64,000 nucleotides of DNA from Quisquiliibacterium transsilvanicum (lineage in GTDB: Bacteria > Pseudomonadota > Gammaproteobacteria > Burkholderiales > Burkholderiaceae_E). Each line of letters opens with the position of its first letter. The stretch's first letter is position 1. The stretch covers positions 409,255 to 473,254 of the forward strand of contig NZ_JACHGB010000004.1 of the NCBI RefSeq assembly GCF_014202215.1, written 5' to 3'. Below are positions 1-64,000 of this stretch, piece by piece. The translations under genes were made by a program, and so were the position numbers. The notes beneath the pieces were generated by a model. That model saw only the letters and a list, made by a program, of their open reading frames with translations, did no database searches and was not told the origin of the DNA.

Positions 1-2
1 TC

Positions 3-257
3 GCACGGGTCGACGGCGGCGAGCTGGTGACCGCGGATCCGTTGCTGCTCTCGCTGCCCGGTCTGGACCGGCCCGGAGCGGGGCTTGCCCGCGACGACGT
101 GGAAGCGCTGTTCGGGAGGCTCGCCTCCCGGGCGCATGGCATGCCCGTCGTCGGCACTGATCTGCCGCACGGCCGGGACGTGGCCGCCGCGCTGCTGATC
201 CTGCGCGAGTGCATGCATCACCTCGGGTTCGAACGCGTCGCTCCGGCGCCCTCCTGA
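3..257 (+). CDS. C-terminal end of an unrecognised protein (5' truncated)
   Basis: An open frame runs in from the left edge of the window and stops at TGA 255-257, leaving about 84 residues of the C-terminus. The visible part is soluble-looking and rich in Leu, Ala and Arg, with a Cys-Met-His-His stretch near the end (LRECMHHLGFERV). No signature allows a family call. A GTG at 27 could be read as a start, but the frame is open upstream of it, so this is more likely the tail of a longer gene. It is convergent with the SDR gene that ends 24 bases downstream. Confidence 0.5.
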   Translation, partial: ARVDGGELVTADPLLLSLPGLDRPGAGLARDDVEALFGRLASRAHGMPVVGTDLPHGRDVAAALLILRECMHHLGFERVAPAPS

Positions 258-281
258 TCGCCGCGACCGGAGGCGCGGCCC

Positions 282-1058
282 TCAGCGCCCTCCCTGCGCG
301 TCGTCGACGCGGATGCAGGTGCCGGTGACGAAGTCCGAGGCCGGCGAGACCAGGTAGAGCAGGGTGCTGTCGAGCTGGGCGGGGTCGCCAAGGCGCGGCC
401 GCGGGAAGGCCTTGGTGATGTCGCCCATGCGCTCGAGCATTCCGTCCATCATCTCCGACGAGAAGGCGCCCGGCGCGATCGCGTTGACGTTGATGCCCTG
501 GCGCGCCCACTCCACCGCCAGCGCCTCGGTCATCCGCACCACTGCCATCTTGGTGGTCGCGTAGAGCGCCGCGCCCTGGCCGGAGTACTGGAAGGCGGCC
601 ATCGACGCGACGTTGACGATCCGTCCGGGCTGCTTCGCCTCCATCAGCCGGCGCGCGAACTCGCAGGACAGGATCCACGGCGCGCGCAGGTTCACGCCGA
701 TCACCCGGTCGATGAAGTCCACCTGCATCTTGTGCGCCCGCTGCGCGTCCGGGATTCCGGCGTTGTTGACCAGGATGGTCACGGTGCCGAGCGCCGCCTC
801 GGCGCGGCCCACCACCGCCAGCAGCTGGTCGGCGTCGGTGACGTCGAGCTGCAGCGGGTGCGCCTGGCCGCCCGCCGCGCGAATCTCGGCGGCCAGCTCC
901 TCGAGCCGCTCGAGCCGCCGTGCGGCGATCGCCACCTTCGCGCCCTGCGCCGCCAGCACCTTCGCGAAGCGGCGGCCCAGGCCGGAGGAGGCGCCGGTGA
1001 CGAGGGCGACCCGTCCGTTGAGGTCGTGCGAGGCGTTGGGCAGAGAGAAGGCAGTCAT
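282..1058 (-). CDS. SDR-family NAD(P)-dependent oxidoreductase
   Basis: Classical short-chain dehydrogenase of 258 residues, the usual family length. The Rossmann nucleotide-binding motif TGASSGLG is at residues 21-28, NNAG at 98-101, catalytic Ser near 152 and the Tyr-x-x-x-Lys pair at Y166/K170, so the protein should be an active reductase or dehydrogenase. The C-terminal GTCIRVDDAQ resembles the FabG group. The start at 1058 was chosen because the TGASSGLG motif then falls at the usual distance from the N-terminus; the open frame continues upstream to 1175 with low-complexity, Arg-rich sequence. Substrate cannot be inferred: neighbours are a two-component system and an unknown gene. Confidence 0.88.
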   Translation of the reverse strand: MTAFSLPNASHDLNGRVALVTGASSGLGRRFAKVLAAQGAKVAIAARRLERLEELAAEIRAAGGQAHPLQLDVTDADQLLAVVGRAEAALGTVTILVNNAGIPDAQRAHKMQVDFIDRVIGVNLRAPWILSCEFARRLMEAKQPGRIVNVASMAAFQYSGQGAALYATTKMAVVRMTEALAVEWARQGINVNAIAPGAFSSEMMDGMLERMGDITKAFPRPRLGDPAQLDSTLLYLVSPASDFVTGTCIRVDDAQGGR

Positions 1059-1175
1059 CGGATGAGCTCCATGGGCAGGGTGAATTGAACGGGACCAGCG
1101 CGAACGGCGGGATTGCCCGTCCGTCCGCGCGCGGCGATTCTCACATGCCTGCGGGCCCCCGGCGGGGGCAGGCAC

Positions 1176-1679
1176 TCAGTGCCGGATCGCTTTCCAGCCG
1201 GGATGCTCGAAGTGGCGGCCGTAGTCGTTCAGCGCCGCAATGACCGTCTCGGCGCCCTTGTCCCGATGCTCGCCGTTCTTCATGGTGTCGACGCCTTCGC
1301 CAAGGTGTGCGATCACCAGGTGCAGCTGCTCGTCGGCAGCCGGAGCGAGCTTGCAGTCGGCCACGATCTGCGCGATCTGCGTCTCGATGCGGGCGGCAAG
1401 CGCTTCGTAGCCGGCGGGCGCGAGCTGGCCCGATTGGATTGCCTTGGCGGATCGGAGCATCTCCGAGCGGATGCCGGACATCCCCTTGCGCAACGGGGCA
1501 TCGGTTGCCCACCGTTTGCCGTGATCGAGCGAGAGCTTCGCCGCGCCGTGGCCGTGCTCATGTCCGTGGCTTTCGGCGGCAGGGCCGGGCGTGGCGCCCT
1601 GGGGCGCGGCGCTCGCCAGCGATCCGATCGACAGGGCCGCCGAGGCGAGCAGGGCAACGAAGAAGGTACGCGTGGACAT
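1176..1679 (-). CDS. DnrO-like His-rich secreted protein
   Basis: Protein of 167 residues with an N-terminal signal peptide (MSTRTFFVALLASAALSIGSLASA) followed by a His-rich stretch, ESHGHEHGHG, that could bind metal. The remainder is helical and resembles small periplasmic proteins annotated DnrO in beta- and gammaproteobacteria, whose function is not established. It lies downstream of the regulator/kinase pair on the same strand, 75 bases after the kinase stop. A PmrA-type direct repeat (1743-1759) sits 64 bases before its ATG, suggesting direct control by the neighbouring response regulator. A GGAG ribosome-binding site precedes ATG 1679. The DnrO name is a similarity call from memory, not a proven orthology. 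Confidence 0.7.
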   Translation of the reverse strand: MSTRTFFVALLASAALSIGSLASAAPQGATPGPAAESHGHEHGHGAAKLSLDHGKRWATDAPLRKGMSGIRSEMLRSAKAIQSGQLAPAGYEALAARIETQIAQIVADCKLAPAADEQLHLVIAHLGEGVDTMKNGEHRDKGAETVIAALNDYGRHFEHPGWKAIRH

Positions 1680-1742
1680 CCAGATCTCCTTTCCGTGGGT
1701 TGCAGTGCGTTGGGCACCTGGAAAGAAGTGTCGACGATGCAT

Positions 1743-1759
1743 CTTAAAGACTCCTTAAG
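1743..1759 (-). promoter_or_regulatory. PmrA/QseB-type response-regulator box upstream of the dnrO-like gene
   Basis: Read on the minus strand the sequence is CTTAAG-N5-TTTAAG, a direct repeat with an 11-base period that fits the YTTAAK-N5-YTTAAK form bound by PmrA/BasR-type OmpR regulators. It overlaps the TAA stop codon of the kinase gene and lies upstream of the dnrO-like gene. The adjacent regulator belongs to the PmrA/QseB subfamily, which makes it the natural candidate ligand. Binding is inferred. Confidence 0.6.
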
Positions 1760-3128
1760 GTGGCGGGAACGTCACCTCGACGCGCAGCCCGCGCCCTCCG
1801 GCGCCCGGACCCAGCCGCAGGGCGCCGTCGTGCAGCTGCACGATGCGCTCGACGATCGACAGCCCCAGCCCGCTTCCCGCGCCCGTGCTGCCGGGCCCCC
1901 GGTAGAAGCGCTCGGTGGCACGCTGGAGCGCCTCTGGCGGAATTCCCGGGCCGGTGTCCTCGACGACCAGCTCGGCGCCGGCGTCGCGGCTTTGCGTATG
2001 GACGCTCACGGCCCCGCCATCGGGCGAGTAGCGCACCGCGTTGTCGAGCAGGTTGCGCAGCAGGGCCTCGAGCAGGACCGGGTCGGCGGCGATCGTGACG
2101 GCGGATCCGTCCAGCGCGAGGTCGATGCGCCGGGCCGCAGCCTTGGGAGCGAGATCCGCCAGGCAGGCGGCAGCGGCCTCGTCCAGCCGAACCTGCCGGC
2201 GATGCAGCACGCCGGCGCCGGGCTCGAGCCGCGCCAGCGCCAGCAATTGCTCGACGAGGCGCGTGCTGCGGTCGATGCCGGCCAGCGCCTGGGACAGCGC
2301 CCGCTCGCGCTGCTCCGGGTCGCGCGCGCCCATTGCAACCTGCAGCTGCGTCTTCACCGCCGCGAGGGGAGTGCGGAGCTCATGGGCTGCATCGGCGGTG
2401 AAGCGCCGCTCCTTGTCCATCGACGCCGACACGCGCGCAAGCAGGGTGTTGAGGCTGTGCAGCAGCGGGGCGGCCTCGCGCGGCGCGGCCGACGCATCGA
2501 GCGGCGCGAGCTTGTCCGGCGCCTGTCCGGCCACCTCGCGCGCGATCCGGTGCAGCGGGCGCAGTCCCCAGCCGATCGCCAGCCAGATCAGCAGGGCCAG
2601 CGCGGGCAGCGCCACTGCGAGCGGATGCAGCAGATGCCTGGCAACGCTGCGCGCAAGCTCTTCGCGCAGCGCATGGCGCTCACCCACCTGCACCAGGCGG
2701 TCCTGCGCATCGCGGCGGCCGAACACGCGCCAGCGATTGCCTCCGATGAGCGAATCGCTGAAGCCCTCGGCGGTGTCGCTGAGCGGCGTCGCCGGCGCGT
2801 CCGCGGAGCGCAGGCGCAGTGCCTGGCCTTCCCAGACCTGGAAGGCGACCGTGCGCTTGGCGGTGGAAAGGGTGTCCGGCGCCGGCGGGGCGGGAGTCTG
2901 CGGTTCGCGGTCGCGCTGGACGTCGGGGCCGGCCCGTGCCACCAGGCCGGCAGGAGCCTCGCGTCCGCCCCGCCCCACCAGCATCGAGGCCGACTGCGCC
3001 AGGTGCGCGTCGAGCATCGCGTCGATCTCGCGGCGCGCATCGAAGTAGGTGAACAGCGCAGTGGCGGTCCATGCCGCCAGCAGCGTTCCGGCCAGCAGCG
3101 TGAGCAGGCGCGCGCGCAGCGAGCGCAT
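1755..3128 (-). CDS. Sensor histidine kinase, QseC/PmrB type
   Basis: Inner-membrane sensor kinase of 457 residues. Two membrane segments (about residues 7-28 and 168-188) bracket a periplasmic sensor of some 140 residues. A HAMP-like linker follows, then the dimerisation/phosphoacceptor H-box FTADAAHELRTPL with His249, an N-box (LLRNLLDNAVRYS), a G1 box (VEDTGPGIP) and a G2 box (GSGLGLSIV). All catalytic boxes are intact. The ATG at 3128 overlaps the TGA of the response-regulator gene (TGATG), so the pair is translationally coupled. The longer open frame up to 3413 lies inside the regulator gene and was rejected. The signal sensed is not visible from the sequence. Confidence 0.93.
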   Translation of the reverse strand: MRSLRARLLTLLAGTLLAAWTATALFTYFDARREIDAMLDAHLAQSASMLVGRGGREAPAGLVARAGPDVQRDREPQTPAPPAPDTLSTAKRTVAFQVWEGQALRLRSADAPATPLSDTAEGFSDSLIGGNRWRVFGRRDAQDRLVQVGERHALREELARSVARHLLHPLAVALPALALLIWLAIGWGLRPLHRIAREVAGQAPDKLAPLDASAAPREAAPLLHSLNTLLARVSASMDKERRFTADAAHELRTPLAAVKTQLQVAMGARDPEQRERALSQALAGIDRSTRLVEQLLALARLEPGAGVLHRRQVRLDEAAAACLADLAPKAAARRIDLALDGSAVTIAADPVLLEALLRNLLDNAVRYSPDGGAVSVHTQSRDAGAELVVEDTGPGIPPEALQRATERFYRGPGSTGAGSGLGLSIVERIVQLHDGALRLGPGAGGRGLRVEVTFPPP

Positions 3129-3793
3129 CACGGCGGCTCCTCCGGAATCATGTAGCCGACGCCGCGGATGGTCCGCACCAGGTTCGCAGCCAGCTTGCGT
3201 CGCAGGTGGTGGACGAACACCTCGATGGCGTTGCTCTCCACCTCCTCGCCCCAGCCGTAGACGCTCGACTCGAGCTGGGACCTGGACAGCACGCGGCCGG
3301 CGTTGCGCAGGAGTTCGTGCAGCACGGCGAACTCGCGCGGAGAAAGGTCCACGGGGTGGCCACGGTGGCTCACCGTGTGCGCGGCCGGGTCCAGGATCAG
3401 CGGGCCGTGGCACAGCAGCGGCGCGGACTTGCCGGCAGCGCGCCGAAGCAGCGCGCGCAGGCGTGCCTGGAGTTCAGCGAGGTCGAAGGGCTTGGTGAGG
3501 TAGTCGTCGGCGCCTGCGTCAAGGCCGGCGATCCGGTCGGCAACGGTATCGCGGGCAGTGAGGATCAGCACCGGTGTGTCCGCTCGTCCGGCGCGCAGGC
3601 CGCGCAGCACTTCCATCCCATCGACCCGCGGCAGCGCGAGGTCGAGGACCAGCGCGTCGTAGTGGTTCCCCGCCAGCGCCAGCCGGGCATCGTGACCGTC
3701 CTCCACCCAGTCGACCGCGAAGCCGCCCTGGACCAGTCCGGCCCTGATGCCGTCGCCCAGCAGCTTGTCGTCCTCCACGAGCAGGATGCGCAT
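3128..3793 (-). CDS. OmpR-family response regulator, QseB/PmrA subfamily
   Basis: Transcription factor of 221 residues: receiver domain (about 1-115) with acidic pocket E7/D8/D9, phosphoacceptor D51, conserved T79 and K101, followed by an OmpR-type winged helix (about 125-218). The DNA-binding part contains YGWGEEVESNAIEVFVHHLRRKL, characteristic of the QseB/PmrA/BasR group. It is the first gene of a leftward pair with the kinase and most likely regulates the dnrO-like gene through the CTTAAG-type repeat at 1743-1759. I did not find the same repeat upstream of the regulator itself (3794-3951), so autoregulation is not supported. Confidence 0.93.
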   Translation of the reverse strand: MRILLVEDDKLLGDGIRAGLVQGGFAVDWVEDGHDARLALAGNHYDALVLDLALPRVDGMEVLRGLRAGRADTPVLILTARDTVADRIAGLDAGADDYLTKPFDLAELQARLRALLRRAAGKSAPLLCHGPLILDPAAHTVSHRGHPVDLSPREFAVLHELLRNAGRVLSRSQLESSVYGWGEEVESNAIEVFVHHLRRKLAANLVRTIRGVGYMIPEEPP

Positions 3794-3951
3794 GGCGCGA
3801 TCCTAAGCCATGGCAGGGCCAGGGCGGGCTCTGCGCACCGCAGTCATGCGCCCGGCATCGGACAGTGGCACCATGGGCACTTCCGCGTGCGTCGCTTGCG
3901 GCGGCCGCGGCGAACTTCCCGCGCCCAGCGCGCAACACGCAGGAGACCGTC

Positions 3952-4524
3952 ATGGCCAGGTACAAGGTGGGTTATCTCGTTGGCAGCCTCGCCAAGGGCT
4001 CGATCAACCGTCAGCTGGCCAGCGCGCTGGCGCGTCTTGCGCCGCCGGAGCTGGAGCTGAAGGAGATCCCGATCCGGGACCTGCCGCTCTACAGCTACGA
4101 CTACGACGCCGACTTTCCGGCGGTGGCGCGGACCTTCAAGAAGTCGATCGCCGATTCGGACGCAGTGCTGTTCGTCACTCCCGAGTACAACCGGTCGATC
4201 CCGGGGGCACTCAAGAACGCGATCGACTGGGCCAGCCGCCCCTGGGGCGAAAACTCCTTCGCCCGCAAGCCCTCGGGAATCATCGGCACCTCGCCCGGCT
4301 CGATCGGCACCGCGGTGGCCCAGAGCCACCTGCGCGGCGTGCTGTGCTTCTGCAACGCGCCGCTGATGAACACGGTGGAGGCCTACATCCAGTACCGCCC
4401 GGGAATGATCGCCGAGGATTTCTCGGTGCCCGACGAGAAGACTGCCGAGTTCCTGCGCAACTACATGAGCGAGTTCCGCGTCTTCGTCGAGCGGGTGCTG
4501 ACGGTGCTGCCGCGGGCGGGCTGA
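3952..4524 (+). CDS. NADPH-dependent FMN reductase
   Basis: Flavoprotein of 190 residues, flavodoxin-like fold. It shows the N-terminal GSLAKGSINRQLA phosphate/FMN loop, the PEYNRSIPGALKNAIDW signature and IGTSPGSIGT, all typical of the NADPH-dependent FMN reductase (ChrR/YieF) family that reduces quinones, azo dyes or chromate. The start at 3952 was preferred over 3865 because it follows an AGGAGA ribosome-binding site and places the nucleotide loop at the N-terminus. The gene is divergent from the response regulator and convergent with the cupin gene. The physiological substrate cannot be read from the context. Confidence 0.9.
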   Translation: MARYKVGYLVGSLAKGSINRQLASALARLAPPELELKEIPIRDLPLYSYDYDADFPAVARTFKKSIADSDAVLFVTPEYNRSIPGALKNAIDWASRPWGENSFARKPSGIIGTSPGSIGTAVAQSHLRGVLCFCNAPLMNTVEAYIQYRPGMIAEDFSVPDEKTAEFLRNYMSEFRVFVERVLTVLPRAG

Positions 4525-4552
4525 AGGCCGCGCGCGCTCTGGCAGGCTGAAC

Positions 4553-4570
4553 GCCAGCCAGACGGCTGGC
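4553..4570. terminator. Short hairpin between convergent genes
   Basis: Perfect 7-bp stem GCCAGCC/GGCTGGC with an AGAC loop, placed between the ends of the FMN reductase and cupin genes and directly next to the cupin stop codon. There is no T-run on either side, so intrinsic termination would be weak; a bidirectional terminator is possible but not certain. Confidence 0.35.
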
Positions 4571-4930
4571 TCACTCAGGCAGGAACACCGCCAGCCACAC
4601 CGCTGGCGGCTCCATGCTGGTTGTTTCCACCCGGTGCCTGCGGCCGGCCTCGATCAGCACCCAGTCGCCCGGCGCGAGCCGGCGCGGCGCGGGCTCGTCC
4701 TCGAAGCGAAGTTCGGCCTGGCCCTGCAGCAGCGCCACCCATTCGATGCTGTCCTGGCAGTACCAGAAGCCGGGCGGGCTGCGCTGGCCGGTCGAGACGA
4801 TCCGTTCGATGCGCGCGCCGGCGCGCGCCAGCAGCGTGTCGAAGCGTTCGTCGTGCTGGGGGGCGGCGGGCAGGTCGGCGAACAGGCTGCCTTCGAGGGG
4901 CGGTGACGGGGCGGGGGGTTCCGGATTCAT
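4571..4930 (-). CDS. Cupin-domain protein
   Basis: Small single-domain cupin of 119 residues. The conserved barrel segments are visible: WVALLQGQAELRFED (first motif) and APGDWVLIEAGRRHRVETT (second motif, with the metal-ligand His in RRHRVE). This resembles small proteins annotated as cupin or phosphoribosylaminoimidazole-carboxamide-like cupins; no enzymatic role can be assigned. ATG 4930 gives a Pro-rich N-terminal tail. The gene is divergent from the PRISE reductase gene with 111 bases between the starts. Confidence 0.8.
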   Translation of the reverse strand: MNPEPPAPSPPLEGSLFADLPAAPQHDERFDTLLARAGARIERIVSTGQRSPPGFWYCQDSIEWVALLQGQAELRFEDEPAPRRLAPGDWVLIEAGRRHRVETTSMEPPAVWLAVFLPE

Positions 4931-5041
4931 GCGTGCAGGCCCGTCTGCAGAGGGCCGAGCGTTCGACGCAGCAGTATAGGTCTGTCCGCAGGTGGGCTTG
5001 TCGCGGAACATCGGGGCTTTCACGCGGGTGGAGAGTCCCAC

Positions 5042-6148
5042 ATGGGCAACAGGCTTCTGGTGGCCGGCGCGTCCGGCCTGGTCGGCTCGGCAGTGCTGCG
5101 GCATTTCCGAACGCTGCCCGGCTGGCAGGTGGTGGGCGTGTCCCGGCGCCGCCCGCCGGGAATGGACGAGGTGCCGATCCTGTCGGTGGACCTCACCGAT
5201 GCTGCGCGCTGCGCCGAGGCCATCGGGGCGCTGCGCAGCGTCACCCACGTCGTCTATGCAGCGCTGTACGAGAAGGAGGATCTCGTCGCCGGCTGGCGCG
5301 ACCCGGAGCAGATGCGGGTCAACGACGCGATGCTGCGCAACCTGCTGGAGCCGCTGCTCGCGGCGTCGGGCGGGCTGGAACACGTCACGCTGATGCAGGG
5401 GACCAAGGCCTACGGCGCGCATCTTGGGCCGGTGCCAGTGCCGGCGCGCGAGCGCTGGCCGCGCCATCCGCACGACAACTTCTACTGGCTGCAGGAGGAC
5501 TACCTGCGCGCGCGCCAGGCGGGCAGCCGCTGGAGCTTCACCATCCTGCGGCCGCAGGTCATCTTCGGCGAGGCGCTGGGCGGCGCGATGAACCCGATTC
5601 CGGCGATCGGCGCGTATGCGGCGCTGCTGAAGGAGGAGGGCCTGCCGCTGTCGTTTCCCGGCGGCACGGCGCGCGTGGTGCAGGCCGTGGACGCAGACCT
5701 GCTGGCGCGCGCCTGCGCCTGGGCTGCCACCTCGCCGGCGTGCCGCAACGAGACCTTCAACATCAACAATGGCGAGGCCTTCGAGTGGGCCGCGGTGTGG
5801 CCGGCGATCGCCGACGCTTTCGGCATGCGGGTAGGCGAGCCCGCACCGATGTCGCTGGCGCAGGAGATGCCGCGGCGACAGGCGCAGTGGAGCGCGATCC
5901 ATCGCAGGCACCGGCTGCGCTCGCCGGAGCTGCTAGCGGACTTCGTGGGCCTGTCCTTCCAGTACGTGGACCGCAACTTCGGCCACGGCAACCTGCAGGC
6001 GCCTGCGCCCACCCTGGTCAGCACCGTGAAGGCCCGGCAGGCGGGCTTCCACGACTGCGTGGACACCGAGGACATGTTCGTGCGGCTGATCCGCCGCTAC
6101 CAGGAGCTCGGCTGGCTGCCTCCAAGGGTGCCGCATACTTCGTCCTGA
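5042..6148 (+). CDS. PRISE-family (progesterone 5-beta-reductase/iridoid synthase-like) SDR
   Basis: Atypical short-chain dehydrogenase of 368 residues. An N-terminal NADPH motif GASGLVGSAV (about residues 9-18) is followed by the diagnostic GTKAYG and NFYWLQEDYL blocks, where the Lys and Tyr of these motifs replace the classical YxxxK pair. These are hallmarks of the PRISE group, which reduces activated C=C bonds of enones in plants and bacteria. The native bacterial substrate is generally unknown. A GGAGAG stretch precedes ATG 5042. The gene is followed 28 bases later by the CBS-domain membrane protein on the same strand, so co-transcription is possible. Confidence 0.87.
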   Translation: MGNRLLVAGASGLVGSAVLRHFRTLPGWQVVGVSRRRPPGMDEVPILSVDLTDAARCAEAIGALRSVTHVVYAALYEKEDLVAGWRDPEQMRVNDAMLRNLLEPLLAASGGLEHVTLMQGTKAYGAHLGPVPVPARERWPRHPHDNFYWLQEDYLRARQAGSRWSFTILRPQVIFGEALGGAMNPIPAIGAYAALLKEEGLPLSFPGGTARVVQAVDADLLARACAWAATSPACRNETFNINNGEAFEWAAVWPAIADAFGMRVGEPAPMSLAQEMPRRQAQWSAIHRRHRLRSPELLADFVGLSFQYVDRNFGHGNLQAPAPTLVSTVKARQAGFHDCVDTEDMFVRLIRRYQELGWLPPRVPHTSS

Positions 6149-6176
6149 GCCGAACCCTTCGATCCGGAATCCGTTC

Positions 6177-7520
6177 ATGGAGCCGCCTGTAACTTTTCTG
6201 CTGATCGCACTGCTGATCCTGGTCAGCGCCTTCCTGTCGCTCTCGGAGATCTCGATGGCGGCCGCGCGCAGGCTGAAGCTGCGGCAGCTCGCGGACGCCG
6301 GGGACGCGCGCGCGCTGGGGGCGCTCGAGATCCAGGAGCGGCCCGGCAACTACTTCACGGTGGTGCAGATCGGCCAGAACATGGTCGCCATCCTGGGCGG
6401 CATCGTGGGCGAAGGCGCGCTGACGCCGTACTTCGTGTCCGCGCTGGAGCACGTGGCCAGCGCCAAGGCCGCGGCGACGATCGGGTTCATCGCGTCCTTC
6501 GTGACCGTGACCTCGCTGTTCGTGCTGTTCTCCGACCTGCTGCCCAAGCGGCTGGCGATGGTCAGCCCCGAGGCGCTGGTGCTGCGGGTGGTCGGGCCGA
6601 TGCGGCTGTGGATGTGGCTGCTGCGCCCTGCGGTCTGGATCTTCGACAGCCTGGCCAACCTGCTGATCCGCCTGTTCCGGCTGCCCGCCGAGCGCGACGA
6701 CCGGGTCACTTCGGCCGACATCCGCGCTATGGCCGAGGCCAGCGCGCAGGCGGGACTGATGGCGCTGGGCGAGCAGCAGATGATCGAGAACGTGTTCGAG
6801 CTCGAGACGCGCACCGTCGAGAGCGCGATGACGACGCGCGAGCGCATCGTCTACCTGCTTCTGGACGACAGCGACGAGCAGATCCGCAGCCGGGTCGCCG
6901 CGCAGCCGCACTCCACCTACCTGGTCTGCGACCAGAACATCGACCAGGTGGCGGGCTACGTGGATGCGCCCGACCTGTTCCAGCGGGTGCTGCAGAACGA
7001 ATCGATCTCGCTGAAGGAACAGCCCGCCGGCGGGCTGCTGCGCAAGGTGCTGATCGTGCCGGACCGGCTGACGCTGTCCGAGGTGCTCGAGCAGTTCCGG
7101 CAGGCGCACGAGGACTTCGCGGTGATCGTCAACGAGTACAGCCTGGTGGTCGGCATCATCACCCTGAACGACGTGATGAGCACGGTGATGGGCAGCCTGG
7201 TGGCGCCGGGCGACGAGGAGCAGATCGTGCGGCGCGCGGACGGCTCCTGGCTGATGGACGGCCTCACGCCGATCGGCGACGTGACCCGCGCGATCCACGC
7301 CGACCCGGCGCTGCTGCCGCAGCGCGGCCAGTACGACACGCTGGCCGGCTTCCTGATGGTGATGCTGCGCCGGATCCCGCGGCGTACCGACGCGGTGTCC
7401 TGGGGCAGCTACCGCTTCGAGGTGATGGACGTCGACGGCTACAAGATCGATCAGGTCATGGTGACGCAGACCGACGGCGACGCGGCGGAGAAGGTGGCGG
7501 AGCCGGCTGCCGAGGGCTGA
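6177..7520 (+). CDS. DUF21/CBS-domain membrane protein of the CorC/YtfL (PaeA) family
   Basis: Protein of 447 residues: an N-terminal DUF21 membrane domain with about four hydrophobic segments (residues 3-25, 60-80, 95-130, 140-165), a tandem CBS pair (about 205-340, including TRERIVYLLLDD and EDFAVIVNEYSLVVGIITLNDVM) and a C-terminal transporter-associated domain. The arrangement and length fit the YtfL/PaeA branch (polyamine export in E. coli) and the related CorC/TlyC proteins (metal efflux). The last 70 bases overlap, in the opposite strand, the 3' end of cobA, so the two transcripts collide without an intergenic spacer. Confidence 0.88.
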   Translation: MEPPVTFLLIALLILVSAFLSLSEISMAAARRLKLRQLADAGDARALGALEIQERPGNYFTVVQIGQNMVAILGGIVGEGALTPYFVSALEHVASAKAAATIGFIASFVTVTSLFVLFSDLLPKRLAMVSPEALVLRVVGPMRLWMWLLRPAVWIFDSLANLLIRLFRLPAERDDRVTSADIRAMAEASAQAGLMALGEQQMIENVFELETRTVESAMTTRERIVYLLLDDSDEQIRSRVAAQPHSTYLVCDQNIDQVAGYVDAPDLFQRVLQNESISLKEQPAGGLLRKVLIVPDRLTLSEVLEQFRQAHEDFAVIVNEYSLVVGIITLNDVMSTVMGSLVAPGDEEQIVRRADGSWLMDGLTPIGDVTRAIHADPALLPQRGQYDTLAGFLMVMLRRIPRRTDAVSWGSYRFEVMDVDGYKIDQVMVTQTDGDAAEKVAEPAAEG

Positions 7521-8275
7521 TCCAGTGCGGCCGCGCCGCGCACCACGTCGCCCACCACGATGATCGACGGACTGCCCAGCCGTTCCAGGCGCAGGGTTGC
7601 GGCGAGCCGGCCGAGCGTGCACAGCGCATGCCGCTGGTCGGGGCGGCTGGCGTTCTGGACCACCGCGACAGGGGTGGCCGAGGGCAGGCCCTGCAGCAGG
7701 CCGTCCTGGATCGCTTCGGCGCTGCCCACCCCCATGTAGATCACCAGCGTCAGGCGGGCCAGCCTAGCGCTGGCGGCGAGCGCTCCCCAGTCCGGCGCCT
7801 CGTCCCCGGGGCGCTGGTGCCCGGTGACGAAGGCGACGCCGTGCGCGTGCTCGCGATGGGTCAGCGGCACGCCAATCGAGGTCGCTGCCGCCAGTCCCGA
7901 GGTGATGCCGTTGATGGTCTCGACGCGCAGGCCCGCGTCGCGCAGGTGCTCCACTTCCTCGCCGCCGCGCCCGAACACGAAGGGGTCTCCACCCTTGAGG
8001 CGGACCACCGTCTCGCCGGCGCGTGCGCCCATCACCATCAGCCTGCAGATGAAGGCCTGCGGCGTGCTGCGACAGCCGCCGCGCTTGCCCACGCGGATGA
8101 TGCGCGCGTCGGGGCGAGCATGCTCCAGCACCGCCTCGTCGACCAGGTCGTCGACCAGCAGCAGGGTCGCCGAGGCGATGGCCCGGGCGGCTGCGATCGT
8201 CAGCAGATCGGGGTCGCCTGGGCCGGCGCCGACCAGGGTGACGGTGGGTGGGGCGTACAGGGCGTCGGGGTTCAT
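7451..8275 (-). CDS. cobA: Uroporphyrinogen-III C-methyltransferase (SUMT)
   Basis: Protein of 274 residues that transfers two methyl groups from S-adenosylmethionine to uroporphyrinogen III to form precorrin-2, the branch point to siroheme. Visible signatures are VGAGPGDPDLLTIAA near the N-terminus, RVGKRGG, VVRLKGGDPFVFGRGGEE and the GITSGLAA loop, all standard for the single-function SUMT. It is the last gene of the nitrate-assimilation operon, where siroheme is needed by NirB. Its ATG overlaps the ybiB stop by 4 bases. The C-terminal 23 residues are encoded antisense to the end of the CBS-domain gene and look like an added low-complexity tail. Confidence 0.95.
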   Translation of the reverse strand: MNPDALYAPPTVTLVGAGPGDPDLLTIAAARAIASATLLLVDDLVDEAVLEHARPDARIIRVGKRGGCRSTPQAFICRLMVMGARAGETVVRLKGGDPFVFGRGGEEVEHLRDAGLRVETINGITSGLAAATSIGVPLTHREHAHGVAFVTGHQRPGDEAPDWGALAASARLARLTLVIYMGVGSAEAIQDGLLQGLPSATPVAVVQNASRPDQRHALCTLGRLAATLRLERLGSPSIIVVGDVVRGAAALDQPSAAGSATFSAASPSVCVTMT

Positions 8276-9240
8276 CGCGGGGGCTCCGGTTGAGGGCGAT
8301 CCGTGCCATGGCGATCCGTGCCGTGGCGGGCGCTGTCGGCAAGGACGAGGCGGCGCAGTTCGAGCAGATGCTCCACCTGGACCGCGATCGGTTCGGGCAA
8401 GGGCAGCCGGCCGGCGAGCACGGCCTCGATGTATCGGGCCGTGTCACCGGCATCGGTCGAGGGCAGTTCCGGCACCGGGCGCAGCCCGCCGGCCTGTTGA
8501 TCCTGGAGCGTGCGTGGCACGCCGCCGACGTAGCCCGTCATCCCGGGCGTGCGGCGCGGGTCGGCCACCGGCTCGCCTTCGGTGCCACGCAGCAGCAGCG
8601 CGTCGGCGTGCATGAGCTCGAAGGTGGCGCTCATCGAAGCCTGGTACTCGAGATGGGTGTGGCAACCGACCACCAGTGCGCGGCCGGCGCAAGGATTCAT
8701 CAGCTTGACCAGCGAATGTGCCGGGTTGCGCACCCCGATGGCCCGGCGCACCTGCAACAGGCGCTCCAGCCCGGGGCAGAGCACGCCAGTTGGCAGGAAG
8801 GCGGCCTCGCCGGGCGCGACCGGGCCGGCGGAGCTGCGGGCCGGCATCCCGAGCTCGGCCATCACCATCGCGGCGGTGACGCGCGCGGATTCGGTGGCGG
8901 CGCCGTGCAGCAGCACCGGAGCGCCGTGGCGGGCCAGCAGCAGCGCGAGCAGGGGCGTGAGCCCCGGCAGCTTGCGGGCGCCGTTGTAGCAGGGCAGCAC
9001 CACCGGCGCCTCGTCGCCAGCCACCAGATGGGTGCGCTGTCGGGTCGCGTCGAGGAAACCGGCCATCTCGATGGGCGTTTCGCCCTTGAAGCGCATCGCC
9101 ATGCAGAAGGCCCCGACCTCCAGGTCGCTGGCGATGCCGTCGAGCACCTGGCCGAACAGGTCCCCGGCCTGCGTGCGCTCCAGCGCGCGGGCGCCGTCGC
9201 GGCCGCGTCCGACCTGCCTGAGATAGTGATCGATGGCCAT
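8272..9240 (-). CDS. ybiB: YbiB-type protein, anthranilate phosphoribosyltransferase-like fold
   Basis: Protein of 322 residues related to TrpD (anthranilate phosphoribosyltransferase) but of the YbiB branch, reported in E. coli as a DNA-binding, SOS-linked protein and not a tryptophan enzyme. Features seen: N-terminal LERTQAGDLFGQVLDGIASDLEVGAFCMAMRFKGET, the PVLLHGAATES segment in place of the TrpD PRPP loop, and LVKLMNP. It lies between nasA and cobA in the nitrate operon, with 33 bases to nasA and a 4-base overlap with cobA, so it is co-expressed with nitrate reduction. A role in the pathway is inferred only from this position. Confidence 0.85.
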   Translation of the reverse strand: MAIDHYLRQVGRGRDGARALERTQAGDLFGQVLDGIASDLEVGAFCMAMRFKGETPIEMAGFLDATRQRTHLVAGDEAPVVLPCYNGARKLPGLTPLLALLLARHGAPVLLHGAATESARVTAAMVMAELGMPARSSAGPVAPGEAAFLPTGVLCPGLERLLQVRRAIGVRNPAHSLVKLMNPCAGRALVVGCHTHLEYQASMSATFELMHADALLLRGTEGEPVADPRRTPGMTGYVGGVPRTLQDQQAGGLRPVPELPSTDAGDTARYIEAVLAGRLPLPEPIAVQVEHLLELRRLVLADSARHGTDRHGTDRPQPEPPR

Positions 9241-9273
9241 CGCTGCGGGTCTCCTCGTCGTGGTGCTGGCCGG

Positions 9274-12075
9274 TCAGGCGCAGGCCTGCGCCCGCGCGGA
9301 CTCGGGCACTCCGTCTGCGCCGCTCGCCAGGCGCTTGAGCTCCGGCACGCAGGCGCCACATCCGGTGCCGCAGCGCAATCCTTGCTGCAGCGAGCGCAGC
9401 CGTTCCTCGGTGCCGCCCGGGTGGCCGTCCAGGTGAGCCCGAATCGCCCGGTCGCTGACGTCATGGCAGGTGCAGACGGTGCGGCCGCGATCCTGGACCG
9501 GCACCGGCGGCTCGGCGTGCGCGGCCAGCAGCGAGCGGGCGTGGCCGCCGACCGCCAGCCGCTCGCGAAGCATCGAGCCCATCCAGCCCGAGGCGCGGGT
9601 GTCGCCGGCCAGCAGGAAGGCCTCGAGCCGCGCCGTCTCGCCTGCGCCGTCGAGCCTGAGCGCGCGCCGCTGGCCGCGGCGCGGGTCGGCGTAGCGCAGC
9701 GCCGCCGGGCCGTCCAGCTCGAGCAGCTGCTCGATGCGTCCGAGCACTGCCTGGTCCGCGGGTTCGGCTGCCGCGGCGCGCAGCAGCACGTCGATGCGCT
9801 CGCCGGCGCCGCCGGAGAAGGGCACGCAGGACGCGAAGCCGAAGTCGTCGAAGGTCTCGCGCAGCGCCTGCCGGATCGTGAGCGCCCGTTCTTCAGGCAG
9901 CCAGGCGAGCGCGACCAGCCCCCAGGGCAGCTCGCAGCGTTCGATCGAGACGGCCGAATGCTTGAGTTCGGGCTGTTTCGAGTCGGGGCAGAACGCCGGG
10001 CTGCTCAGGGCGTTGACGCCGGCCAGCGGTGTGCCGTCAGCGTCGCGGCCGCCCAGGAACTCATCGCCCCAGTGCATCGGAATGAAGGCCTGCGAGGCGC
10101 CCAACTCCGGCGCCGGCCGTGCCGGCAGCACCAGCGCGCCGCGCGCGGAGGCCACGCGCACGAGGGTGCCGTCGCCGATGCCCAGGCGCTCCATGTCCTG
10201 GGGATGCAGCTGGACCGCGGGCTCGCCGGCGTGGTCGAAGAGCCGCGCCACGGCGCCGGTGCGCGACATGCCGTGCCACTGGTCGCGCAGTCGTCCGGTG
10301 TTCAGCGCGAAGGGTCGTGCGGCGTCTGGCGCTTCTGCGGGCGGGCGCCAGGCCGTATCGTCGAAGCGGGCCCTGCCGTCGCCGGTGGCGAACACCAAGT
10401 CCTGGTAGAGCCGGGCGGTGCCGGCCGTCGCGCCCTCCGGCAGCGGCCACTGTTGCGGTCCGGCGCGATCGATCATCGCCCAGTCCAGGCCGGTGATATC
10501 GAGGTCCCTGCCGCGGGTGGTCTCGCGATGCTCGTTCCAGATCGACTCAGGGTCCTCAAAGGGAAACAGGCCGGGGCGGCCCAGCCGCCCGCCGAGGCGG
10601 CGCGCCAGTCCCACCACGATCGCCCAGTCGTGCCGCGCCTGGCCGGGCGGGGGAACCGCGGCGCGCACCCGGCTGATGCGTCGCTCGCTGTTGGTGACGG
10701 TGCCGTCCTTCTCGCCCCAGGCGCTCGCCGGCAGCAGCAGGTCCGCGTAGCGGCCGGTGGCGGTGCCGGCGAAGGCCTCCTGCAGCACGACGAACTCGGC
10801 GCGCTCCAGCGCCCGGCGCACCGTGGCCTGGTCCGGCATCGACTGCGCCGGGTTCGTGCAGGCGATCCAGAGCATCCGGATCTCGCCGTCGGCCGCCGCC
10901 TGGAACATCTCCACTGCGGTGCGCCCGGGACGCTCCGGCACCGAAGGCACGCCCCACAGTGCGGCCACCTCAGCGCGGTGCGCGGGGTTGGCGAGATCGC
11001 GATGGGCTGGCAGCAGGTTGGCCAGGCCGCCGACCTCGCGCCCGCCCATCGCATTGGGTTGTCCGGTGAGCGAGAAGGGCCCTGCGCCCGGCCGGCCGAT
11101 CTGACCGGTGGCCAGGTGCAGGCCGATCAGCGCGGCATTCTTCGCGGTGCCACTGCTCGACTGATTCAGTCCCTGGCACCAGAGGCTCAGCGTCGCCTGC
11201 GAGGTGGCGAACAGGCGGGCCGCGGCATGCAGGTCCTCGACAGGGATTCCGCAGGTGCGGGACACGCGCTCCGGCGTGCAGTCGGCAACGGTGCGCGCCA
11301 GCGCCTCGAAGCCCACGGTGTGCCCGGCGATGAAGCCGGGCCGGGTCCAGCATTCGCGGATCATCAGGTGCAGCATGCCGTGGAACAGCATGACATCGGT
11401 GCCGGGCTGCAACTGCAGGTGGAGGTCGGCGGCCGCGGCGGTCTCGGTGCGGCGCGGGTCGCAGCAGACGATGCGCAGCCCTGGCCTGCGCGCCCTCGCG
11501 TCCTCGATGCGCCTGTACAGCACCGGGTGGGCCCACGCCGGGTTGGCGCCAGCGATGAACAGGCAGTCCGCGTGGTCGATGTCCTCGTAGCAGGCAGGCG
11601 GGGCGTCGGCCCCCAGCGTTCGCTTGTAGCCGGCCACCGCGCTGCTCATGCACAGGCGGGAATTGGTGTCGACGTTGTTGGTGCCGAGCAGCCCCTTGGC
11701 CAGCTTGTTGAAGACGTAGTAGTCCTCGGTGAGCAGCTGCCCGGACACGTAGAAGCCGACCGCATCCGGGCCGTGGTCGCCCACCACGCGGTGCATCGTG
11801 TCCGCGGCGAGATCCAGCGCGTCGTCCCAGCCCAGCGGCGCCGGGGCCGCGCCGCGATGCTCGCGCCGCATCGGCACGAGCAGCCGGGCCTGGGTCGCAA
11901 CCCGGGGCGAGGCGGTGAGGTGCAGCGTCGAACCCTTGGTGCAGAGCCGGCCGAAGTTGGCCGGGTGCTCCGGATCGCCGCGCACCCCGGTGATCCGCTG
12001 CCCGTCGGACTCCACCAGCACGCCGCAGCCCACGCCGCAGTAGGGGCAGGTGGAGCGGGTTTCGTGCGTGCTCAT
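9274..12075 (-). CDS. nasA: Assimilatory nitrate reductase, molybdopterin catalytic subunit
   Basis: Cytoplasmic molybdenum enzyme of 933 residues that reduces nitrate to nitrite. An N-terminal [4Fe-4S] motif has Cys10, Cys13, Cys17 and Cys45. The bis-MGD-binding body contains AGANPAWAHPV and LLLPASAWGEKDGTVTNSERR; a C-terminal molydopterin-binding beta-barrel follows (DQWHGMSRTG). The last 70 residues form a BFD-like [2Fe-2S] domain (CTC at about 868-870 and CGTGCGAC at about 902-909), as in Klebsiella NasA. The start at 12075 overlaps the nirD stop by 4 bases; the longer frame to 12528 is inside nirD. No nasC-type NADH diaphorase gene is present, so the electron donor is open. Confidence 0.96.
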   Translation of the reverse strand: MSTHETRSTCPYCGVGCGVLVESDGQRITGVRGDPEHPANFGRLCTKGSTLHLTASPRVATQARLLVPMRREHRGAAPAPLGWDDALDLAADTMHRVVGDHGPDAVGFYVSGQLLTEDYYVFNKLAKGLLGTNNVDTNSRLCMSSAVAGYKRTLGADAPPACYEDIDHADCLFIAGANPAWAHPVLYRRIEDARARRPGLRIVCCDPRRTETAAAADLHLQLQPGTDVMLFHGMLHLMIRECWTRPGFIAGHTVGFEALARTVADCTPERVSRTCGIPVEDLHAAARLFATSQATLSLWCQGLNQSSSGTAKNAALIGLHLATGQIGRPGAGPFSLTGQPNAMGGREVGGLANLLPAHRDLANPAHRAEVAALWGVPSVPERPGRTAVEMFQAAADGEIRMLWIACTNPAQSMPDQATVRRALERAEFVVLQEAFAGTATGRYADLLLPASAWGEKDGTVTNSERRISRVRAAVPPPGQARHDWAIVVGLARRLGGRLGRPGLFPFEDPESIWNEHRETTRGRDLDITGLDWAMIDRAGPQQWPLPEGATAGTARLYQDLVFATGDGRARFDDTAWRPPAEAPDAARPFALNTGRLRDQWHGMSRTGAVARLFDHAGEPAVQLHPQDMERLGIGDGTLVRVASARGALVLPARPAPELGASQAFIPMHWGDEFLGGRDADGTPLAGVNALSSPAFCPDSKQPELKHSAVSIERCELPWGLVALAWLPEERALTIRQALRETFDDFGFASCVPFSGGAGERIDVLLRAAAAEPADQAVLGRIEQLLELDGPAALRYADPRRGQRRALRLDGAGETARLEAFLLAGDTRASGWMGSMLRERLAVGGHARSLLAAHAEPPVPVQDRGRTVCTCHDVSDRAIRAHLDGHPGGTEERLRSLQQGLRCGTGCGACVPELKRLASGADGVPESARAQACA

Positions 12076-12458
12076 GCGCAACTCGCTGCCCGCCCCGCGG
12101 GGCCGGCCGCCGGCCGGCCGAGGTCGGTGGCCCGCCCGGCCAGTTCCCCGGCGTCGAGATGGACCACGCCGCCCTCGACGCGCACCGAGAAAGACGCGGT
12201 GCAGCCCTCGTCGGGCGCCTGTGCGCGGCCGTCGGCGAGCCCGATGGTCCAGTTGTGCAGCGGGCAGGCGACGCTGCGCCCGAACACGATGCCCTGCGAC
12301 AGCGGGCCGCCGCGGTGCGGGCAGCGGTCCAGCAGCGCGAACACCTCGTCGGCGGCGGTGCGGAACAGGGCCACGTCCAGGCCCTGCTTTCGGGCGACGC
12401 GGCGTGCCCCCAGGACCGGGATGTCGTCCACCCGGCAGATCGCTTTCCAGTCGTTCAT
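12072..12458 (-). CDS. nirD: Nitrite reductase small subunit (Rieske-like)
   Basis: Small subunit of NADH-dependent assimilatory nitrite reductase, 128 residues. It keeps an intact Rieske [2Fe-2S] motif, C46-P-H48 and C65-P-L-H68, in the contexts CPHRGGPL and CPLHNW; many NirD proteins have lost these ligands, so this copy probably binds a cluster. The C-terminal 25 residues are a Gly/Ala/Arg-rich tail beyond the usual fold. ATG 12458 has a GAGGAGCAC ribosome-binding site and lies 32 bases after nirB. The stop overlaps the nasA start (ATGA), which indicates coupled translation. Confidence 0.95.
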   Translation of the reverse strand: MNDWKAICRVDDIPVLGARRVARKQGLDVALFRTAADEVFALLDRCPHRGGPLSQGIVFGRSVACPLHNWTIGLADGRAQAPDEGCTASFSVRVEGGVVHLDAGELAGRATDLGRPAAGPAGRAASCA

Positions 12459-12490
12459 CGTGTGCTCCTCGGGATCGGTTCGTGGTGCGC

Positions 12491-14935
12491 TCACGCCGGG
12501 ACGGGCTCGAACTGCCGGGCGTCGACACCGGCGGCGGCGAACTCGAACCACGGATCCGGCTCGCCCTCGAGCGCCGCCTGCAGCCGCGCCCAGAGCGCGC
12601 GGCGGCCTTCGGCGTCCTCGACGACGCAGCGGCGGACGTGGTCCAGGCCGACGCGATTCACGTAGTGCACCGTGCGTTCCAGGTACCAGCCCTCCTCGCG
12701 GTAGAGCTGCATGAAGGCGCCGGTATGCTCGAGCACCTCCTCGGAGCTGCCGAGCTTGACCAGGAAGTGGCCCACCTCGGTCTTGATGCCGCCGTTGCCG
12801 GCGATGTACATCTCCCAGCCGCTCTCGACGCCGACGATGCCGACGTCCTTGATCCCGGACTCGGCGCAGTTGCGCGGGCATCCGGACACAGCGAACTTGA
12901 CCTTGTGCGGCGCATACATCCGCCACATCGCGCGCTCCAGGTCCTTGCCCAGGCGGGTGCTGTCCTGCGTTCCCATCCGGCACCATTCGCTGCCCACGCA
13001 GGTCTTCACGGTGCGCAGCGCCTTCGCGTAGGCATGCCCGCTGGGCATGCCGAGGTCGCGCCAGACGGCGGGCAGGTCCTCCTTGCGCACCCCCAGCAGG
13101 TCGATGCGCTGGCCACCGGTCACCTTGACCGTGGGAATCGCGTAGCGGTCGACGACGTCTGCGATGCGGCGCAGCTCCGCGGCGCTGGTTTCCCCGCCCC
13201 ACATCCGCGGCACCACGCTGTAGCTGCCGTCCTTCTGGATGTTGGCGTGGCTGCGCTCGTTGACGAAGCGGCTCTGCGGGTCGTCCTTCGCCTGCTTCGG
13301 CCAGGTGCTGATCAGGTAGTAGTTGACCGCCGGGCGGCAGGCCGAGCAGCCATCCGGGCTGCGCCATTCCATGAAGCGGAACACCTCGGGGACGCTCAGC
13401 AGCCGGTGCGTCCGGATTGCGTCGCGAACCGCCTGGTGGCCATGCTCGGTGCAGCCGCAGATCGGCCGGGTCTTCGGCGTGGCCGAGTAGTCGCCGCCGG
13501 CGGTGGACATCAGGATCTGCTCGACCAGCCCGGTGCAGGAGCCGCAGCTGGCGCTGGCCTTGGTGTGCTTGCGCACCTCCTCCAGCGTGAACAGGCCCTG
13601 CTCCTTGATCGCCTTGCAGATCGCGCCCTTGGTGACGCCGTTGCAGCCGCAGACCTCGTCGGTGTCCACCATCGCTGCCGCCTTGCTGTGTCCTTCGTGG
13701 CCGCCGTCGCCGATGCCGGATTCGCCGAACATCAGCCGGTCGCGGATGTCGGCCACGCTGCGGCCATCGCGCAGCAGCCCGAAGTACCAGCTGCCGTCGA
13801 CCGTGTCGCCATACAGGCAGGCGCCCACCAGCCGGTCGTCCTTGAGCACCAGCTTCTTGTAGACCCCGGCCGACGGGTCGCTCAGCACGATCGACTCGCT
13901 GTCCTCGTCGCCCTTGAAATCGCCGGCGGAGAAAAGGTCGATCCCGGTCACCTTGAGCTTGGTCGAGGTGAGCGAGCCGGTGTAGCGGCCGATTCCGAAC
14001 TCGGCGAGGTGATTGGCCGCGACCTTCGCCTGCTCGAACAGCGGCGCCACCAGTCCGTATGCGACGCCGCGGTGCGCCGCGCATTCGCCCACCGCGTAGA
14101 CGCGGGGGTCGGTCACCGTCTGCAGGGTGTCGCTCACCACGATGCCGCGGTCGACGTGCAGGCGCATCCGCTCGGCGAGCGCGGTCTCAGGGCGGATTCC
14201 GACCGCCATCACCACCAGCTCGGCGGGACTCTCGCGTCCGTCCCGGAATCGCACCGCGCGCACCCGGCCGTCCTCGCCGCCGAGCAGCTCCTCGGTCTGC
14301 GCGCCGACCAGGAAGCGCAGGCCGCGCGCCTCCAGCGATTCCTGCAGCATCCTGCCGGCCACTTCGTCGAGCTGGCGCTCCATCAGCGTCGGCGCAACGT
14401 GCACCACGCTCACGTCCATGCCGCGCTTGAGCAGGCCGTTGGCCGCCTCCAGGCCCAGCAGCCCGCCGCCGATCACCACCGCGTGCCGGCGGGTGGCGGC
14501 AGCCTCGATCATCGCCTGGGTGTCGGCGATGTCCCGGTAGGCCAGCACGCCGCCCAGCCCGCTGCCCGGCACCGGCAGGATGAAGGGCCTGGAGCCGGTC
14601 GCCATCAGCAGGCGGTCGTAGCCGGCCTCGATCGCCTCGCCGTCCGGATTGCGGGCGCGGACGATCCGCCGGGTCCGGTCGACCTCGGTCACGGTCCAGC
14701 CGGCGTGCAGCACGATTCCGTGGTCGCGGTACCAGGACCAGTCGTTGAGGACGATCTCGTCGAGAGTCTGCTCACCGGCCAGTACCGGAGACAGCAGGAT
14801 GCGGTTGTAGTTCGGATGCGGCTCGGCGCCGAAGACGGTGATGTCATGGCTGTCCGGAGCGATGCGGATCAGCTCCTCGAGCGTGCGCACGCCGGCCATC
14901 CCGTTGCCGATCATCACGAGGCGGGGTCTTTGCAT
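12491..14935 (-). CDS. nirB: Assimilatory nitrite reductase [NAD(P)H] large subunit
   Basis: Enzyme of 814 residues that carries out six-electron reduction of nitrite to ammonium. Domain order: FAD/NAD-binding pyridine disulfide oxidoreductase part (about 1-320; NGMAGVRTLEE, VIGGGLLGLEAANGL), two BFD-like [2Fe-2S]-type segments (CGCNGV...CGSC at about 420-470 and CGCTEHG...CSAC), then the ferredoxin-like and siroheme/[4Fe-4S] half with Cys646, Cys652, Cys686 and Cys690 (CVGSEWC and GCPRNC). All cofactor ligands are intact. It follows nrtD after 77 bases and precedes nirD. Siroheme demand is met by cobA at the end of the same operon. Confidence 0.97.
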   Translation of the reverse strand: MQRPRLVMIGNGMAGVRTLEELIRIAPDSHDITVFGAEPHPNYNRILLSPVLAGEQTLDEIVLNDWSWYRDHGIVLHAGWTVTEVDRTRRIVRARNPDGEAIEAGYDRLLMATGSRPFILPVPGSGLGGVLAYRDIADTQAMIEAAATRRHAVVIGGGLLGLEAANGLLKRGMDVSVVHVAPTLMERQLDEVAGRMLQESLEARGLRFLVGAQTEELLGGEDGRVRAVRFRDGRESPAELVVMAVGIRPETALAERMRLHVDRGIVVSDTLQTVTDPRVYAVGECAAHRGVAYGLVAPLFEQAKVAANHLAEFGIGRYTGSLTSTKLKVTGIDLFSAGDFKGDEDSESIVLSDPSAGVYKKLVLKDDRLVGACLYGDTVDGSWYFGLLRDGRSVADIRDRLMFGESGIGDGGHEGHSKAAAMVDTDEVCGCNGVTKGAICKAIKEQGLFTLEEVRKHTKASASCGSCTGLVEQILMSTAGGDYSATPKTRPICGCTEHGHQAVRDAIRTHRLLSVPEVFRFMEWRSPDGCSACRPAVNYYLISTWPKQAKDDPQSRFVNERSHANIQKDGSYSVVPRMWGGETSAAELRRIADVVDRYAIPTVKVTGGQRIDLLGVRKEDLPAVWRDLGMPSGHAYAKALRTVKTCVGSEWCRMGTQDSTRLGKDLERAMWRMYAPHKVKFAVSGCPRNCAESGIKDVGIVGVESGWEMYIAGNGGIKTEVGHFLVKLGSSEEVLEHTGAFMQLYREEGWYLERTVHYVNRVGLDHVRRCVVEDAEGRRALWARLQAALEGEPDPWFEFAAAGVDARQFEPVPA

Positions 14936-15012
14936 GGTGTCTCTCCCTGGCCGGCGGGCTCTCTGGATGAGCCCGGGGTCGGCGTTCTGTTCTGTTTCGG
15001 TACGGTGGGTGC

Positions 15013-15858
15013 TCAGGCGCGCAGCGCGGCGCTGCGCTGCGCGAGATCGGCCGGCGCGCCGCGCAGCGGCTCGACCTTGCGCTGCTTCTCGTACAGGAAG
15101 CTCAGCACCTCCTGACGGCAGCGGTTGTAGTCGGCGTTGCCGGCCAGCGCGATGCGTTCGCGCGGGCGCGGCAGCTGCACGTCGAGCACCTGGCCGATGG
15201 TAGCCGCCGGCCCGTTGGTCATCATCACGATGCGATCCGACAGCAGCACCGCCTCGTCGACGTCATGGGTGATCATCATCACCGTGTTGCGCCGCTCGGC
15301 CTGGATGCGCATCACCTCGTCCTGCAGGTGAGCGCGGGTCAGCGCGTCCAGCGCGCCGAAGGGCTCGTCGAGCAGCAGCACCTTGGGCTTCATCGCCAGC
15401 GCCCGGGCAATCCCCACGCGTTGCTTCATCCCTCCGGAGATCTCCGACGGGAGCCGCTGCAGCGCGTGGCGCATGTTGACCATCTCGAGGTTCTGGAGCA
15501 CCCAGTCGCGGCGCTCGCCGGCGCCGAGCTTGCCTCGGAACACCTTGTCGACCGCCAGCGCGACGTTCTGGTAGACGGTCAGCCAGGGCAGCAGCGAATG
15601 GTTCTGGAAGACCAGCGCGCGGTCCGGTCCGGGGGCGCCGACCTCGCGGCCGTCGACGATGACGCCGCCGATCGAGGGCTGCAGCAGGCCGGCGACGATG
15701 TTGAGCACGGTCGACTTGCCGCAGCCGGAGTGGCCGATCAGCGAAACGAACTCGCCGCGCTGGACGTCCAGGTCGATGCCGCGCAGCACCTCGCTGGTGG
15801 TTCCGCCGCGCGTGAAGCTCATTCCCACGCGGGAGATGCTCAGGTATGCATTGCTCAT
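15013..15858 (-). CDS. nrtD: Nitrate ABC transporter, ATP-binding protein
   Basis: ATPase of 281 residues energising nitrate uptake. Walker A is GHSGCGKST at residues 42-50, the Q-loop is FQNHSLLPWL, the signature is SGGMKQR, Walker B is VLLLDEP with D-loop GALDALT, and the switch His is in MITHDVDEA. The NrtC/NrtD/SsuB/TauB group of ATPases is the closest match. It lies 19 bases after the permease gene and is followed by nirB, so its substrate is assigned with good support from context. It lacks the extra NrtA-like domain that NrtC proteins carry. Confidence 0.94.
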   Translation of the reverse strand: MSNAYLSISRVGMSFTRGGTTSEVLRGIDLDVQRGEFVSLIGHSGCGKSTVLNIVAGLLQPSIGGVIVDGREVGAPGPDRALVFQNHSLLPWLTVYQNVALAVDKVFRGKLGAGERRDWVLQNLEMVNMRHALQRLPSEISGGMKQRVGIARALAMKPKVLLLDEPFGALDALTRAHLQDEVMRIQAERRNTVMMITHDVDEAVLLSDRIVMMTNGPAATIGQVLDVQLPRPRERIALAGNADYNRCRQEVLSFLYEKQRKVEPLRGAPADLAQRSAALRA

Positions 15859-15877
15859 GGTGTGCTCCGCGTTGCGG

Positions 15878-16744
15878 TCAGCCGGCGGACGTGCCGCGCG
15901 TGACCCAATTGCCGACTGCGGCGACCAGCCGGTCGAGCAGGAATCCGACGACGCCCACGTAGACGAGGGCGAGGATGATGTCGCTGATCAGCGACGAGTT
16001 CCACGCGTCCCAGATGAAGAAGCCGATGCCCACGCCGCCGATCAGCATTTCGGCCGCGATGATCGCCAGCCAGGACAGACCGACCCCGATGCGCAGGCCG
16101 GAGAAGATGTAGGGCGCCGCGGCGGGCAGCATCACCTTCCAGAAGTACTCGAGGCCGTTGAGCCGGATCACGCGGGCCACGTTGCGGTAGTCGTCCGGGA
16201 TGTTGCGGATGCCCACCGAGGTGTTGATGATGATCGGCCAGATCGACGTGATGAAGATGACGAAGATCGCCGACGGATTGCTGTCCTGGAAGCCGGCCAG
16301 CGAGATCGGCAGCCAGGCCAGCGGCGGCACGGTGCGCAGCACCTGGAACAGCGGGTCGAGCCCGCGCAGCGCCCAGGCCGACTGGCCGACCAGCACTCCC
16401 AGCGCCACGCCCGCCACCACCGCGAGCGAGTAGCCGTAGGCCACCCGCTCCAGGCTGGCGAGGATCTGCCAGGCCAGGCCCACGTCGTTGCCGCCGTTGT
16501 CGAAGAAGGGGTTGGCGATCAGTTCCCAGCTGTCCTCGATGACGCGGCTGGCGCTGGGCAGCGCGGCGCCCGGGCTGGAGCCGAGGATCTCCCAGATGCC
16601 CACCAGCAGGGCCAGGATCGCCAGGGGCGGCAGGACATGGGCGGCCAGGCTGCGCAGCGCGGGGACCATGCGTGTGTGCCGGGCCGGCGGGGCGCCGGGC
16701 GTGGCCGGCAGGCGGACGGCCGCCAGGGTGTCGGTCTGTTTCAT
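15878..16744 (-). CDS. nrtB: Nitrate ABC transporter, permease protein
   Basis: Inner-membrane permease of 288 residues with about six hydrophobic segments and the binding-protein-dependent transport signature. Typical NrtB/SsuC elements are FQVLRTVPPLAWLPISLAGFQDSNPSAIFVIF and the EAA-like loop with NVARVIRLNGLEYFWKVMLPAAAPYIFSGLRIGVGLSWLAIIAAEML. The N-terminal 30 residues are cytoplasmic and basic. It sits between nrtA (36 bases upstream) and nrtD (19 bases downstream) in the same operon. Confidence 0.94.
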   Translation of the reverse strand: MKQTDTLAAVRLPATPGAPPARHTRMVPALRSLAAHVLPPLAILALLVGIWEILGSSPGAALPSASRVIEDSWELIANPFFDNGGNDVGLAWQILASLERVAYGYSLAVVAGVALGVLVGQSAWALRGLDPLFQVLRTVPPLAWLPISLAGFQDSNPSAIFVIFITSIWPIIINTSVGIRNIPDDYRNVARVIRLNGLEYFWKVMLPAAAPYIFSGLRIGVGLSWLAIIAAEMLIGGVGIGFFIWDAWNSSLISDIILALVYVGVVGFLLDRLVAAVGNWVTRGTSAG

Positions 16745-16780
16745 CTCGGGCTCCGGGGAATTGCTCGTTGCCGCATCGGG

Positions 16781-18085
16781 TCAGGCGCGCAGATGCTTGA
16801 TCGACAGGCTGTCCAGGTAGGCCTGCGGCCGTGCCGGATCGAAGACCTTGCCGTCGAAGAACTTTTCCACGCCCCGCGAGGTCGTTGCGGGGGTGTCGCT
16901 CGCGGCCACGCCGAGCTCGCGCGCGGCCGCGCGCCAGAGATCCTCGCGGTTGACCTTCGCGATCCAGCCCTTGCCGTCGAAGCCCTGCGGCAGGTAGCCC
17001 CAGCGGACGTTCTCGGTGAGGAACCAGAGATCGTGGCTTTGGAACGGGTAGGACGCGTGGTCCTTCCAGTAGCGCATCTGCGCAGGGCTGTTCTCCACCA
17101 CGCGGCCGGTGCCGTAGTCGAAGTCGCCGCGCAGCCGGTCGACGATGTCCTCGAAGGGTGCGTTGATCCAGCGCCGCTTCGCGCAGATCCGGGCGACCTC
17201 CTCGCGGTTCTTCCGGTCCTCGCACCACATCTGCGCTTCCATCACCGCTTTGAGCAGGGCACGCGCGGCGTTCGGGTTGGCGTCGACCCAGTCGGCCCGC
17301 ATCGCGAAGGCCTTCTCCGGGTGGTTGTGCCAGAGCTCGCCGGTGGTGTTGGCGGTGTAGCCGATCTTCTGGTTGATCAGCTGCCGGTTCCAGGGCTCGC
17401 AGACGCAGAAGGTGTCCATGCTGCCGACCTTCATGTTGGCGACCATCTGCGCGGGCGGCACCACGATGGTGGAGATGTCGCGCACCGGGTCGATGCCGCC
17501 GGCCGCCAGCCAGTAGCGCATCCACATGTCGTGGGTGCCGCCGGGAAAGGTCATCGCCGCGCTGACGGTCTTGCCGGATTTCGCCTTGGCGGCAAGCGCC
17601 TTGCCGAAGGCCTTCGCGTCGGTGCCGACCTTCAGGTCGCGGTACTCGTTGCCCACCGAGATGCACTGCCCGCCCAGGTTCAGGCGCGCCAGGATGTACA
17701 TCGGCACCTGGACGTTGTTGGCCGTCATCGCACCGCTGCCGATCAGATACGGCATCGGGGTCAGGATGTGGGCGCCGTCGATGCCGTTCCTCGCCGAGCC
17801 GAGCACCAGGTTGTCGCGTGTGGTGCCCCACGACGACTGCTTCATGACCTGCACGTCGCTCATTCCGTGCCTGGCGAAGAAGCCCTTCTCGTCGGCGACG
17901 AACAGCGGGGCGGCATCGGTCAGCGCGATGAAGCCGAGCTTCGCAGTCTGGGTTTCGGGCTTGCCCGCGGCTGCGCGCGCCGCGCGGGGCAAGGTGCCGG
18001 CGGCGAGCGCGGCGCCGCCCGCTGCAGCCGCTCCGAGCAGCAGGGAGCGGCGCGACCGGTCTGCAATGGCTGAGGGTTCTTTCAT
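16781..18085 (-). CDS. nrtA: Nitrate ABC transporter substrate-binding protein
   Basis: Periplasmic nitrate-binding protein of 434 residues, CmpA/NrtA family. The N-terminus carries a twin-arginine signal (RSRRSLLLG followed by a long Ala/Gly hydrophobic stretch ending ARA), so export by Tat is likely. The body shows KLGFIALTDAAPLFVADEKGFF, VLGSARNGIDGAHILTPMPYLI and the CVCEPWNRQ segment, all typical for the family. First gene of the nitrate operon; translation starts 28 bases after the terminator-like hairpin of the regulated leader. A GGGAG ribosome-binding site precedes ATG 18085. The longer frame to 18418 would run through the leader hairpins and was rejected. Confidence 0.95.
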   Translation of the reverse strand: MKEPSAIADRSRRSLLLGAAAAGGAALAAGTLPRAARAAAGKPETQTAKLGFIALTDAAPLFVADEKGFFARHGMSDVQVMKQSSWGTTRDNLVLGSARNGIDGAHILTPMPYLIGSGAMTANNVQVPMYILARLNLGGQCISVGNEYRDLKVGTDAKAFGKALAAKAKSGKTVSAAMTFPGGTHDMWMRYWLAAGGIDPVRDISTIVVPPAQMVANMKVGSMDTFCVCEPWNRQLINQKIGYTANTTGELWHNHPEKAFAMRADWVDANPNAARALLKAVMEAQMWCEDRKNREEVARICAKRRWINAPFEDIVDRLRGDFDYGTGRVVENSPAQMRYWKDHASYPFQSHDLWFLTENVRWGYLPQGFDGKGWIAKVNREDLWRAAARELGVAASDTPATTSRGVEKFFDGKVFDPARPQAYLDSLSIKHLRA

Positions 18086-18112
18086 CGACGACTCCCGTGG
18101 CAGTGAGGAACG

Positions 18113-18164
18113 AAAAACGGCGCCTTCGCGACGCCTGCGCGGGGCAGGCGGGCGAACGACGCCG
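18113..18164 (-). terminator. Leader terminator (attenuator) of the nitrate operon
   Basis: On the minus strand a long imperfect hairpin ends in five T residues (18117-18113). The stem has three blocks: CGCCTGC/GCAGGCG around a CCCGC loop, TTCGC/GCGAA below it, and a basal block CGGCGTC/GGCGCCG with one G-T wobble. The 5' arm begins inside the second regulatory hairpin (18154-18174) and shares bases 18154-18164 with it, so the two structures cannot form together. It ends 28 bases before the nrtA start. This is the layout of an ANTAR-controlled attenuator. Confidence 0.82.
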
Positions 18165-18174
18165 TTGTCGGTTC
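18154..18174 (-). promoter_or_regulatory. ANTAR-binding RNA hairpin P2 (NasR target)
   Basis: Minus-strand hairpin with loop AACGGC closed by CGAC/GTCG, extended by GAA/TTC after a bulged C. The hexaloop has A at position 1 and G at position 4, the two bases that define ANTAR-recognised hairpins, and is identical to the P1 loop. Its 3' half is the 5' arm of the terminator, so stabilising P2 would prevent termination. Confidence 0.82.
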
Positions 18175-18186
18175 GGTCCCTGAGGA

Positions 18187-18222
18187 CCCGTGGAACCCGC
18201 CGCCGTTGGCGGGCACCACGGG
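18187..18222 (-). promoter_or_regulatory. ANTAR-binding RNA hairpin P1 (NasR target)
   Basis: Minus-strand hairpin with a two-part stem: outer CCCGTGG/CCACGGG (7 bp), a small TG/TT internal loop, inner CCCGCC/GGCGGG (6 bp), capped by hexaloop AACGGC with A1 and G4. It begins at about the predicted transcription start and lies 12 bases before P2, which matches the two-hairpin tandem described for ANTAR antiterminator targets. Confidence 0.82.
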
Positions 18223-18230
18223 CCATATCA

Positions 18231-18246
18231 AGCAGTTTGCGTGCCA
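18231..18246 (-). promoter_or_regulatory. Sigma-54 promoter of the nitrate operon
   Basis: Minus-strand sequence TGGCACG-CAAA-CTGCT matches the sigma-54 consensus TGGCACG-N4-TTGCW at all but one specified position. GG and GC are separated by exactly 10 bases (the -24/-12 elements). The predicted start is near 18220, that is, at the foot of hairpin P1, giving a leader of about 135 bases before nrtA. Nitrogen control through NtrC is therefore likely. Confidence 0.85.
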
Positions 18247-18450
18247 GGGCATTGACGAACGCGCCGCAAGCCTGCTGCGAGTGCGGCCCGATCCGGGTCC
18301 TGCCAAGGGAGACCGGCCCGCCAGGCGACCGCTGAGCCTTGTCTGTCGAGGCCTCCAGCGGCAGGCCCGGTCCCCGGCGCTGGTGCGTCACGGCCCGCGA
18401 TCGTGCGCCTGAAGGCACTGTTTTTGTGCGCTGCAGCAGCAGCGCTGCAC
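18247..18450 (-). promoter_or_regulatory. Upstream region of the nitrate operon with an NtrC-like dyad
   Basis: Non-coding stretch of 204 bases between nasR and the sigma-54 promoter. The clearest element is GCAC-N7-GTGC at 18415-18429, the core of the NtrC enhancer dyad, centred about 200 bases upstream of the predicted start. The flanking bases do not fit the full TGCACC-N5-GGTGCA consensus, so this is a weak to moderate match. No second full dyad was found, and I see no gene here. Confidence 0.45.
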
Positions 18451-19782
18451 TCAGCGCGGGCGTACCGGGAGCAGCTCGGCCATCGCCAGCACCGCCTCCG
18501 CGACCTCCGCCAGCCGGCGATTCCGCTCCATCGCCATCCGCCGCAGCGTCCGGTGCGCCTCCTCCTCGGTGAGCTGGCGATGAGCCATCAGCAGCCCCTT
18601 GGCCCGTTCGATCAGCTTGCGATCCTCGAGGCTGCTGCGGGCGGTGTCCAGCTCCGCGCCGAGCGTGCGCAGACGCCGCGCCTGTTCATGCGCCAGATCG
18701 AGGATCGATCGAACGAGCTGCGGCCCGAACACCCCGGCGTCCAGCGCGTCCGAGTCGTCGAGGGGGAAAGCTTGTTCGGCGCAGATGACGCCGGCCGGGG
18801 CTCCTGCAGCGCCGGTCCAGGCGGGTTCCCGGTGGCGGCCCGCATCCAGAGCCAGGAGGTCGGTCTGCGCCGCGGCGCTGCGGTCGTGGCAGGACTGGAC
18901 CAGCGCGTCGGCAAGCCGTTTCTCGACCGCCCGCATCCGATCGATGCGTTGCGAGCAGGCCTCGAACCACTCAGGGCCGAGCGAATTGTCGAGCGACCCG
19001 TCCGCAGGGGCGGTGCACAGGATGCGACGCAGTCGTTCCAGTCCGGCGAGCACGGGCGGCGCCTGATGCGCCTGCCAGGCGTCCTGGTGCGCGGGCCCGG
19101 CGAAGTCGGCGAACACGGCAAGGCAGCGCTCCTGGGCGTCGATCAGGTGCAGCAGCCGCTGCTGGGCTGCCGTCCGCGCACGCTCGCCGGCAAGCATCGC
19201 CGTGCCAGCGGCGCGCTCCTGGCCGGCGAACTCCTTGCCCTGCATGAAATTGAATAAGGCCACCAGCTGGCGGGAGATCCCCGGGTCGGCGGCGCTGTCG
19301 GCTGCCTCGAAAACGACCGCCAGCAGTCCTGCCACCAGTCGCACGTAGGCCGCCGTGGCGCGGTCGGTCGAGGGCGTGAGCTGGTCGATCTCCGCGCGCA
19401 GTCCGGGCAGCGCGTCCAGCGCGCACAGCAGCTGTGCCACGCGGGCGAACAGGCGTGCGCCGTTGCCGGCCCTGGCCGGATCGATGTCCAGGCGGTCCAG
19501 GCAGGCGCGCAGGGCGGCCTCGCTGCTGTCGCTTGCCTGGCGCTGCTCGCGCATCGGACCGTCGGCGCGGACGCCGCCGGAGCCGAGGTAGAGGTTGGAC
19601 AGCCCGCGCTCGCGCTGCAGCTCGTGCACCAGGCTTGCGGTCGCATCGACCAGGGCACTGGTCTTGGCGAGCCGCCCGAGTTCGGCGATCTCGCAGCGCT
19701 TGGCGGCGATCAGGAAGTCGATGGTCGATTTCACCGGGTTGGGCGCATGGTGCGCCAGAGGAGGACCCGGAGAAAGAGGCAA
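18451..19782 (-). CDS. nasR: NasR-type nitrate-responsive transcription antiterminator
   Basis: Regulator of 443 residues with a nitrate/nitrite-sensing NIT domain (about 45-320, including LVHELQRERGLSNLYLG and the later ALFNFMQGKEFAGQERA segment) and a C-terminal ANTAR RNA-binding domain (about 375-435, LEDRKLIERAKGLLMAHRQLTEEEAHRTLRRMAMERNRRLAEVAEA). This is the NasR arrangement: nitrate binding allows the ANTAR part to hold leader RNA in the antiterminated form. Both predicted RNA targets lie immediately downstream, ahead of nrtA. A GTG at codon 17 (VKSTIDF) is an alternative start, because the first 16 residues are Pro-rich and unlike the family. Confidence 0.93.
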   Translation of the reverse strand: MPLSPGPPLAHHAPNPVKSTIDFLIAAKRCEIAELGRLAKTSALVDATASLVHELQRERGLSNLYLGSGGVRADGPMREQRQASDSSEAALRACLDRLDIDPARAGNGARLFARVAQLLCALDALPGLRAEIDQLTPSTDRATAAYVRLVAGLLAVVFEAADSAADPGISRQLVALFNFMQGKEFAGQERAAGTAMLAGERARTAAQQRLLHLIDAQERCLAVFADFAGPAHQDAWQAHQAPPVLAGLERLRRILCTAPADGSLDNSLGPEWFEACSQRIDRMRAVEKRLADALVQSCHDRSAAAQTDLLALDAGRHREPAWTGAAGAPAGVICAEQAFPLDDSDALDAGVFGPQLVRSILDLAHEQARRLRTLGAELDTARSSLEDRKLIERAKGLLMAHRQLTEEEAHRTLRRMAMERNRRLAEVAEAVLAMAELLPVRPR

Positions 19783-19810
19783 GAAGCGGGCCTGCTGCCT
19801 CGGCCTCAGG

Positions 19811-21685
19811 TCAGCGCCACGCCCCCAGCGCCCGCAGCAGCGGCCGCTTCTTTGCCTGGTGGCCCTGCATCCTGCACAGGATGTCGTCCAGCGTGCGCAT
19901 CGCGTCGACGATGTGCGGTCCCTTGTTGAGCATCACGCACTCGGCCCGCTCGCCCATCGCGGCGTCGGTGATCTCGGCCCGGGAGGGGCGGCCGGTCTTG
20001 GCCAGCGTCTCGAGCACCTGGGTGGCCCAGACCACCGGCATGTGCGCGGCTTCGGCCGCCCAAAGGATCTCCTCCTGCACCTCGGCCAGGCGTTCGTATC
20101 CGCACTCCACTGCAAGGTCGCCGCGGGCGATCATCACGCCAGACGCAGGACCTGCCATCGCCGCGAACATCAGCTCGGGCAGGCGTTCGAAGGCGCGGCG
20201 GGTCTCGATCTTCAGCAGGATCCCGGTGCGCGTCGCGCCCGCGGCGTCCAGGCGCGCGCGCAGCGCATGGACGTCCTCGGCGTGCTGGACGAAGGACAGG
20301 CCGACCAGGTCGGCGAAACCCGCGACCACTGCGAGGTCCTCGAGATCCTTCCCGGTCAGCGCGGGCAGCTCGAGGCTGCTGTCCGGCAGGTTGATTCCCT
20401 TGTCCCCGCGCAGCGTCTCGCCCTCGGGACGCGCCCGGTCGATCTCGACCTCGATCCCGTCGGCATCCGCGCAGCGGATCGTGCCGCCGATTCGTCCGTC
20501 GTCGAACCACACGCGCTCGCCCGCGCGCACCTGGGCGAAGACCTCCGGCAGCGTGCAGGCGATTGCGGGCGGCCCGTCATTCGCCGCCGGGATGCCGCGC
20601 GCGGCCGGGGCGGGTCGGGATTCGGAGGAGGGCGTGGCGGCAGGCCGTTCCAGCCGCAGCCGGTCGCCGCGGCGCAGGAAGACGCTGCCGGGCCGGCCGG
20701 GCAGGTCGAAGACCTGAGTGGAACGGGGCCCGCGGCAGCGCTCCCGGCGCAGCAGCTCGGTCTGCGGCACCAGGTAGAGCGTGCGGTCGGCCTCGGCAAG
20801 CACGCCGTCCTCGTCGCGGCGGGCCACGCGCAGGCTGCGGCGCGCGCCGCGGGCGTCGATAAGTTCGATCCGCTCGCCGGCCTCCAGCGTCAGCAGCCAG
20901 TCGGGGGACACGCCCAGGTGGGCCAGTGCGCCCCGGATCCGCTGGGCCGAGCCCTGCGGCAGCAGCCCCACCCGGGCGGGCGCCAGCACGCGGCCGAAGT
21001 CGTCGCGCAAGGGCCGCAGCTTGAGCACCACGGGCCCCGGGGCGATCCTGCCGGTGCGCAGCTTGGGGCCCGCGAGGTCGGTCAGGATGCGCACCGGTCG
21101 GCCGAGCGACCGCGCTGCGCTGCGCACGTGGTCGGCCATCGCCTGCCAGCGGGGCGCGTCGTCGTGGGCGCAGTTGATCCTGGCGATGTCCATCCCGGCC
21201 TCCACGAGGGCATGTACGAGCGCCGCATCCCCGGCCGCCTCCGAGGGCAGGGTGACCATGATGCGCACCGAGCGGTGCGCGGGCGCCGGCCCGAGCAGCT
21301 CGTCCGCGTTGCGCTGCAGCGAGGTGACGCGTTCCTCCGGGGAAGTTTCGCCCGCCGTCCGGCGACCGGCCGGCGCGACCCCCGCGGCCCGCCGCAGCAG
21401 GCCGAGCACTCGGTCCACGCTGGCAAGCACCTGCGGCTCGGAACGGCCCAGCGAGGAGGCGCCGAGCGCCGACAGCCGTTCCTGCAGACCGCGCAGATCG
21501 TGCTCGCGCAGCGCCAGGTAATGCGCCAGGTTGCGCGCGTCGGCGCGGCGTCCCGGCGCCACCTCGGCCAGCCGCGAAGCGCATTCGTCCTCTCGGGCAA
21601 GCATGCGCGCGCGCAGGGTCTCCAGCGCGCCGATCAGCTCGAGGGTGATCGCAGGCTCCGTGCTCGCAGCGGCAGGCAGTTTCAT
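19811..21685 (-). CDS. Pyruvate kinase-like protein with an extra N-terminal domain and no C-domain
   Basis: Protein of 624 residues. The first 130 or so residues are helical and Arg/Glu/Leu-rich (LSALGASSLGRSEPQVLASVDRVLGLLRR) and not part of normal pyruvate kinase. The following barrel is recognisable: MVTLPSEAAGDAALVHALVEAGMDIARINCAHDD, LTDLAGPKLRTG, GILLKIETRRAFERLPELM, MIARGDLAVECGYERLAEVQEEILWAAEAA and VVWATQVLETLAKTGRPSRAEITDAA. The catalytic Lys/Glu of KIE and the RGDL motif are kept, while the usual MLSGETA is MLNKGPH. The protein ends just after the barrel and so lacks the allosteric C-domain. The reaction is probably on phosphoenolpyruvate, but whether it is a true glycolytic kinase is uncertain. 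Confidence 0.8.
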   Translation of the reverse strand: MKLPAAASTEPAITLELIGALETLRARMLAREDECASRLAEVAPGRRADARNLAHYLALREHDLRGLQERLSALGASSLGRSEPQVLASVDRVLGLLRRAAGVAPAGRRTAGETSPEERVTSLQRNADELLGPAPAHRSVRIMVTLPSEAAGDAALVHALVEAGMDIARINCAHDDAPRWQAMADHVRSAARSLGRPVRILTDLAGPKLRTGRIAPGPVVLKLRPLRDDFGRVLAPARVGLLPQGSAQRIRGALAHLGVSPDWLLTLEAGERIELIDARGARRSLRVARRDEDGVLAEADRTLYLVPQTELLRRERCRGPRSTQVFDLPGRPGSVFLRRGDRLRLERPAATPSSESRPAPAARGIPAANDGPPAIACTLPEVFAQVRAGERVWFDDGRIGGTIRCADADGIEVEIDRARPEGETLRGDKGINLPDSSLELPALTGKDLEDLAVVAGFADLVGLSFVQHAEDVHALRARLDAAGATRTGILLKIETRRAFERLPELMFAAMAGPASGVMIARGDLAVECGYERLAEVQEEILWAAEAAHMPVVWATQVLETLAKTGRPSRAEITDAAMGERAECVMLNKGPHIVDAMRTLDDILCRMQGHQAKKRPLLRALGAWR

Positions 21686-21786
21686 CGCTCTTCTTCCAGG
21701 GGGTCGCCGGACGATCCTGCCGCGCAGTGCAGCAGGGGGCCGTCCAGCGCCCAGCCTAGGCGCCGTCGATGACACCCTCGTGGCGG

Positions 21787-22590
21787 TCAGCCTCCGGGGC
21801 CGAGCTTGCCGATGCCGGGCAGCCGCAGCGCCGGGTCGTCGAAGTCGAGCCCGGCATTGAGGCCCAGCAGGTTGATTTCCAGGCCCTCCACCCGGCCGGC
21901 CGCGATGCCCAGCAGCCCGTAGACCGACAGCTGCCAGCCGCTGCCGCTGGGCGTGCGCTCGACGAAACTGCCCGCCGGCAGCCAGTCCTTGCCGATCGCG
22001 GTGGGCGGCAGGTCCAGGCCCAGCTCGGGGACTCGTCTGGCGACGAAGGCGGTGAAGGTGTTGCTGTTGGGCCCCGGCCAGGCGCGGTAGCGGTCGGGCC
22101 AGGGGTAGGCGGCCACCGCCTCCTCGACGCGGTCGATCAGGTCCTCGACTTCCGGGCCGCTGCGGCTGGCGAGCAGCACCGGGCGGGCGTTGAACCAGAA
22201 CGCGTCGGCCGGCCCGCCCCGGCTCACGCTGACCACCGGGCGCCCACGGCGCAGGTTCCAGCCGAGCACGTGATAAGTCGAGTACTCCGCTGCGTCCTTC
22301 CGCTTGGCGGCGATCCAGGTGTGGATGCCGAACGCGCCACGCCAGCTGTAGGTGCGCGCGCCATACACCTGGAGCACCGCCTCCGGCGTGGTCTCGGGCC
22401 GGGGCGCCTGGCCGCTGCTCTCGCGGCTGGCGGCGCTCCAGTGGGTGTCCAGGTCGAGCTTGCCCAGCGCGAGCACGCCGAGCGGACCCAGCAGCATCAG
22501 CGCGATCGCCAGCAGCGTGTACAGCGCGCCCCGGCCGATCAGCGCGCCCCACGAGCGACGGGGTCTGCGTGTGTCCTGCGTTTGCGACAT
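21787..22590 (-). CDS. DUF3750 family protein
   Basis: Protein of 267 residues with one N-terminal membrane segment (about 17-40: GALYTLLAIALMLLGPLGVLAL) and a large domain on the outer side of the membrane. The domain has the DUF3750 features: VLQVYGARTYSWRGAFGIHTWIAAKRKDAAEYSTYHVLGWNLRRG, YPWPDRYRAWPGPNSNTFTAF and GLEINLLGLNAGLDF. Function of the family is unknown. The start at 22590 was chosen because it follows a short GA-rich stretch and gives a sensible signal-anchor. Same strand as the pyruvate kinase-like gene, divergent from arsC. Confidence 0.85.
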   Translation of the reverse strand: MSQTQDTRRPRRSWGALIGRGALYTLLAIALMLLGPLGVLALGKLDLDTHWSAASRESSGQAPRPETTPEAVLQVYGARTYSWRGAFGIHTWIAAKRKDAAEYSTYHVLGWNLRRGRPVVSVSRGGPADAFWFNARPVLLASRSGPEVEDLIDRVEEAVAAYPWPDRYRAWPGPNSNTFTAFVARRVPELGLDLPPTAIGKDWLPAGSFVERTPSGSGWQLSVYGLLGIAAGRVEGLEINLLGLNAGLDFDDPALRLPGIGKLGPGG

Positions 22591-22673
22591 TTGATACTCT
22601 CCGCCGACATCCGATCGGCCATGCTGACAGCACAGGCCATCCACCCTGCGGCCGTCCGCGGCCAGGATGCTCC

Positions 22674-23099
22674 ATGTCCGAAGTCACGATCTACCACAAC
22701 CCGCGCTGCGGGACGTCCCGCAACGTCCTGGCGCTGATCCGCAATGCGGGCATCGAGCCGCGCATCGTGCTCTACCTGGAAACGCCTCCGAACCGGGATG
22801 AACTGCTCGCCCTGGTCGCGGCCACCGGCCAGCCGGCGCGCGCGCTGCTGCGCGAGAAGGGCACGCCCTACGCCGAGCTCGGGCTTGGCGACGCATCGCT
22901 CAGCGAGGATCGGCTGATCGACGCGATGCTCGCCCATCCCATCCTGATCAACCGTCCGGTCGTGGTCACGCCGCTTGGCGCGCGTCTGTGCCGGCCGTCC
23001 GAGACGGTGCTCGACCTGCTGCCTCGGCCGCAACTGGGCGCCTTCGCCAAGGAGGATGGCGAGCAGGTGGTGGACGCCCAGGGGCGGCGCGTCGCTTGA
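22674..23099 (+). CDS. arsC: Arsenate reductase, glutaredoxin type
   Basis: Thioredoxin-fold protein of 141 residues. Catalytic Cys12 sits in HNPRCGTSRN, and the C-terminal RPVVVTPLGARLCRPSETVLDLL is diagnostic for the ArsC (glutathione/glutaredoxin-dependent) family as opposed to Spx/YffB. It converts arsenate to arsenite in the cytoplasm. No arsR or arsenite exporter gene is nearby, so it is a solitary arsC, as is common in proteobacteria. The mscK-like gene starts 10 bases after its stop, which suggests one transcript. Confidence 0.92.
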   Translation: MSEVTIYHNPRCGTSRNVLALIRNAGIEPRIVLYLETPPNRDELLALVAATGQPARALLREKGTPYAELGLGDASLSEDRLIDAMLAHPILINRPVVVTPLGARLCRPSETVLDLLPRPQLGAFAKEDGEQVVDAQGRRVA

Positions 23100-23109
23100 G
23101 CGCCTGCCG

Positions 23110-26100
23110 ATGAGGCTGCCGCTCAGCCTGTTCAGCCTGCTCCTTGTCTGGGCCCTGGCGCAGGGGCCTGCCCTTGCGCAGGTGCCCGCGGCCCCCGCCG
23201 CGGCGCCCACCGCAGCGACCCTGAAGGGCCGGCTCGAAGCGCTGGCGGGCAGCAAGCTGCCCGAGGCCGACCAGGCCTCGGCCAGGCAAACGCTGGAGCA
23301 GGCGCTGGAGCAACTGGCGGCGGCCGAGGAATCGGAGCGCCAGCTTCAGGAGCTCAGGAAGACGCTGGAGTCCGCGCCGGCGCAGATCGCGCAGGCGCGC
23401 AGCGAGCTCAAGCGGCTGGAGGCCGCGCCCGCGGCGGTCCCGGCAGTGGCGCCTGGCCAGGAGCTGCCCGCGCTCGAGAAGGCTTTCGAGGAGCGGGATG
23501 CGCGGCTGGAGGAATTGCAGCGCGCGCTGAGCGAGGCCAACAGCCTGATCATCGGCGCGCAGACCCGGCCCGACCGAGCGCAAGGGGAGATCCAGGCGGG
23601 CCAGGCGCGGATGGCGGCGATCGCCGAGGCTCTGCGCAGCGGGCGCGAGGCAGGCAGGCCGCTGTCGGCCGAGCGGCGCGAGCTGCTCGCCGCCGAGTCT
23701 CGTGCGCTGGAGCTTTCCGTCGAGCTGCGCCGCCAGCAGCTCGCGGGCAACGATCAGCTCCAGCAGCTGGGGCAGGCGCGCCGTGATCTTCTGCTCCAGC
23801 AGATCTCGCGGCAGGAAGGCGCCTTGCAGGCGCTGCGCGCCGAGATCAATGCACTGCGCCGCGAGAGCTCGGAGCAGGCCGTGGCCGAGCTCTCCGACGA
23901 CCTGCGCCGCGGCCTGACCGCGCCCGGCAAGGGCGGCCTGCTGGCGCGCGAGACGGCGATCAACCGGCAGCTGTCCGAGTTCCTGCTGCGCGCCACCGAC
24001 CGGCTCAACGACCTGACCCAGCGCAACTTGAGGGCCCGCCAGCAGCTGGACATGCTCAGCCAGGCCGAGAAGACGCTGGAGGAGCAGATCAGCGTGCTCC
24101 AGGGAAGCCTGCTGCTGACCCGCATCCTCTACGAACAGAAGCAGGGGCTGCCGAGGCTGGACATCGACCCGCGGCTCGCCGACCAGATCGCCGACCTGCG
24201 CCTCTACCAGTTCGAGATCAACCGCCACCGCGAGCAGCTTGCCGATCCGGCCGCATATGCCGAGCGCCTTGTGTCGCAGGAGGAGGCGGGGTCGGTCGGC
24301 GACGGCCAGCGCAGGGAGCTGCTGGCGCTGCTCGAGACTCGGGCGGCCCTGCTCGAGCGGCTCAATCGGGAGCTGGGCTCGCTGGTGAACGAATCCTATG
24401 GCCTGCAGCTCAACCAGCGGCAGCTGCAGCTCACCGCCGACACGCTGCGCGCCACGCTCGACGAGCAGATGTTCTGGGTGCCGAGCAACCGGCCACTCGA
24501 CCTGGCCTGGCTCGGCGCCCTTCCTGCCCGGCTGCAGCACCAGGCCGCGTCGGTACCTTGGGCCGCAACGGGCCGCGAGCTTGTGGACGGGCTCGCGGCG
24601 CGGCCCTGGGCGGGGTTGCTGGCGCTGGCGGTGCTCGCGGTGGCCATGGTGCGCAGGGGGGCCATCGGGCGCCGGCTGGCCTCGCTGCACGCCGAGGTGG
24701 CCTTCGCCCGGGACGACAGCCAGTGGCACACGCCTGCGGCGCTCTTGCTGAACCTGCTGCAGGCCGCGACGGGGCCGGCGCTGCTGGCGATCGCCGGACT
24801 GGCGATCCAGTCCGATGGGCGCGGCTTGAACGCGGACCTGGGCGCGGCGCTGCTGGCGGCGGCGACGGCCTGGCTGGTGTTCGCCACCGCCGGCAGGATC
24901 CTCGCGACGGGTGGCGTCGCGGAAGTCCATTTCCACTGGTCGCCGCCGGCGCTCGCGGTGATGCGGCCGCGCATGCGCACCCTCGGCTGGGTGGTGGTGG
25001 CGCTGGCCGCGGTGGCCACTTTCGCCGAGCACCGGCCGGCGGCGCTGGCCGAGGACGCGGCGGGAATCCTGGTGGTGCTCGCCTGCCTGGGCGCGATGGC
25101 CTGGCTGCTCGGGCACCTGCTGGTCGGCGAGCCGCAGGCGGGCAACTCGCCCTGGCGCGCGATCGGCAACATCCTGCTCGGACTGATGCCGCTGGCGCTG
25201 GCCGCGGCGATCGTCGCCGGCTACTACTTCACTGCGCTCAAGCTGGCCGGCCGCATGGTCGACACGCTTTACGTGCTGTTCGCATGGCGGCTGCTGCAGG
25301 CAGTCGCGGTGCGCAGCCTGGCGGTGGCGGCCCGCCGGCTCGCAGCGCAGCGCGAGAATCGGCGCCGGTTGGCGGCGGTGGCGGCGGGCGAGGAGCCGGA
25401 CGCGGCCCTGCCGGACGAGGCGCCGGTGCGCGACATCGCTCAGGTCAACCAGCAGTCGCTGCGGCTGGTGCGCGTGGCGCTGCTCGGCGCGCTGGCCTTC
25501 GTGCTGTGGCTGGTCTGGGCGGACCTGATCTCGCTGTTCTCCTACCTCGAGAACGTGACGCTCTACGAGTACAGCAGCGGCAGCGGCGACAAGGCGGTGC
25601 TGATGCCGATCAGCCTGCGCGACCTGCTGATGGCGGTGGCGATCGTGGCCGGCGCGTTCATGCTCGCCCGCAACCTGCCCGGCCTGCTCGAAGTGCTGGT
25701 GCTGTCGCGGCTGCGGCTTGCCCAGGGCAGCGCCTATGCGATCACCACCCTGGTGTCCTACGTGATCGCGGGCGTGGGCCTGGTGGCGACGCTGTCGACG
25801 CTGGGCGTGAGCTGGGACAAGCTGCAGTGGCTGGTCGCTGCGCTGTCGGTGGGCCTGGGCTTCGGTCTGCAGGAGATCTTCGCCAACTTCATCTCCGGGC
25901 TGATCATCCTCTTCGAGCGGCCGGTGCGGATCGGCGACGTGGTGACGATCGGCAACCTGTCGGGCACGGTGAGCCGGATCCAGATTCGCGCGACGACCAT
26001 CACCGACTTCGACCACAAGGAGATCATCGTCCCGAACAAGACCTTCGTGACCGACCAGATCGTCAACTGGACGCTCAGCGACACGGTCACGCGGGTCACG

Positions 26101-26451
26101 ATCGCGCTGGGCGTGGCCTACGGATCCGACCTGGAGCTGGTGCGTCGGCTGCTGCTGCAGATCGTGCGCGAGAACCCGCGGGTCCTGGCGGACCCCGCGC
26201 CGATGCTGATCTTCCAGTCCTTCGGCGCCAGCACGCTGGACCACGAGCTGCGGGTCCACGTGCGCGAGCTGGCGGACCGCTCGGCGGCGGTCGACGAAAT
26301 CAACCGGCGCATCGACCAGGTCTTCCGCGAGCAGGGCATCGAGATCGCCTTCGGCCAGGTGGACGTGCACATCCGCAGCTTCGCCGGGCCGGAGGCCCTG
26401 CTCGCGAAGCTGCCGGCCGTCGGCGAGTCGAAAGCCGAGCCGCAGGGCTGA
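23110..26451 (+). CDS. MscK/KefA-type mechanosensitive channel
   Basis: Large MscS-superfamily channel of 1113 residues, close to the length of E. coli MscK. A signal peptide (about 1-23, ending ALAQ) is followed by some 450 residues of periplasmic coiled coil rich in Glu, Arg, Leu and Gln. A membrane part with roughly ten hydrophobic segments comes next (from about residue 500), and the pore helix and MscS beta domain ([33 protein letters not shown] and [17 protein letters not shown]) close the protein. It should open under osmotic downshock in the inner membrane. A 13-base tandem duplication covers the stop codon and the start of the next gene. Confidence 0.93.
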   Translation: [1113 protein letters not shown]

Positions 26452-26470
26452 CGTGAAGGGCTGACGTGAA
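26445..26470 (+). repeat. 13-bp tandem duplication over a stop/start junction
   Basis: GGGCTGACGTGAA occurs twice in tandem. The first copy carries the TGA of the channel gene; the second carries the GTG start of the DUF2784 gene at 26466. The duplication therefore separates the two coding regions by one repeat unit. Confidence 0.9.
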
Positions 26471-26867
26471 GGCTTCGTTCGATTCCCTCGCGGGCGCGGA
26501 CGGGGCCGCCCTGCTGGCCGACCTGGTGCTCGGCTTGCACGCTGCCTTCGTGGTCTTCGTGGTCGCCGGCGGACTGCTGGTGCTGCGGCGGCCGCGACTG
26601 GCCTGGCTGCACCTGCCGGCTGCCGCCTGGGGCGTGGCGATCGAGTTCGGCGGCTGGATCTGTCCGCTCACGCCGCTGGAGAACCGGCTGCGCGCGGCGG
26701 CCGGCGAGGCGGGCTATGCCGGTGACTTCCTCGGCCACTGGCTGCAGCTGCTGCTGTACCCGCCCGGGCTGACGCGGGGGATGCAGATTGCGCTCGGCGC
26801 GGGCGTGCTGCTGGTCAACGCCGCGGTCTACGGGCGGCTGCTGAACCGCTGGCTGCGCCGGCGCTGA
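26466..26867 (+). CDS. DUF2784 family membrane protein
   Basis: Small integral membrane protein of 133 residues with about four hydrophobic segments. It contains the family pattern LLADLVLGLHAAFVVFVVAGGLLV, AWLHLPAAAWGVAIEFGGWICPLTPLENRLR and the C-terminal LYPPGLTRGMQ, all typical of DUF2784. Function is unknown. Translation starts at GTG 26466, within the second copy of the 13-base duplication and 14 bases after the channel stop. No better start is present before the conserved part. Confidence 0.85.
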   Translation: MKASFDSLAGADGAALLADLVLGLHAAFVVFVVAGGLLVLRRPRLAWLHLPAAAWGVAIEFGGWICPLTPLENRLRAAAGEAGYAGDFLGHWLQLLLYPPGLTRGMQIALGAGVLLVNAAVYGRLLNRWLRRR

Positions 26868-27008
26868 GGCCGCTGGCCGGGCGCCGATCCGGAGGGAATG
26901 GAAGCGCCGGAAGGCCCGCGGAGGCCGCGCGCGCTATCATCGTCGTTTTAGCGCTCCCGCCCGACGCCGCGCGCGGACCCTGTCCGAGCCGGCGGCGCGC
27001 CTGCATAG

Positions 27009-27662
27009 ATGCCGACCAACACTTCCCCTGTCGATGAAGGCCAGCCTGCGGTCCGTCTGGTGGCTTCCTGCCGCCTCCCCACGCCGTGGGCAGTGTTCGA
27101 GCTGCATGGATTCGAGGAGATCGCCAGCGGCCGGGAGCATGTGGCGCTGACCCTGGGCGAGGTGTCCGACGGCGCCCCGGTGCTCGCCCGGATGCACTCC
27201 GAGTGCCTGACCGGCGATGCGCTGTACAGCCTGCGCTGCGACTGCGGCGCCCAGCTCGAGGCAGCGCTGGCGGCGATCGCCGCCGAAGGGCGCGGCGTGC
27301 TGCTCTACCTGCGCCAGGAGGGCAGGGGCATCGGCCTGCTGAACAAGATCCGCGCCTACCGGCTGCAGGATGCCGGCGCCGACACGGTCGAGGCCAACCA
27401 CCAGCTCGGCCTGGCGGCCGACCTGCGCACCTACGAGGCGGCGGCCGAGATGTTCGCGCTGCTCGGGGTGAGCCGCTTGCGGCTGATGACCAACAACCCC
27501 CGCAAGATCCGCGCGCTCGAAGAGCGCGGCATCGAGATCGCCGAGCGCATGCCGCTGCAGATCCAGCCGAACCCGCACAACGCCGGCTACCTGCGCACCA
27601 AGGCCACCCGGCTCGGCCACCTGCTCACGGCGGCGGGCTCGCTGGACGAATCCGCGCCCTGA
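27009..27662 (+). CDS. ribA: GTP cyclohydrolase II
   Basis: Protein of 217 residues catalysing the first committed step of riboflavin synthesis, GTP to 2,5-diamino-6-ribosylamino-pyrimidinone phosphate. The zinc ligands are in [17 protein letters not shown], the catalytic/GTP-binding loop is [16 protein letters not shown], and the TNNPRKI motif is present. It is the stand-alone form without a fused RibB domain. The upstream 140 bases contain a TATCAT element but no riboswitch-like structure that I can recognise. Confidence 0.95.
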
Positions 27663-27663
27663 G

Positions 27664-27684
27664 CCGCGGGCGCGCCGCCCGCGG
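27664..27684 (+). terminator. GC-rich hairpin after ribA
   Basis: Perfect stem CCGCGGGCG/CGCCCGCGG with a three-base CGC loop, starting two bases after the ribA stop. There is no proper T-run (only a GGTTTCC stretch downstream), so it may act as a weak terminator or an RNA-stabilising end. Confidence 0.45.
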
Positions 27685-27872
27685 GCGCGCCGGTTTCCCG
27701 TTGTCCTGATCGGCATGCCCCCGACGGCGGGGCGGCGCGTGCCCGTTCCTGTTTTCCCCGTTCTGTGATGCACTGTGCGGAATCGTCAGACACGGTGGGT
27801 CCGGTCGACCCATCGCGGCGGCGGCGCCTCGCGCCGCTGCATGGGCGATCCAACTACAAGGGGAGACTGGAC

Positions 27873-29078
27873 ATGAGAAAGCTGTTGCTTGCGCTCGCCG
27901 CCACCGCGAGCCTGATCCACGCGGGCGCCGCCGTGGCGCAGAAGAACTATGGTCCCGGCGTGACCGATACCGAGATCAAGCTCGGCCAGACCATCCCGTA
28001 CAGCGGGCCGGCGTCGGCCTACGGCACGCTCGGCCGCAGCCACGTGGCCTTCTTCAAGATGATCAACGACCAGGGCGGCATCAACGGGCGCAAGGTCAAC
28101 CTGATCAGCCTGGATGACGGCTACAGCCCGCCCAAGACCATCGAGGCGGTGCGCCGGCTGGTCGAGAGCGAGGAAGTGCTGGGGCTGTTCGGAACGCTGG
28201 GCACGCCGACCAATTCGGCGATCCACAAGTACGTGAATCAGAAGAAGGTGCCGCACCTGTTCGTCTCGACCGGCGCGGGCAAGTGGAACGACCCGAAGAA
28301 CTTCCCCTGGACCATGGGGTTCCAGCCGAACTACCCGGCCGAAGGGAAGGTGTTCGCTGCGCACATCCTGGCGACAAAGCCCAACGCGAAGATCGCGATC
28401 CTCTACCAGAACGACGACTTCGGTAAGGACTACCTGATCGGAGTGAAGGCCGGGCTCGGGGACAAGGCGAAGAGCATGATCGTCGCCGAGGCCTCGTTCG
28501 AGGTCACCGACCCGACCGTCGACTCGCAGATCCTGACGCTCCGCTCCTCGGGTGCAGACGTGTTCGTGAACGCCGCCTCGCCGAAGTTCGCCGCGCAGGC
28601 GATCAAGCGGGTCGGCGAGATCGGCTGGAAGCCGGTGCACTACCTGACCAACGTGTCGGCCACGGTCGGTACGGTCCTCAGGCCAGCGGGGCTCGATCAT
28701 TCGACCGGATTGCTGACCACGCAGTTTCAGAAGGATCCGGGCGACAGCCAGTGGGACAAGGATCCGGAGATGATTGCCTACAAGGAGTTCATGAAGAAGT
28801 ACTACCCGGAGGGGGACGTCAACGACCAGCTGAACCTGCTGTGCTTCGCTTCCGGTCATGCGATGGCGCACGTGCTCAGGCAGGCTGGCGACAACCTGAC
28901 CCGGGAGAACGTGATGAAGATCGCGGGCAACCTGAAGGACCTCCGCGTCCCTGGCCTGCTGCCCGGGCTGACGATCAACACCAGCCCGACCAACCACGGG
29001 CCGCTGTCGATGCTGCAGATGGCGCGCTTCGACGGCACGAAGTGGGTGCCCTTCGGCGAGCCGATCACCGCCAAATGA
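27873..29078 (+). CDS. Branched-chain amino acid-type ABC substrate-binding protein (orphan)
   Basis: Periplasmic binding protein of 401 residues, LivK/Peripla_BP_6 family. A signal peptide (about 1-22, ending AVA) precedes the mature start QKNYGPGVTDTEIKLGQTIPYSGPAS. The two-lobed fold is supported by QNDDFGKDYLIGVKAGLG and the GWKPVHYLTNVSA hinge region. There are no liv permease or ATPase genes beside it, so it must use components encoded elsewhere or act in sensing. Its paralogue lies at 34324. ATG 27873 is preceded by an AAGGGGAGA ribosome-binding site. Confidence 0.9.
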   Translation: MRKLLLALAATASLIHAGAAVAQKNYGPGVTDTEIKLGQTIPYSGPASAYGTLGRSHVAFFKMINDQGGINGRKVNLISLDDGYSPPKTIEAVRRLVESEEVLGLFGTLGTPTNSAIHKYVNQKKVPHLFVSTGAGKWNDPKNFPWTMGFQPNYPAEGKVFAAHILATKPNAKIAILYQNDDFGKDYLIGVKAGLGDKAKSMIVAEASFEVTDPTVDSQILTLRSSGADVFVNAASPKFAAQAIKRVGEIGWKPVHYLTNVSATVGTVLRPAGLDHSTGLLTTQFQKDPGDSQWDKDPEMIAYKEFMKKYYPEGDVNDQLNLLCFASGHAMAHVLRQAGDNLTRENVMKIAGNLKDLRVPGLLPGLTINTSPTNHGPLSMLQMARFDGTKWVPFGEPITAK

Positions 29079-29091
29079 GTTCCTGATAACA

Positions 29092-29125
29092 GGTCGCCGA
29101 CGGCTGCGGGCCGCCGGCGGCGACC
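29092..29125 (+). terminator. Hairpin after the first LivK-like gene
   Basis: GGTCGCCG/CGGCGACC stem (8 bp) with an 18-base GC-rich loop region that can itself pair, 14 bases after the stop codon. No T-run follows, so the terminator call is tentative. Confidence 0.4.
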
Positions 29126-29217
29126 GCTCCCGCGGCGTTTACGTCCGCTTACTCATTGCGCCGGGGTTTTACACGGCGCCCCCCGGTTCGTCATTGTCGA
29201 TCGGCGATACTCGGGGG

Positions 29218-30759
29218 ATGCACCAGATCACTTCCAGACCCGCCGCTTTTCGCGCCGATCGCGGCGCCGCGGGGCGGCCCCTCTTCCTCCTGCGCGCTCC
29301 GGCGCCCGATGGCCTGCGCAGGCTGCGGGGATTCGCACCCGTCCTGATGATGCTGATGGCAGGCTGCGCGGCAGTCGGCCCGAACTACGTGCCGCCCCGG
29401 CCAGAACTGCCGGCCGCCTGGGCGCAGGGCGGGGCAGTCTCGCCCGCAGTGCCGGGGGCGTCCGCTGTGGCAGGCGGCGCGGGAGTCGCGGCTGCCGCCG
29501 CCGTCCACCCCTCCGGCCTGCGCGCCTGGTGGAGCCTGTTCCGCGATCCCCTGCTCGATGCGCTGGTGGACGAGACGCTGGCCCGCAGTCCCGACCTGCG
29601 CGTCGCGGCCGCGCGCCTCGAGCAGGCCCGCGCGCAGCGCGGCATCGCGCAGGCGGGCTTCCTGCCTTCGGCATCGGCCCGTGCCGGCACGCGCGAGTCC
29701 GCGGCGCGCGGCGGCGACTCGACCGCCAGCTACTCGCTTGGCGTGGATGCGAGCTGGGAGATCGACCTCTTCGGCGGCTTGCGACGGGCGCTGGAGGCCG
29801 CCGACGCGGACCTGCAGGCCAGCGCCGCCAGCCTGGGCTCGGTGCAGGTGTCGCTGGCGGCCGAGGCTGCGCTCGCCTACCTCGAGGTGCGGCTGCTGCA
29901 GGCCCGCCTGGACGTGGCCGCGCGCAACCTCGCCAGCCAGGAGGAAACCCTGCAACTCACCGACTGGCGGGCGCAGGCAGGCCTGGTCGGCTCGCTGGAC
30001 GTCGAGCAGGCGCGGGCCGGCGTCGAGCAGGTCCGCGCCCAGCTGCCGGCGCTGCGCTCCGCTCTCGGGCAGGCGAGGCACCGGCTTTCGGTGCTCACCG
30101 GCCAGCAGCCGGCCGCGCTCGACGATCGGCTCTCCGCCGTGGCGCCGATCCCGGCGGCGCCGGTCGCTGCGGCGCTGTCGATCCCGGCCGAGGTGCTGGC
30201 GCAGCGTCCGGACGTTCATGCGGCCGAGCGGGCGCTGGCGGCCGAGACGGCACGGGTCGGGCAGGCGGAGGCCGCCCGCTACCCGGGCCTGAGCCTGGGC
30301 GGTTCGATCGGGCTGGAGGCGCTGACGCTCGGCGGGCTCACCGCGGGCGGCGCCACGGTGCGTTCGATCGCGGCCAGCCTGGCGGCGACCGTCTTCGACG
30401 GCGGCCGCCTGCGCAGGCAGGTGGAGATCCGCAGCGCCGTGCAGGCGCAGGCGCTGGCGTCCTACGAAGCCACTGTGCTGGCCGCGCTCGAGGAGGTGGA
30501 GAACGCGCTGCTGGCGGTGCGCAGCGCCCGCGAGCGGCAGACAGCGCTGGCCGCGGCGGCCGAGGCAGCGCGCAACGCTGCGCTGCTGGCCCGCCAGCGC
30601 TATGCATCCGGGCTGATCGACTTCCAGGCGGTGCTGGATTCCGCGCGCACCGTGCTGTCCGCGGAGGACAGCCTGGTCTCCGGCGAAGCCGAGGCGGCGA
30701 CCTCGATGGTGCGCCTGTACAAGGCGCTTGGCGGCGGCTGGACCGCCGCGCAACAGTGA
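29218..30759 (+). CDS. TolC/NodT-family outer-membrane efflux lipoprotein
   Basis: Outer-membrane channel of the NodT branch, about 513 residues. A lipobox LMAGC (about residue 48) follows an unusually long basic N-terminus; the mature part starts CAAVGPNYVPPRPELPAAW, the standard NodT opening. The two repeated outer membrane efflux domains are visible (SARAGTRESAARGG; YPGLSLGGSIGLEALTLGG). The start is uncertain: ATG 29194, 29218 or a later Met near 29347 would all keep the lipobox, the last giving the most normal signal peptide. It is the first gene of an exporter operon, 10 bases before the adaptor gene. Confidence 0.88.
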   Translation: MHQITSRPAAFRADRGAAGRPLFLLRAPAPDGLRRLRGFAPVLMMLMAGCAAVGPNYVPPRPELPAAWAQGGAVSPAVPGASAVAGGAGVAAAAAVHPSGLRAWWSLFRDPLLDALVDETLARSPDLRVAAARLEQARAQRGIAQAGFLPSASARAGTRESAARGGDSTASYSLGVDASWEIDLFGGLRRALEAADADLQASAASLGSVQVSLAAEAALAYLEVRLLQARLDVAARNLASQEETLQLTDWRAQAGLVGSLDVEQARAGVEQVRAQLPALRSALGQARHRLSVLTGQQPAALDDRLSAVAPIPAAPVAAALSIPAEVLAQRPDVHAAERALAAETARVGQAEAARYPGLSLGGSIGLEALTLGGLTAGGATVRSIAASLAATVFDGGRLRRQVEIRSAVQAQALASYEATVLAALEEVENALLAVRSARERQTALAAAAEAARNAALLARQRYASGLIDFQAVLDSARTVLSAEDSLVSGEAEAATSMVRLYKALGGGWTAAQQ

Positions 30760-30769
30760 GAACGAGGCA

Positions 30770-32203
30770 ATGACGAAAGCGAACGAAGGGGCGTCGCCCG
30801 CGGGGCAGTCTGTCGGCAACGTCGAGAAGCTGCTGGGCGCAGGGTCGGTGCGCTCCTGGTGGCGCAGTCCGGCACTCTGGATCGGCCTGGCGCTGCTGGT
30901 CGCCGCGATCTTCGGCTGGCAGTACTGGCAGGGCCGCCGGGCGGAGGCAGGCCGGCCGGTCTACGTGAGCCAGCCGGCGGCGCGCGGCGATCTGACGGTG
31001 ACGGTCGTCGCCAACGGCACGCTGGCGCCGACCCGCGCGGTCAACGTCGGCAGCGAGATGTCCGGCACGGTCGCGCGGGTCCACGTCGACATCAACGACC
31101 GGGTCACCAAGGGGCAGGTGCTGGCGGAACTGGACACTGCGAAGCTCTCCGACCAGATCCGCCGGTCGCGGGCCTCGGTGCTGTCGGCCGAGGCGCGCGT
31201 CGCCCAGGCCGCGGCGACGGTCAAGGAGGCACGTGCGAGCCTCGCGAGGATGGAGGAGGTGGCCCGGCTGTCGGGAGGCAAGGTGCCCTCGAAGGCGGAG
31301 CTGGATGCGGCACGGGCCGTGCAGGAGCGTGCCCTTGCCGATGCGCGGGTCGCCGCTGCCTCGGTGTCGGACGCTAAGGCCGCGCTGAGCGTCGACGAGA
31401 CCAACCTGCGCAAGGCCTCGATCCGCTCGCCGATCGACGGTGTGATCCTGACCCGCACGGTGGACCCCGGCAACGCGGTCGCAGCGTCGCTGCAGGCGGT
31501 GACGCTGTTCAACATCGCCGAGGACCTCACCAAGATGAAGCTGCAGGTCAACGTCGACGAGGCCGACGTCGGGCAGGTGAAGGAAGGGCAGTCCGCCGAA
31601 TTCACGGTCAGCGCCTGGCCCGGCCGGAACTATCCGGCCAGGATCGTCCGCGTGGGCTTCGGCTCGACCATCAAGGACAACGTGGTCTCCTACGTTGCCG
31701 ACCTCGAGGTGGGCAACGACGACCTGTCGCTGCGACCCGGCATGACCGCCACCGCGAGCATCGTGTCCACCCGCCGCACCGGGGTGCTGCTGGTGCCGAA
31801 TGCGGCGCTGCGCTTCACGCCGGCCGGAATGGAGAACGCTGGCGAGACCGCGCCGAGCGCCGCCAACGGGTCCGGCGGCGCACCGGGCGGCGCATCGGGC
31901 GGCGCATCGGGCGGCGGGTCGCCGGCCGCCAGCGGCGCGCCAGCCGGCGGCGGCGCGAGCGCCCAGGGCGGCTCGGGCAGCTTCGTGAACAAGCTGGTAC
32001 CGCAGTTTCCCCGCCGCACCGCGCGTCGCGGCGGCGCCGCGGTCACGGCAGCCCGGCAGGTCTGGGTGCTGCGCGACGGCGCGCCGGTGGCGGTGCCGAT
32101 TTCGCCGGGCGTCACCGACGGCCGCTTCACCGAGGTGAGTGCCGGCGGGCTCTCCGAAGGCGATCGCGTGATCACCGAGCAGACCGTGGGGCGCGCGGGA
32201 TGA
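30770..32203 (+). CDS. MacA-like periplasmic adaptor (HlyD family)
   Basis: Membrane-fusion protein of 477 residues. One N-terminal membrane anchor (about 36-54: LWIGLALLVAAIFGW) is followed by a barrel/lipoyl split (VVANGTLAPTRAVNVGSEMSGTVARVHVDINDRVTKGQVLAEL), a coiled coil, and the second lipoyl half (RSPIDGVILTRTVDPGNAVAAS). Near residues 355-400 the beta-barrel is interrupted by a Gly/Ala/Ser-rich insert of about 45 residues, which is not typical for MacA. Its stop overlaps the ATPase start by 4 bases. Confidence 0.92.
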   Translation: MTKANEGASPAGQSVGNVEKLLGAGSVRSWWRSPALWIGLALLVAAIFGWQYWQGRRAEAGRPVYVSQPAARGDLTVTVVANGTLAPTRAVNVGSEMSGTVARVHVDINDRVTKGQVLAELDTAKLSDQIRRSRASVLSAEARVAQAAATVKEARASLARMEEVARLSGGKVPSKAELDAARAVQERALADARVAAASVSDAKAALSVDETNLRKASIRSPIDGVILTRTVDPGNAVAASLQAVTLFNIAEDLTKMKLQVNVDEADVGQVKEGQSAEFTVSAWPGRNYPARIVRVGFGSTIKDNVVSYVADLEVGNDDLSLRPGMTATASIVSTRRTGVLLVPNAALRFTPAGMENAGETAPSAANGSGGAPGGASGGASGGGSPAASGAPAGGGASAQGGSGSFVNKLVPQFPRRTARRGGAAVTAARQVWVLRDGAPVAVPISPGVTDGRFTEVSAGGLSEGDRVITEQTVGRAG

Positions 32204-32951
32204 GCGAAGCACGGGCCGCGCAGGATGCCGCGACGCCGCTGATCCGCCTGCGCGGCATCACGCGGGTATACGGCGAGGGGCAGGCGCAGGTGCGCGCCCT
32301 CGACGGCGTCGACCTCGACGTCGAGGCCGGCGAGTTCGTCGCGATCATGGGCCCCAGCGGCTCGGGCAAGTCCACGGTGATGAACGTGATCGGCTGCCTG
32401 GACACGCCGAGCGCCGGCCAGTACCTGTTCCGCGGCGTCGCGGTCGAGAAGCTGAGCCGCGACCAGCGTGCGCTGCTGCGCAGGCTCTACCTGGGCTTCG
32501 TGTTCCAGGGCTTCAACCTGCTGGCGCGCACCTCGGCCCAGGAGAACGTGGAGCTGCCGCTGCTCTACCGCGGCGAGAGCGTCCAGGCGCGCCATGCGGC
32601 GGCCAGCGCCACGCTGGAGTCGGTCGGGCTGGGCGGGCGCGAGCATCACACGCCGGCCGAGCTGTCCGGCGGCCAGCAGCAGCGGGTGGCGATCGCGCGC
32701 GCCATCGTCACCAATCCCCAGGTGCTGCTGGCCGACGAGCCCACCGGCAACCTGGACACCCACCGCAGCCGCGAGATCATGGAGCTGATCCAGGGGCTCA
32801 ACCGCGAGCGCGGCCTCACGGTGCTGATGGTGACCCACGAGGCCGAAATGGCGGCGTACGCCAAGCGCATCGTGCGCTTCGTCGACGGGCGCATCGCCAG
32901 CGACGTCCGCAACGATGCGCCGGCCGGCGCTTCGGCAGGGGAGGCCGCCTG

Positions 32952-32952
<1 letters not shown>
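32200..32952 (+). CDS. MacB/LolD-type ABC transporter ATP-binding protein
   Basis: ATPase of 250 residues. Walker A is GPSGSGKST, the signature is LSGGQQQR, Walker B is VLLADEPTGNLD, and the switch His lies in MVTHEAEMA. The sequence is of the MacB/LolD/FtsE group. In many proteobacteria MacB is a single polypeptide; here ATPase and permease are separate genes as in the YknYZ arrangement. It is translationally coupled on both sides (4-base and 1-base overlaps). Confidence 0.94.
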
Positions 32953-34160
<1,208 letters not shown>

Positions 34161-34192
34161 CCGCGGGCGCCGCCCGCCGGGGCGGCCCGCGG
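34161..34192 (+). terminator. Hairpin directly after the exporter operon
   Basis: Begins on the base after the permease stop. CCGCGGG/CCCGCGG plus CCGCCC/GGGCGG stems with a CG bulge and a GCCG loop: 13 base pairs, very stable. No T-run follows. It probably ends or protects the exporter transcript. Confidence 0.5.
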
Positions 34193-34323
34193 GCCTGTGC
34201 CCGGTTTCCGGACCGGGCGCGGCGCCGATTTCTCACTTCGCAGGTAACCTTCTGTCCCTGCGGCCGGATGGCCCTGCGCCGCCCCGCTGTGCCTCATAAC
34301 AAAGCATCAGGAGTCTCCTCACG

Positions 34324-35493
34324 ATGAAGTTCGCCCAGTTCACCCGCATCGCCCTGGCAGTGGCAGTCGCCTCGGCGGCGACCCTGGCTTCGGCCGCGGA
34401 AGAAATCCGCATCGGCAACACGGTGCCCTACAGCGGCCCGGCCTCCTTCTACGGCATGGTCGGCAAGGGCACGGCGGCCTACTTTGCCAAGGTCAACGAC
34501 GAGGGCGGCATCAACGGCCGCAAGGTCAAGGTCATCAGCCTCGACGACTCGCTGGCGCCGCCCAAGACCGTCGAGCAGGTGCGCCGGATGGTCGAGCAGG
34601 ACGAGGTGCATGCGATCGTCAACCAGGTCGGCACCGCCACCGCTTCGTCGGTGCGCAAGTACCTGAACACGAAGAAGGTGCCCCAGCTGTTCGTGCAGTC
34701 CGGTTCGAACAACTTCCAGCAGCCGAAGGAGTTCCCGTACAGCACCTCCGCGCTGATGAACTACGAGTTCGAGGCGAAGGTCTACGGCAAGCAGATCCTG
34801 GCCGCCAACCCGAAAGCGAAGATCGGCATCCTTTACCAGAACGACGACTACGGCAAGGACTACCTGCGCGGGCTGAAGGCCACCGCCGGCAAGGCCGTCG
34901 TCTCCGAGATCACCTACGAGCAGACCGACCCGACGGTCGATTCGCAGATCCTCGCGCTCAAGGGCGCCGGCGTCGATGTGGTGCTGCTCGCGGCCTACTC
35001 CAAGCAGGTCAGCCAGTCGCTGCGCAAGATGGACGAGATCGGCTGGAAGCCGCTGGTCTATCTGAGCCACGTCTCGGCGCAGGTGCATCCGACGCTGTCG
35101 ATCGTGGGCCTGGACAAGGTGGTCGGCGTGCTCACCGCCAGCATCATCAAGGATCCCTCCGACAGCCGCTGGCACAACGATGCCGACTACAAGGAGTGGC
35201 TGGCCTGGATGAAGAAGTACTACCCGGACGGTGACATCAACAACTCGAGCAACGCGTCGGTCTACGCGAGCGCCTCGGCGCTGGCCCACGTGCTCAAGGC
35301 TGCCGGCACCGACATGAGCCGCGAGAACATCCTGAAGCAGATGACCAGCCTGAAGGACTTCAAGGCGCCGATGCTGCTGCCCGGCATCACGATGAACATG
35401 TCGAAAGACAACTACAACCTGTTCCGCAAGATCCAGCTGATGCGCTTCGACGGCAAGAGCTGGGCCCTGGTGGGTGAGCCGGTCGGCGAGTAA
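34324..35493 (+). CDS. Branched-chain amino acid-type ABC substrate-binding protein (orphan, second copy)
   Basis: LivK-family binding protein of 389 residues with signal peptide (about 1-23, ending ASA) and mature start EEIRIGNTVPYSGPASFYGMVG. It shares long blocks with the protein at 27873 (PYSGPAS, GGINGRKV, SLDD, PPKT, ILYQNDD-GKDYL, EQTDPTVDSQIL), so the two are paralogues. It also lacks neighbouring permease and ATPase genes. It has its own CAGGAG ribosome-binding site and ends at a strong terminator. Confidence 0.9.
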   Translation: MKFAQFTRIALAVAVASAATLASAAEEIRIGNTVPYSGPASFYGMVGKGTAAYFAKVNDEGGINGRKVKVISLDDSLAPPKTVEQVRRMVEQDEVHAIVNQVGTATASSVRKYLNTKKVPQLFVQSGSNNFQQPKEFPYSTSALMNYEFEAKVYGKQILAANPKAKIGILYQNDDYGKDYLRGLKATAGKAVVSEITYEQTDPTVDSQILALKGAGVDVVLLAAYSKQVSQSLRKMDEIGWKPLVYLSHVSAQVHPTLSIVGLDKVVGVLTASIIKDPSDSRWHNDADYKEWLAWMKKYYPDGDINNSSNASVYASASALAHVLKAAGTDMSRENILKQMTSLKDFKAPMLLPGITMNMSKDNYNLFRKIQLMRFDGKSWALVGEPVGE

Positions 35494-35538
35494 GCCCTCG
35501 GCCACGGCGGACGGCTCCGGTCGTCCGCGCAGCAGGAA

Positions 35539-35567
35539 AGCCGGCTGGCGACAGCCGGCTTTTTTTC
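35539..35567 (+). terminator. Intrinsic terminator of the second LivK-like gene
   Basis: AGCCGGCT stem repeated around a short GGCGAC loop, followed by seven T residues (35560-35566). It lies 46 bases after the stop codon and touches the stop of the convergent LysR gene. Clear rho-independent form for the plus strand. Confidence 0.9.
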
Positions 35568-36459
35568 ATAGTGTCTGCGGCAGGCAGGCCGCCAGGTGCT
35601 CGACGAAGCCGCGCACCTTGGCGCTCAGGTGGCGCCGGTGCGGGTAGACGGCGCTGACCGTCAGCGTGCCGAGCTGCCAGCCGGGCAGCACCTCGACGAG
35701 GCTGCCCGCCAGCAGGGCATCGCCGAGCAGGAAGTGCGGCTGCAGGATGATTCCCTGGTCCTGCAGCGCCGCCTCGCGCAGCACGTCGCCGTTGTTGGCG
35801 CGCAGCGTCCAGGGGACGCGAACTTCGGTCGTGCTGCCGTCGGGCGCGGTGAGCTGCCACTCGTGCCGCGTGCTCTGCAGGCTGTAGGCCAGGCATCGGT
35901 GCTGCGCCAGGTCGGCCGGCGCCGCAGGAGCGCCGTGCCGCTCCAGGTAGGCCGGGCTCGCGCACAGCAGCATGCGCGTCGTGGCCAGCGGCCTGGCCAC
36001 CAGGCTGGAATCCGCGAGCCGGCCGATGCGGATCGCCAGGTCGAAGCCCTCCTCCAGCAGATCGACCACCCGATCGTTGACCTGCAGGTCGATGCGAAGC
36101 TCCGGGTGCAGCGCCATGAAGCCGGCCACTGCCGGGGCGAGGTGCCGCACACCGAAGGACACCGGCGCGCTCACCTTCAGCAGCCCGCGCGGGCGCTCGT
36201 CCAGCCGATGGACCGCTGCGTCCATCTCTTCGAGCTCGGCGAGCAGCTCCCGGCAGCGCTCGTAGTAGGCGTGGCCGGCTTCGGTGCGGCTGACGCGCCG
36301 GGTGGTGCGGTTGAGCAGGCGCGCGCCCAGGTGCTCCTCCAGCGCCCCGACATGCTTGGTCACCATGGAGCGGGCCATTTCGAGGCGGGCGGCTGCGCCG
36401 GTGAAGCTCTCGGCCTCCACCACCGCGCAGAACACCTTCATTCCGGTCAATCGGTCCAT
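35566..36459 (-). CDS. LysR-family transcriptional regulator
   Basis: Regulator of 297 residues. An N-terminal winged helix (about 1-62: MKVFCAVVEAESFTGAAARLEMARSMVTKHVGALEEHLGARLLNRTTRRVSRTEAG) is followed by an effector domain (about 90-290). It is of the CrgA/AaeR-like group. The gene is divergent from the DoxX and dioxygenase genes, the usual position for an activator or repressor of that pair, and an ATC-N9-GAT box lies between them. The stop codon lies against the terminator of the convergent binding-protein gene. Confidence 0.93.
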   Translation of the reverse strand: MDRLTGMKVFCAVVEAESFTGAAARLEMARSMVTKHVGALEEHLGARLLNRTTRRVSRTEAGHAYYERCRELLAELEEMDAAVHRLDERPRGLLKVSAPVSFGVRHLAPAVAGFMALHPELRIDLQVNDRVVDLLEEGFDLAIRIGRLADSSLVARPLATTRMLLCASPAYLERHGAPAAPADLAQHRCLAYSLQSTRHEWQLTAPDGSTTEVRVPWTLRANNGDVLREAALQDQGIILQPHFLLGDALLAGSLVEVLPGWQLGTLTVSAVYPHRRHLSAKVRGFVEHLAACLPQTL

Positions 36460-36463
36460 ATTG

Positions 36464-36523
36464 TTTCCTGAGAGGAAATAGTCCTGTTCGATTGTCTGTC
36501 TTTATTCGATCATGAGACTCGAT
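36464..36523. promoter_or_regulatory. LysR operator candidates between lysR and doxX
   Basis: Two symmetric elements occur in the 104-base divergent region. TTTCCT-GAG-AGGAAA is at 36464-36478, just beside the regulator start. ATC-N9-GAT is at 36509-36523, the classical LysR-type box (a T-N11-A form), flanked by CGATCA direct repeats. Binding by the neighbouring LysR is inferred. Confidence 0.5.
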
Positions 36524-36563
36524 CAGAATTACTGTCGTCAACTACACAAAACTGGGGGATGTG

Positions 36564-36989
36564 ATGAGCAATGGAAAGAGCGCCGTCGGCTCGAGCGGAG
36601 ATCTGGGCAGACTGGTGCTGCGGCTGTCGATCGGCGTGCTGATCGCCATGCACGGCATCGCGAAGCTGGGCGGAGACCTTGGCTGGATCGAGGGGATGCT
36701 GGGCAAGGCCGGCCTGCCCGCGGTGCTGGCCTACGGCGTCTATGTGGGCGAGCTGCTGGCGCCGGCGCTGCTGGTCGTGGGCCTGTGGACGCGCGCCGCG
36801 GCGCTGGTCGTGATGGTGAACATGCTGTTCGCCATCGGCCTGGTGCACATGCACGAACTCGGCGCCATTACCAAGACGGGCGCATGGGCGCTGGAGACGC
36901 AGGCTCTGTTCCTGTTCGGCGCACTGGCGATTGCGCTGCTCGGGGCGGGGCGCCATTCGCTGGGCGGCGCGAACGGCCGCTGGAACTGA
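36564..36989 (+). CDS. DoxX family membrane protein
   Basis: Small membrane protein of 141 residues with four hydrophobic segments, family DoxX. Characteristic pieces are LVLRLSIGVLIAMHGIAKLGGDLGWIEGMLGKAGLPAVLAYGVYVGELLAPALLVVGLWTRAAAL and LETQALFLFGALAIAL. Members often stand beside dioxygenase or quinone-modifying genes and may help redox handling at the membrane. ATG 36564 was chosen over GTG 36561. The DODA-type dioxygenase gene follows after 59 bases. Confidence 0.88.
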   Translation: MSNGKSAVGSSGDLGRLVLRLSIGVLIAMHGIAKLGGDLGWIEGMLGKAGLPAVLAYGVYVGELLAPALLVVGLWTRAAALVVMVNMLFAIGLVHMHELGAITKTGAWALETQALFLFGALAIALLGAGRHSLGGANGRWN

Positions 36990-37048
36990 CCCGGTCGCCG
37001 CGCGGCGCGGTTCGCGGCAGCGACCGTGCCGCGAAACAGGAGAACACG

Positions 37049-37858
37049 ATGACCAACGCATCCGAGCGCGCCGGCCGCATGCCGGCGATCTTCTTCGGCC
37101 ACGGCAGCCCGATGGTGACCGTGGGCGACAACGCCTGGACCCGCGCGTGGCGTGCGATCGGCGAGTCCATCGACGCTGGCGCCGGCCGGCCGCGTGCGGT
37201 GCTGATGGTGTCCGCCCACTGGACCACCCGCGGCACCGCAGTGACCGCAATGACGCAGCCGCGCACCATCCATGATTTCGGCGGCTTTCCGCCGGAACTC
37301 CATGCGATCGGCTACCCGGCGCCGGGCGCGCCCTGGCTCGCACAGCGGGTGGGCGAACTGCTCGCGCCGCAGCCGGTGGCGGCGGACCTGGAATGGGGGC
37401 TGGATCATGGCGCCTGGTCGGTGCTGCGCCACGCCTGGCCGCAGGCGGACGTGCCGGTGGTGCAGCTGTCGCTGGACCTGGAGCGGCCCGCCGGCTGGCA
37501 CCTGGAGCTGGCGCGCAGGCTGGCGCCGCTGCGCGACGAGGGCGTGCTGATCGCCGGCAGCGGCAACGTGGTGCACAACCTGCGCGCGATGGACTGGAGC
37601 GATCCGGACCGTCCGCCCTTCGACTGGGCCGCGCGCTTCGAGGAGTGGGTCCGCGCCCGGCTGCGGGCGGGGGACGCCGATGCGCTGGCGGATTACGCCG
37701 CGCAGGGGCGCGACGCGCTGATGTCGGTGCCTACGCCGGAGCACTACCTGCCGCTGCTCTACGTCGCGGCGCAGCGTCTGACCGGCGAGCCGGTTTCCTT
37801 CCCTGCCGAGGGGGATCAGCACGGCGCCATTTCGATGCTGGGTGTGCGCATCGGCTGA
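37049..37858 (+). CDS. DODA-type extradiol aromatic ring-opening dioxygenase
   Basis: Protein of 269 residues of the LigB/DODA family (E. coli YgiD group), which binds Zn or Fe through conserved His residues. The motifs seen are PAIFFGHGSPM, LMVSAHWTT, IHDFGGFPPELHAIGYPAPG, WGLDHGAWSVL and IAGSGNVVHNLR. It probably opens a catechol-type ring. ATG 37049 follows a CAGGAGA ribosome-binding site. With doxX and the divergent LysR gene it forms a common three-gene unit. Confidence 0.93.
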   Translation: MTNASERAGRMPAIFFGHGSPMVTVGDNAWTRAWRAIGESIDAGAGRPRAVLMVSAHWTTRGTAVTAMTQPRTIHDFGGFPPELHAIGYPAPGAPWLAQRVGELLAPQPVAADLEWGLDHGAWSVLRHAWPQADVPVVQLSLDLERPAGWHLELARRLAPLRDEGVLIAGSGNVVHNLRAMDWSDPDRPPFDWAARFEEWVRARLRAGDADALADYAAQGRDALMSVPTPEHYLPLLYVAAQRLTGEPVSFPAEGDQHGAISMLGVRIG

Positions 37859-37890
37859 CGCGCCAGGGCGGCCGGCGCAGGGGCCGGCGT

Positions 37891-37921
37891 GCGCCGGTCG
37901 ATGCGCCGGTCGATGCGCCGG
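37891..37921 (+). repeat. 12-bp tandem repeat after the dioxygenase gene
   Basis: GCGCCGGTCGAT is repeated 2.6 times between the dioxygenase stop and the convergent bacterioferritin gene. It has no coding role. Confidence 0.8.
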
Positions 37922-37956
37922 CAGGCCCCTCGGTGCCGTGGTGCGGCGTCAGGTCC

Positions 37957-37979
37957 CGGCGAGGCGTGAGGCCTCGCCG
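37957..37979. terminator. Hairpin between dioxygenase and bacterioferritin genes
   Basis: CGGCGAGGC/GCCTCGCCG stem (9 bp) with a GTGAG loop, in the middle of a convergent intergenic region. Suitable as a bidirectional terminator, though without T-runs. Part of the hairpin derives from a duplication of the bfr 3' end (37971-37983 repeats 37994-38006). Confidence 0.5.
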
Positions 37980-38006
37980 TCGCGCGGCTTCACGCCTCGC
38001 CGTCGC
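37971..38006 (-). repeat. Direct duplication of the bacterioferritin gene 3' end
   Basis: The 13 bases GCCTCGCCGTCGC at 37994-38006, which encode the last residues of bacterioferritin, recur at 37971-37983 just beyond the stop codon. The copies are 23 bases apart. Confidence 0.8.
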
Positions 38007-38469
38007 CCATCATCGACTGCTGATAGTTCTGCAGGCCCACGCGCCCGATCAGCTCGAGCTGGGTTTCGAGCCAGTCGATGTGCTCCTCGGTGTCGTCCAG
38101 GATGTCCTGCAGCAGCGCCCGCGACACGTAGTCGCGCAGCGCCTCGCACCTGGCGATGCCGTCACGGACCGTTTCACGCGAGACCTGTTCCAGCTTCAGG
38201 TCGCAGGACAGGATCTCGGCGGTGTCCTCGCCGATCAGCAGCTTGTGCAGATCCTGCAGGTTCGGCAGCCCGTCGAGCATCAGGATGCGGTCGACCAGGC
38301 GGTCGGCGTGCTTCATCTCGCCGATCGACTCTTCGTACTCCTTCTTCGCCAGCCGGTGCAGGCCCCAGTGGCCGTACATCCGCGAATGCAGGAAGTACTG
38401 GTTGATCGCGCTCAGCTCGTTCTTCAGCTGTGCGTTCAGGCAGGCAATGACTTCTGCGTCACCCTTCAT
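37990..38469 (-). CDS. bfr: Bacterioferritin
   Basis: Iron-storage subunit of 159 residues. All ferroxidase ligands are in place (E18, E51, H54, with E94 and E127/H130 in the second half) and the haem ligand Met52 is present, so this is a haem-binding Bfr and not a plain ferritin. It assembles into a 24-mer shell in the cytoplasm. ATG 38469 follows AAGGAG. The bacterioferritin-associated ferredoxin gene lies 117 bases upstream on the same strand, a standard pairing for iron release. Confidence 0.95.
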   Translation of the reverse strand: MKGDAEVIACLNAQLKNELSAINQYFLHSRMYGHWGLHRLAKKEYEESIGEMKHADRLVDRILMLDGLPNLQDLHKLLIGEDTAEILSCDLKLEQVSRETVRDGIARCEALRDYVSRALLQDILDDTEEHIDWLETQLELIGRVGLQNYQQSMMGDGEA

Positions 38470-38586
38470 GGTGTGCGCTCCTTCGGTGACCAAGGGCCGA
38501 GGTTAGCACTGCAGGGGACGCGGGCCCCGTCGCGCAGGGGTATTGCCGGGGCGATGCGGGCGCGGCCCGGGCCGCCGACCGCGTGC

Positions 38587-38793
38587 TCAGGCGCCGACCC
38601 GGCGCAGCTCGGTGGCTGCCAGGCCTGCGCCGCCAGCGTGGCCGGCCAGCAGCGCGTGGACCGAATCGGTGCAGGCGCCGCAGCAGGTCGACACGCCGGT
38701 CTCCATCTGCAGGGTGTCGAAGCAGGTCGCTCCGGACTCGATGGTTTCGCGGAGCTGACGCTCGTTGAGCGCCTTGCACATGCAGATGATCAT
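38587..38793 (-). CDS. bfd: Bacterioferritin-associated ferredoxin
   Basis: [2Fe-2S] protein of 68 residues. Cluster ligands are C4 and C6 (MIICMCKAL) and C38 and C41 (CCGAC), giving the CxC...CxxC form of Bfd. It reduces the haem of bacterioferritin so that stored iron leaves as Fe2+. The C-terminal 20 residues are Gly/Ala-rich. It is upstream of bfr on the same strand. Iron control is expected, but I could not identify a convincing Fur box. Confidence 0.92.
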   Translation of the reverse strand: MIICMCKALNERQLRETIESGATCFDTLQMETGVSTCCGACTDSVHALLAGHAGGAGLAATELRRVGA

Positions 38794-38828
38794 CGTCGGG
38801 CCATGTCGGGTGGGATGGCGCGAATTAT

Positions 38829-38850
38829 AAACGCGAAGCGTTCGCATTCG
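38829..38850 (-). promoter_or_regulatory. Dyad in the bfd promoter region
   Basis: Minus strand shows GCGAA-CGC-TTCGC, an inverted repeat with a 3-base centre, next to a TTTATAAT stretch that could be a -10 element. It may be an operator for iron or redox control, but it does not fit the Fur consensus. Confidence 0.3.
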
Positions 38851-38960
38851 CATATATCGGCCCTGTCGTGCGCGTGGCCTTCCGCGGTTCGCGCCGGCCG
38901 GTCAGCCGTGCCCCGGCCGGTCGGAAGCGCCCCGGCCGAGCTGTGTCGCGCCAGAGCCGC

Positions 38961-39020
38961 CGCAGTCACGCCAGTGCCGCCGCAGTCACGCCAGTGCCGC
39001 CGCAGTCACGCCAGTGCCGC
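38961..39020 (-). repeat. Three 20-bp tandem repeats over the serine hydrolase stop codon
   Basis: CGCAGTCACGCCAGTGCCGC occurs three times with no mismatch (38961, 38981, 39001), preceded by one degenerate copy (38943-38960). The copy at 39001 encodes the last residues and TGA of the serine hydrolase; the others repeat that end downstream. Confidence 0.95.
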
Positions 39021-40193
39021 GTACACCAGGCTGCGGAACAGCGTGCGGCAGTACTCGCGCTGGTTCGGCGCCTGCACCAGCAGCAGCGCGTAGAGTTCCT
39101 CGCGCGGGTCCACCCAGAAGGTGGTGCCTGCCAGCCCGCTCCAGAAGTACTGCCCGACGCTGCCCGGGGTGGCGTCGATGCCCGCCTGCAGGCGCACCGC
39201 GAAGCCCAGGCCGAAGCCATGACCGGGCGGCAGCAGGGTCGACTGGCTCGGGATCGCGCCGAGGTGGTCGGCGGTCATCCACTCGAGCGTCTTGCGCCCG
39301 ATCAGGCGCACGCCGTCAAGGCTGCCGCCGTTCTGCAGCATCTGCAGGAAGCGCGCGTAGTCGATCGCGGTCGACACCAGTCCGCCGCCGCCGGATTCGA
39401 AGCGCGGCGGCTCGGTCACCTTCACCAGGCGGACCGGCGCGCCGCTGTCCGGGTCGACGGGGAAGGCGTCGGCAAGGCGATGCTGCTTTTCCTGCGGGAC
39501 GTGGAAACCGGTGTCCACCATGCCGAGCGGCTCAAGGATCCGCTCGGCCAGGAACTCGCCCAGGGTCTTGCCCGAGACGACCTCCACCAGGCGCCCTAGG
39601 GTGTCGGTGGAGCGGCTGTACTCCCAGCGGGCGCCCGGCTGGTGCATCAGCGGCAGCGACGCCAGCTGCTCGCTGAACTCCGCGTTGGTCTTCGACAGCG
39701 AGCCCACCCTGAGCTCGGCGTAGCGGCGCTGCACCGGCGAGTCGCCGGTGAACTCGTAGGCCAGCCCGGAGGTGTGCCGGAGCAGGTCCTGGACAGTGGC
39801 GTCGCGTGCCACCGGAACCAGTTCCATGCCGCCGTCGCGCTGCACCGCAACCTTCTGTGCCGCGTACTCCGGCAGGTGCCGGCTGACCGGGTCGTCGAGC
39901 AGCAGCCGGCCCTCCTCGACCAGCATCATCACTGCCAGCGAGACGATCGGCTTGGTCATCGAGTAGATCCGGAAGAGGGCGTCGTGCGCCATCGGGATGC
40001 CGCGGACGGGGTCTGCCATGCCCAGGGCCTCGAACCATCCGATCCGGCCGCGCCGGCCGACGAGCATCACTGCGCCGGGCAGCCGCCCGAGTTCGATTTC
40101 CGCCCGGAAGGCGTCCGACAGGCGCGTGAGCTGGGCAGGCGCCAGGCCCAGTTCGTAGGGGTCGGCGACGGGCAGCGACGGGGAGGCGGGCAT
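39006..40193 (-). CDS. Serine hydrolase of the beta-lactamase/EstB family
   Basis: Protein of 395 residues in the class C beta-lactamase-like superfamily. The active-site SxxK motif is S-M-T-K (IYSMTKPIVSLAVMMLVEEGRL). The second element YxN is replaced by Tyr-Ser-Arg (WEYSRSTDTLG), as in EstB-type esterases. No signal peptide is seen, so it is probably cytoplasmic. It is more likely an esterase or peptide hydrolase than a resistance enzyme. ATG 40193 is preceded by weak purine-rich sequence. The 3' end is built from a 20-base tandem repeat. Confidence 0.9.
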   Translation of the reverse strand: MPASPSLPVADPYELGLAPAQLTRLSDAFRAEIELGRLPGAVMLVGRRGRIGWFEALGMADPVRGIPMAHDALFRIYSMTKPIVSLAVMMLVEEGRLLLDDPVSRHLPEYAAQKVAVQRDGGMELVPVARDATVQDLLRHTSGLAYEFTGDSPVQRRYAELRVGSLSKTNAEFSEQLASLPLMHQPGARWEYSRSTDTLGRLVEVVSGKTLGEFLAERILEPLGMVDTGFHVPQEKQHRLADAFPVDPDSGAPVRLVKVTEPPRFESGGGGLVSTAIDYARFLQMLQNGGSLDGVRLIGRKTLEWMTADHLGAIPSQSTLLPPGHGFGLGFAVRLQAGIDATPGSVGQYFWSGLAGTTFWVDPREELYALLLVQAPNQREYCRTLFRSLVYAALA

Positions 40194-40374
40194 GGTGTGA
40201 TCCAGGGTGGAATTCGGTCCGCCAGCATATCGGCTGCCCCGCCGCCGGGAGGGAGCAGGGCCGCAGGGATCGGAACGGCGGCGAGCGCGGACCGGCCGGC
40301 GTCCGGTCGTCTCCCGGCCGAGCGCGCGCGCAGCAGCGCGGCGATCGTCAGGGCGAGCGCGTGCGGCCCGCCGT
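40194..40374. other. Intergenic region without recognisable elements
   Basis: The 181 bases between the serine hydrolase start and the EF-G-like stop are very GC-rich. I see no gene, terminator or promoter that can be supported. Confidence 0.5.
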
Positions 40375-42429
40375 TCAGTCGTCGTCCGGGCTCGTCCCGT
40401 GCGCCTCGACCAGCCGCCGCTGCAGCGCCGGCGGCGCCGGGGCGTAGTGCGCGAAGACATGGTCGTAGGCGCCGGCCCCGCCGGTCATCGCCTTGAGCCG
40501 CGAAGCGTAGTCGGCGAGCTCGCCGAGCGGTACCAGCGCGGACACCGTCGCGGTGCCGTCCGCCCGCATCGACGTGCCGGTGACGTGGCCGCGCCGCGCC
40601 GAGATGTCGCCCGTGATCTCGCCGATCGAAGCCTCCGGCGCCACGACCTCCACCGCGACGATCGGCTCGAGCACCACCGGCGCGGCCAGGCGGATCGCGT
40701 CGATCGCCGCCTTGCGGCCGGCAGTGATGAAGGCGACCTCCTTGCCGTCGACCGGATGAGTCTTGCCGTCGTGCACGACGACCCGCAGGTCGATCACCGG
40801 GGAGCCTGCGATCACTCCCTCGGCGAGCGCCTGCCGCACTCCCTTCTCCACCGCGGGCATGAACACGCCCGGGATTGCGCCGCCCTTGACCTGGTCGACG
40901 AACTCGAAGCCCGCGCCGCGCTCGAGCGGCTCCACCCTCAGCATCACTTCGCCGAACTGTCCGGCGCCGCCCGACTGCTTGCGATGGCGGTGATGCCCCT
41001 CGGCCTGAGCGGTGATGGTTTCGCGGTAGGGCACGCGCGGCGGGCGGGTGTCCACCTCCAGCCGGTAGCCGCGCGCCAGCCGGTCGAGCTTGGCCTGCAG
41101 GTGAACCTCGCCCACGCCGCGGATCACCCAGGCATGGCTGCGGTCGTCGCGCTCCAGGCTCATCGAGGGATCCTCGGCGGCCAGCCTGGCCAGCGCTTCC
41201 GAGAGCTTCTGCTCGTCCCCCTGCCGCCGTGGCGACAGCGCCAGCCCGTGCATCGGCGCCGGCAGCACGCTGGCCTTCAGGTGGATGTGGTCTTCGTCGT
41301 GCGAGTCGTGCAGCACGGCGTCGAAGTGGAGTTCGTCGACGCGGGCGATCGCGCCGATCTCGCCGGGCTGCAGGCTGGGCGCTTCGATCAGTTCCTTGCC
41401 GTGGACCCGGTACAGATGCGCTACCCGGATCGGCCGGCGGGCGTCGCCGACGAACAGCTGCATGTCCTTGCGCACCGTGCCCTGGAACACGCGGAAGGCG
41501 CCGACCCGGCCCATGTACGGATCGATCGAGACCCGGAACACGTGCGCGACCGCATGCGCGCCCGGATCGGGACGGGCGGCGAAAGACTGCGCGTCCGGCG
41601 CGCCGGGGTCGCCCCGGAAGAACTGCGGCGGATTGGCTTCCAGCGGCGAGGGGGCGAGCGTCGTGACGATGTGCAGCAGTTCGGCAACGCCCGCGCCGGT
41701 GCGGGCCGAAGTGAACATGACCGGGATCAGGCGGCCGTCGCGCAGCGCCTTCTCGAACGGTGCGTGCAGCTCCTCTTCAGTTGGATCGGCTCCCTCGTCC
41801 AGGTAGCGCGCCAGCAGGGTCTCGTCGTCCTCGACCAGGCGGTCGATCAGCGCACGGTGCGCGCCGGCGACGGAGTCCAGGTCGGACTCGCCGTCCTCGT
41901 GCGACAGGAGTTCCACCACGTCGCGTCCGTGGTGCGCTGGCAGGTCGAGGAACATGCATTGGCTGCCGAAGCGTTCCCGTATCTCCCCCACCACGCCGGC
42001 GAGGTCGGCGCGCTCTGCGTCGATGCCGTTGACCACGATCATCCGGCACATGCCGCGCTCGCCCGCCGCGCGCATCATGCGTTCGGTCATCGCACGCACC
42101 CCGGTGCGCGCGTCGATCACCACCAGCGCGGTGTCGGCCGCCGCCAGGGCGGCGATCGACTGCCCCGCAAAATCCGGCAGGCCAGGGGTGTCGGCCAGGT
42201 ACAGCCGATGACCCGCCCATTCGAAATTGACCAGGGCGGTCTGCACCGAATGGCCGAGCTCGCGCTCGAGCGGGTCGTGGTCGCAGACCGTGTTGCCCTT
42301 CTCTACGCTTCCCGGGGCCGGCAGCGCGCCGGCCGCGGCGAGGAGCGCCTCCGCCAGCGAGGTCTTCCCGGCCCCGGCTTGCCCCACCAGGACGAGGTTG
42401 CGGATTGCGCTTGGCGAGGCTTCGGACAT
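40375..42429 (-). CDS. EF-G-like translational GTPase (EF-G paralogue)
   Basis: Protein of 684 residues with the five-domain EF-G layout. G1 is [10 protein letters not shown]3 is [10 protein letters not shown], but the G4 motif NKxD is replaced by N-G-I-D ([12 protein letters not shown]), so guanine recognition is altered. Domain IV ([39 protein letters not shown]) and domain V ([31 protein letters not shown]) are intact. This is the divergent EF-G paralogue group, separate from the fusA in str operons; its role in the cell is not settled. No ribosomal protein genes are nearby. Confidence 0.9.
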
Positions 42430-42501
42430 GGTTTCGTCTCCCCGGTGACCACGCCGTCATTGGACACCCGCACGGCGCCCTTGTCAGCCGCAGAAGAAAA
42501 C

Positions 42502-42531
42502 TTGCCGCGCGCCGAGAAATGGGCGTATACT
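42502..42531 (+). promoter_or_regulatory. Sigma-70 promoter of the cold-shock gene
   Basis: TTGCCG at 42502-42507 and TATACT at 42526-42531, spaced by 18 bases. The predicted start near 42538 gives a 5' leader of about 160 bases before the cold-shock ATG. Long leaders are usual for cspA-type genes, where the leader structure responds to temperature. Confidence 0.65.
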
Positions 42532-42701
42532 CCGTTTTGCAGTCGATTCAAGCAGTGTATCTAGCGGTTCCCAAGCGCCGTCCTTTTCGAGGCGCGCCTA
42601 GGTTGTTCCCCAGCTACGTTTCTTGTCCGTTTGCACCCCCGGGTTCGATTCCCAATACAGGATTCGATCCCATCAATCAATTAATTTCAGGAAACGTAGC
42701 A

Positions 42702-42917
42702 ATGAGCGGCACTACCCAAACCGGCATCGTCAAATGGTTCAACGAGTCCAAGGGCTTCGGCTTCATCAGCCCGGACGGCGGTGGCGAGGATCTTTTCGCG
42801 CACTTCTCGGAAATCCAGGGCTCGGGCTTCAAGACCCTGGCCGAAGCGCAGCGCGTGCAGTTCGAGGTCAAGCGTGGCCCGAAGGGCCTGCAGGCCGCTG
42901 CCATCCGCCCCCTGTAA
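42702..42917 (+). CDS. Cold-shock protein, CspA family
   Basis: Single OB-fold protein of 71 residues. RNP1 is KGFGFISPD and RNP2 is DLFAHFSEI, and [16 protein letters not shown] is the family hallmark. It binds single-stranded RNA/DNA and acts as an RNA chaperone. It has its own promoter and a strong terminator, so it is monocistronic. A CAGGAAAC ribosome-binding site precedes ATG 42702. The leader of about 160 bases is a candidate thermosensor. Confidence 0.95.
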
Positions 42918-42981
42918 TACGGGACGGAGGGCCGCCACTGGCGGCCCGGCGCTAGCCCGCGCAAGCGAGGCAAGCCGAAAG

Positions 42982-43008
42982 AACCGCAGCCGAGAGGCTG
43001 CGGTTTTT
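42982..43008 (+). terminator. Intrinsic terminator of the cold-shock gene
   Basis: Ten-base-pair stem AACCGCAGCC/GGCTGCGGTT with a GAGA tetraloop, followed by a run of T residues ending TTTAT. Strong rho-independent form, 64 bases after the stop codon. Confidence 0.92.
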
Positions 43009-43071
43009 ATTTGTGCGCGCGGCACGGGCGCACTATCGCCTGATCGGCGCCCGATCAGCGCCCGATCAGTC

Positions 43072-43449
43072 TCACCGGTGGTAGTGGTGCTCGCGGTGGC
43101 CGCGGTGCTTCCAGTGGCCCTTGGGCCTGTGGCGCTGGACCGGCGCCACCGCATGCCAGGGCTGGCCGTAATAGGGGAGCGCCACCGGGTGGGCGACCAC
43201 CCTGGGCGCGTGGTAATGCATCCTGGGCGGGGGCGCGTAGACGACCGCGGGCGGCGGGGCGTACATGACCGCGGGCGGGGGCGCATACATGACCGCGGGC
43301 GGCATGACGACCATCGGCACGCCGATCGCGACTGCGCCGCCGCCGTGTGAGCCCATGGTGACCGACCAGGCCACATCGCGGGCCGAGGCGGCACCGCTGG
43401 CGAGCAGGCTTGCGCCGGCCAGGACGGCCGAAGCCAGGATCTTTTTCAT
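43072..43449 (-). CDS. Small secreted protein with Pro/Tyr/His-rich repeats
   Basis: Protein of 125 residues, not assignable to a family. A clear signal peptide (MKKILASAVLAGASLLASGAASA) is followed by a short hydrophobic stretch and three repeats of PPAVMYAP (the last as PPAVVYAP). The C-terminus is very basic and His-rich (QRHRPKGHWKHRGHREHHYHR). The character suggests a cell-envelope or metal-binding role, similar to small PXPV-repeat proteins of betaproteobacteria. ATG 43449 was chosen because it starts the signal peptide. The open frame to 43521 lacks a better start. Confidence 0.75.
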   Translation of the reverse strand: MKKILASAVLAGASLLASGAASARDVAWSVTMGSHGGGAVAIGVPMVVMPPAVMYAPPPAVMYAPPPAVVYAPPPRMHYHAPRVVAHPVALPYYGQPWHAVAPVQRHRPKGHWKHRGHREHHYHR

Positions 43450-43580
43450 TCGACACCTCCGCATGGTTCCGGTCGCGAAACCAGCGCGGCACCCCGGAGG
43501 AGCGCTGCGCCCTGGATCCACGACCTCATGCTTCGATGCTAGCCGGGGTCGGGCCCGAAGCGCCCGCTGGCTTACAAAGC

Positions 43581-43595
43581 GTTACCGCTGTTACC
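43581..43595 (-). promoter_or_regulatory. GTTACC direct repeat upstream of the secreted repeat protein
   Basis: GTTACC-GCT-GTTACC on the plus strand (GGTAAC-AGC-GGTAAC toward the gene), a 9-base-period direct repeat about 130 bases before the ATG. It could be a regulator site, but no matching regulator is known here. Confidence 0.25.
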
Positions 43596-43678
43596 TCATC
43601 GCCAGGGACGCATGCCGGCCGCCGGCGGCCGCAGGCCGGGCGCGGCAGCCCGGGCGCGCGCGGACACCATCGGGATGT

Positions 43679-44275
43679 TCAGTCGTCGAGCAGCCTGCGC
43701 GCGCGCTCGTGTTCCGCGCCGGCGGCAGCCGGCGCCTTCGGCGCATTGCGGCGGCTGCGCCGCTGCACCAGGACCCAGGCGGCGAAGCCCACCCCCAGCA
43801 GCGCGAAGGGCCCGATCCACAAGGCCAGAGTGTTGCGCTGCACCGGCGGCCGGTAGAGGACGAAATCCCCGTAGCGCTCGACCAGGTAGTCCTTGATCTG
43901 CTGGTCGGAGCGGCCCTCGGCGACCAGCGACTCGACCTGCCGGCGTAGGTCCACGGCCAGGTCCGCATCGGAGTCTGCAAGGGTCTGGTTCTGGCAGACC
44001 AGGCAGCGCAGCTCGCCTTCGAGCTTGCGCAGCCGCAGCTCCTCCTCGCGGGAGAGCTGCTCGCGGATCGAGGCGGGCGTGCCGGTCGACTGCGCAGCGG
44101 CGGCTGCGGCAGGCGCCCCTGGCGTCTGCGCAGCGGGCGCGGGGGTGGACACAGTCGCTGAGGCGGAGGCAGGCGCGGCAGGCGACTGCGCGCGCGCCGC
44201 TGCGCCGGCCAGCAATCCGGCGCCGAGCAGCGCGCCGCCAAACAGGGCGGCAGCGAAGGCTGTGCGCGCGCTCAT
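43679..44275 (-). CDS. ccmH: Cytochrome c maturation protein CcmH (CcmL-type, short)
   Basis: Apocytochrome thiol reductase of 198 residues. The redox motif LRCLVC has Cys91 and Cys94. A signal peptide or anchor is followed by an Ala/Pro-rich linker of 40 residues (31-70), longer than in typical CcmH. One C-terminal membrane segment (TLALWIGPFALLGVGFAAWVLV) is visible. It lacks the TPR part because that is encoded separately as ccmI at the other end of the operon. Its start overlaps the ccmG stop by 4 bases. Confidence 0.93.
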   Translation of the reverse strand: MSARTAFAAALFGGALLGAGLLAGAAARAQSPAAPASASATVSTPAPAAQTPGAPAAAAAAQSTGTPASIREQLSREEELRLRKLEGELRCLVCQNQTLADSDADLAVDLRRQVESLVAEGRSDQQIKDYLVERYGDFVLYRPPVQRNTLALWIGPFALLGVGFAAWVLVQRRSRRNAPKAPAAAGAEHERARRLLDD

Positions 44276-44808
44276 TGCGCCTGCAGCCGCTCGACCAGCG
44301 GCAGGATCCGTGTCGACAGCGCCTCTGGCGTCAGCGCGCCGATGAACTTGTCGCGCACGATCCCCTCCTTGTCGATCACGAAGGTTTCCGGAGCGCCGTA
44401 GACACCCCAGTCGATCGCAGCCTTGCCGTCGCGGTCCATCACCGTCAGGACGTAGGGATCGCCGAGGCGCGCCAGCCAGTCCTTCGAGTCCTGCGGGCGG
44501 TCCTTCCAGGCCATGCCGACGATCGGCACCAGCTTGCGCGAGGCGATGTCGTTGAGCAGCGGGTGCTCCACCCGGCATCCGGCGCACCAGGAGCCCCAGA
44601 CGTTCAGCAGCCAGACCTGGCCCTTCATCGCACCCGGCGTCCAGGGCCCGGCGGCGCCGTTGCCGAGCACCGGCAGCGAGACCTGGGGCACCGGCTTGCC
44701 GACCAGCGGCGAGGGGATCTCGCGCGGGTCGCGATCCAGGCCGCGCAGCAGGAACCAGCCGATGCCCAGGAAGACCAGCAGGGGGATCAGGAACTTGAGT
44801 GCGCGCAT
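44272..44808 (-). CDS. ccmG: Thiol:disulfide interchange protein CcmG/DsbE
   Basis: Membrane-anchored thioredoxin of 178 residues. One N-terminal membrane segment (about 5-22) precedes a thioredoxin fold with active-site C75-A-G-C78 in GSWCAGC and the CcmG motif GVYGAPETF. It keeps apocytochrome c or CcmH reduced in the periplasm. The ccmF stop is 69 bases upstream; ccmH follows with a 4-base overlap. Confidence 0.94.
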   Translation of the reverse strand: MRALKFLIPLLVFLGIGWFLLRGLDRDPREIPSPLVGKPVPQVSLPVLGNGAAGPWTPGAMKGQVWLLNVWGSWCAGCRVEHPLLNDIASRKLVPIVGMAWKDRPQDSKDWLARLGDPYVLTVMDRDGKAAIDWGVYGAPETFVIDKEGIVRDKFIGALTPEALSTRILPLVERLQAQ

Positions 44809-44877
44809 GAAGGCTCGGCGCGGCAGGCAGGGCCGCGCAGCAGTGGGGAGGGGGGACGGCCGCGGAGCACTGGCGGG

Positions 44878-46854
44878 TCAGGCGGAGGCGGCGCTGCGGG
44901 CCGCTTCGGCGGCCTCACTGCGCCGGGCGCGCCGGTAGCGGCGGTCGGTGGCTGCCAGTGCGCCGCCGCCGCCCATCATCAGGCAGCCGATCCAGATCCA
45001 GTTGACGAAGGGCTTGAGATGGATCCTGACCGCCCAGGCGGTCGGCGACAGCGCCTCGCCCATCGACAGGTAGAGGTCGCGGGTGAGGCTGCGGTCGATC
45101 GCCGCCTCGGTCATCGGCATCCGCGTGGCCCGGTAGACCCGCTTCTCGGGATGCAGCAGCGCGATCGCCCTGCCGTCGCGGGTGATCGAGAAGTGGCCGC
45201 GGATCGAGTCGTAGTTGGGGCCCGTGATCTCGTCGAGCGAATCGAAGCGAACCTTGTAGTCGCCGAGCTCCACGGTCTGGCCGACCTCGACCCGGACGTC
45301 GAGCTCGGTCTCGTAGCTGTTGACCAGGGTGACGCCCAGCACGAAGGCGGCCACGCCGACGTGCGCCAGGTGCATCCCCCAGACGCTGCGCGGCAGCAGC
45401 CTGGCGCGCGACAGCGAGACCCGCCCGTCGGCGCCGCGCAGGGCGTGGAGCACCATGACGGTGGCGCTGGACATGATCCAGAAGGAGAAAAGCAGGCCGA
45501 GGCTGGTCATCGGACGGAAGCCGTCGACGGTGAGTGGCGCGAGCAGCGCGGCGATCACCGACAGCGCGAAGGCCCATTTCATCCGGTCGAGCATCGGCGG
45601 AAGCTCGGCCTGGCGCCAGCGGGCGATCGGAGCGATTCCCATCAGGAACAGCGCCGGCGCCATCAGCGGCACGAATACCGCCTCGAAATAGGGCGGGCCG
45701 ACCGAGATCTTGCCCAGTTCCAGGGTGTCGAGCACCAGCGGATACAGGGTGCCCAGCAGGACGGCAGCGGTGGCAACGATCAACAGCACGTTGTTGGCGA
45801 GCAGTGCCGACTCGCGCGAGACCGCGCCGAAGCCCGGACCGATGCCGATGCGCGGCGCGCGCCAGGCGAAGAGCGTGAGCGAGCCGCCGACCACCACCGC
45901 GAGGAAGGCCAGGATGAACACGCCGCGCGTCGGATCGGTGGCGAAGGCATGCACCGAGGTGAGCACGCCGGAGCGCACGAGGAAGGTGCCGAGCAGGCTC
46001 AGGCTGAAGACCAGGATGGCCAGCAGCACGGTCCAGCTGCGGAAGGCGCCGCGTTTCTCGGTGACGGCCAGCGAGTGGATCAGCGCAGTGCCGGCGAGCC
46101 AGGGCATGAAGGAAGCGTTCTCGACGGGGTCCCAGAACCACCAGCCGCCCCAGCCGAGCTCGTAGTAGGCCCAGAAGGAGCCCAGCGCGATGCCCAGCGT
46201 GAGGAAGGCCCAGGCCGCAGTGGTCCAGGGCCGCGCCCAGCGCGCCCAGGCCGCGTCGAAGCGGCCCTCGAGCAGGCCGGCCACCGCGAAGGCGAAGGCG
46301 ACTGCGAAGCCCACGTAACCCATGTAGAGCAGCGGCGGGTGGAACACCATGCCCGGATCCTGGAGCAGTGGGTTCAGGTCGCGGCCGTCGCCCGCCGCGG
46401 GCACCAGGCGCACAAAGGGGTTGGAGGTGAACAGCACGAACAGCAGGAAGCCGAAGCCGACCAGGCCCATGACTCCGAGCACGCGCGCGCGCAGCGAGTC
46501 GGGCAGCTGCGAGGAGAACATCGCCACGGCTGCGGTCCAGCCGGACAGTGTCAGCACCCACAGCAGGATCGAGCCCTCGTGCGAGCCCCAGCTCGCCGCC
46601 ACCCGGTACCAGAAGGGCAGGGCGAGGTTGGAGTGCTTGGCGACCAGCTCGACCGTGAAGTCGTTCTGGACGAAGGCGGCGATCAGGCAGCCGAACGACA
46701 GCAGCACCAGCGCGAAGATGCCGATCGACGCGGTCGGCGCGACCGCCATCAGCCGCGCATCGCGGCGCCAGGCGCCGATCAGCGGCAGCACCCCCAGCAG
46801 CAGCGACAGCGGCAGCGCCAGCACCAGCGCGAAATGGCCAAGTTCGACGGTCAT
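44878..46854 (-). CDS. ccmF: Haem lyase CcmF
   Basis: Large inner-membrane protein of 658 residues with many hydrophobic segments, the core of cytochrome c haem lyase. The tryptophan-rich haem-handling motif is WGGWWFWDPVENASFMPWL (about residues 230-248), and PPLLYMGYVGFAVAFAFAVAGLL lies before it. Conserved His residues (WGSHEGSILLW) serve as haem ligands. Length is normal. It follows ccmE after 9 bases and precedes ccmG after 69 bases. Confidence 0.96.
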   Translation of the reverse strand: MTVELGHFALVLALPLSLLLGVLPLIGAWRRDARLMAVAPTASIGIFALVLLSFGCLIAAFVQNDFTVELVAKHSNLALPFWYRVAASWGSHEGSILLWVLTLSGWTAAVAMFSSQLPDSLRARVLGVMGLVGFGFLLFVLFTSNPFVRLVPAAGDGRDLNPLLQDPGMVFHPPLLYMGYVGFAVAFAFAVAGLLEGRFDAAWARWARPWTTAAWAFLTLGIALGSFWAYYELGWGGWWFWDPVENASFMPWLAGTALIHSLAVTEKRGAFRSWTVLLAILVFSLSLLGTFLVRSGVLTSVHAFATDPTRGVFILAFLAVVVGGSLTLFAWRAPRIGIGPGFGAVSRESALLANNVLLIVATAAVLLGTLYPLVLDTLELGKISVGPPYFEAVFVPLMAPALFLMGIAPIARWRQAELPPMLDRMKWAFALSVIAALLAPLTVDGFRPMTSLGLLFSFWIMSSATVMVLHALRGADGRVSLSRARLLPRSVWGMHLAHVGVAAFVLGVTLVNSYETELDVRVEVGQTVELGDYKVRFDSLDEITGPNYDSIRGHFSITRDGRAIALLHPEKRVYRATRMPMTEAAIDRSLTRDLYLSMGEALSPTAWAVRIHLKPFVNWIWIGCLMMGGGGALAATDRRYRRARRSEAAEAARSAASA

Positions 46855-46863
46855 GCGATCACC

Positions 46864-47343
46864 TCACTGCGCCAGCGACTTCGACGCCTTGTCCACGAAC
46901 TGCGCGGGGGCGCCCACCGGATGGCCGGCACGCTTGAGCGCCTCGGCCGCCTCGGGGGGCATGTAGTTCTCGTCGTGCTTGGCCAGCACCTCGCTCGCCT
47001 TGAAGCTGCCGTCGGCCTGCACCGTGCCCTGCGCGACGATGCCGCGGCCCTCCTTGAAGAGGTCCGGCAGGATGCCGCGGTAGGTCACGTCCACCGTCCT
47101 GGCGTTGTCGGTGACCCGGAAGGCCACCGTGGTGCCGTCGCCTTCGCGGCGCACGCTGCCCTCCTCGACCAGCCCGCCGATCCGGAAGGAGCGGCCCTGC
47201 GGCGCCTCGCCGTTGGCGATCTGCGTGGGGGTGAAGAAGAACACCAGGTTGCTCTGGAAGGCGTTGAGCACCAGCGCCACGGCCAGGCCGAGCGCGGCGA
47301 GCCCGGCCAGGATCCAGATCAGTCGTCGATGACGCGGTTTCAA
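46864..47343 (-). CDS. ccmE: Haem chaperone CcmE
   Basis: Haem chaperone of 159 residues with one N-terminal anchor (about 8-28) and a periplasmic OB-fold. It binds haem covalently at His123 in [12 protein letters not shown], with the conserved Tyr127. The conserved N-terminus KPRHRRL directly follows a TTG at 47343, and no ATG or GTG is placed there, so TTG is taken as the start. The TTG overlaps the TGA of ccmD (TTGA), which supports coupling. Confidence 0.93.
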
Positions 47344-47498
47344 GCGGATTCCTCCTCGATCGATTGGCGCACCAGCGCGCGCGCCTGCGCGCGCCGGCGG
47401 CGCAGCAGCCAGAGCTCGACGGCGATCGCCAGAGCGAGCGCGCCGTAGGAGCTCCAGACGTAGAAGCCGTACCCGCCCATGGCGAGCCATTCGCTCAT
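47340..47498 (-). CDS. ccmD: Haem exporter subunit CcmD
   Basis: Tiny membrane protein of 52 residues with one transmembrane helix, [20 protein letters not shown], and a basic cytoplasmic tail ([13 protein letters not shown]), exactly the CcmD form. It helps release holo-CcmE from CcmABC. Both ends overlap neighbours by 4 bases (ATGA with ccmC, TTGA with ccmE). Confidence 0.92.
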
Positions 47499-48244
47499 CG
47501 CCGCCCCTCCATCAACGCGCGCACCCAGTCGGTGTGTGCCTCGCGCTCGAGCACGATGCTGCGCGCGCGGTGCAGCGCGACCGCGATCGTATAGAACCAG
47601 GCGGCGAAGGACATGATCAGCATCGCGGCCAGCATGGTCTGCGCCATCTTCGGGGCCGCGGACATCGACACCGTCGCGCCCTGGTGCAGGGTGTTCCACC
47701 AGCGCACCGAGAAGTAGATGATCGGCACGTTCACCACCCCGACCAGCGCCAGCAGCGCGCTTGCGCGATCGGCCCGGCGCTCGTCGTCGATCGAGGCGCG
47801 CAGCGCCATGTAGCCCAGGTAAAGGAACAGCAGGATCAGCGTGGAGGTCAGCCGCGCGTCCCAGACCCAGTAGGCGCCCCAGGTGGGCCGGCCCCAGAAG
47901 GCGCCGGTCCAGAGCGAGATGAACGCGAACATCGCGCCGGTGGGCGCGATCGCCTGCGCCATCATCGCCGACATCCGCGTGTTCCAGATCAGCGAGGCGG
48001 CGCACCAGCCCGCCATCACGAGGTAGGCGAACATCGCAATCCACGCCGAGGGCACGTGGATGAAGATGATCCGATAGGCCTCGCCCTGCTGGTAGTCGGT
48101 GGGCGCGACGAAGAAGCCGATGTACAGGCCGATCGCCGCCAGGATGGCCGCGGCCGCCCCGAACCAGGGGATGAGGCGACCGGCCAGCGGATAGAAGCTG
48201 GCCGGTGAGGAGTACTTGAACCAGGAAATTCCTGCCATGGTCAT
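47495..48244 (-). CDS. ccmC: Haem exporter protein CcmC
   Basis: Inner-membrane haem-handling protein of 249 residues with six hydrophobic segments. The tryptophan motif is [21 protein letters not shown] and the haem-ligand His residues lie in [10 protein letters not shown] and [12 protein letters not shown]. It loads haem on CcmE. The start at ATG 48244 overlaps the ccmB stop by 4 bases; ATG 48238 is an alternative. Confidence 0.95.
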
Positions 48245-49029
48245 TCGTAAGCGATTCTAACCGCCACCGCAGTGGCAAACGGGCCCAGCACCGAGGAGGC
48301 GAGCAGGCCGGCGCCCAGCAGGGACAGGTGCGCGCCGGCGCCCAGCCCCGAGTTGACCGACTCGGCAGCGCCGGAGCCGAAAATGAGGATGGGCACGGCC
48401 AGCGGCAGCACCAGCAGCGCCAGCAGCGCGCTGCCCGCGCGGGTGCCCAGGGTGAGCGCGGCGCCGATCGCGCCGAGCCAGGAGAGCGTCGGCGTGCCCA
48501 GTGCCAGGCCGGCCGTGAGCGCGACGATCGCCTCCGGCTGCATGCCGAACTGGATTCCGGCCAGCGGCGCGAGCAGCACCAGCGGCAGGCCGTTGGTCAG
48601 CCAGTGGGCGAGAACCTTTCCGGCCACCAGCGCCGGCAGCGCGGCCGGCGCGAGCACCAGCTGCTCCAGGCTGCCGTCGGCGTGGTCCGCCGCGAACAGC
48701 CGCGACAGCGATAGCAGCGAGGCGAGCAGCGCGGCGACCCAGGCGATGCCCGGGGCGATGCGCGCGAGCAGCGTCGGATCCGGGCTCACGCCGAGCGGAA
48801 AGAGCGAGATCACCAGCACGAAGAAGACCAGTACCAGCGCCAGCTCCGAACGGGAGCGCATTGCGAGTACCAGGTCGCGGCGGCAGGCCCAGGCGATCGC
48901 CGAAAGGGCATCGACGGGGTCGCGGGTAACGGGGGCAGCGCCGGCCGGCGCGGAGCCGGCGTCCATGGCGCCGACCTGCGCCGCGTCGGCCGGCGCAGCA
49001 CCTCCCCGGGGGCGGCTCGTGGCGCTCAT
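48241..49029 (-). CDS. ccmB: Haem exporter protein CcmB
   Basis: Membrane subunit of 262 residues with about six hydrophobic segments (LVLVFFVLVISLFPLG and later Leu/Ala-rich stretches). ADHADGSLEQLVLAPAALPALVAGKVLAHWL is typical for CcmB. The N-terminus has an extra 35-40 residues rich in Ala, Gly and Pro before the conserved part, so the true start may be the downstream Met near 48966. The ATG chosen overlaps ccmA by 4 bases. Confidence 0.93.
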   Translation of the reverse strand: MSATSRPRGGAAPADAAQVGAMDAGSAPAGAAPVTRDPVDALSAIAWACRRDLVLAMRSRSELALVLVFFVLVISLFPLGVSPDPTLLARIAPGIAWVAALLASLLSLSRLFAADHADGSLEQLVLAPAALPALVAGKVLAHWLTNGLPLVLLAPLAGIQFGMQPEAIVALTAGLALGTPTLSWLGAIGAALTLGTRAGSALLALLVLPLAVPILIFGSGAAESVNSGLGAGAHLSLLGAGLLASSVLGPFATAVAVRIAYE

Positions 49030-49730
49030 CGCGCGCCTCCCGCCTGTCCGGTCACTGCCGCGGTCACGCCAGACTCACCGGCTTGGCGTGCCGGCGCGGC
49101 CTCCCCGAGGCGCAGCGGCGCCGACGGCGACGAGGTCGGGAAGTCGAGATGGGTGGCCACGACGGCGCAGCCGCCGCGGGCGAGATGACGGTCGAGCAGG
49201 CCGGCGAACAGTGCCTGGCCCTCGGTGTCCAGCGCGGTGGTGGGTTCGTCGAGCAGCCACAGCGGCCGCGGGGCGAGCGCCAGCCGCGCCAGGCCGAGCC
49301 GGCGCCGCTGGCCCGCCGAGAGCCGCGCGAAGGGCAGGTTGCGCTGCCGCTGCAGTCCCACCTCCGCGATCGCCGCGTCGACGGCGTTCGGCGCGTCGCG
49401 CCGGACGGCCAGGTCCAGCCAGGCCTGCGTCTCGAGGTTTTCGCGGGCGGTGAGCTGGTCCTTCCAGCCGGGCGCGTGCCCCTGGTAGACGAAGGCGGCG
49501 TTCCAGCCGGGGTCGCCGGCGCGCCGAGTGCGGCCCTGCCATCGGACCTTGCCTTGCGAGGGCATTGCCAGCCCCGCGACGATGCGCAGCAGGGTCGATT
49601 TGCCCGAGCCGTTCGCGCCGGTGAGCATCAGCCAGCGGCCGGCGTCCAGCGAGAAATCCAGTCCGGCGAAGAGCCGGCGGTTGCCCAGCGTGCAGCCGAG
49701 GTCGATCGCCTCGAGCGCAGTCTGCGTCAT
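49026..49730 (-). CDS. ccmA: Haem exporter ATP-binding protein CcmA
   Basis: ATPase of 234 residues. Walker A is GANGSGKST, the signature is LSAGQRRRLGLARL, and Walker B is LWLLDEPTTALD. The switch His (VATHLD) is present. A Gly/Ala-rich tail of about 30 residues follows the domain. With CcmB, CcmC and CcmD it releases holo-CcmE. Its ATG overlaps the ccmI stop by 4 bases. Confidence 0.95.
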   Translation of the reverse strand: MTQTALEAIDLGCTLGNRRLFAGLDFSLDAGRWLMLTGANGSGKSTLLRIVAGLAMPSQGKVRWQGRTRRAGDPGWNAAFVYQGHAPGWKDQLTARENLETQAWLDLAVRRDAPNAVDAAIAEVGLQRQRNLPFARLSAGQRRRLGLARLALAPRPLWLLDEPTTALDTEGQALFAGLLDRHLARGGCAVVATHLDFPTSSPSAPLRLGEAAPARQAGESGVTAAVTGQAGGAR

Positions 49731-51049
49731 GGCACCCGGCGGTCGATCCGGACCGTGACCTCACCGGCGCCAGCCGACACCGGCGCGCTGGCGCCGATCG
49801 GGTCGCCGCTGGCGCGCATCGCGTTGCCCGAGGCGCTGATGCGTGCTTCGATGACCAGTTTCGCGGCCGCCGAAAGCGGCCGGGACGGGTCCATCGCGTC
49901 GCCATCGCCGAGGCTGAAGCGGACCGGCCAGCCGCTCGCAGGCGCGCGCACCACCGCCAGCGGCGTGCGCGGACCGTCCGGGTCCCTGGCGACGATGAAC
50001 AGCACCGCGCCTGCGGGAATCGATGCGCGCAGCGCGTCGTCGATCGTGACGGTGCCGGCGATGCCCTGGCCGGCTGCCGCAGCACGCCCCGGCGTGCCGC
50101 CGCCTGTAGCGGGGGCAGCGGGGGCAGCGGGGGCAGCGGGGGCAGCGGGGGCAGCGGGGGCAGCGGCCTGCGGCGCCGGCGCTGGCGCGGCCGGTCCGCG
50201 GGTGGCGAGCTCGGCCTCGATGCGCACGATGGCTTCGGACAGCCGTGCCGCCTCGTCGCTGCCCGGCTCCATGCTGCGCTCGAGCCGGCGCAGGTGGTCG
50301 AGCGCCCCGGCGAGGTTGCCCAGCCGATACTGGGCGGCGCCCATCAGCGCCACCGCCTTGCCGTCGTTGGGATCGATGCGCAGCGCCTGTGCCAGCAGCT
50401 CGACCGGCCGGCCGGAGAAGTCGCCATTGGCGAGCAGCACCAGCGTCTCGGCATAGTCGGCGAGCAGCCGCGCATGCGGGGGATTGTTCTCGATGGCCCG
50501 GGCGTAGGCCTCGGCCGCTTCTGCGGGCTTGTCCTGCAGGCGCCGCGCCTCGGCGAGCATGGCCCAGGCCTCGCCGTCCTGGGGGTTGCGCCGAACCTGC
50601 TCCTCGATTTCGGCGACCGCCTTGGCGATCGCAGCCGGCGTCAGTTCGCCGCGCAAGGACTCCGGGTCGACGCCGACGATTGCCGGCGAACCGACCGTCG
50701 CGTAGACCAGCACGGCCACCAGCGGCACCGCGATCGCCGAGAGCACTGCCCAGGGCAGCACCGGGCCGCGCCGGCGCGCCGGGCCGGCGCGCAGATCGGC
50801 ACCGGCCTCCGGGAACTGTGCGGCCGCCTCCGCGATCAGTTCGTCGATGGCGTTCCTGGCTTCATCGGCGCTCAGCCGGCCTGCGTCACGGTCGCGCTCG
50901 AGCTCGCGGCGCCGGTCGCGGTAGACCTCCAGGCGTCGCGTGTCCTCGTCCTGGGCCGGGGCGGCAGGACGGCGTTTCAGCAGGGGCCAGACGACGAGGG
51001 CGGTGGCGGCGCAGGTGAGCACGCCGAGCAGGACCCAGAATGACAGCAT
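49727..51049 (-). CDS. ccmI: Cytochrome c maturation TPR protein CcmI
   Basis: Apocytochrome chaperone of 440 residues. An N-terminal double membrane segment (about 2-23 and 100-120) surrounds a Leu-zipper-like loop (DTRRLEVYRDRRRELERDRDAGRLSADEARNAIDELIAEA, typical for CcmI). TPR repeats follow (about 150-270), then an Ala/Pro linker (about 285-320) and a C-terminal periplasmic domain. It is the first gene of the operon, not the last as in the usual ccmABCDEFGHI order. A 9-base tandem repeat encodes the linker. Confidence 0.92.
   Translation of the reverse strand: MLSFWVLLGVLTCAATALVVWPLLKRRPAAPAQDEDTRRLEVYRDRRRELERDRDAGRLSADEARNAIDELIAEAAAQFPEAGADLRAGPARRRGPVLPWAVLSAIAVPLVAVLVYATVGSPAIVGVDPESLRGELTPAAIAKAVAEIEEQVRRNPQDGEAWAMLAEARRLQDKPAEAAEAYARAIENNPPHARLLADYAETLVLLANGDFSGRPVELLAQALRIDPNDGKAVALMGAAQYRLGNLAGALDHLRRLERSMEPGSDEAARLSEAIVRIEAELATRGPAAPAPAPQAAAPAAPAAPAAPAAPAAPATGGGTPGRAAAAGQGIAGTVTIDDALRASIPAGAVLFIVARDPDGPRTPLAVVRAPASGWPVRFSLGDGDAMDPSRPLSAAAKLVIEARISASGNAMRASGDPIGASAPVSAGAGEVTVRIDRRVP
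50109..50162 (-). repeat. Six 9-bp tandem repeats inside ccmI
   Basis: GCGGGGGCA is repeated six times without interruption and encodes an Ala-Ala-Pro-type linker. Because the unit is three codons, copy-number change would alter linker length but not the frame. Confidence 0.9.
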
Positions 51050-51107
51050 CGGAAAGTGCCGGAGGAGGGCTCAGGGGCCGCGGAGGGATGAAACGGGCCG
51101 GATTGTC

Positions 51108-52313
51108 TCACAACGGACGCCCCGGCCGCCTCAGTCCCGCGCGCGCGCGCACGCCGTCGCGCACCGAGTCAGGCGGATAGACGATCACCGTGTCGCCGGG
51201 AGCAAGCCCCTCCGTCACCCGGGCCACCCGCTGGTTGCGTGCGGCGATCCGCACCTCGCGCCGCTGCGCCCTGTCACCGTCGAGCAGGAACACCGACCAG
51301 CCTTCGCCGTCGCGGTACAGCGCGCCGACCGGAACCACCGGCACCGAATCCTCGGCCAGCACGACGATGCGCGCGTCCACCCGGTAGCCGTCGCCAACGG
51401 ACGCCGGGACGCGATCCAGGTCGACGACGACATCGACCCGCTGCTCCTCCACGCCGAGCGCCGACACCTTGGTGCGCGCGCTCGGTTCGATCAGGCGCAC
51501 GCGTCCGGCGAGTTCGGCGCCGCCTGCCGCCGCCTGCATGCGCACCGGCATTCCGGGCGCGATCCGGGTCGCGTCCTGCGACAGCACCTCCACCACGGCC
51601 TCCAGCGAGGCCGGATCGCCGAGGTCGAGCAGCGGCGTACCGACCGCGACCACTGCCTCGCTCTCCTGGGCCACCTTCAGGATCCTTCCTGCAACCGGGG
51701 CCCGGATCTCGATCGCCGAGGAGCGCCTGCCCTGGCCGGGCCCTTCGATCTGCGCGAGCGCCGCCTGCGCCACGGCCAGCTCGTGCCCGGCAGCGCGCTG
51801 CTCGAAGCGGGCCGCGCTCAGCTCCTGCTCGCGCTGCGCCAGGGCCAGCCGGGCCGCCTCGGCAGTGCTGGGCGAGGCGAAGCCGCGCTGCGCGAGCTCG
51901 CCGGCGCGGCCGGCGTCGACGCGCGCCTGGGCCAGCGCCGCCTGCGCGCGCGCTGCGTTGGCCTCGGCGCGCAGGACCAGCGCCTGCGCCGCGCCCACCC
52001 GCTCGCGCAACTGGGCCAGGGCGCGCGAGTCCTGCAGCGCCGGCGGGGCAGGCCGGATCACTGCGAGCAGTTCGCCGGCCTCCACGGCGTCCCCGGCCTG
52101 CAGCACGATGCGCTCGAGCCGGCCGGCGGCCGGCGCCGAGACGGTGAAGCGGTCGCGCACACGGGTGCGGCCCTCCTCGTCCACGGTGGCCTCGAAGTGC
52201 GCGAGTCCCACCACCCTGGTCTCCACCGGGACTGGACGCGGCCTGAAGGACCAGGCAGCGAGCGCGGCGACCGCAAGGGCGCCGACGGCCAGCACGACGG
52301 TGCTGCGTTTCAT
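51108..52313 (-). CDS. HlyD-family periplasmic adaptor of an ABC exporter
   Basis: Membrane-fusion protein of 401 residues. One N-terminal membrane anchor (about 5-22) is followed by a first lipoyl half (SAPAAGRLERIVLQAGDAVEAGELLAVI), a long coiled coil of about 100 residues, the second half (EIRAPVAGRILKVAQESEAVVAVGTPLLDLGD) and a beta-barrel. The start at ATG 52313 puts the anchor at the N-terminus. It is the last of three genes, seven bases after the permease stop. The partner outer-membrane channel is not encoded here. Confidence 0.91.
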   Translation of the reverse strand: MKRSTVVLAVGALAVAALAAWSFRPRPVPVETRVVGLAHFEATVDEEGRTRVRDRFTVSAPAAGRLERIVLQAGDAVEAGELLAVIRPAPPALQDSRALAQLRERVGAAQALVLRAEANAARAQAALAQARVDAGRAGELAQRGFASPSTAEAARLALAQREQELSAARFEQRAAGHELAVAQAALAQIEGPGQGRRSSAIEIRAPVAGRILKVAQESEAVVAVGTPLLDLGDPASLEAVVEVLSQDATRIAPGMPVRMQAAAGGAELAGRVRLIEPSARTKVSALGVEEQRVDVVVDLDRVPASVGDGYRVDARIVVLAEDSVPVVPVGALYRDGEGWSVFLLDGDRAQRREVRIAARNQRVARVTEGLAPGDTVIVYPPDSVRDGVRARAGLRRPGRPL

Positions 52314-52320
52314 CTGTGTC

Positions 52321-54681
52321 TCATTCCCTTGTCTTGAGCACGCCGACCAGGTCGAGCCGGGACAGCCGGCGCTGCACGATCCAGGCACTGACCGCGCCGG
52401 CGGCGAGCGTCGTCAGGCCCGCGTAGGCATAGGTCGATGGCAGGATCACCAGCGGGATCGTGAAGTGCTCGGCGCTGGTGGCCGAGACCAGCGCCATCGA
52501 CAGATGGTAGCCGCCGACGAAGCCCAGGGGGATGCCGAGCAGCAGCTCGATTCCCAGCTCGGCCAGCAGCAGCACCGCCACCTCGCGCTGCGTGAACCCG
52601 AGCACCCGCAGCGTGGCGAGCTCCCATGCGCGCTCGGCCAGCGCGATCCGCGCGCTGTTGTAGACCACCCCGACCGCGATCGCCGCGGCGAACACCGTGA
52701 GCACTCCGGTGAAGAACAGGATGTTCGCCGCGCTGGTCTCGCGCGTGTAGCGGATCAGCGCCGACTTCACGAACACGCCGGCGATCCCCGGCATTTCCTT
52801 GAGCCGGTCGTAGAGCGGTCCCAGGTCGCCGCCGTCGGTGCGCAGCGCGCCGGAGTTCACCAGCGGGCCGTCGCCTGCCAGCGCGGCCAGCGTCTCGAGG
52901 TCCATGTAGACGCCCATTCCCATCAGCTCGCCCACCACGCCGGTCACCGTCAGCTCGCGCTCGCGGCGTTCGCCGTCGAGGAACTCGACGCGCACCGTGT
53001 CGCCCGGGCGCAGCTCGAGCACCCCGGCCAGCCGCTCGGTGAGCAGTGCGCCGCCGGCGGCGAGCGGCGCCACCCGCAGGTGCTCGTCGACCAGCCGGCG
53101 CAGCTGCGCGTCGGGCGCAAGCCCCTGCACCGCGGTGCGGTAGCTGCGATGACCCGCGTGCAGGCGCACCGGGATGCTGCGGCTCGCCTCGGCGCGCAGC
53201 ACACCTGGCAGCCGCGCGAGCTCATGGCCTGCGCCCGGCCCTCGAAGCTCGGTGAAGCCGAGGTAGACGTCGCCGGGCTGCGCCGCACTGAACTGCACCT
53301 CGAGCAGGTGGTCGATCGCGTCCTTCCACCAGGTGCCGGCGATCAGGATGGCCACGGCGCTGGCGATGCCGAGCACGGTGAGCAGCGCGCGGAAGGGGCG
53401 CCGCTCGACCGAGCGCAGGATCATCCGCCCAGCCGGACTTGTGAGCCTGCCCAGGCCCATGCGCTCGAGCAGCAGCGGGCGGAACGCCGGCGGCGAGGGT
53501 GGGCGCATCGCCTCGGCCGCGCGCAGCGAGATCACGCCGCGTACCGCGTGCCAGGAGCCGGCAGCGGCAGCGGCCAGGCAGGCGGCCGCCGCCAGCAGGA
53601 CGATCCACCCGGCGCGCTGGTAGTAGAACTCTGGGAAGTGGAAGAACCCGGTGTACATGCCGGTCATGTAGCGGCCCAGCCAGTCGCCCAGCGCCACGCC
53701 GGCCGCGATGCCGGCGCCGACGATCGCCGCCGAGATCGACAGGTAGTGGGCGACGATGCTGCGGTCCTCGTAGCCCAGCGCCTTGAGCGCCGCGATCTGG
53801 TCGCGCTGGGTGGCCACCTGCCGGCCCAGCACCACGTTGAGGATGAACACCGCCACCGCCAGGAAGACCGTCGGCAGGAACACGCCGAAGGCGCGCTGCT
53901 GCGCGATCTCGCCGGCCAGCACCTTGTCGGAGGCCTGCTCGCGGCGAGGATAGGCGCCGCGCGAACCGTAGGGCGCGAGCAGCCGGTCTAGGTCCTCGAT
54001 GGCGGCGCCGGCGGATGCTCCGGGCCGCAGCTTGATGGCCACGCTGTTGAAGGCGCCGTCCATGTCGAAGGCCGCCGCCAGGCGCTCGCGGTCCATCCAG
54101 AAGATCCCGAAGGAACGGTCGTCCGAGAGCAGCGCGTCGGTGGTCGCGTAGATGTACTCGGGCGACAGCCCCACGCCCACCACCTGCAGCGTCTGCATCC
54201 GGCCGTTGAGCAGCGCGCGCACCGTGCTGCCCGGGCCCAGCTTGCGCGCGCTGGCGAAGGCCTGGTTGACCAGCACTTCGCTGGAACCGCGGGCCGGCCA
54301 GCGCCCGGAGCGCAGGGTGACGCGGTTGATCCCTTCCTCGAGGGCGAACGGGTCGGCGCCGACGATCCGGGCAGCCAGCGGCTGGCGCACGCCCTCCAGC
54401 GCGATCTGGGTGTCGAACACCAGCCGGGTCTGCACCTCGGCCGCGCCGGGGAGCTCGGCGAGCCGAAGCGCGAGCGCGTCCGGTGCGCGGCGGGCCTGGG
54501 AGAACACGTCCGCGAAGCGCGCGGACGCGTAGTAGCGGTCACGCGCTTCGAGCAGAGAATCGTGGGTGGACAGCGAGCCGACGAAGCCGGCGATCCCGGA
54601 GGCCACCACCAGCGCGATGGTCAGCGCCTGCATGCGCAGCGCCCACAGGTCGCGCAGCAGCTTGCGGTGCAGCGCCTTCAC
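52321..54681 (-). CDS. Two-module FtsX-type ABC transporter permease
   Basis: Permease of 786 residues with two FtsX modules, each with a set of membrane segments: one near residues 15-40, a group at about 260-400 ([58 protein letters not shown]), and another from about 430 and 655 to the end ([61 protein letters not shown]). This is the long form that pairs with a LolD-like ATPase and an HlyD adaptor. The substrate is unknown. It overlaps the ATPase gene by 4 bases. Confidence 0.92.
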
Positions 54682-55466
54682 CAGGAGAGTTCCGACGCGT
54701 TCAGCCTGCTGGCATTGCGCTCGTCGGACACCAGCCGGCCGTCGGCGAGCCGCAGCACCCGGTCCGCCATGCCGGCGATCGCAGCGTTGTGGGTGATCAC
54801 GATCGCCGTGGTGCCCAGCTCAAGGTTGATGCGGGCGATCACATCGAGCACCACCTTGCCGGTGGGGTAGTCGAGCGCCCCGGTCGGCTCGTCGCACAGC
54901 AGCACGTCGGGGCGCTTGGCGATCGCGCGGGCGATCGCGACCCGCTGCTGCTCGCCGCCCGAGAGCTGGGCAGGGAAGTGATCCATGCGCGCCCCGAGCC
55001 CGACCAGCTCGAGCGCCACCTCGGGGCGCATCGGCGCCTGCGCCAGGTCGGTGACCAGCGCCACGTTCTCGCGCGCGGTCAGGCTGGCGATCAGGTTGTA
55101 GAACTGGAAGACAAAGCCGACGTGCTCGCGCCGGAAGCGCGTGAGCTCGCGCTCGTCGGCGCGCGCCAGGTCGTGGTCGCGCCAGTTCAGCTCGCCCGAA
55201 GTGGGGACGTCGAGCCCGCCGAGGATGTTCAGCAGCGTCGATTTGCCGCTGCCCGAGGCGCCGAGCAGCACCACGAATTCGCCGGAGGAGACTTCCAGGT
55301 CGACGCCGCGCAGCGCCTCGATCTCGACCTGCCCGGTGCGGTAGACCTTGCGCAGGCCGCGGGCCCGGAAGACGATCTCGCGGGGCGCTTCGGCGGGGGC
55401 CGGCGCCGCTGCGCCGCCGGGCTCGTGCTCCGTGTTGCCGCCGCTGAGCGGCCCGTCGGCCGTCAT
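54678..55466 (-). CDS. LolD/MacB-type ABC transporter ATP-binding protein
   Basis: ATPase of 262 residues. Walker A is GASGSGKST, the signature is [15 protein letters not shown], Walker B is [12 protein letters not shown], and the switch His lies in VITHNAAIA. The N-terminus has about 27 residues before the domain (Pro/Ala-rich). It is the first gene of the second exporter operon. The stop overlaps the permease start. Confidence 0.94.
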
Positions 55467-55481
55467 GCGCGGGGCGGCGGC

Positions 55482-56657
55482 TCAGCCCAGGGAAAGGTCG
55501 CCGCGCTGCAGCCTGCCCGCGAGGCGGTCGAGGAAATCGAGGCAGTGCCCGAGCTGCGCGATCTCGACGTATTCGTCGGGCTGATGGGCGACCTGGATGT
55601 CGCCGGGACCGCAGACCACGGTCTGCACGCCCACTCCCTGCAGGATGCCCGCCTCGGTGCCGAAGCTCACCCGGTGCGGCGCCGTGCAGCCGCACAGCGG
55701 CATGATCGAGCGCGCGAGGTGCATGTTGCCGCGCTCGTCGAGCGCCGGGGCGTCGACCACCTCGTCGATCGCGATGCCGCATTCGGGGGACACCGCGCGC
55801 ATCGCCGGCAGCAGCACCCGTTCGCAGTGCTCCCGGATCTGGTCGACGACCGAGCCGGCGGACACCCCGGGCAGGGCGCGCACCTCGAAGAGGACCTCGC
55901 AGTCCCTGGCGGTGATGTTGTGCGCCGTGCCGCCGCGGATCATTCCCGCGTGCACGCTGGTGTGCGGGAACTCGAAGCCGTCGTGGCGCAGGCCGGCGGA
56001 CAGCCGGCGCTGCAGGGCGCTGATGAACGCCACCACCTCGGCGCCGATCTCAACCGCAGACACGCCGCGGTCGCGCAGAGAGGAGTGCACCGAGAAGCCG
56101 CGGATCCGGCAGCGGTAGATGGCGGCGCCCTTGTTGGCGACCACCACCTGCATCATCGTCGGCTCGCCGATGATGCAGGCGGCCGGCCGGACCGGCGCTG
56201 CGGCGAGATGGGCGGCCAGCTGGCGCATCCCGCCCATGTCGGTCTCCTCGTCGTAGGAAAGCGCGAGGTGAACCGGAGTGCGCAGGCCGGCGGCGGCCAG
56301 CCGCGGCAGCGTCTCCAGGCAGCAGGCGATGAAGCCCTTCATGTCCGCGCTGCCGCGGCCGTGCAGCCTGCCGTCACGCTCGGTGAGCACGAAGGGATCG
56401 GAGCTCCAGTCCTGTCCCGTCACCGGCACCACGTCGGAATGTCCGGAGAGCATCAGGCCGGGGAGGTCGGCCGGGCCGACGGTGGCGAACAGGTTCGCCT
56501 TGCCAGGTTCAGGGCCATGCTGGACGAAGACGCGGACGCCCAGGTCATCGAGCCGATTGGCGACCCAGTCGATGAGTTCGACGTTGCTGTTGCTGCTGAC
56601 CGTGTCGAAGGCGACCAGCCGGCGCAGCGTCTCGATGGTATCGGGCAGGCGCATCAT
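55482..56657 (-). CDS. argE: Acetylornithine deacetylase
   Basis: M20 metallopeptidase-family enzyme of 391 residues; converts N-acetylornithine to ornithine in arginine synthesis. Zinc ligands appear in [35 protein letters not shown] and [11 protein letters not shown]. The insert dimerisation domain is normal. The alternative start at the second Met gives one residue less. No other arg genes are nearby. The start is divergent from the phosphoglycerate mutase-like gene. Confidence 0.93.
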
Positions 56658-56783
56658 TCCAGTTTAGCCGATGGTCCGGCGCACCGTCTGGTATGTTCGG
56701 TGTCCTCGAAAACCGGCCCCGCCGGCGCGCGCCGGCACGGCGTTCCCGCGGCGTTTCCATCCAGCAGGACCCCGACTCCCGCC

Positions 56784-57458
56784 ATGCCCCTGATCCTTCT
56801 CGTGCGCCACGCGCAGGCCTCCTTCGGCACCGACGACTACGACCGCCTCTCCGACCTCGGCCGCCAGCAGTCGCGCTGGCTCGGCGAATACTTCAAGGCG
56901 CGCGGGCTGCAGTTCCGCAACATCTACGCCGGATCGCTGGTGCGCCAGCAGGACACCGCGCGCGAGCTGCTGTCGACCATGGGCCATGATGCGTCCGGGC
57001 TGGTCACCCACGACGGCCTGAACGAGTACCGCGGCGAGGCGCTGTATGCCGCCTACACCGGCGGCGCCGATCCGGTCGCGCAGCAGCGCTCCGACTTCAA
57101 GGGCTACTGGCGCATCTTCCGGGCCGCGATGCAGGCCTGGGCGGAGGGCAGGCTGCCGGACATGCCGGAGACCTGGGACCAGTTCGGCGGGCGGATGCGC
57201 AGCGCCCTCGGTGCGGCCGCCAGCGGCCTCGAGCGCAACGACGTGGCGCTGGTGGTGAGCTCGGGCGGCGCCATCGGGCGGCTGCTGGGCGAGATCACGG
57301 GCGCGCCGTCGAGCACCGCCATCGAGTTCAACCTGCAGTTCCGCAACACCGGTTTCTGCGAGCTGGTGTCGGTGGGCGATTCGCTGCGGGTGGCAAGCTT
57401 CAACAACGTGCCGCACCTGGAGTTCCCGGACCGCCGGCACGCGATCACCTACGCCTGA
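56784..57458 (+). CDS. Histidine phosphatase (phosphoglycerate mutase-like)
   Basis: Protein of 224 residues of the histidine phosphatase superfamily. The catalytic RHG motif has the form VRHAQASFG, so His9 is the phospho-acceptor. The second His is not in a canonical GH context (VVSSGGAIGRLL replaces the usual VSHG), so catalysis may be impaired. An extra SSWSP-type loop is absent. It is probably a broad-specificity phosphatase. It precedes the YeeE-type pair on the same strand by 13 bases. Confidence 0.85.
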   Translation: MPLILLVRHAQASFGTDDYDRLSDLGRQQSRWLGEYFKARGLQFRNIYAGSLVRQQDTARELLSTMGHDASGLVTHDGLNEYRGEALYAAYTGGADPVAQQRSDFKGYWRIFRAAMQAWAEGRLPDMPETWDQFGGRMRSALGAAASGLERNDVALVVSSGGAIGRLLGEITGAPSSTAIEFNLQFRNTGFCELVSVGDSLRVASFNNVPHLEFPDRRHAITYA

Positions 57459-57471
57459 CGTGGAGGCCTCC

Positions 57472-57942
57472 ATGATCGAGCAGCTCTTCCCCAACGGCTC
57501 TGCGCACTACCTCGGCGGCGGCCTGCTGCTGGGCGTTGCGGTGGCCGGCATCTTCGTCGCCACCGGCCTGGTCGCCGGCATGAGCACCGTCTTCAGCTCC
57601 AGCTGGTCCTGGTTCTCGCGGCTTCCGTTCTTCGCGCAGGAGCGCTTCACCGGCAGCCGGCAATGGCGGCTCGTGATGGCGGTGGGCCTGGTGCTGGGCG
57701 CGCTGCTCGCGATGCTCACCGTCGGCGGCGGCGTGCCGGTGGTCACCGGGGTGTCCTGGTGGCAGCTCGCGCTGGGCGGCTTCATCGGCGGCTTCGGCGC
57801 GCGCCTGGCCAACGGCTGCACCTCCGGGCACGGCATCTGCGGAATGGGCTCGCTGCAGCTGCCCTCGCTGCTGGCGGTGCTGATCTTCCTGGCCACCGCG
57901 ATGATCACCGCCAACCTGGTGTCCGCCCTGGGAGGCGCGTGA
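57472..57942 (+). CDS. YeeE/YedE (DUF395) membrane protein, first half
   Basis: Protein of 156 residues with about four hydrophobic segments. The conserved Cys motif is GARLANGCTSGHGICGMGSLQ, which marks YeeE/YedE-type thiosulfate or sulfur carriers. It forms a pair with the next gene, its partner half; the full-length YeeE is a single chain in E. coli. The two genes overlap by one base (TGATG). GTG 57460 is an alternative start. Confidence 0.88.
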   Translation: MIEQLFPNGSAHYLGGGLLLGVAVAGIFVATGLVAGMSTVFSSSWSWFSRLPFFAQERFTGSRQWRLVMAVGLVLGALLAMLTVGGGVPVVTGVSWWQLALGGFIGGFGARLANGCTSGHGICGMGSLQLPSLLAVLIFLATAMITANLVSALGGA

Positions 57943-58355
57943 TGAAGCCCGCCTCGCTGCTTGCGGTCCTCGTGGGCGGAATCGTCTTCGGATTCGGACT
58001 CACCTGGTCGACGATGATCCGTCCCGAGGTGGTGCTGTCCTTCCTGCGCTTCCAGGACTTCGGCCTGCTGCTGGTGCTCGGCAGCGCGGTGGTCGTCACC
58101 GCGCTCGCCTACCAGCTTGCGCCGCGGCTGATGCGCAGGCCGCTGTTCGAGCCGGCCTTCGGGAAGCACGCCTCCGCCCTCGACGCCAGCACGCTGGGCG
58201 GTGCGGCGATCTTCGGCATCGGCTGGGGGCTGTCGGGCGTCTGTCCGGGCCCGGCGATCGCCGGCCTGGGCGCGGGCAACTGGCCGCTGCTGATCGCCCT
58301 CGCGGGCATGTTCGCCGGCGCCTGGGCGCATGGCTGGCTGCAGAGCCGCCGTTGA
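57942..58355 (+). CDS. YeeE/YedE (DUF395) membrane protein, second half
   Basis: Protein of 137 residues with about four hydrophobic segments. It has the partner motif GIGWGLSGVCPGPAIAGLGAGNW with its conserved Cys, and the opening GGIVFGFGLTWSTMIRPEVVLSFL. Together with the preceding gene it should form the sulfur-transport channel. A rhodanese or TusA-like partner was not seen nearby. Confidence 0.88.
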   Translation: MKPASLLAVLVGGIVFGFGLTWSTMIRPEVVLSFLRFQDFGLLLVLGSAVVVTALAYQLAPRLMRRPLFEPAFGKHASALDASTLGGAAIFGIGWGLSGVCPGPAIAGLGAGNWPLLIALAGMFAGAWAHGWLQSRR

Positions 58356-58386
58356 AGCCGGCCCTCGCGCCGCAAGGAGACAGGTG

Positions 58387-59970
58387 ATGCCGATTCTCGA
58401 CCGTTGGCTGCGCGCGGCGGCGCTGGTCGCCGCGCTGGCGCTGCCCGCGCTGGCCTGCGCGCAGACCCTGCGCTGGGCCTCGCAGGGCGATCCGCAGACC
58501 ATGGACCCCCACTCGCAGAACGAGCTGCTCACCAATGCGATGAACGGCCAGGTCTACGAGACCCTGGTGCAGCGTGATCGCAAGCTGCGCCTGGTGGCGG
58601 GCCTGGCCACCGCCTGGGAGCGCGTGTCGCCGACCCGCTGGCGGGTGAAGCTGCGCCATGGCGTGCGCTTCCACGACGGCACTGTCTTCACCGCGGACGA
58701 CGTGGTCTTCTCGGTGCAGCGGGCCAAGGCGCCCACCTCGACGATCCGTGTCTACGCGAACGCGGTCGGCACGCCGCGCAAGGTGGATGCGCACACGGTG
58801 GAGTTCGATCTGCCGGCAGTCAACCCGATCTTCCTCGAGCACCTGGGCACGCTGCAGATCATGAGCCGCGCCTGGTGCGAGAAGCATGACGCGACGCGCC
58901 CGCTGGACTTCGCCAACCGCGAGGAACGCCACACCGCGCGCCACGCCAATGGCACCGGCCCCTGGCAGCTGGTCGCGCGCGAGCCGGACGTTCGCACCGC
59001 CTACCGGCGCAATCCCAACTGGTGGGGACGCTTCGAGGGCAACCTCCAGGAGGTGATCTACACGCCGATCCGCTCCGACGCCACGCGCACCGCGGCGCTG
59101 ATCTCCGGCGAGGTCGATTTCGTCCAGGATCCCGCGCCGCAGGACCTGCCGCGCCTGCGCCGCCATCCGGAGGTGAAGGTGATCGACGGGCAGGAGAACC
59201 GGATCGTCTTCATCGGCATGGACCAGGGCCGCGATGAACTGCTCTACTCGAACGTGAAGGGCCGCAATCCCTTCAAGGACGAGCGGGTTCGGCGCGCGCT
59301 GTACCAGGCGGTGGACATCGAGGCGATGCGTGCGAAGCTGATGCGCGGCCAGTCCCTGCCCACCGGGGCGGTGATGCCCTCGCCGCTGGGCGTCTTCGAG
59401 GATCCGGAGCTGGAGCGCCGCCTGCCCTTCGACCTGCCCGAAGCGAAGCGTCTGCTGGCCGCGGCCGGCTGGGCGCAGGGCTTCGAGGTGACGCTGGACT
59501 GCCCCAACAACCGCTACATCAACGACGAGGAGATCTGCCAGGCGCTGGCCGGGATGTGGGCCCGGCTGAACCTGAAGGTCCGGGTCAATGCGATGCCGCG
59601 CGCCCAGTACTTCGCGAAGATGGAGAAGCTCGACACCTCGATGTACATGCTCGGATGGGGCGGATCGATCACCGACGCGGAGACCACGCTGACTCCGATC
59701 TACCGCAAGCGCGGCGCGGGCGGAGTGGGCGACTACAACTGGGGCCAGGTCGCCAACGACGAGCTCGACCGGCTCGCCGCCGCCTCCAGCCGCGAGCCGG
59801 ATCCGGCGAAGCGCGAGCAGCTGATCCGCGCGGCGGTGCGCGAGCACAACGCGCGCGTCCATCACATCCCGCTGCACCGCCAGGTCATTCCCTGGGCGGC
59901 GCGCAAGGGGGTCGAGGTGGTGCACCGTCCGGACAACTGGTTCGAGTGGCAGTGGGTGAGCAAGCGCTGA
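58387..59970 (+). CDS. Peptide/oligopeptide-type ABC substrate-binding protein
   Basis: Solute-binding protein of the DppA/OppA family (SBP_bac_5), 527 residues. The signal peptide is about residues 1-25 (ending ACA), followed by QTLRWASQGDPQTMDPHSQNELLTNAMNGQVYETLV. The family core LRHGVRFHDGTVFTADDVVFS is clear. No permease or ATPase genes flank it, so it is an orphan. It lies 31 bases after the YeeE pair, with a CAAGGAGA ribosome-binding site. Confidence 0.92.
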   Translation: MPILDRWLRAAALVAALALPALACAQTLRWASQGDPQTMDPHSQNELLTNAMNGQVYETLVQRDRKLRLVAGLATAWERVSPTRWRVKLRHGVRFHDGTVFTADDVVFSVQRAKAPTSTIRVYANAVGTPRKVDAHTVEFDLPAVNPIFLEHLGTLQIMSRAWCEKHDATRPLDFANREERHTARHANGTGPWQLVAREPDVRTAYRRNPNWWGRFEGNLQEVIYTPIRSDATRTAALISGEVDFVQDPAPQDLPRLRRHPEVKVIDGQENRIVFIGMDQGRDELLYSNVKGRNPFKDERVRRALYQAVDIEAMRAKLMRGQSLPTGAVMPSPLGVFEDPELERRLPFDLPEAKRLLAAAGWAQGFEVTLDCPNNRYINDEEICQALAGMWARLNLKVRVNAMPRAQYFAKMEKLDTSMYMLGWGGSITDAETTLTPIYRKRGAGGVGDYNWGQVANDELDRLAAASSREPDPAKREQLIRAAVREHNARVHHIPLHRQVIPWAARKGVEVVHRPDNWFEWQWVSKR

Positions 59971-60048
59971 GCAACCGGCATGGTGCACAGCTGATTCGCC
60001 GCTGACCCCTTGCAGGCGCGCAGCCCGTCCCGGGGGCTTCGGCCGCGG

Positions 60049-60462
60049 TCAGGCGCCGGCGCGGAAGGCCGCAACAAGGGCCGACAGGCGCCGCCAATGG
60101 GAACCCGGCCAGTAGACGCGGCCGCAGCCGGCGCAGCGCCTGAACTCCTGCTGGCCCAGCAGCCGCAGCCGGCGGGCGAGCGCCCCGAGGTGCGCGTCGG
60201 CGAGGAAGCGCAGCGGACCGTCCGCTCCGGGCGCGGCCGGCAGCACGTCGACGATGCTGCCGTCTGTCACCGCGTCGTCGAGCGTGGCCTCGCGGCCGTC
60301 GACCCGCACGCGGCCGATCTCCGTGTGCGGCACGCCGAGCGACTCGATCGCATGTTTCAGGCTGGCGTGTTCGGCGCAGGCGGCCCCTTGCGGCTGCCCC
60401 CTGCGCCAGGCGGCGAGCAGGGCGTCCAGCTCGCCGTGGAAGCGGAAGGTCGCTCTGCTCAC
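60049..60462 (-). CDS. Mut7-C family protein with internal deletion of the RNase core
   Basis: Protein of 137 residues. The first 80 form the Mut7-C ubiquitin-like domain (ATFRFHGELDALL to IVDVLPAA). After RFLADAHLGALARRLRLLG, the normal start of the Mut7-C RNase domain, the sequence jumps directly to RRCAGCGRVYWPGSHWRRL, the normal end of the same domain. About 90-100 residues with the catalytic acidic residues and the first Cys pair are missing. The frame stays open. The start overlaps the stop of the upstream deacylase gene by 4 bases. Likely a nuclease-dead remnant or a reshaped zinc protein. Confidence 0.78.
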   Translation of the reverse strand: MSRATFRFHGELDALLAAWRRGQPQGAACAEHASLKHAIESLGVPHTEIGRVRVDGREATLDDAVTDGSIVDVLPAAPGADGPLRFLADAHLGALARRLRLLGQQEFRRCAGCGRVYWPGSHWRRLSALVAAFRAGA

Positions 60463-62174
60463 CCGCCGGCCGGCACGGCCTCCGTCAGGCGACCCGCCCG
60501 CAGCAGGCGGCCGGGGCGCTCGCCGGTCAGCTCGTCGTCGCGCAGCGTCTCCACGCCGGCGACGAAGGTGTGCCGGTAACCGTCGGCGCGCTGGATCAGC
60601 CGGCGCCCGCCGGCCGGCAGGTCATAGACGATTTCAGGCTTGCGCACCCGCAGCTTCTCGAAGTCGATCACGTTGATGTCGGCGCGCATTCCGGGCGCCA
60701 GTGCGCCACGGTCGGTCAGGCCGTAGGAGAGCGCATTTCCCAGGGTCTGCTTGCGCACCAGGAACTCCAGCGGCAACTGTGCTCCACGGCTGCGGTCGCG
60801 TCCCCAGATCGTGAGCAGCGTGGTCGGGGCGCTGGCGTCGCAGATGGTGCTGACGTGGGCGCCGGCGTCGCTGCCGCTGATCACGCTCGCCTCGTCGGCG
60901 AGCATCTCGCGCACCGCCTCCAGGTTGCCGTGCGCATAGTTCTCGAAGGGATGCATCAGCAGCCCGCGGCCATCGTCGGCCAGCAGCAGCTCCATCGCCA
61001 TCTCCCAGAGGCTCACGCCGTCGGCGCGCGCGAGCTCGGCCAGGCAGTGCCGCGGATCGGGTTCGTAGTCGGGGCGGTCGCCGATCAGGTAGGACTTCTC
61101 CAGCATTCCCTGCATCCGGCGATTGCCGGACTCCTCGGCCAGCAGCCGGGCGCGCAGGGCCGCGTCCTCGCGCAGCCGGCGCACCCGCTGCGCCGGCGAA
61201 AGCGGCTCGAGCTCGCTCCACGAGGGGTGCGCGCCGAAGGGATTGATCGAGGTCTCCAGGCTCATGATCACGCCGACCGGCCGGCCGGCGACCTGCGCCG
61301 ATGCGTCGACGCCGGCGGCACGCGCGGCATGGATGCCGGCCATCACCTGCCGCCACCGGTCCGGATCGCTGCTGTACTCGAGCAGCAGGCAGGACAGCGG
61401 CCGGCCCGCCACTTCGGCGGCTGCGCGCAGGATCTCGAACTCGCCCGGGCCCCAGTCGGAGTTCACCTCGAGCACGCCGGATCCCGCGCGCCGCATCGCC
61501 TGGGCCAGCGCGAAGAGCTCGGGCTCGTCGGCGGTCAGCGTGGGCACCAGGCGGCCGTCGCGCGCGCGGTGCTTGGTGGTGCGCGAAGTGGTGAAGCCGA
61601 ACGCGCCCGCGCGCAGCGCCTCCTCCAGCAGTTCGCCCATCCGCTCCATCTCCTGGGCGGTGGGGGTCTCCGTGTGCGAGGCGCCGCGCTCGCCCATCAC
61701 GTAGAAGCGCAGCGCGGAATGCGGGACCTGGGCGCCGACATCCATCGTGCGCGGCTGGCGCGCCAGCGTGTCGAGGTAGTCGGGGAAGGACTCCCAGTCG
61801 AAGCTCACGCCCTCGTCGAGCACGGTGCCCGGGATGTCCTCGACCCCTTCCATCAGGTTGATCAGGAAGTCGGTGGTGCCGGCCTTGACCGGCGCGAAGC
61901 CGACGCCGCAGTTGCCGAAGATGGCGGTGGTGACGCCATGCCAGCACGAGGGAGTGAGGTCCTGGTCCCAGGTGGCCTGTCCGTCGTAGTGGGTGTGGAT
62001 GTCGACGAAGCCCGGCGTGACCAGCAGGCCGCGCGCGTCGATCTCCCTGCGTCCGCGTGCGGGAACATCGCCCACCGCGGCGATCCTGCCGCTGTCGATC
62101 GCGACGTCTGCCTGGCGGCGGGGTGCGCCGGTGCCGTCGATGACGGTGCCGCCACGGATCACGAGATCATGCAT
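60459..62174 (-). CDS. N-acyl-D-amino-acid deacylase family amidohydrolase
   Basis: Amidohydrolase of 571 residues. Metal-binding elements are [11 protein letters not shown] near residue 64 and the [10 protein letters not shown] Cys segment typical of D-aminoacylases, with later ENYAHGN and [13 protein letters not shown]. The long insertion between these parts ([25 protein letters not shown]) is usual for the group. It hydrolyses N-acyl-D-amino acids or related amides; the true substrate is uncertain. ATG 62174 starts with [16 protein letters not shown], the standard opening. The Mut7-C-like gene follows with a 4-base overlap. Confidence 0.91.
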
Positions 62175-62360
62175 GTACGTTGCTCCTGGTGCTGGCCGCG
62201 GCGCTCTGGTCGGCGTCGGTCGGCGGAAGCGGCCATGGTAGGCCGCGGCAACAGGCAGGGGCAAGACGCGCGCCGTGCAGGGCGCGCCGATTGGAACGGC
62301 AGGGCGAGGAGCCCGGTCCGGCATCGATCGCAGCGGCGCGATCGATGCCTGCAAGGGTGG

Positions 62361-63230
62361 TCAGACCTCGACGTTGTCCAGCAGCCGGGGGGTGCCCAGC
62401 CGGGCTGCACCCAGCACGACCAGCGGCTCGTCGCCGAGGAGTTCGGCGTTGGTGGGTACGTGCAGGTCACGCTGGCGGCGCAGCGTGATGTAGTCGGGCT
62501 TCCAGCCGCGCGCGGCGAGCTCGTTGCAGGCGGCTGCCTCGATGCGCTCCAGCGCTTCGTGGGTGAGCGAGCCATCGGCGCGCGCTGCGCGCACTGCATC
62601 GACCGTCCCGCGCAGCACGCGGTTCAGGCTCGGCGCCTCGCTGCGCTCGCTGGCCGTCAGGTAGCCGTTGCGCGAGGAGAGCGCCAGCCCGTCGGCCTCG
62701 CGCACGGTGTCGTGGCCGACGATGCGCACCGGCAGCGCGAACTGGCGGGCCATGCCGCGGATAAGCATCAGCTGCTGGTAGTCCTTGCGCCCGAATACCC
62801 CGATCTCGGGCTGCACCATCGCGAACAGCTTCATCACCACGGTGCACACGCCGTCGAAGTGGCCTGGGCGCACGGCCCCTTCGAGCGTGGAGGCCAGCGC
62901 CGGATCGGGCACCACGTGGAAGGCCTGCGGCTCCGGGTACATCACCGTTTCGTCCGGGGCGAACAGCAGGTCGCAGCCGGTCTCGCGCAGCAGCGCCGCA
63001 TCGCGCTCGAAGGTGCGCGGGTACTTGTCGAAATCCTCGTTGGGGCCGAACTGCAGGCGGTTGACGAAGACGCTCGCCACCACCGTGCCTTCAGGGCCCA
63101 CCAGGCGCCGGGCTTCGCGCACCAGCGCGAGATGACCCGCGTGCAGGTTGCCCATCGTGGGCACGAAGCCGACGCTGCCCGCGCCGGCGAGCGCGCCGCG
63201 CAGGCCCTCCAGGCTGTCCTCGATCCGCAT
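62361..63230 (-). CDS. panC: Pantothenate synthetase
   Basis: Enzyme of 289 residues that joins pantoate and beta-alanine with ATP. The HIGH-like motif is MGNLHAGH (normally MGALHEGH), the pantoate site is VASVFVNRLQFGPNEDFDKYPRTFERD, the second signature is FGRKDYQQLMLIRGM, and the KMSKS-like loop is LALSSRNGYL. It lies 8 bases after panB on the same strand. It follows panB in the usual order for coenzyme A synthesis. Confidence 0.96.
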   Translation of the reverse strand: MRIEDSLEGLRGALAGAGSVGFVPTMGNLHAGHLALVREARRLVGPEGTVVASVFVNRLQFGPNEDFDKYPRTFERDAALLRETGCDLLFAPDETVMYPEPQAFHVVPDPALASTLEGAVRPGHFDGVCTVVMKLFAMVQPEIGVFGRKDYQQLMLIRGMARQFALPVRIVGHDTVREADGLALSSRNGYLTASERSEAPSLNRVLRGTVDAVRAARADGSLTHEALERIEAAACNELAARGWKPDYITLRRQRDLHVPTNAELLGDEPLVVLGAARLGTPRLLDNVEV

Positions 63231-63238
63231 CGCGCTGC

Positions 63239-64000
63239 TCAGTATCCGTGGGTCGCGGGATCGGGGAAGGTCCCCCCCTTCACTTCGTCGACGTAGGCGC
63301 GCAGCGCAGCGCCGACCGACGGGGCGCCGTCCATGAAGTCGCGCACGAACTTCGGCAGCCGGCCCCGGGTGATGCCGAGCATGTCGTGCAGCACCAGCAC
63401 CTGGCCGGAGGTGCCCGGACCCGCGCCGATGCCGATCGTGGGGATCGGCAGCGCCTGGGTGATGCGCGTGGCCACCGCCGTGGGCACCATCTCCATCACC
63501 AGCATCGCCGCGCCGGCCTCGGCGAGCTCGGTGGCGTGCCGAAGCATGGTCTGCGCGGCGTCCTCCTCGCGGCCCTGCACCCGGTAGCCGCCGAGCGCAT
63601 GCACGGTCTGGGGCGTGAAGCCGATGTGCGCGCACACCGCGATGCCGCGCTCGACGATGAAGCGCACGGTGTCGGCGGTCCAGCCGCCGCCCTCGAGCTT
63701 GATCATCTGCGCGCCCGCCTGCACCAGCTTCACCGAGCTGCGCAGCGCCTGCTCGCGCGACTCGTGATAACTGCCGAAGGGCAGGTCGCCGATGAGCCAG
63801 CAGTTGCGGTTGCCGCGCGCCACCGCAGCCACGTGATAGGCCATGTCCTCGAGGGACACGGGCATGGTTCCCGGCTGCCCCTGGATCACGTTGCCGAGCG
63901 AATCGCCCACCAGGATGGTGTCGACGCCGGCCTCGTCGCACAGCCGCCCGAAGGATGCGTCGTACGCGGTGAGCATCGCGATCTTCTCGCCGCGCGCATG
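63239..64000 (-). CDS. panB: 3-methyl-2-oxobutanoate hydroxymethyltransferase (5' end outside the window)
   Basis: First enzyme of pantothenate synthesis, visible for about 253 residues; the start lies beyond the right edge. The open frame continues upstream of ATG 63976 as HARGEKIA, which is the usual sequence before [12 protein letters not shown], so ATG 63976 is not the start. Active-site pieces are [35 protein letters not shown] and the C-terminal [10 protein letters not shown]. Metal and substrate residues are intact. Confidence 0.96.

Follow-up and report, generated by a model that had tools for sequence, protein, structure and literature searches.

The DNA between nasR and nrtA in the window, by which we mean the whole 64 kb stretch analysed here, very probably holds a two-key (AND) switch through which the nitrate assimilation operon would be turned on only when nitrogen shortage and nitrate occur together. 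This reading is supported because each of its elements is in place, the elements keep the same order in relatives, and the leader RNA passed tests of covariation. The parts and their order, their conservation and covariation, the mutual exclusion of two RNA structures and the link to ANTAR proteins were all established by computation. The original prediction had proposed that nitrogen status (sigma-54/NtrC) and nitrate (NasR) must both be permissive, and the sequence argues for this: NasR is the sole ANTAR protein found in the genome, genes for NtrC and RpoN are present, and the promoter is preceded by an NtrC-type site. The elements, listed in the order of transcription, are these.

18451..19782, minus strand: nasR, encoding a NIT plus ANTAR nitrate-responsive antiterminator (PF08376, 6.6e-59; PF03861, 2.4e-20)
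18415..18429, minus strand: NtrC-type site GCAC-N7-GTGC, 183 bp before the promoter TGG and absent from the original prediction
18231..18246, minus strand: sigma-54 promoter TGGCACGCAAACTGCT, conserved in the aligned leaders
18219..18220, minus strand: predicted transcription start, placed by its distance to the -12 element
18187..18222, minus strand: hairpin P1, hexaloop AACGGC
18175..18188, minus strand: putative spacer hairpin GGUCC-UCAG-GGACC, seen in the minimum-energy fold and in relatives of the same spacing class
18157..18170, minus strand: hairpin P2, CGAC[AACGGC]GUCG, the predicted antiterminator, which can extend to 18174/18154
18113..18166, minus strand: intrinsic terminator, stem 18166-18116 and T run 18117-18113, its 5' arm made of the P2 loop and 3' arm

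A profile of 12 NasR proteins was used to choose the best 80 of 538 confirmed nasR-like relatives, a choice that favours Comamonadaceae. A strict pattern, the sigma-54 element followed by P2, was found at 63 of these best 80 nasR loci, and the window supplies the 64th leader; the P1 pattern failed in two of the 64 (L069 and L107), which leaves a set of 62. Covariance model R1, built from 27 of the 32 leaders whose P1 and P2 loops lie 39-42 nt apart, recovered 11 of the other 17 loci, just downstream of nasR, so that a leader is found at 74 of the best 80; the six loci without a clear one include L110, which is cut by a contig end, and L085, in which other sequence follows nasR. In L077 the leader is some 2.6 kb downstream of nasR, and in the remaining strict-pattern loci it is closer; 58 of the 63 (from the best 80 of 538) have an NrtA-like gene no more than 600 nt beyond the leader. 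R1 has one match at E<=0.01 in the genome of the window (7e-21).

Within the 27-leader alignment 91.9% of the cells pair, and both partners vary in 9 of the 12 pairs of P1 and in 5 of the 12 of the terminator; when the 3' partners were shifted by 1-3 columns, only 41-47% of the cells still paired and the covariation score, 0.391 in register, was at most 0.115. Covariation in relatives, on which the original prediction had made its leader depend, is therefore present in both P1 and the terminator across these 27 leaders. Conservation of A1 and G4 in the P1 and P2 loops is not independent evidence, because the search patterns required both bases. The identical loops and the start at the foot of the first hairpin had been called notable for a probable betaproteobacterium, but nasR leaders turn out to be common in Burkholderiales. 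When 17 of the 80 nasR loci were scanned with Rfam at gathering level, a Trp leader and a tRNA were the only hits, so Rfam at its cut-offs misses the leader type in these 17.

The promoter agrees with the description first given of it, a sigma-54 element with ten bases between GG and GC: TGGCACGCAAACTGCT, at 18246-18231 on the minus strand, reads as GG-N10-GC and is the single match to TGGCACNNNNNYTGCW in the 64 kb, against 0.10 expected. The usual spacing rule for sigma-54 promoters would put the start at 18220 or 18219, and the corresponding column of the leader alignment holds a nearly invariant C. The lowest two or three pairs of P1 precede this predicted start. A start at the foot of P1 was considered as a universal rule and rejected: in the 62 leaders with the P1 pattern, the P1 loop lies 34-45 nt after TGG in 41 and 56-64 nt after it in 21. 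Most of these 21 have another hairpin first (L121 does not). L056, L060, L063, L096, L097 and other Variovorax-type leaders have a hairpin near the predicted start, 5' of P1, and P1 then lies at 56-64 nt; that first hairpin is probably no ANTAR site, because its loop varies (TTCG in L096 and L097).

Upstream of the promoter, a first scan for NtrC sites used the longer consensus TGCACC-N5-GGTGCA, to which the window conforms at only 8 of 12 positions, and the pattern GCAC-N7-GTGC, which we take to be the half-site geometry of NtrC enhancers, was used afterwards. It occurs within 250 bp upstream of the promoter in 52 of the 64 leaders (0.92 expected from shuffles), while control spacers of N4-6 and N8-11 between GCAC and GTGC gave 0-4 of 64. 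For the window alone the chance of one such site in these 250 bp is 0.02, and over the whole 64 kb the pattern is at its chance level (4 found, 4.0 expected), so the claim of an NtrC site rests on the 64-leader comparison. L065, L069, L098, L099, L102 and L108 have two such sites upstream of the promoter, 29-31 bp apart, an arrangement expected of NtrC dimers that cooperate. The genes for NtrC and RpoN lie elsewhere in the genome, and both products score above their family cut-offs.

Two hairpins with the same AACGGC hexaloop (A1, G4) had been described in the leader, and these are P1 and P2. Identity of the loops is a less distinctive trait than had been thought, since 24 of the 62 leaders have the same P1 and P2 loop and 22 have AACGGC in both. 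The folding energy is -30.2 kcal/mol for P1 (z -4.6) and -35.4 kcal/mol for the terminator taken from 18166 (z -4.5), in each case with none of 200 shuffles equally stable; P2 alone is an ordinary fold (z -0.8, 37 of 200 shuffles equally stable) and so rests on conservation. The short five-T run is as first reported, except that the AA of the loop pairs with two of its bases. Likewise, the terminator does share its 5' arm with the second hairpin, but over 18166-18154, that is, the P2 loop and 3' side, and not over 18164-18154. Because the 5' arm of the terminator starts at the first base of the P2 loop, P2 and the full terminator cannot coexist. Enforcing P2 costs the window leader 14.6 kcal/mol relative to the terminator form, and across the 62 leaders the cost has a median of 15.3 kcal/mol and is positive in every one. 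Nascent RNA ending at 18150 or 18131, before the last terminator arm, forms P1, the spacer hairpin and P2; in the best fold of RNA that ends at 18140, P1 and the upper part of P2 persist and the spacer hairpin is lost. From these folding costs and nascent folds, the model is that P2 can form during transcription but would have to be held in order to survive.

The "12 bases" that were said to separate the two hairpins belong to the spacer hairpin at 18188-18175, which rests on comparison because its single-sequence significance is weak. Leaders whose loops lie 28-30 nt apart (22 of 62) have no linker hairpin and a median of 5 unpaired linker bases. At 39-42 nt (32 of 62) the median linker is 20 nt long, a hairpin is found in 31, and a median of 6 bases is unpaired; the 8 leaders with other loop distances include 5 with a linker hairpin and have a median of 12.5 unpaired. 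The linker helices differ in sequence (GUCU/AGAC, GGCU/AGCC and CGCGUUCU/AGAACGCG, for example). Among ten distinct spacer hairpins both bases vary in 3 of 5 pairs, with a covariation of 0.387 against 0.130 when shuffled; these ten were chosen by hand for a shared four-base loop, and the test therefore leans towards structure. The outermost pair is formed in only 3 of the ten. This is moderate evidence that the spacer hairpin is present in 31 of the 32 leaders of its spacing class, and it suggests that the extra hairpin keeps two protein-binding loops close together. In EutV leaders natural linkers are reported to be 5-12 nt long, linkers of 3 or 14 nt strongly cut induction, and an additional 20 nt abolished antitermination (PMC3369931, PMC8934654). 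Since linker length is limited in EutV leaders, folding away surplus linker would make sense. In the literature searched we found no mention of a spacer or linker hairpin in ANTAR leaders.

We consider it an even chance that two things hold jointly: that a sequence-independent spacer hairpin acts as a ruler in Burkholderiales NasR leaders, and that narK RNA is a sigma-54 promoter DNA plus ANTAR P1-P2 unit. In the first part of this joint reading about five unpaired bases would be left whatever the P1-P2 length, so that one NasR dimer could bridge both loops; in the second, narK RNA would be no orphan RNA and would serve NasR as well as shorter, NasT-like ANTAR proteins. Somewhat less probable, yet a serious competitor to the first part, is that the spacer hairpin does not function as a ruler, in which case GC-rich linkers would fold anyway and NasR would tolerate varied linkers. 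Shuffled linkers do often fold too, and some natural ones leave many bases unpaired (12-14 in L051, L078 and L091, 18 in L068); on the other hand, differing helices with compensatory changes occupy the same place in nearly all leaders of the class, and the short and long classes keep nearly the same median of unpaired bases. At most 12 linker bases are unpaired in 88 of 102 leaders. Over 49 long linkers, a set which left out L012, L172, L173, L176, L130 (the window itself), L137 and L138, 378 bases in total were unpaired against 455 +- 39 in shuffles, with 3 of 200 shuffles as low. It is the 36 NasR-set linkers that give this signal (267 unpaired, 344 in shuffles, 3 of 200 as low), which speaks for a ruler; the 13 long linkers from other loci have no excess pairing (111 against 111), which speaks for linkers that merely fold.

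The second part of the joint reading concerns the Rfam family RF03032, narK RNA, for which no paper was found in the literature searched. RF03032 aligns to the window over 18245-18156 at 35.4 bits, below its gathering cut-off of 43.2, and the window is therefore not filed under the family, though it would appear to work alike. Model positions 1-15 read GGCaC-N5-UUGCU, a sigma-54 element; next come a hexaloop hairpin and the greater part of another hairpin. The likeness to the window thus extends from the sigma-54-like start through both hairpins, and the strongest matches in the order share the layout; the difference is that the model stops at P2 and leaves the terminator out. Thirty-four of 300 Burkholderiales genomes match at E<=1e-3, 3 of them over the cut-off, and all 34 encode an ANTAR protein, against 111 of the other 266 (Fisher 1.9e-12). 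The gap from match to ANTAR gene is 31-350 bp in 20 of 24 cases, hand-picked out of the 34 for an ANTAR gene on the same contig. The three loci over the cut-off (L167-L169) all have the sigma-54 element, two A1/G4 hairpins and a T run. Among 17 narK-like loci, 14 have two A1/G4 hairpins, L012 has one, and L172 and L173 have none; a sigma-54-like element is present in 15 and a T run in all 17. The promoter-like start of the model, the hairpins and the co-occurrence with ANTAR lead us to read narK RNA as a promoter plus ANTAR leader, and by its sequence it appears to be a promoter-leader unit of the present kind.

For the window itself the protein partner seems clear. A nasR gene with NIT and ANTAR domains had been placed upstream, and the domain matches confirm it; the gene ends at 18451, about 200 bp before the promoter, and its product holds the sole ANTAR match found in the genome (E<=0.001). 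Across the class, 51 of 369 genomes have a leader recognised by R1 at E<=0.01 and 43 have one at E<=1e-3, and an ANTAR protein was found in 114 of the 369. All 43 genomes with a match at E<=1e-3 encode ANTAR, against 71 of the 326 others (Fisher 1.6e-25, a P value that overstates independence because the genomes are related); at E<=0.01, 4 of the 51 leader genomes are without ANTAR, all with weak matches. An ANTAR gene lies within 20 kb on the same contig for 43 of the 48 R1 matches at E<=1e-3, in 2 of these 43 on the opposite strand. In the 30 best class-wide matches the sigma-54 element is in place in 20 (19 by script, plus L129) and missing in 10. Whenever more than 40 genomes were searched, the filters were stricter and weak matches were lost, so the class- and order-wide leader counts are probably low. 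The ANTAR frames are either longer than 400 aa (NasR-like) or about 200 aa, the latter presumably NasT. Similar leaders do stand beside ANTAR genes with the shorter frames in other genomes, as they would if the attenuator answered to another ANTAR protein, of the NasS-NasT type, and not to the adjacent NasR; we regard this as very improbable here, given that only one ANTAR domain was found in the genome, in NasR, and that nasR is the neighbour of the leader both in the window and in the best-80-of-538 set.

Equally improbable is that control stops at the sigma-54/NtrC step, with the hairpins and terminator left as relics or serving as no more than a terminator after nasR, for while such a terminator would by itself be ordinary, P1 and the terminator covary, P2 and the terminator share bases in one register, the leader stands after the promoter and before an NrtA-like gene in the 58 of 63 loci already given, and leader and ANTAR co-occur across genomes.

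In the two-key switch as we picture it, the start site, termination, nitrate dependence and binding are carried over from Klebsiella NasR and EutV. As the first key, nitrogen limitation would lead phosphorylated NtrC at 18429-18415 to activate sigma-54 RNA polymerase at 18246-18231, and transcription would begin near 18219, at the foot of P1. As the second, P1, the spacer hairpin and P2 would fold in the nascent RNA. If nitrate is lacking, the downstream arm would invade P2 and complete the terminator (18166-18113), and transcription would stop before nrtA; if nitrate is present, NasR made from the adjacent gene would use its ANTAR domains to bind P1 and P2 at their A1/G4 loops, and P2 so held would block the terminator and let transcription enter nrtABC-nirBD-nasA. 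The spacer hairpin may, with less support than the other steps, fold away surplus linker so that one NasR dimer reaches both loops. The genes downstream are as follows.

16781..18085, minus strand: nrtA, with which the operon begins, nitrate ABC transporter binding protein (PF13379, 1.6e-105; no NCBIfam family above its cut-off)
15878..16744, minus strand: nrtB, nitrate ABC transporter permease (TIGR01183, over cut-off)
15013..15858, minus strand: nrtC, nitrate ABC transporter ATPase (TIGR01184, over cut-off)
12491..14935, minus strand: nirB, nitrite reductase large subunit (TIGR02374, over cut-off)
12072..12494, minus strand: nirD, nitrite reductase small subunit (TIGR02378, over cut-off)
9274..12132, minus strand: nasA-type molybdopterin oxidoreductase, start provisional (PF00384, PF01568, PF04879; no NCBIfam equivalog above its cut-off)
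8272..9240, minus strand: YbiB-like protein (NF006005, over cut-off)
7451..8275, minus strand: uroporphyrinogen-III C-methyltransferase, for siroheme (TIGR01469, over cut-off)

When the window (12491-19782) is compared with loci L159/L160 of a genome of the same genus (G008, 81% complete with 5% contamination), NirB is 84% and NasA 69% identical, NrtA only 38% and NasR 44%; the NrtA of the window is 82% identical to that of Azoarcus taiwanensis (L113). These sequence identities suggest a mosaic operon in which nasR-leader-nrtAB was exchanged as a block.

Other arrangements of the leader were also seen. A third A1/G4 hexaloop hairpin lies 34-40 nt before P1 in L146, L148, L151, L009, L176 and perhaps L170, and in the first five of these no sigma-54 element was found where expected; such leaders are perhaps internal attenuators in operons that start with the ANTAR gene. 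Two leaders flank nasR in L111 (3324-3442 minus, 4913-5034 plus), in L115 (3303-3421 minus, 4915-5036 plus) and in L107 (3237-3378 minus, 4947-5123 plus, the second weak at 26.7 bits). L166 has two leaders (5358-5480 minus, 13175-13296 minus), one before an NrtA-like gene and one before a NasA-like gene.

Among known systems, the NasS-NasT nas leaders of Paracoccus, Azotobacter and Bradyrhizobium resemble the window in that nitrate assimilation genes are controlled by ANTAR antitermination (PMC3795266, PMC5424462); they differ in pairing a sensor, NasS, with NasT, whereas the window has the NIT domain of NasR and no second ANTAR protein was found. The EutV eut leaders of Enterococcus faecalis share the A1/G4 P1/P2 pair, a P2 that lies over the terminator and the importance of linker length (PMC3369931, PMC8934654), and differ in their response-regulator input (EutW/EutV). 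Closest is the nasF leader of K. pneumoniae (plasmid copy), with nasR directly upstream, a sigma-54 GG-N10-GC, A1/G4 hexaloops in P1 (CGAACC[AATGGC]GGTTCG) and P2 (GGAT[AAAGGC]GTCC), a P2 overlapping the terminator, a T run and an NrtA-family gene downstream. In that leader, however, P1 lies 52 nt after TGG and the loops, AATGGC and AAAGGC, are 25 nt apart, while in the window the distances are 38 and 41 nt, the latter with a spacer hairpin, and the loop is AACGGC twice. Published work describes joint control of the K. oxytoca nas genes by Ntr and NasR (PMC5424462), binding of P1-P2 RNA by NasR with nitrate (PMC7496416) and an ANTAR dimer that is thought to stabilise P2 (PMC3369936). Judged by its sequence, then, the switch of the window is the logic of Klebsiella nasF in a betaproteobacterium and already known in kind; novelty may lie in the spacer hairpin, in how narK RNA is read and in how widely the family occurs. 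The comparison carries the two-key nitrate switch of Klebsiella over to many betaproteobacteria and backs each of its elements. It also proposes a function for narK RNA of Rfam, and the linkers that it brings together, dozens of natural variants, can serve for probing the allowed distance between two ANTAR-bound loops, a distance that the EutV work marks as critical.
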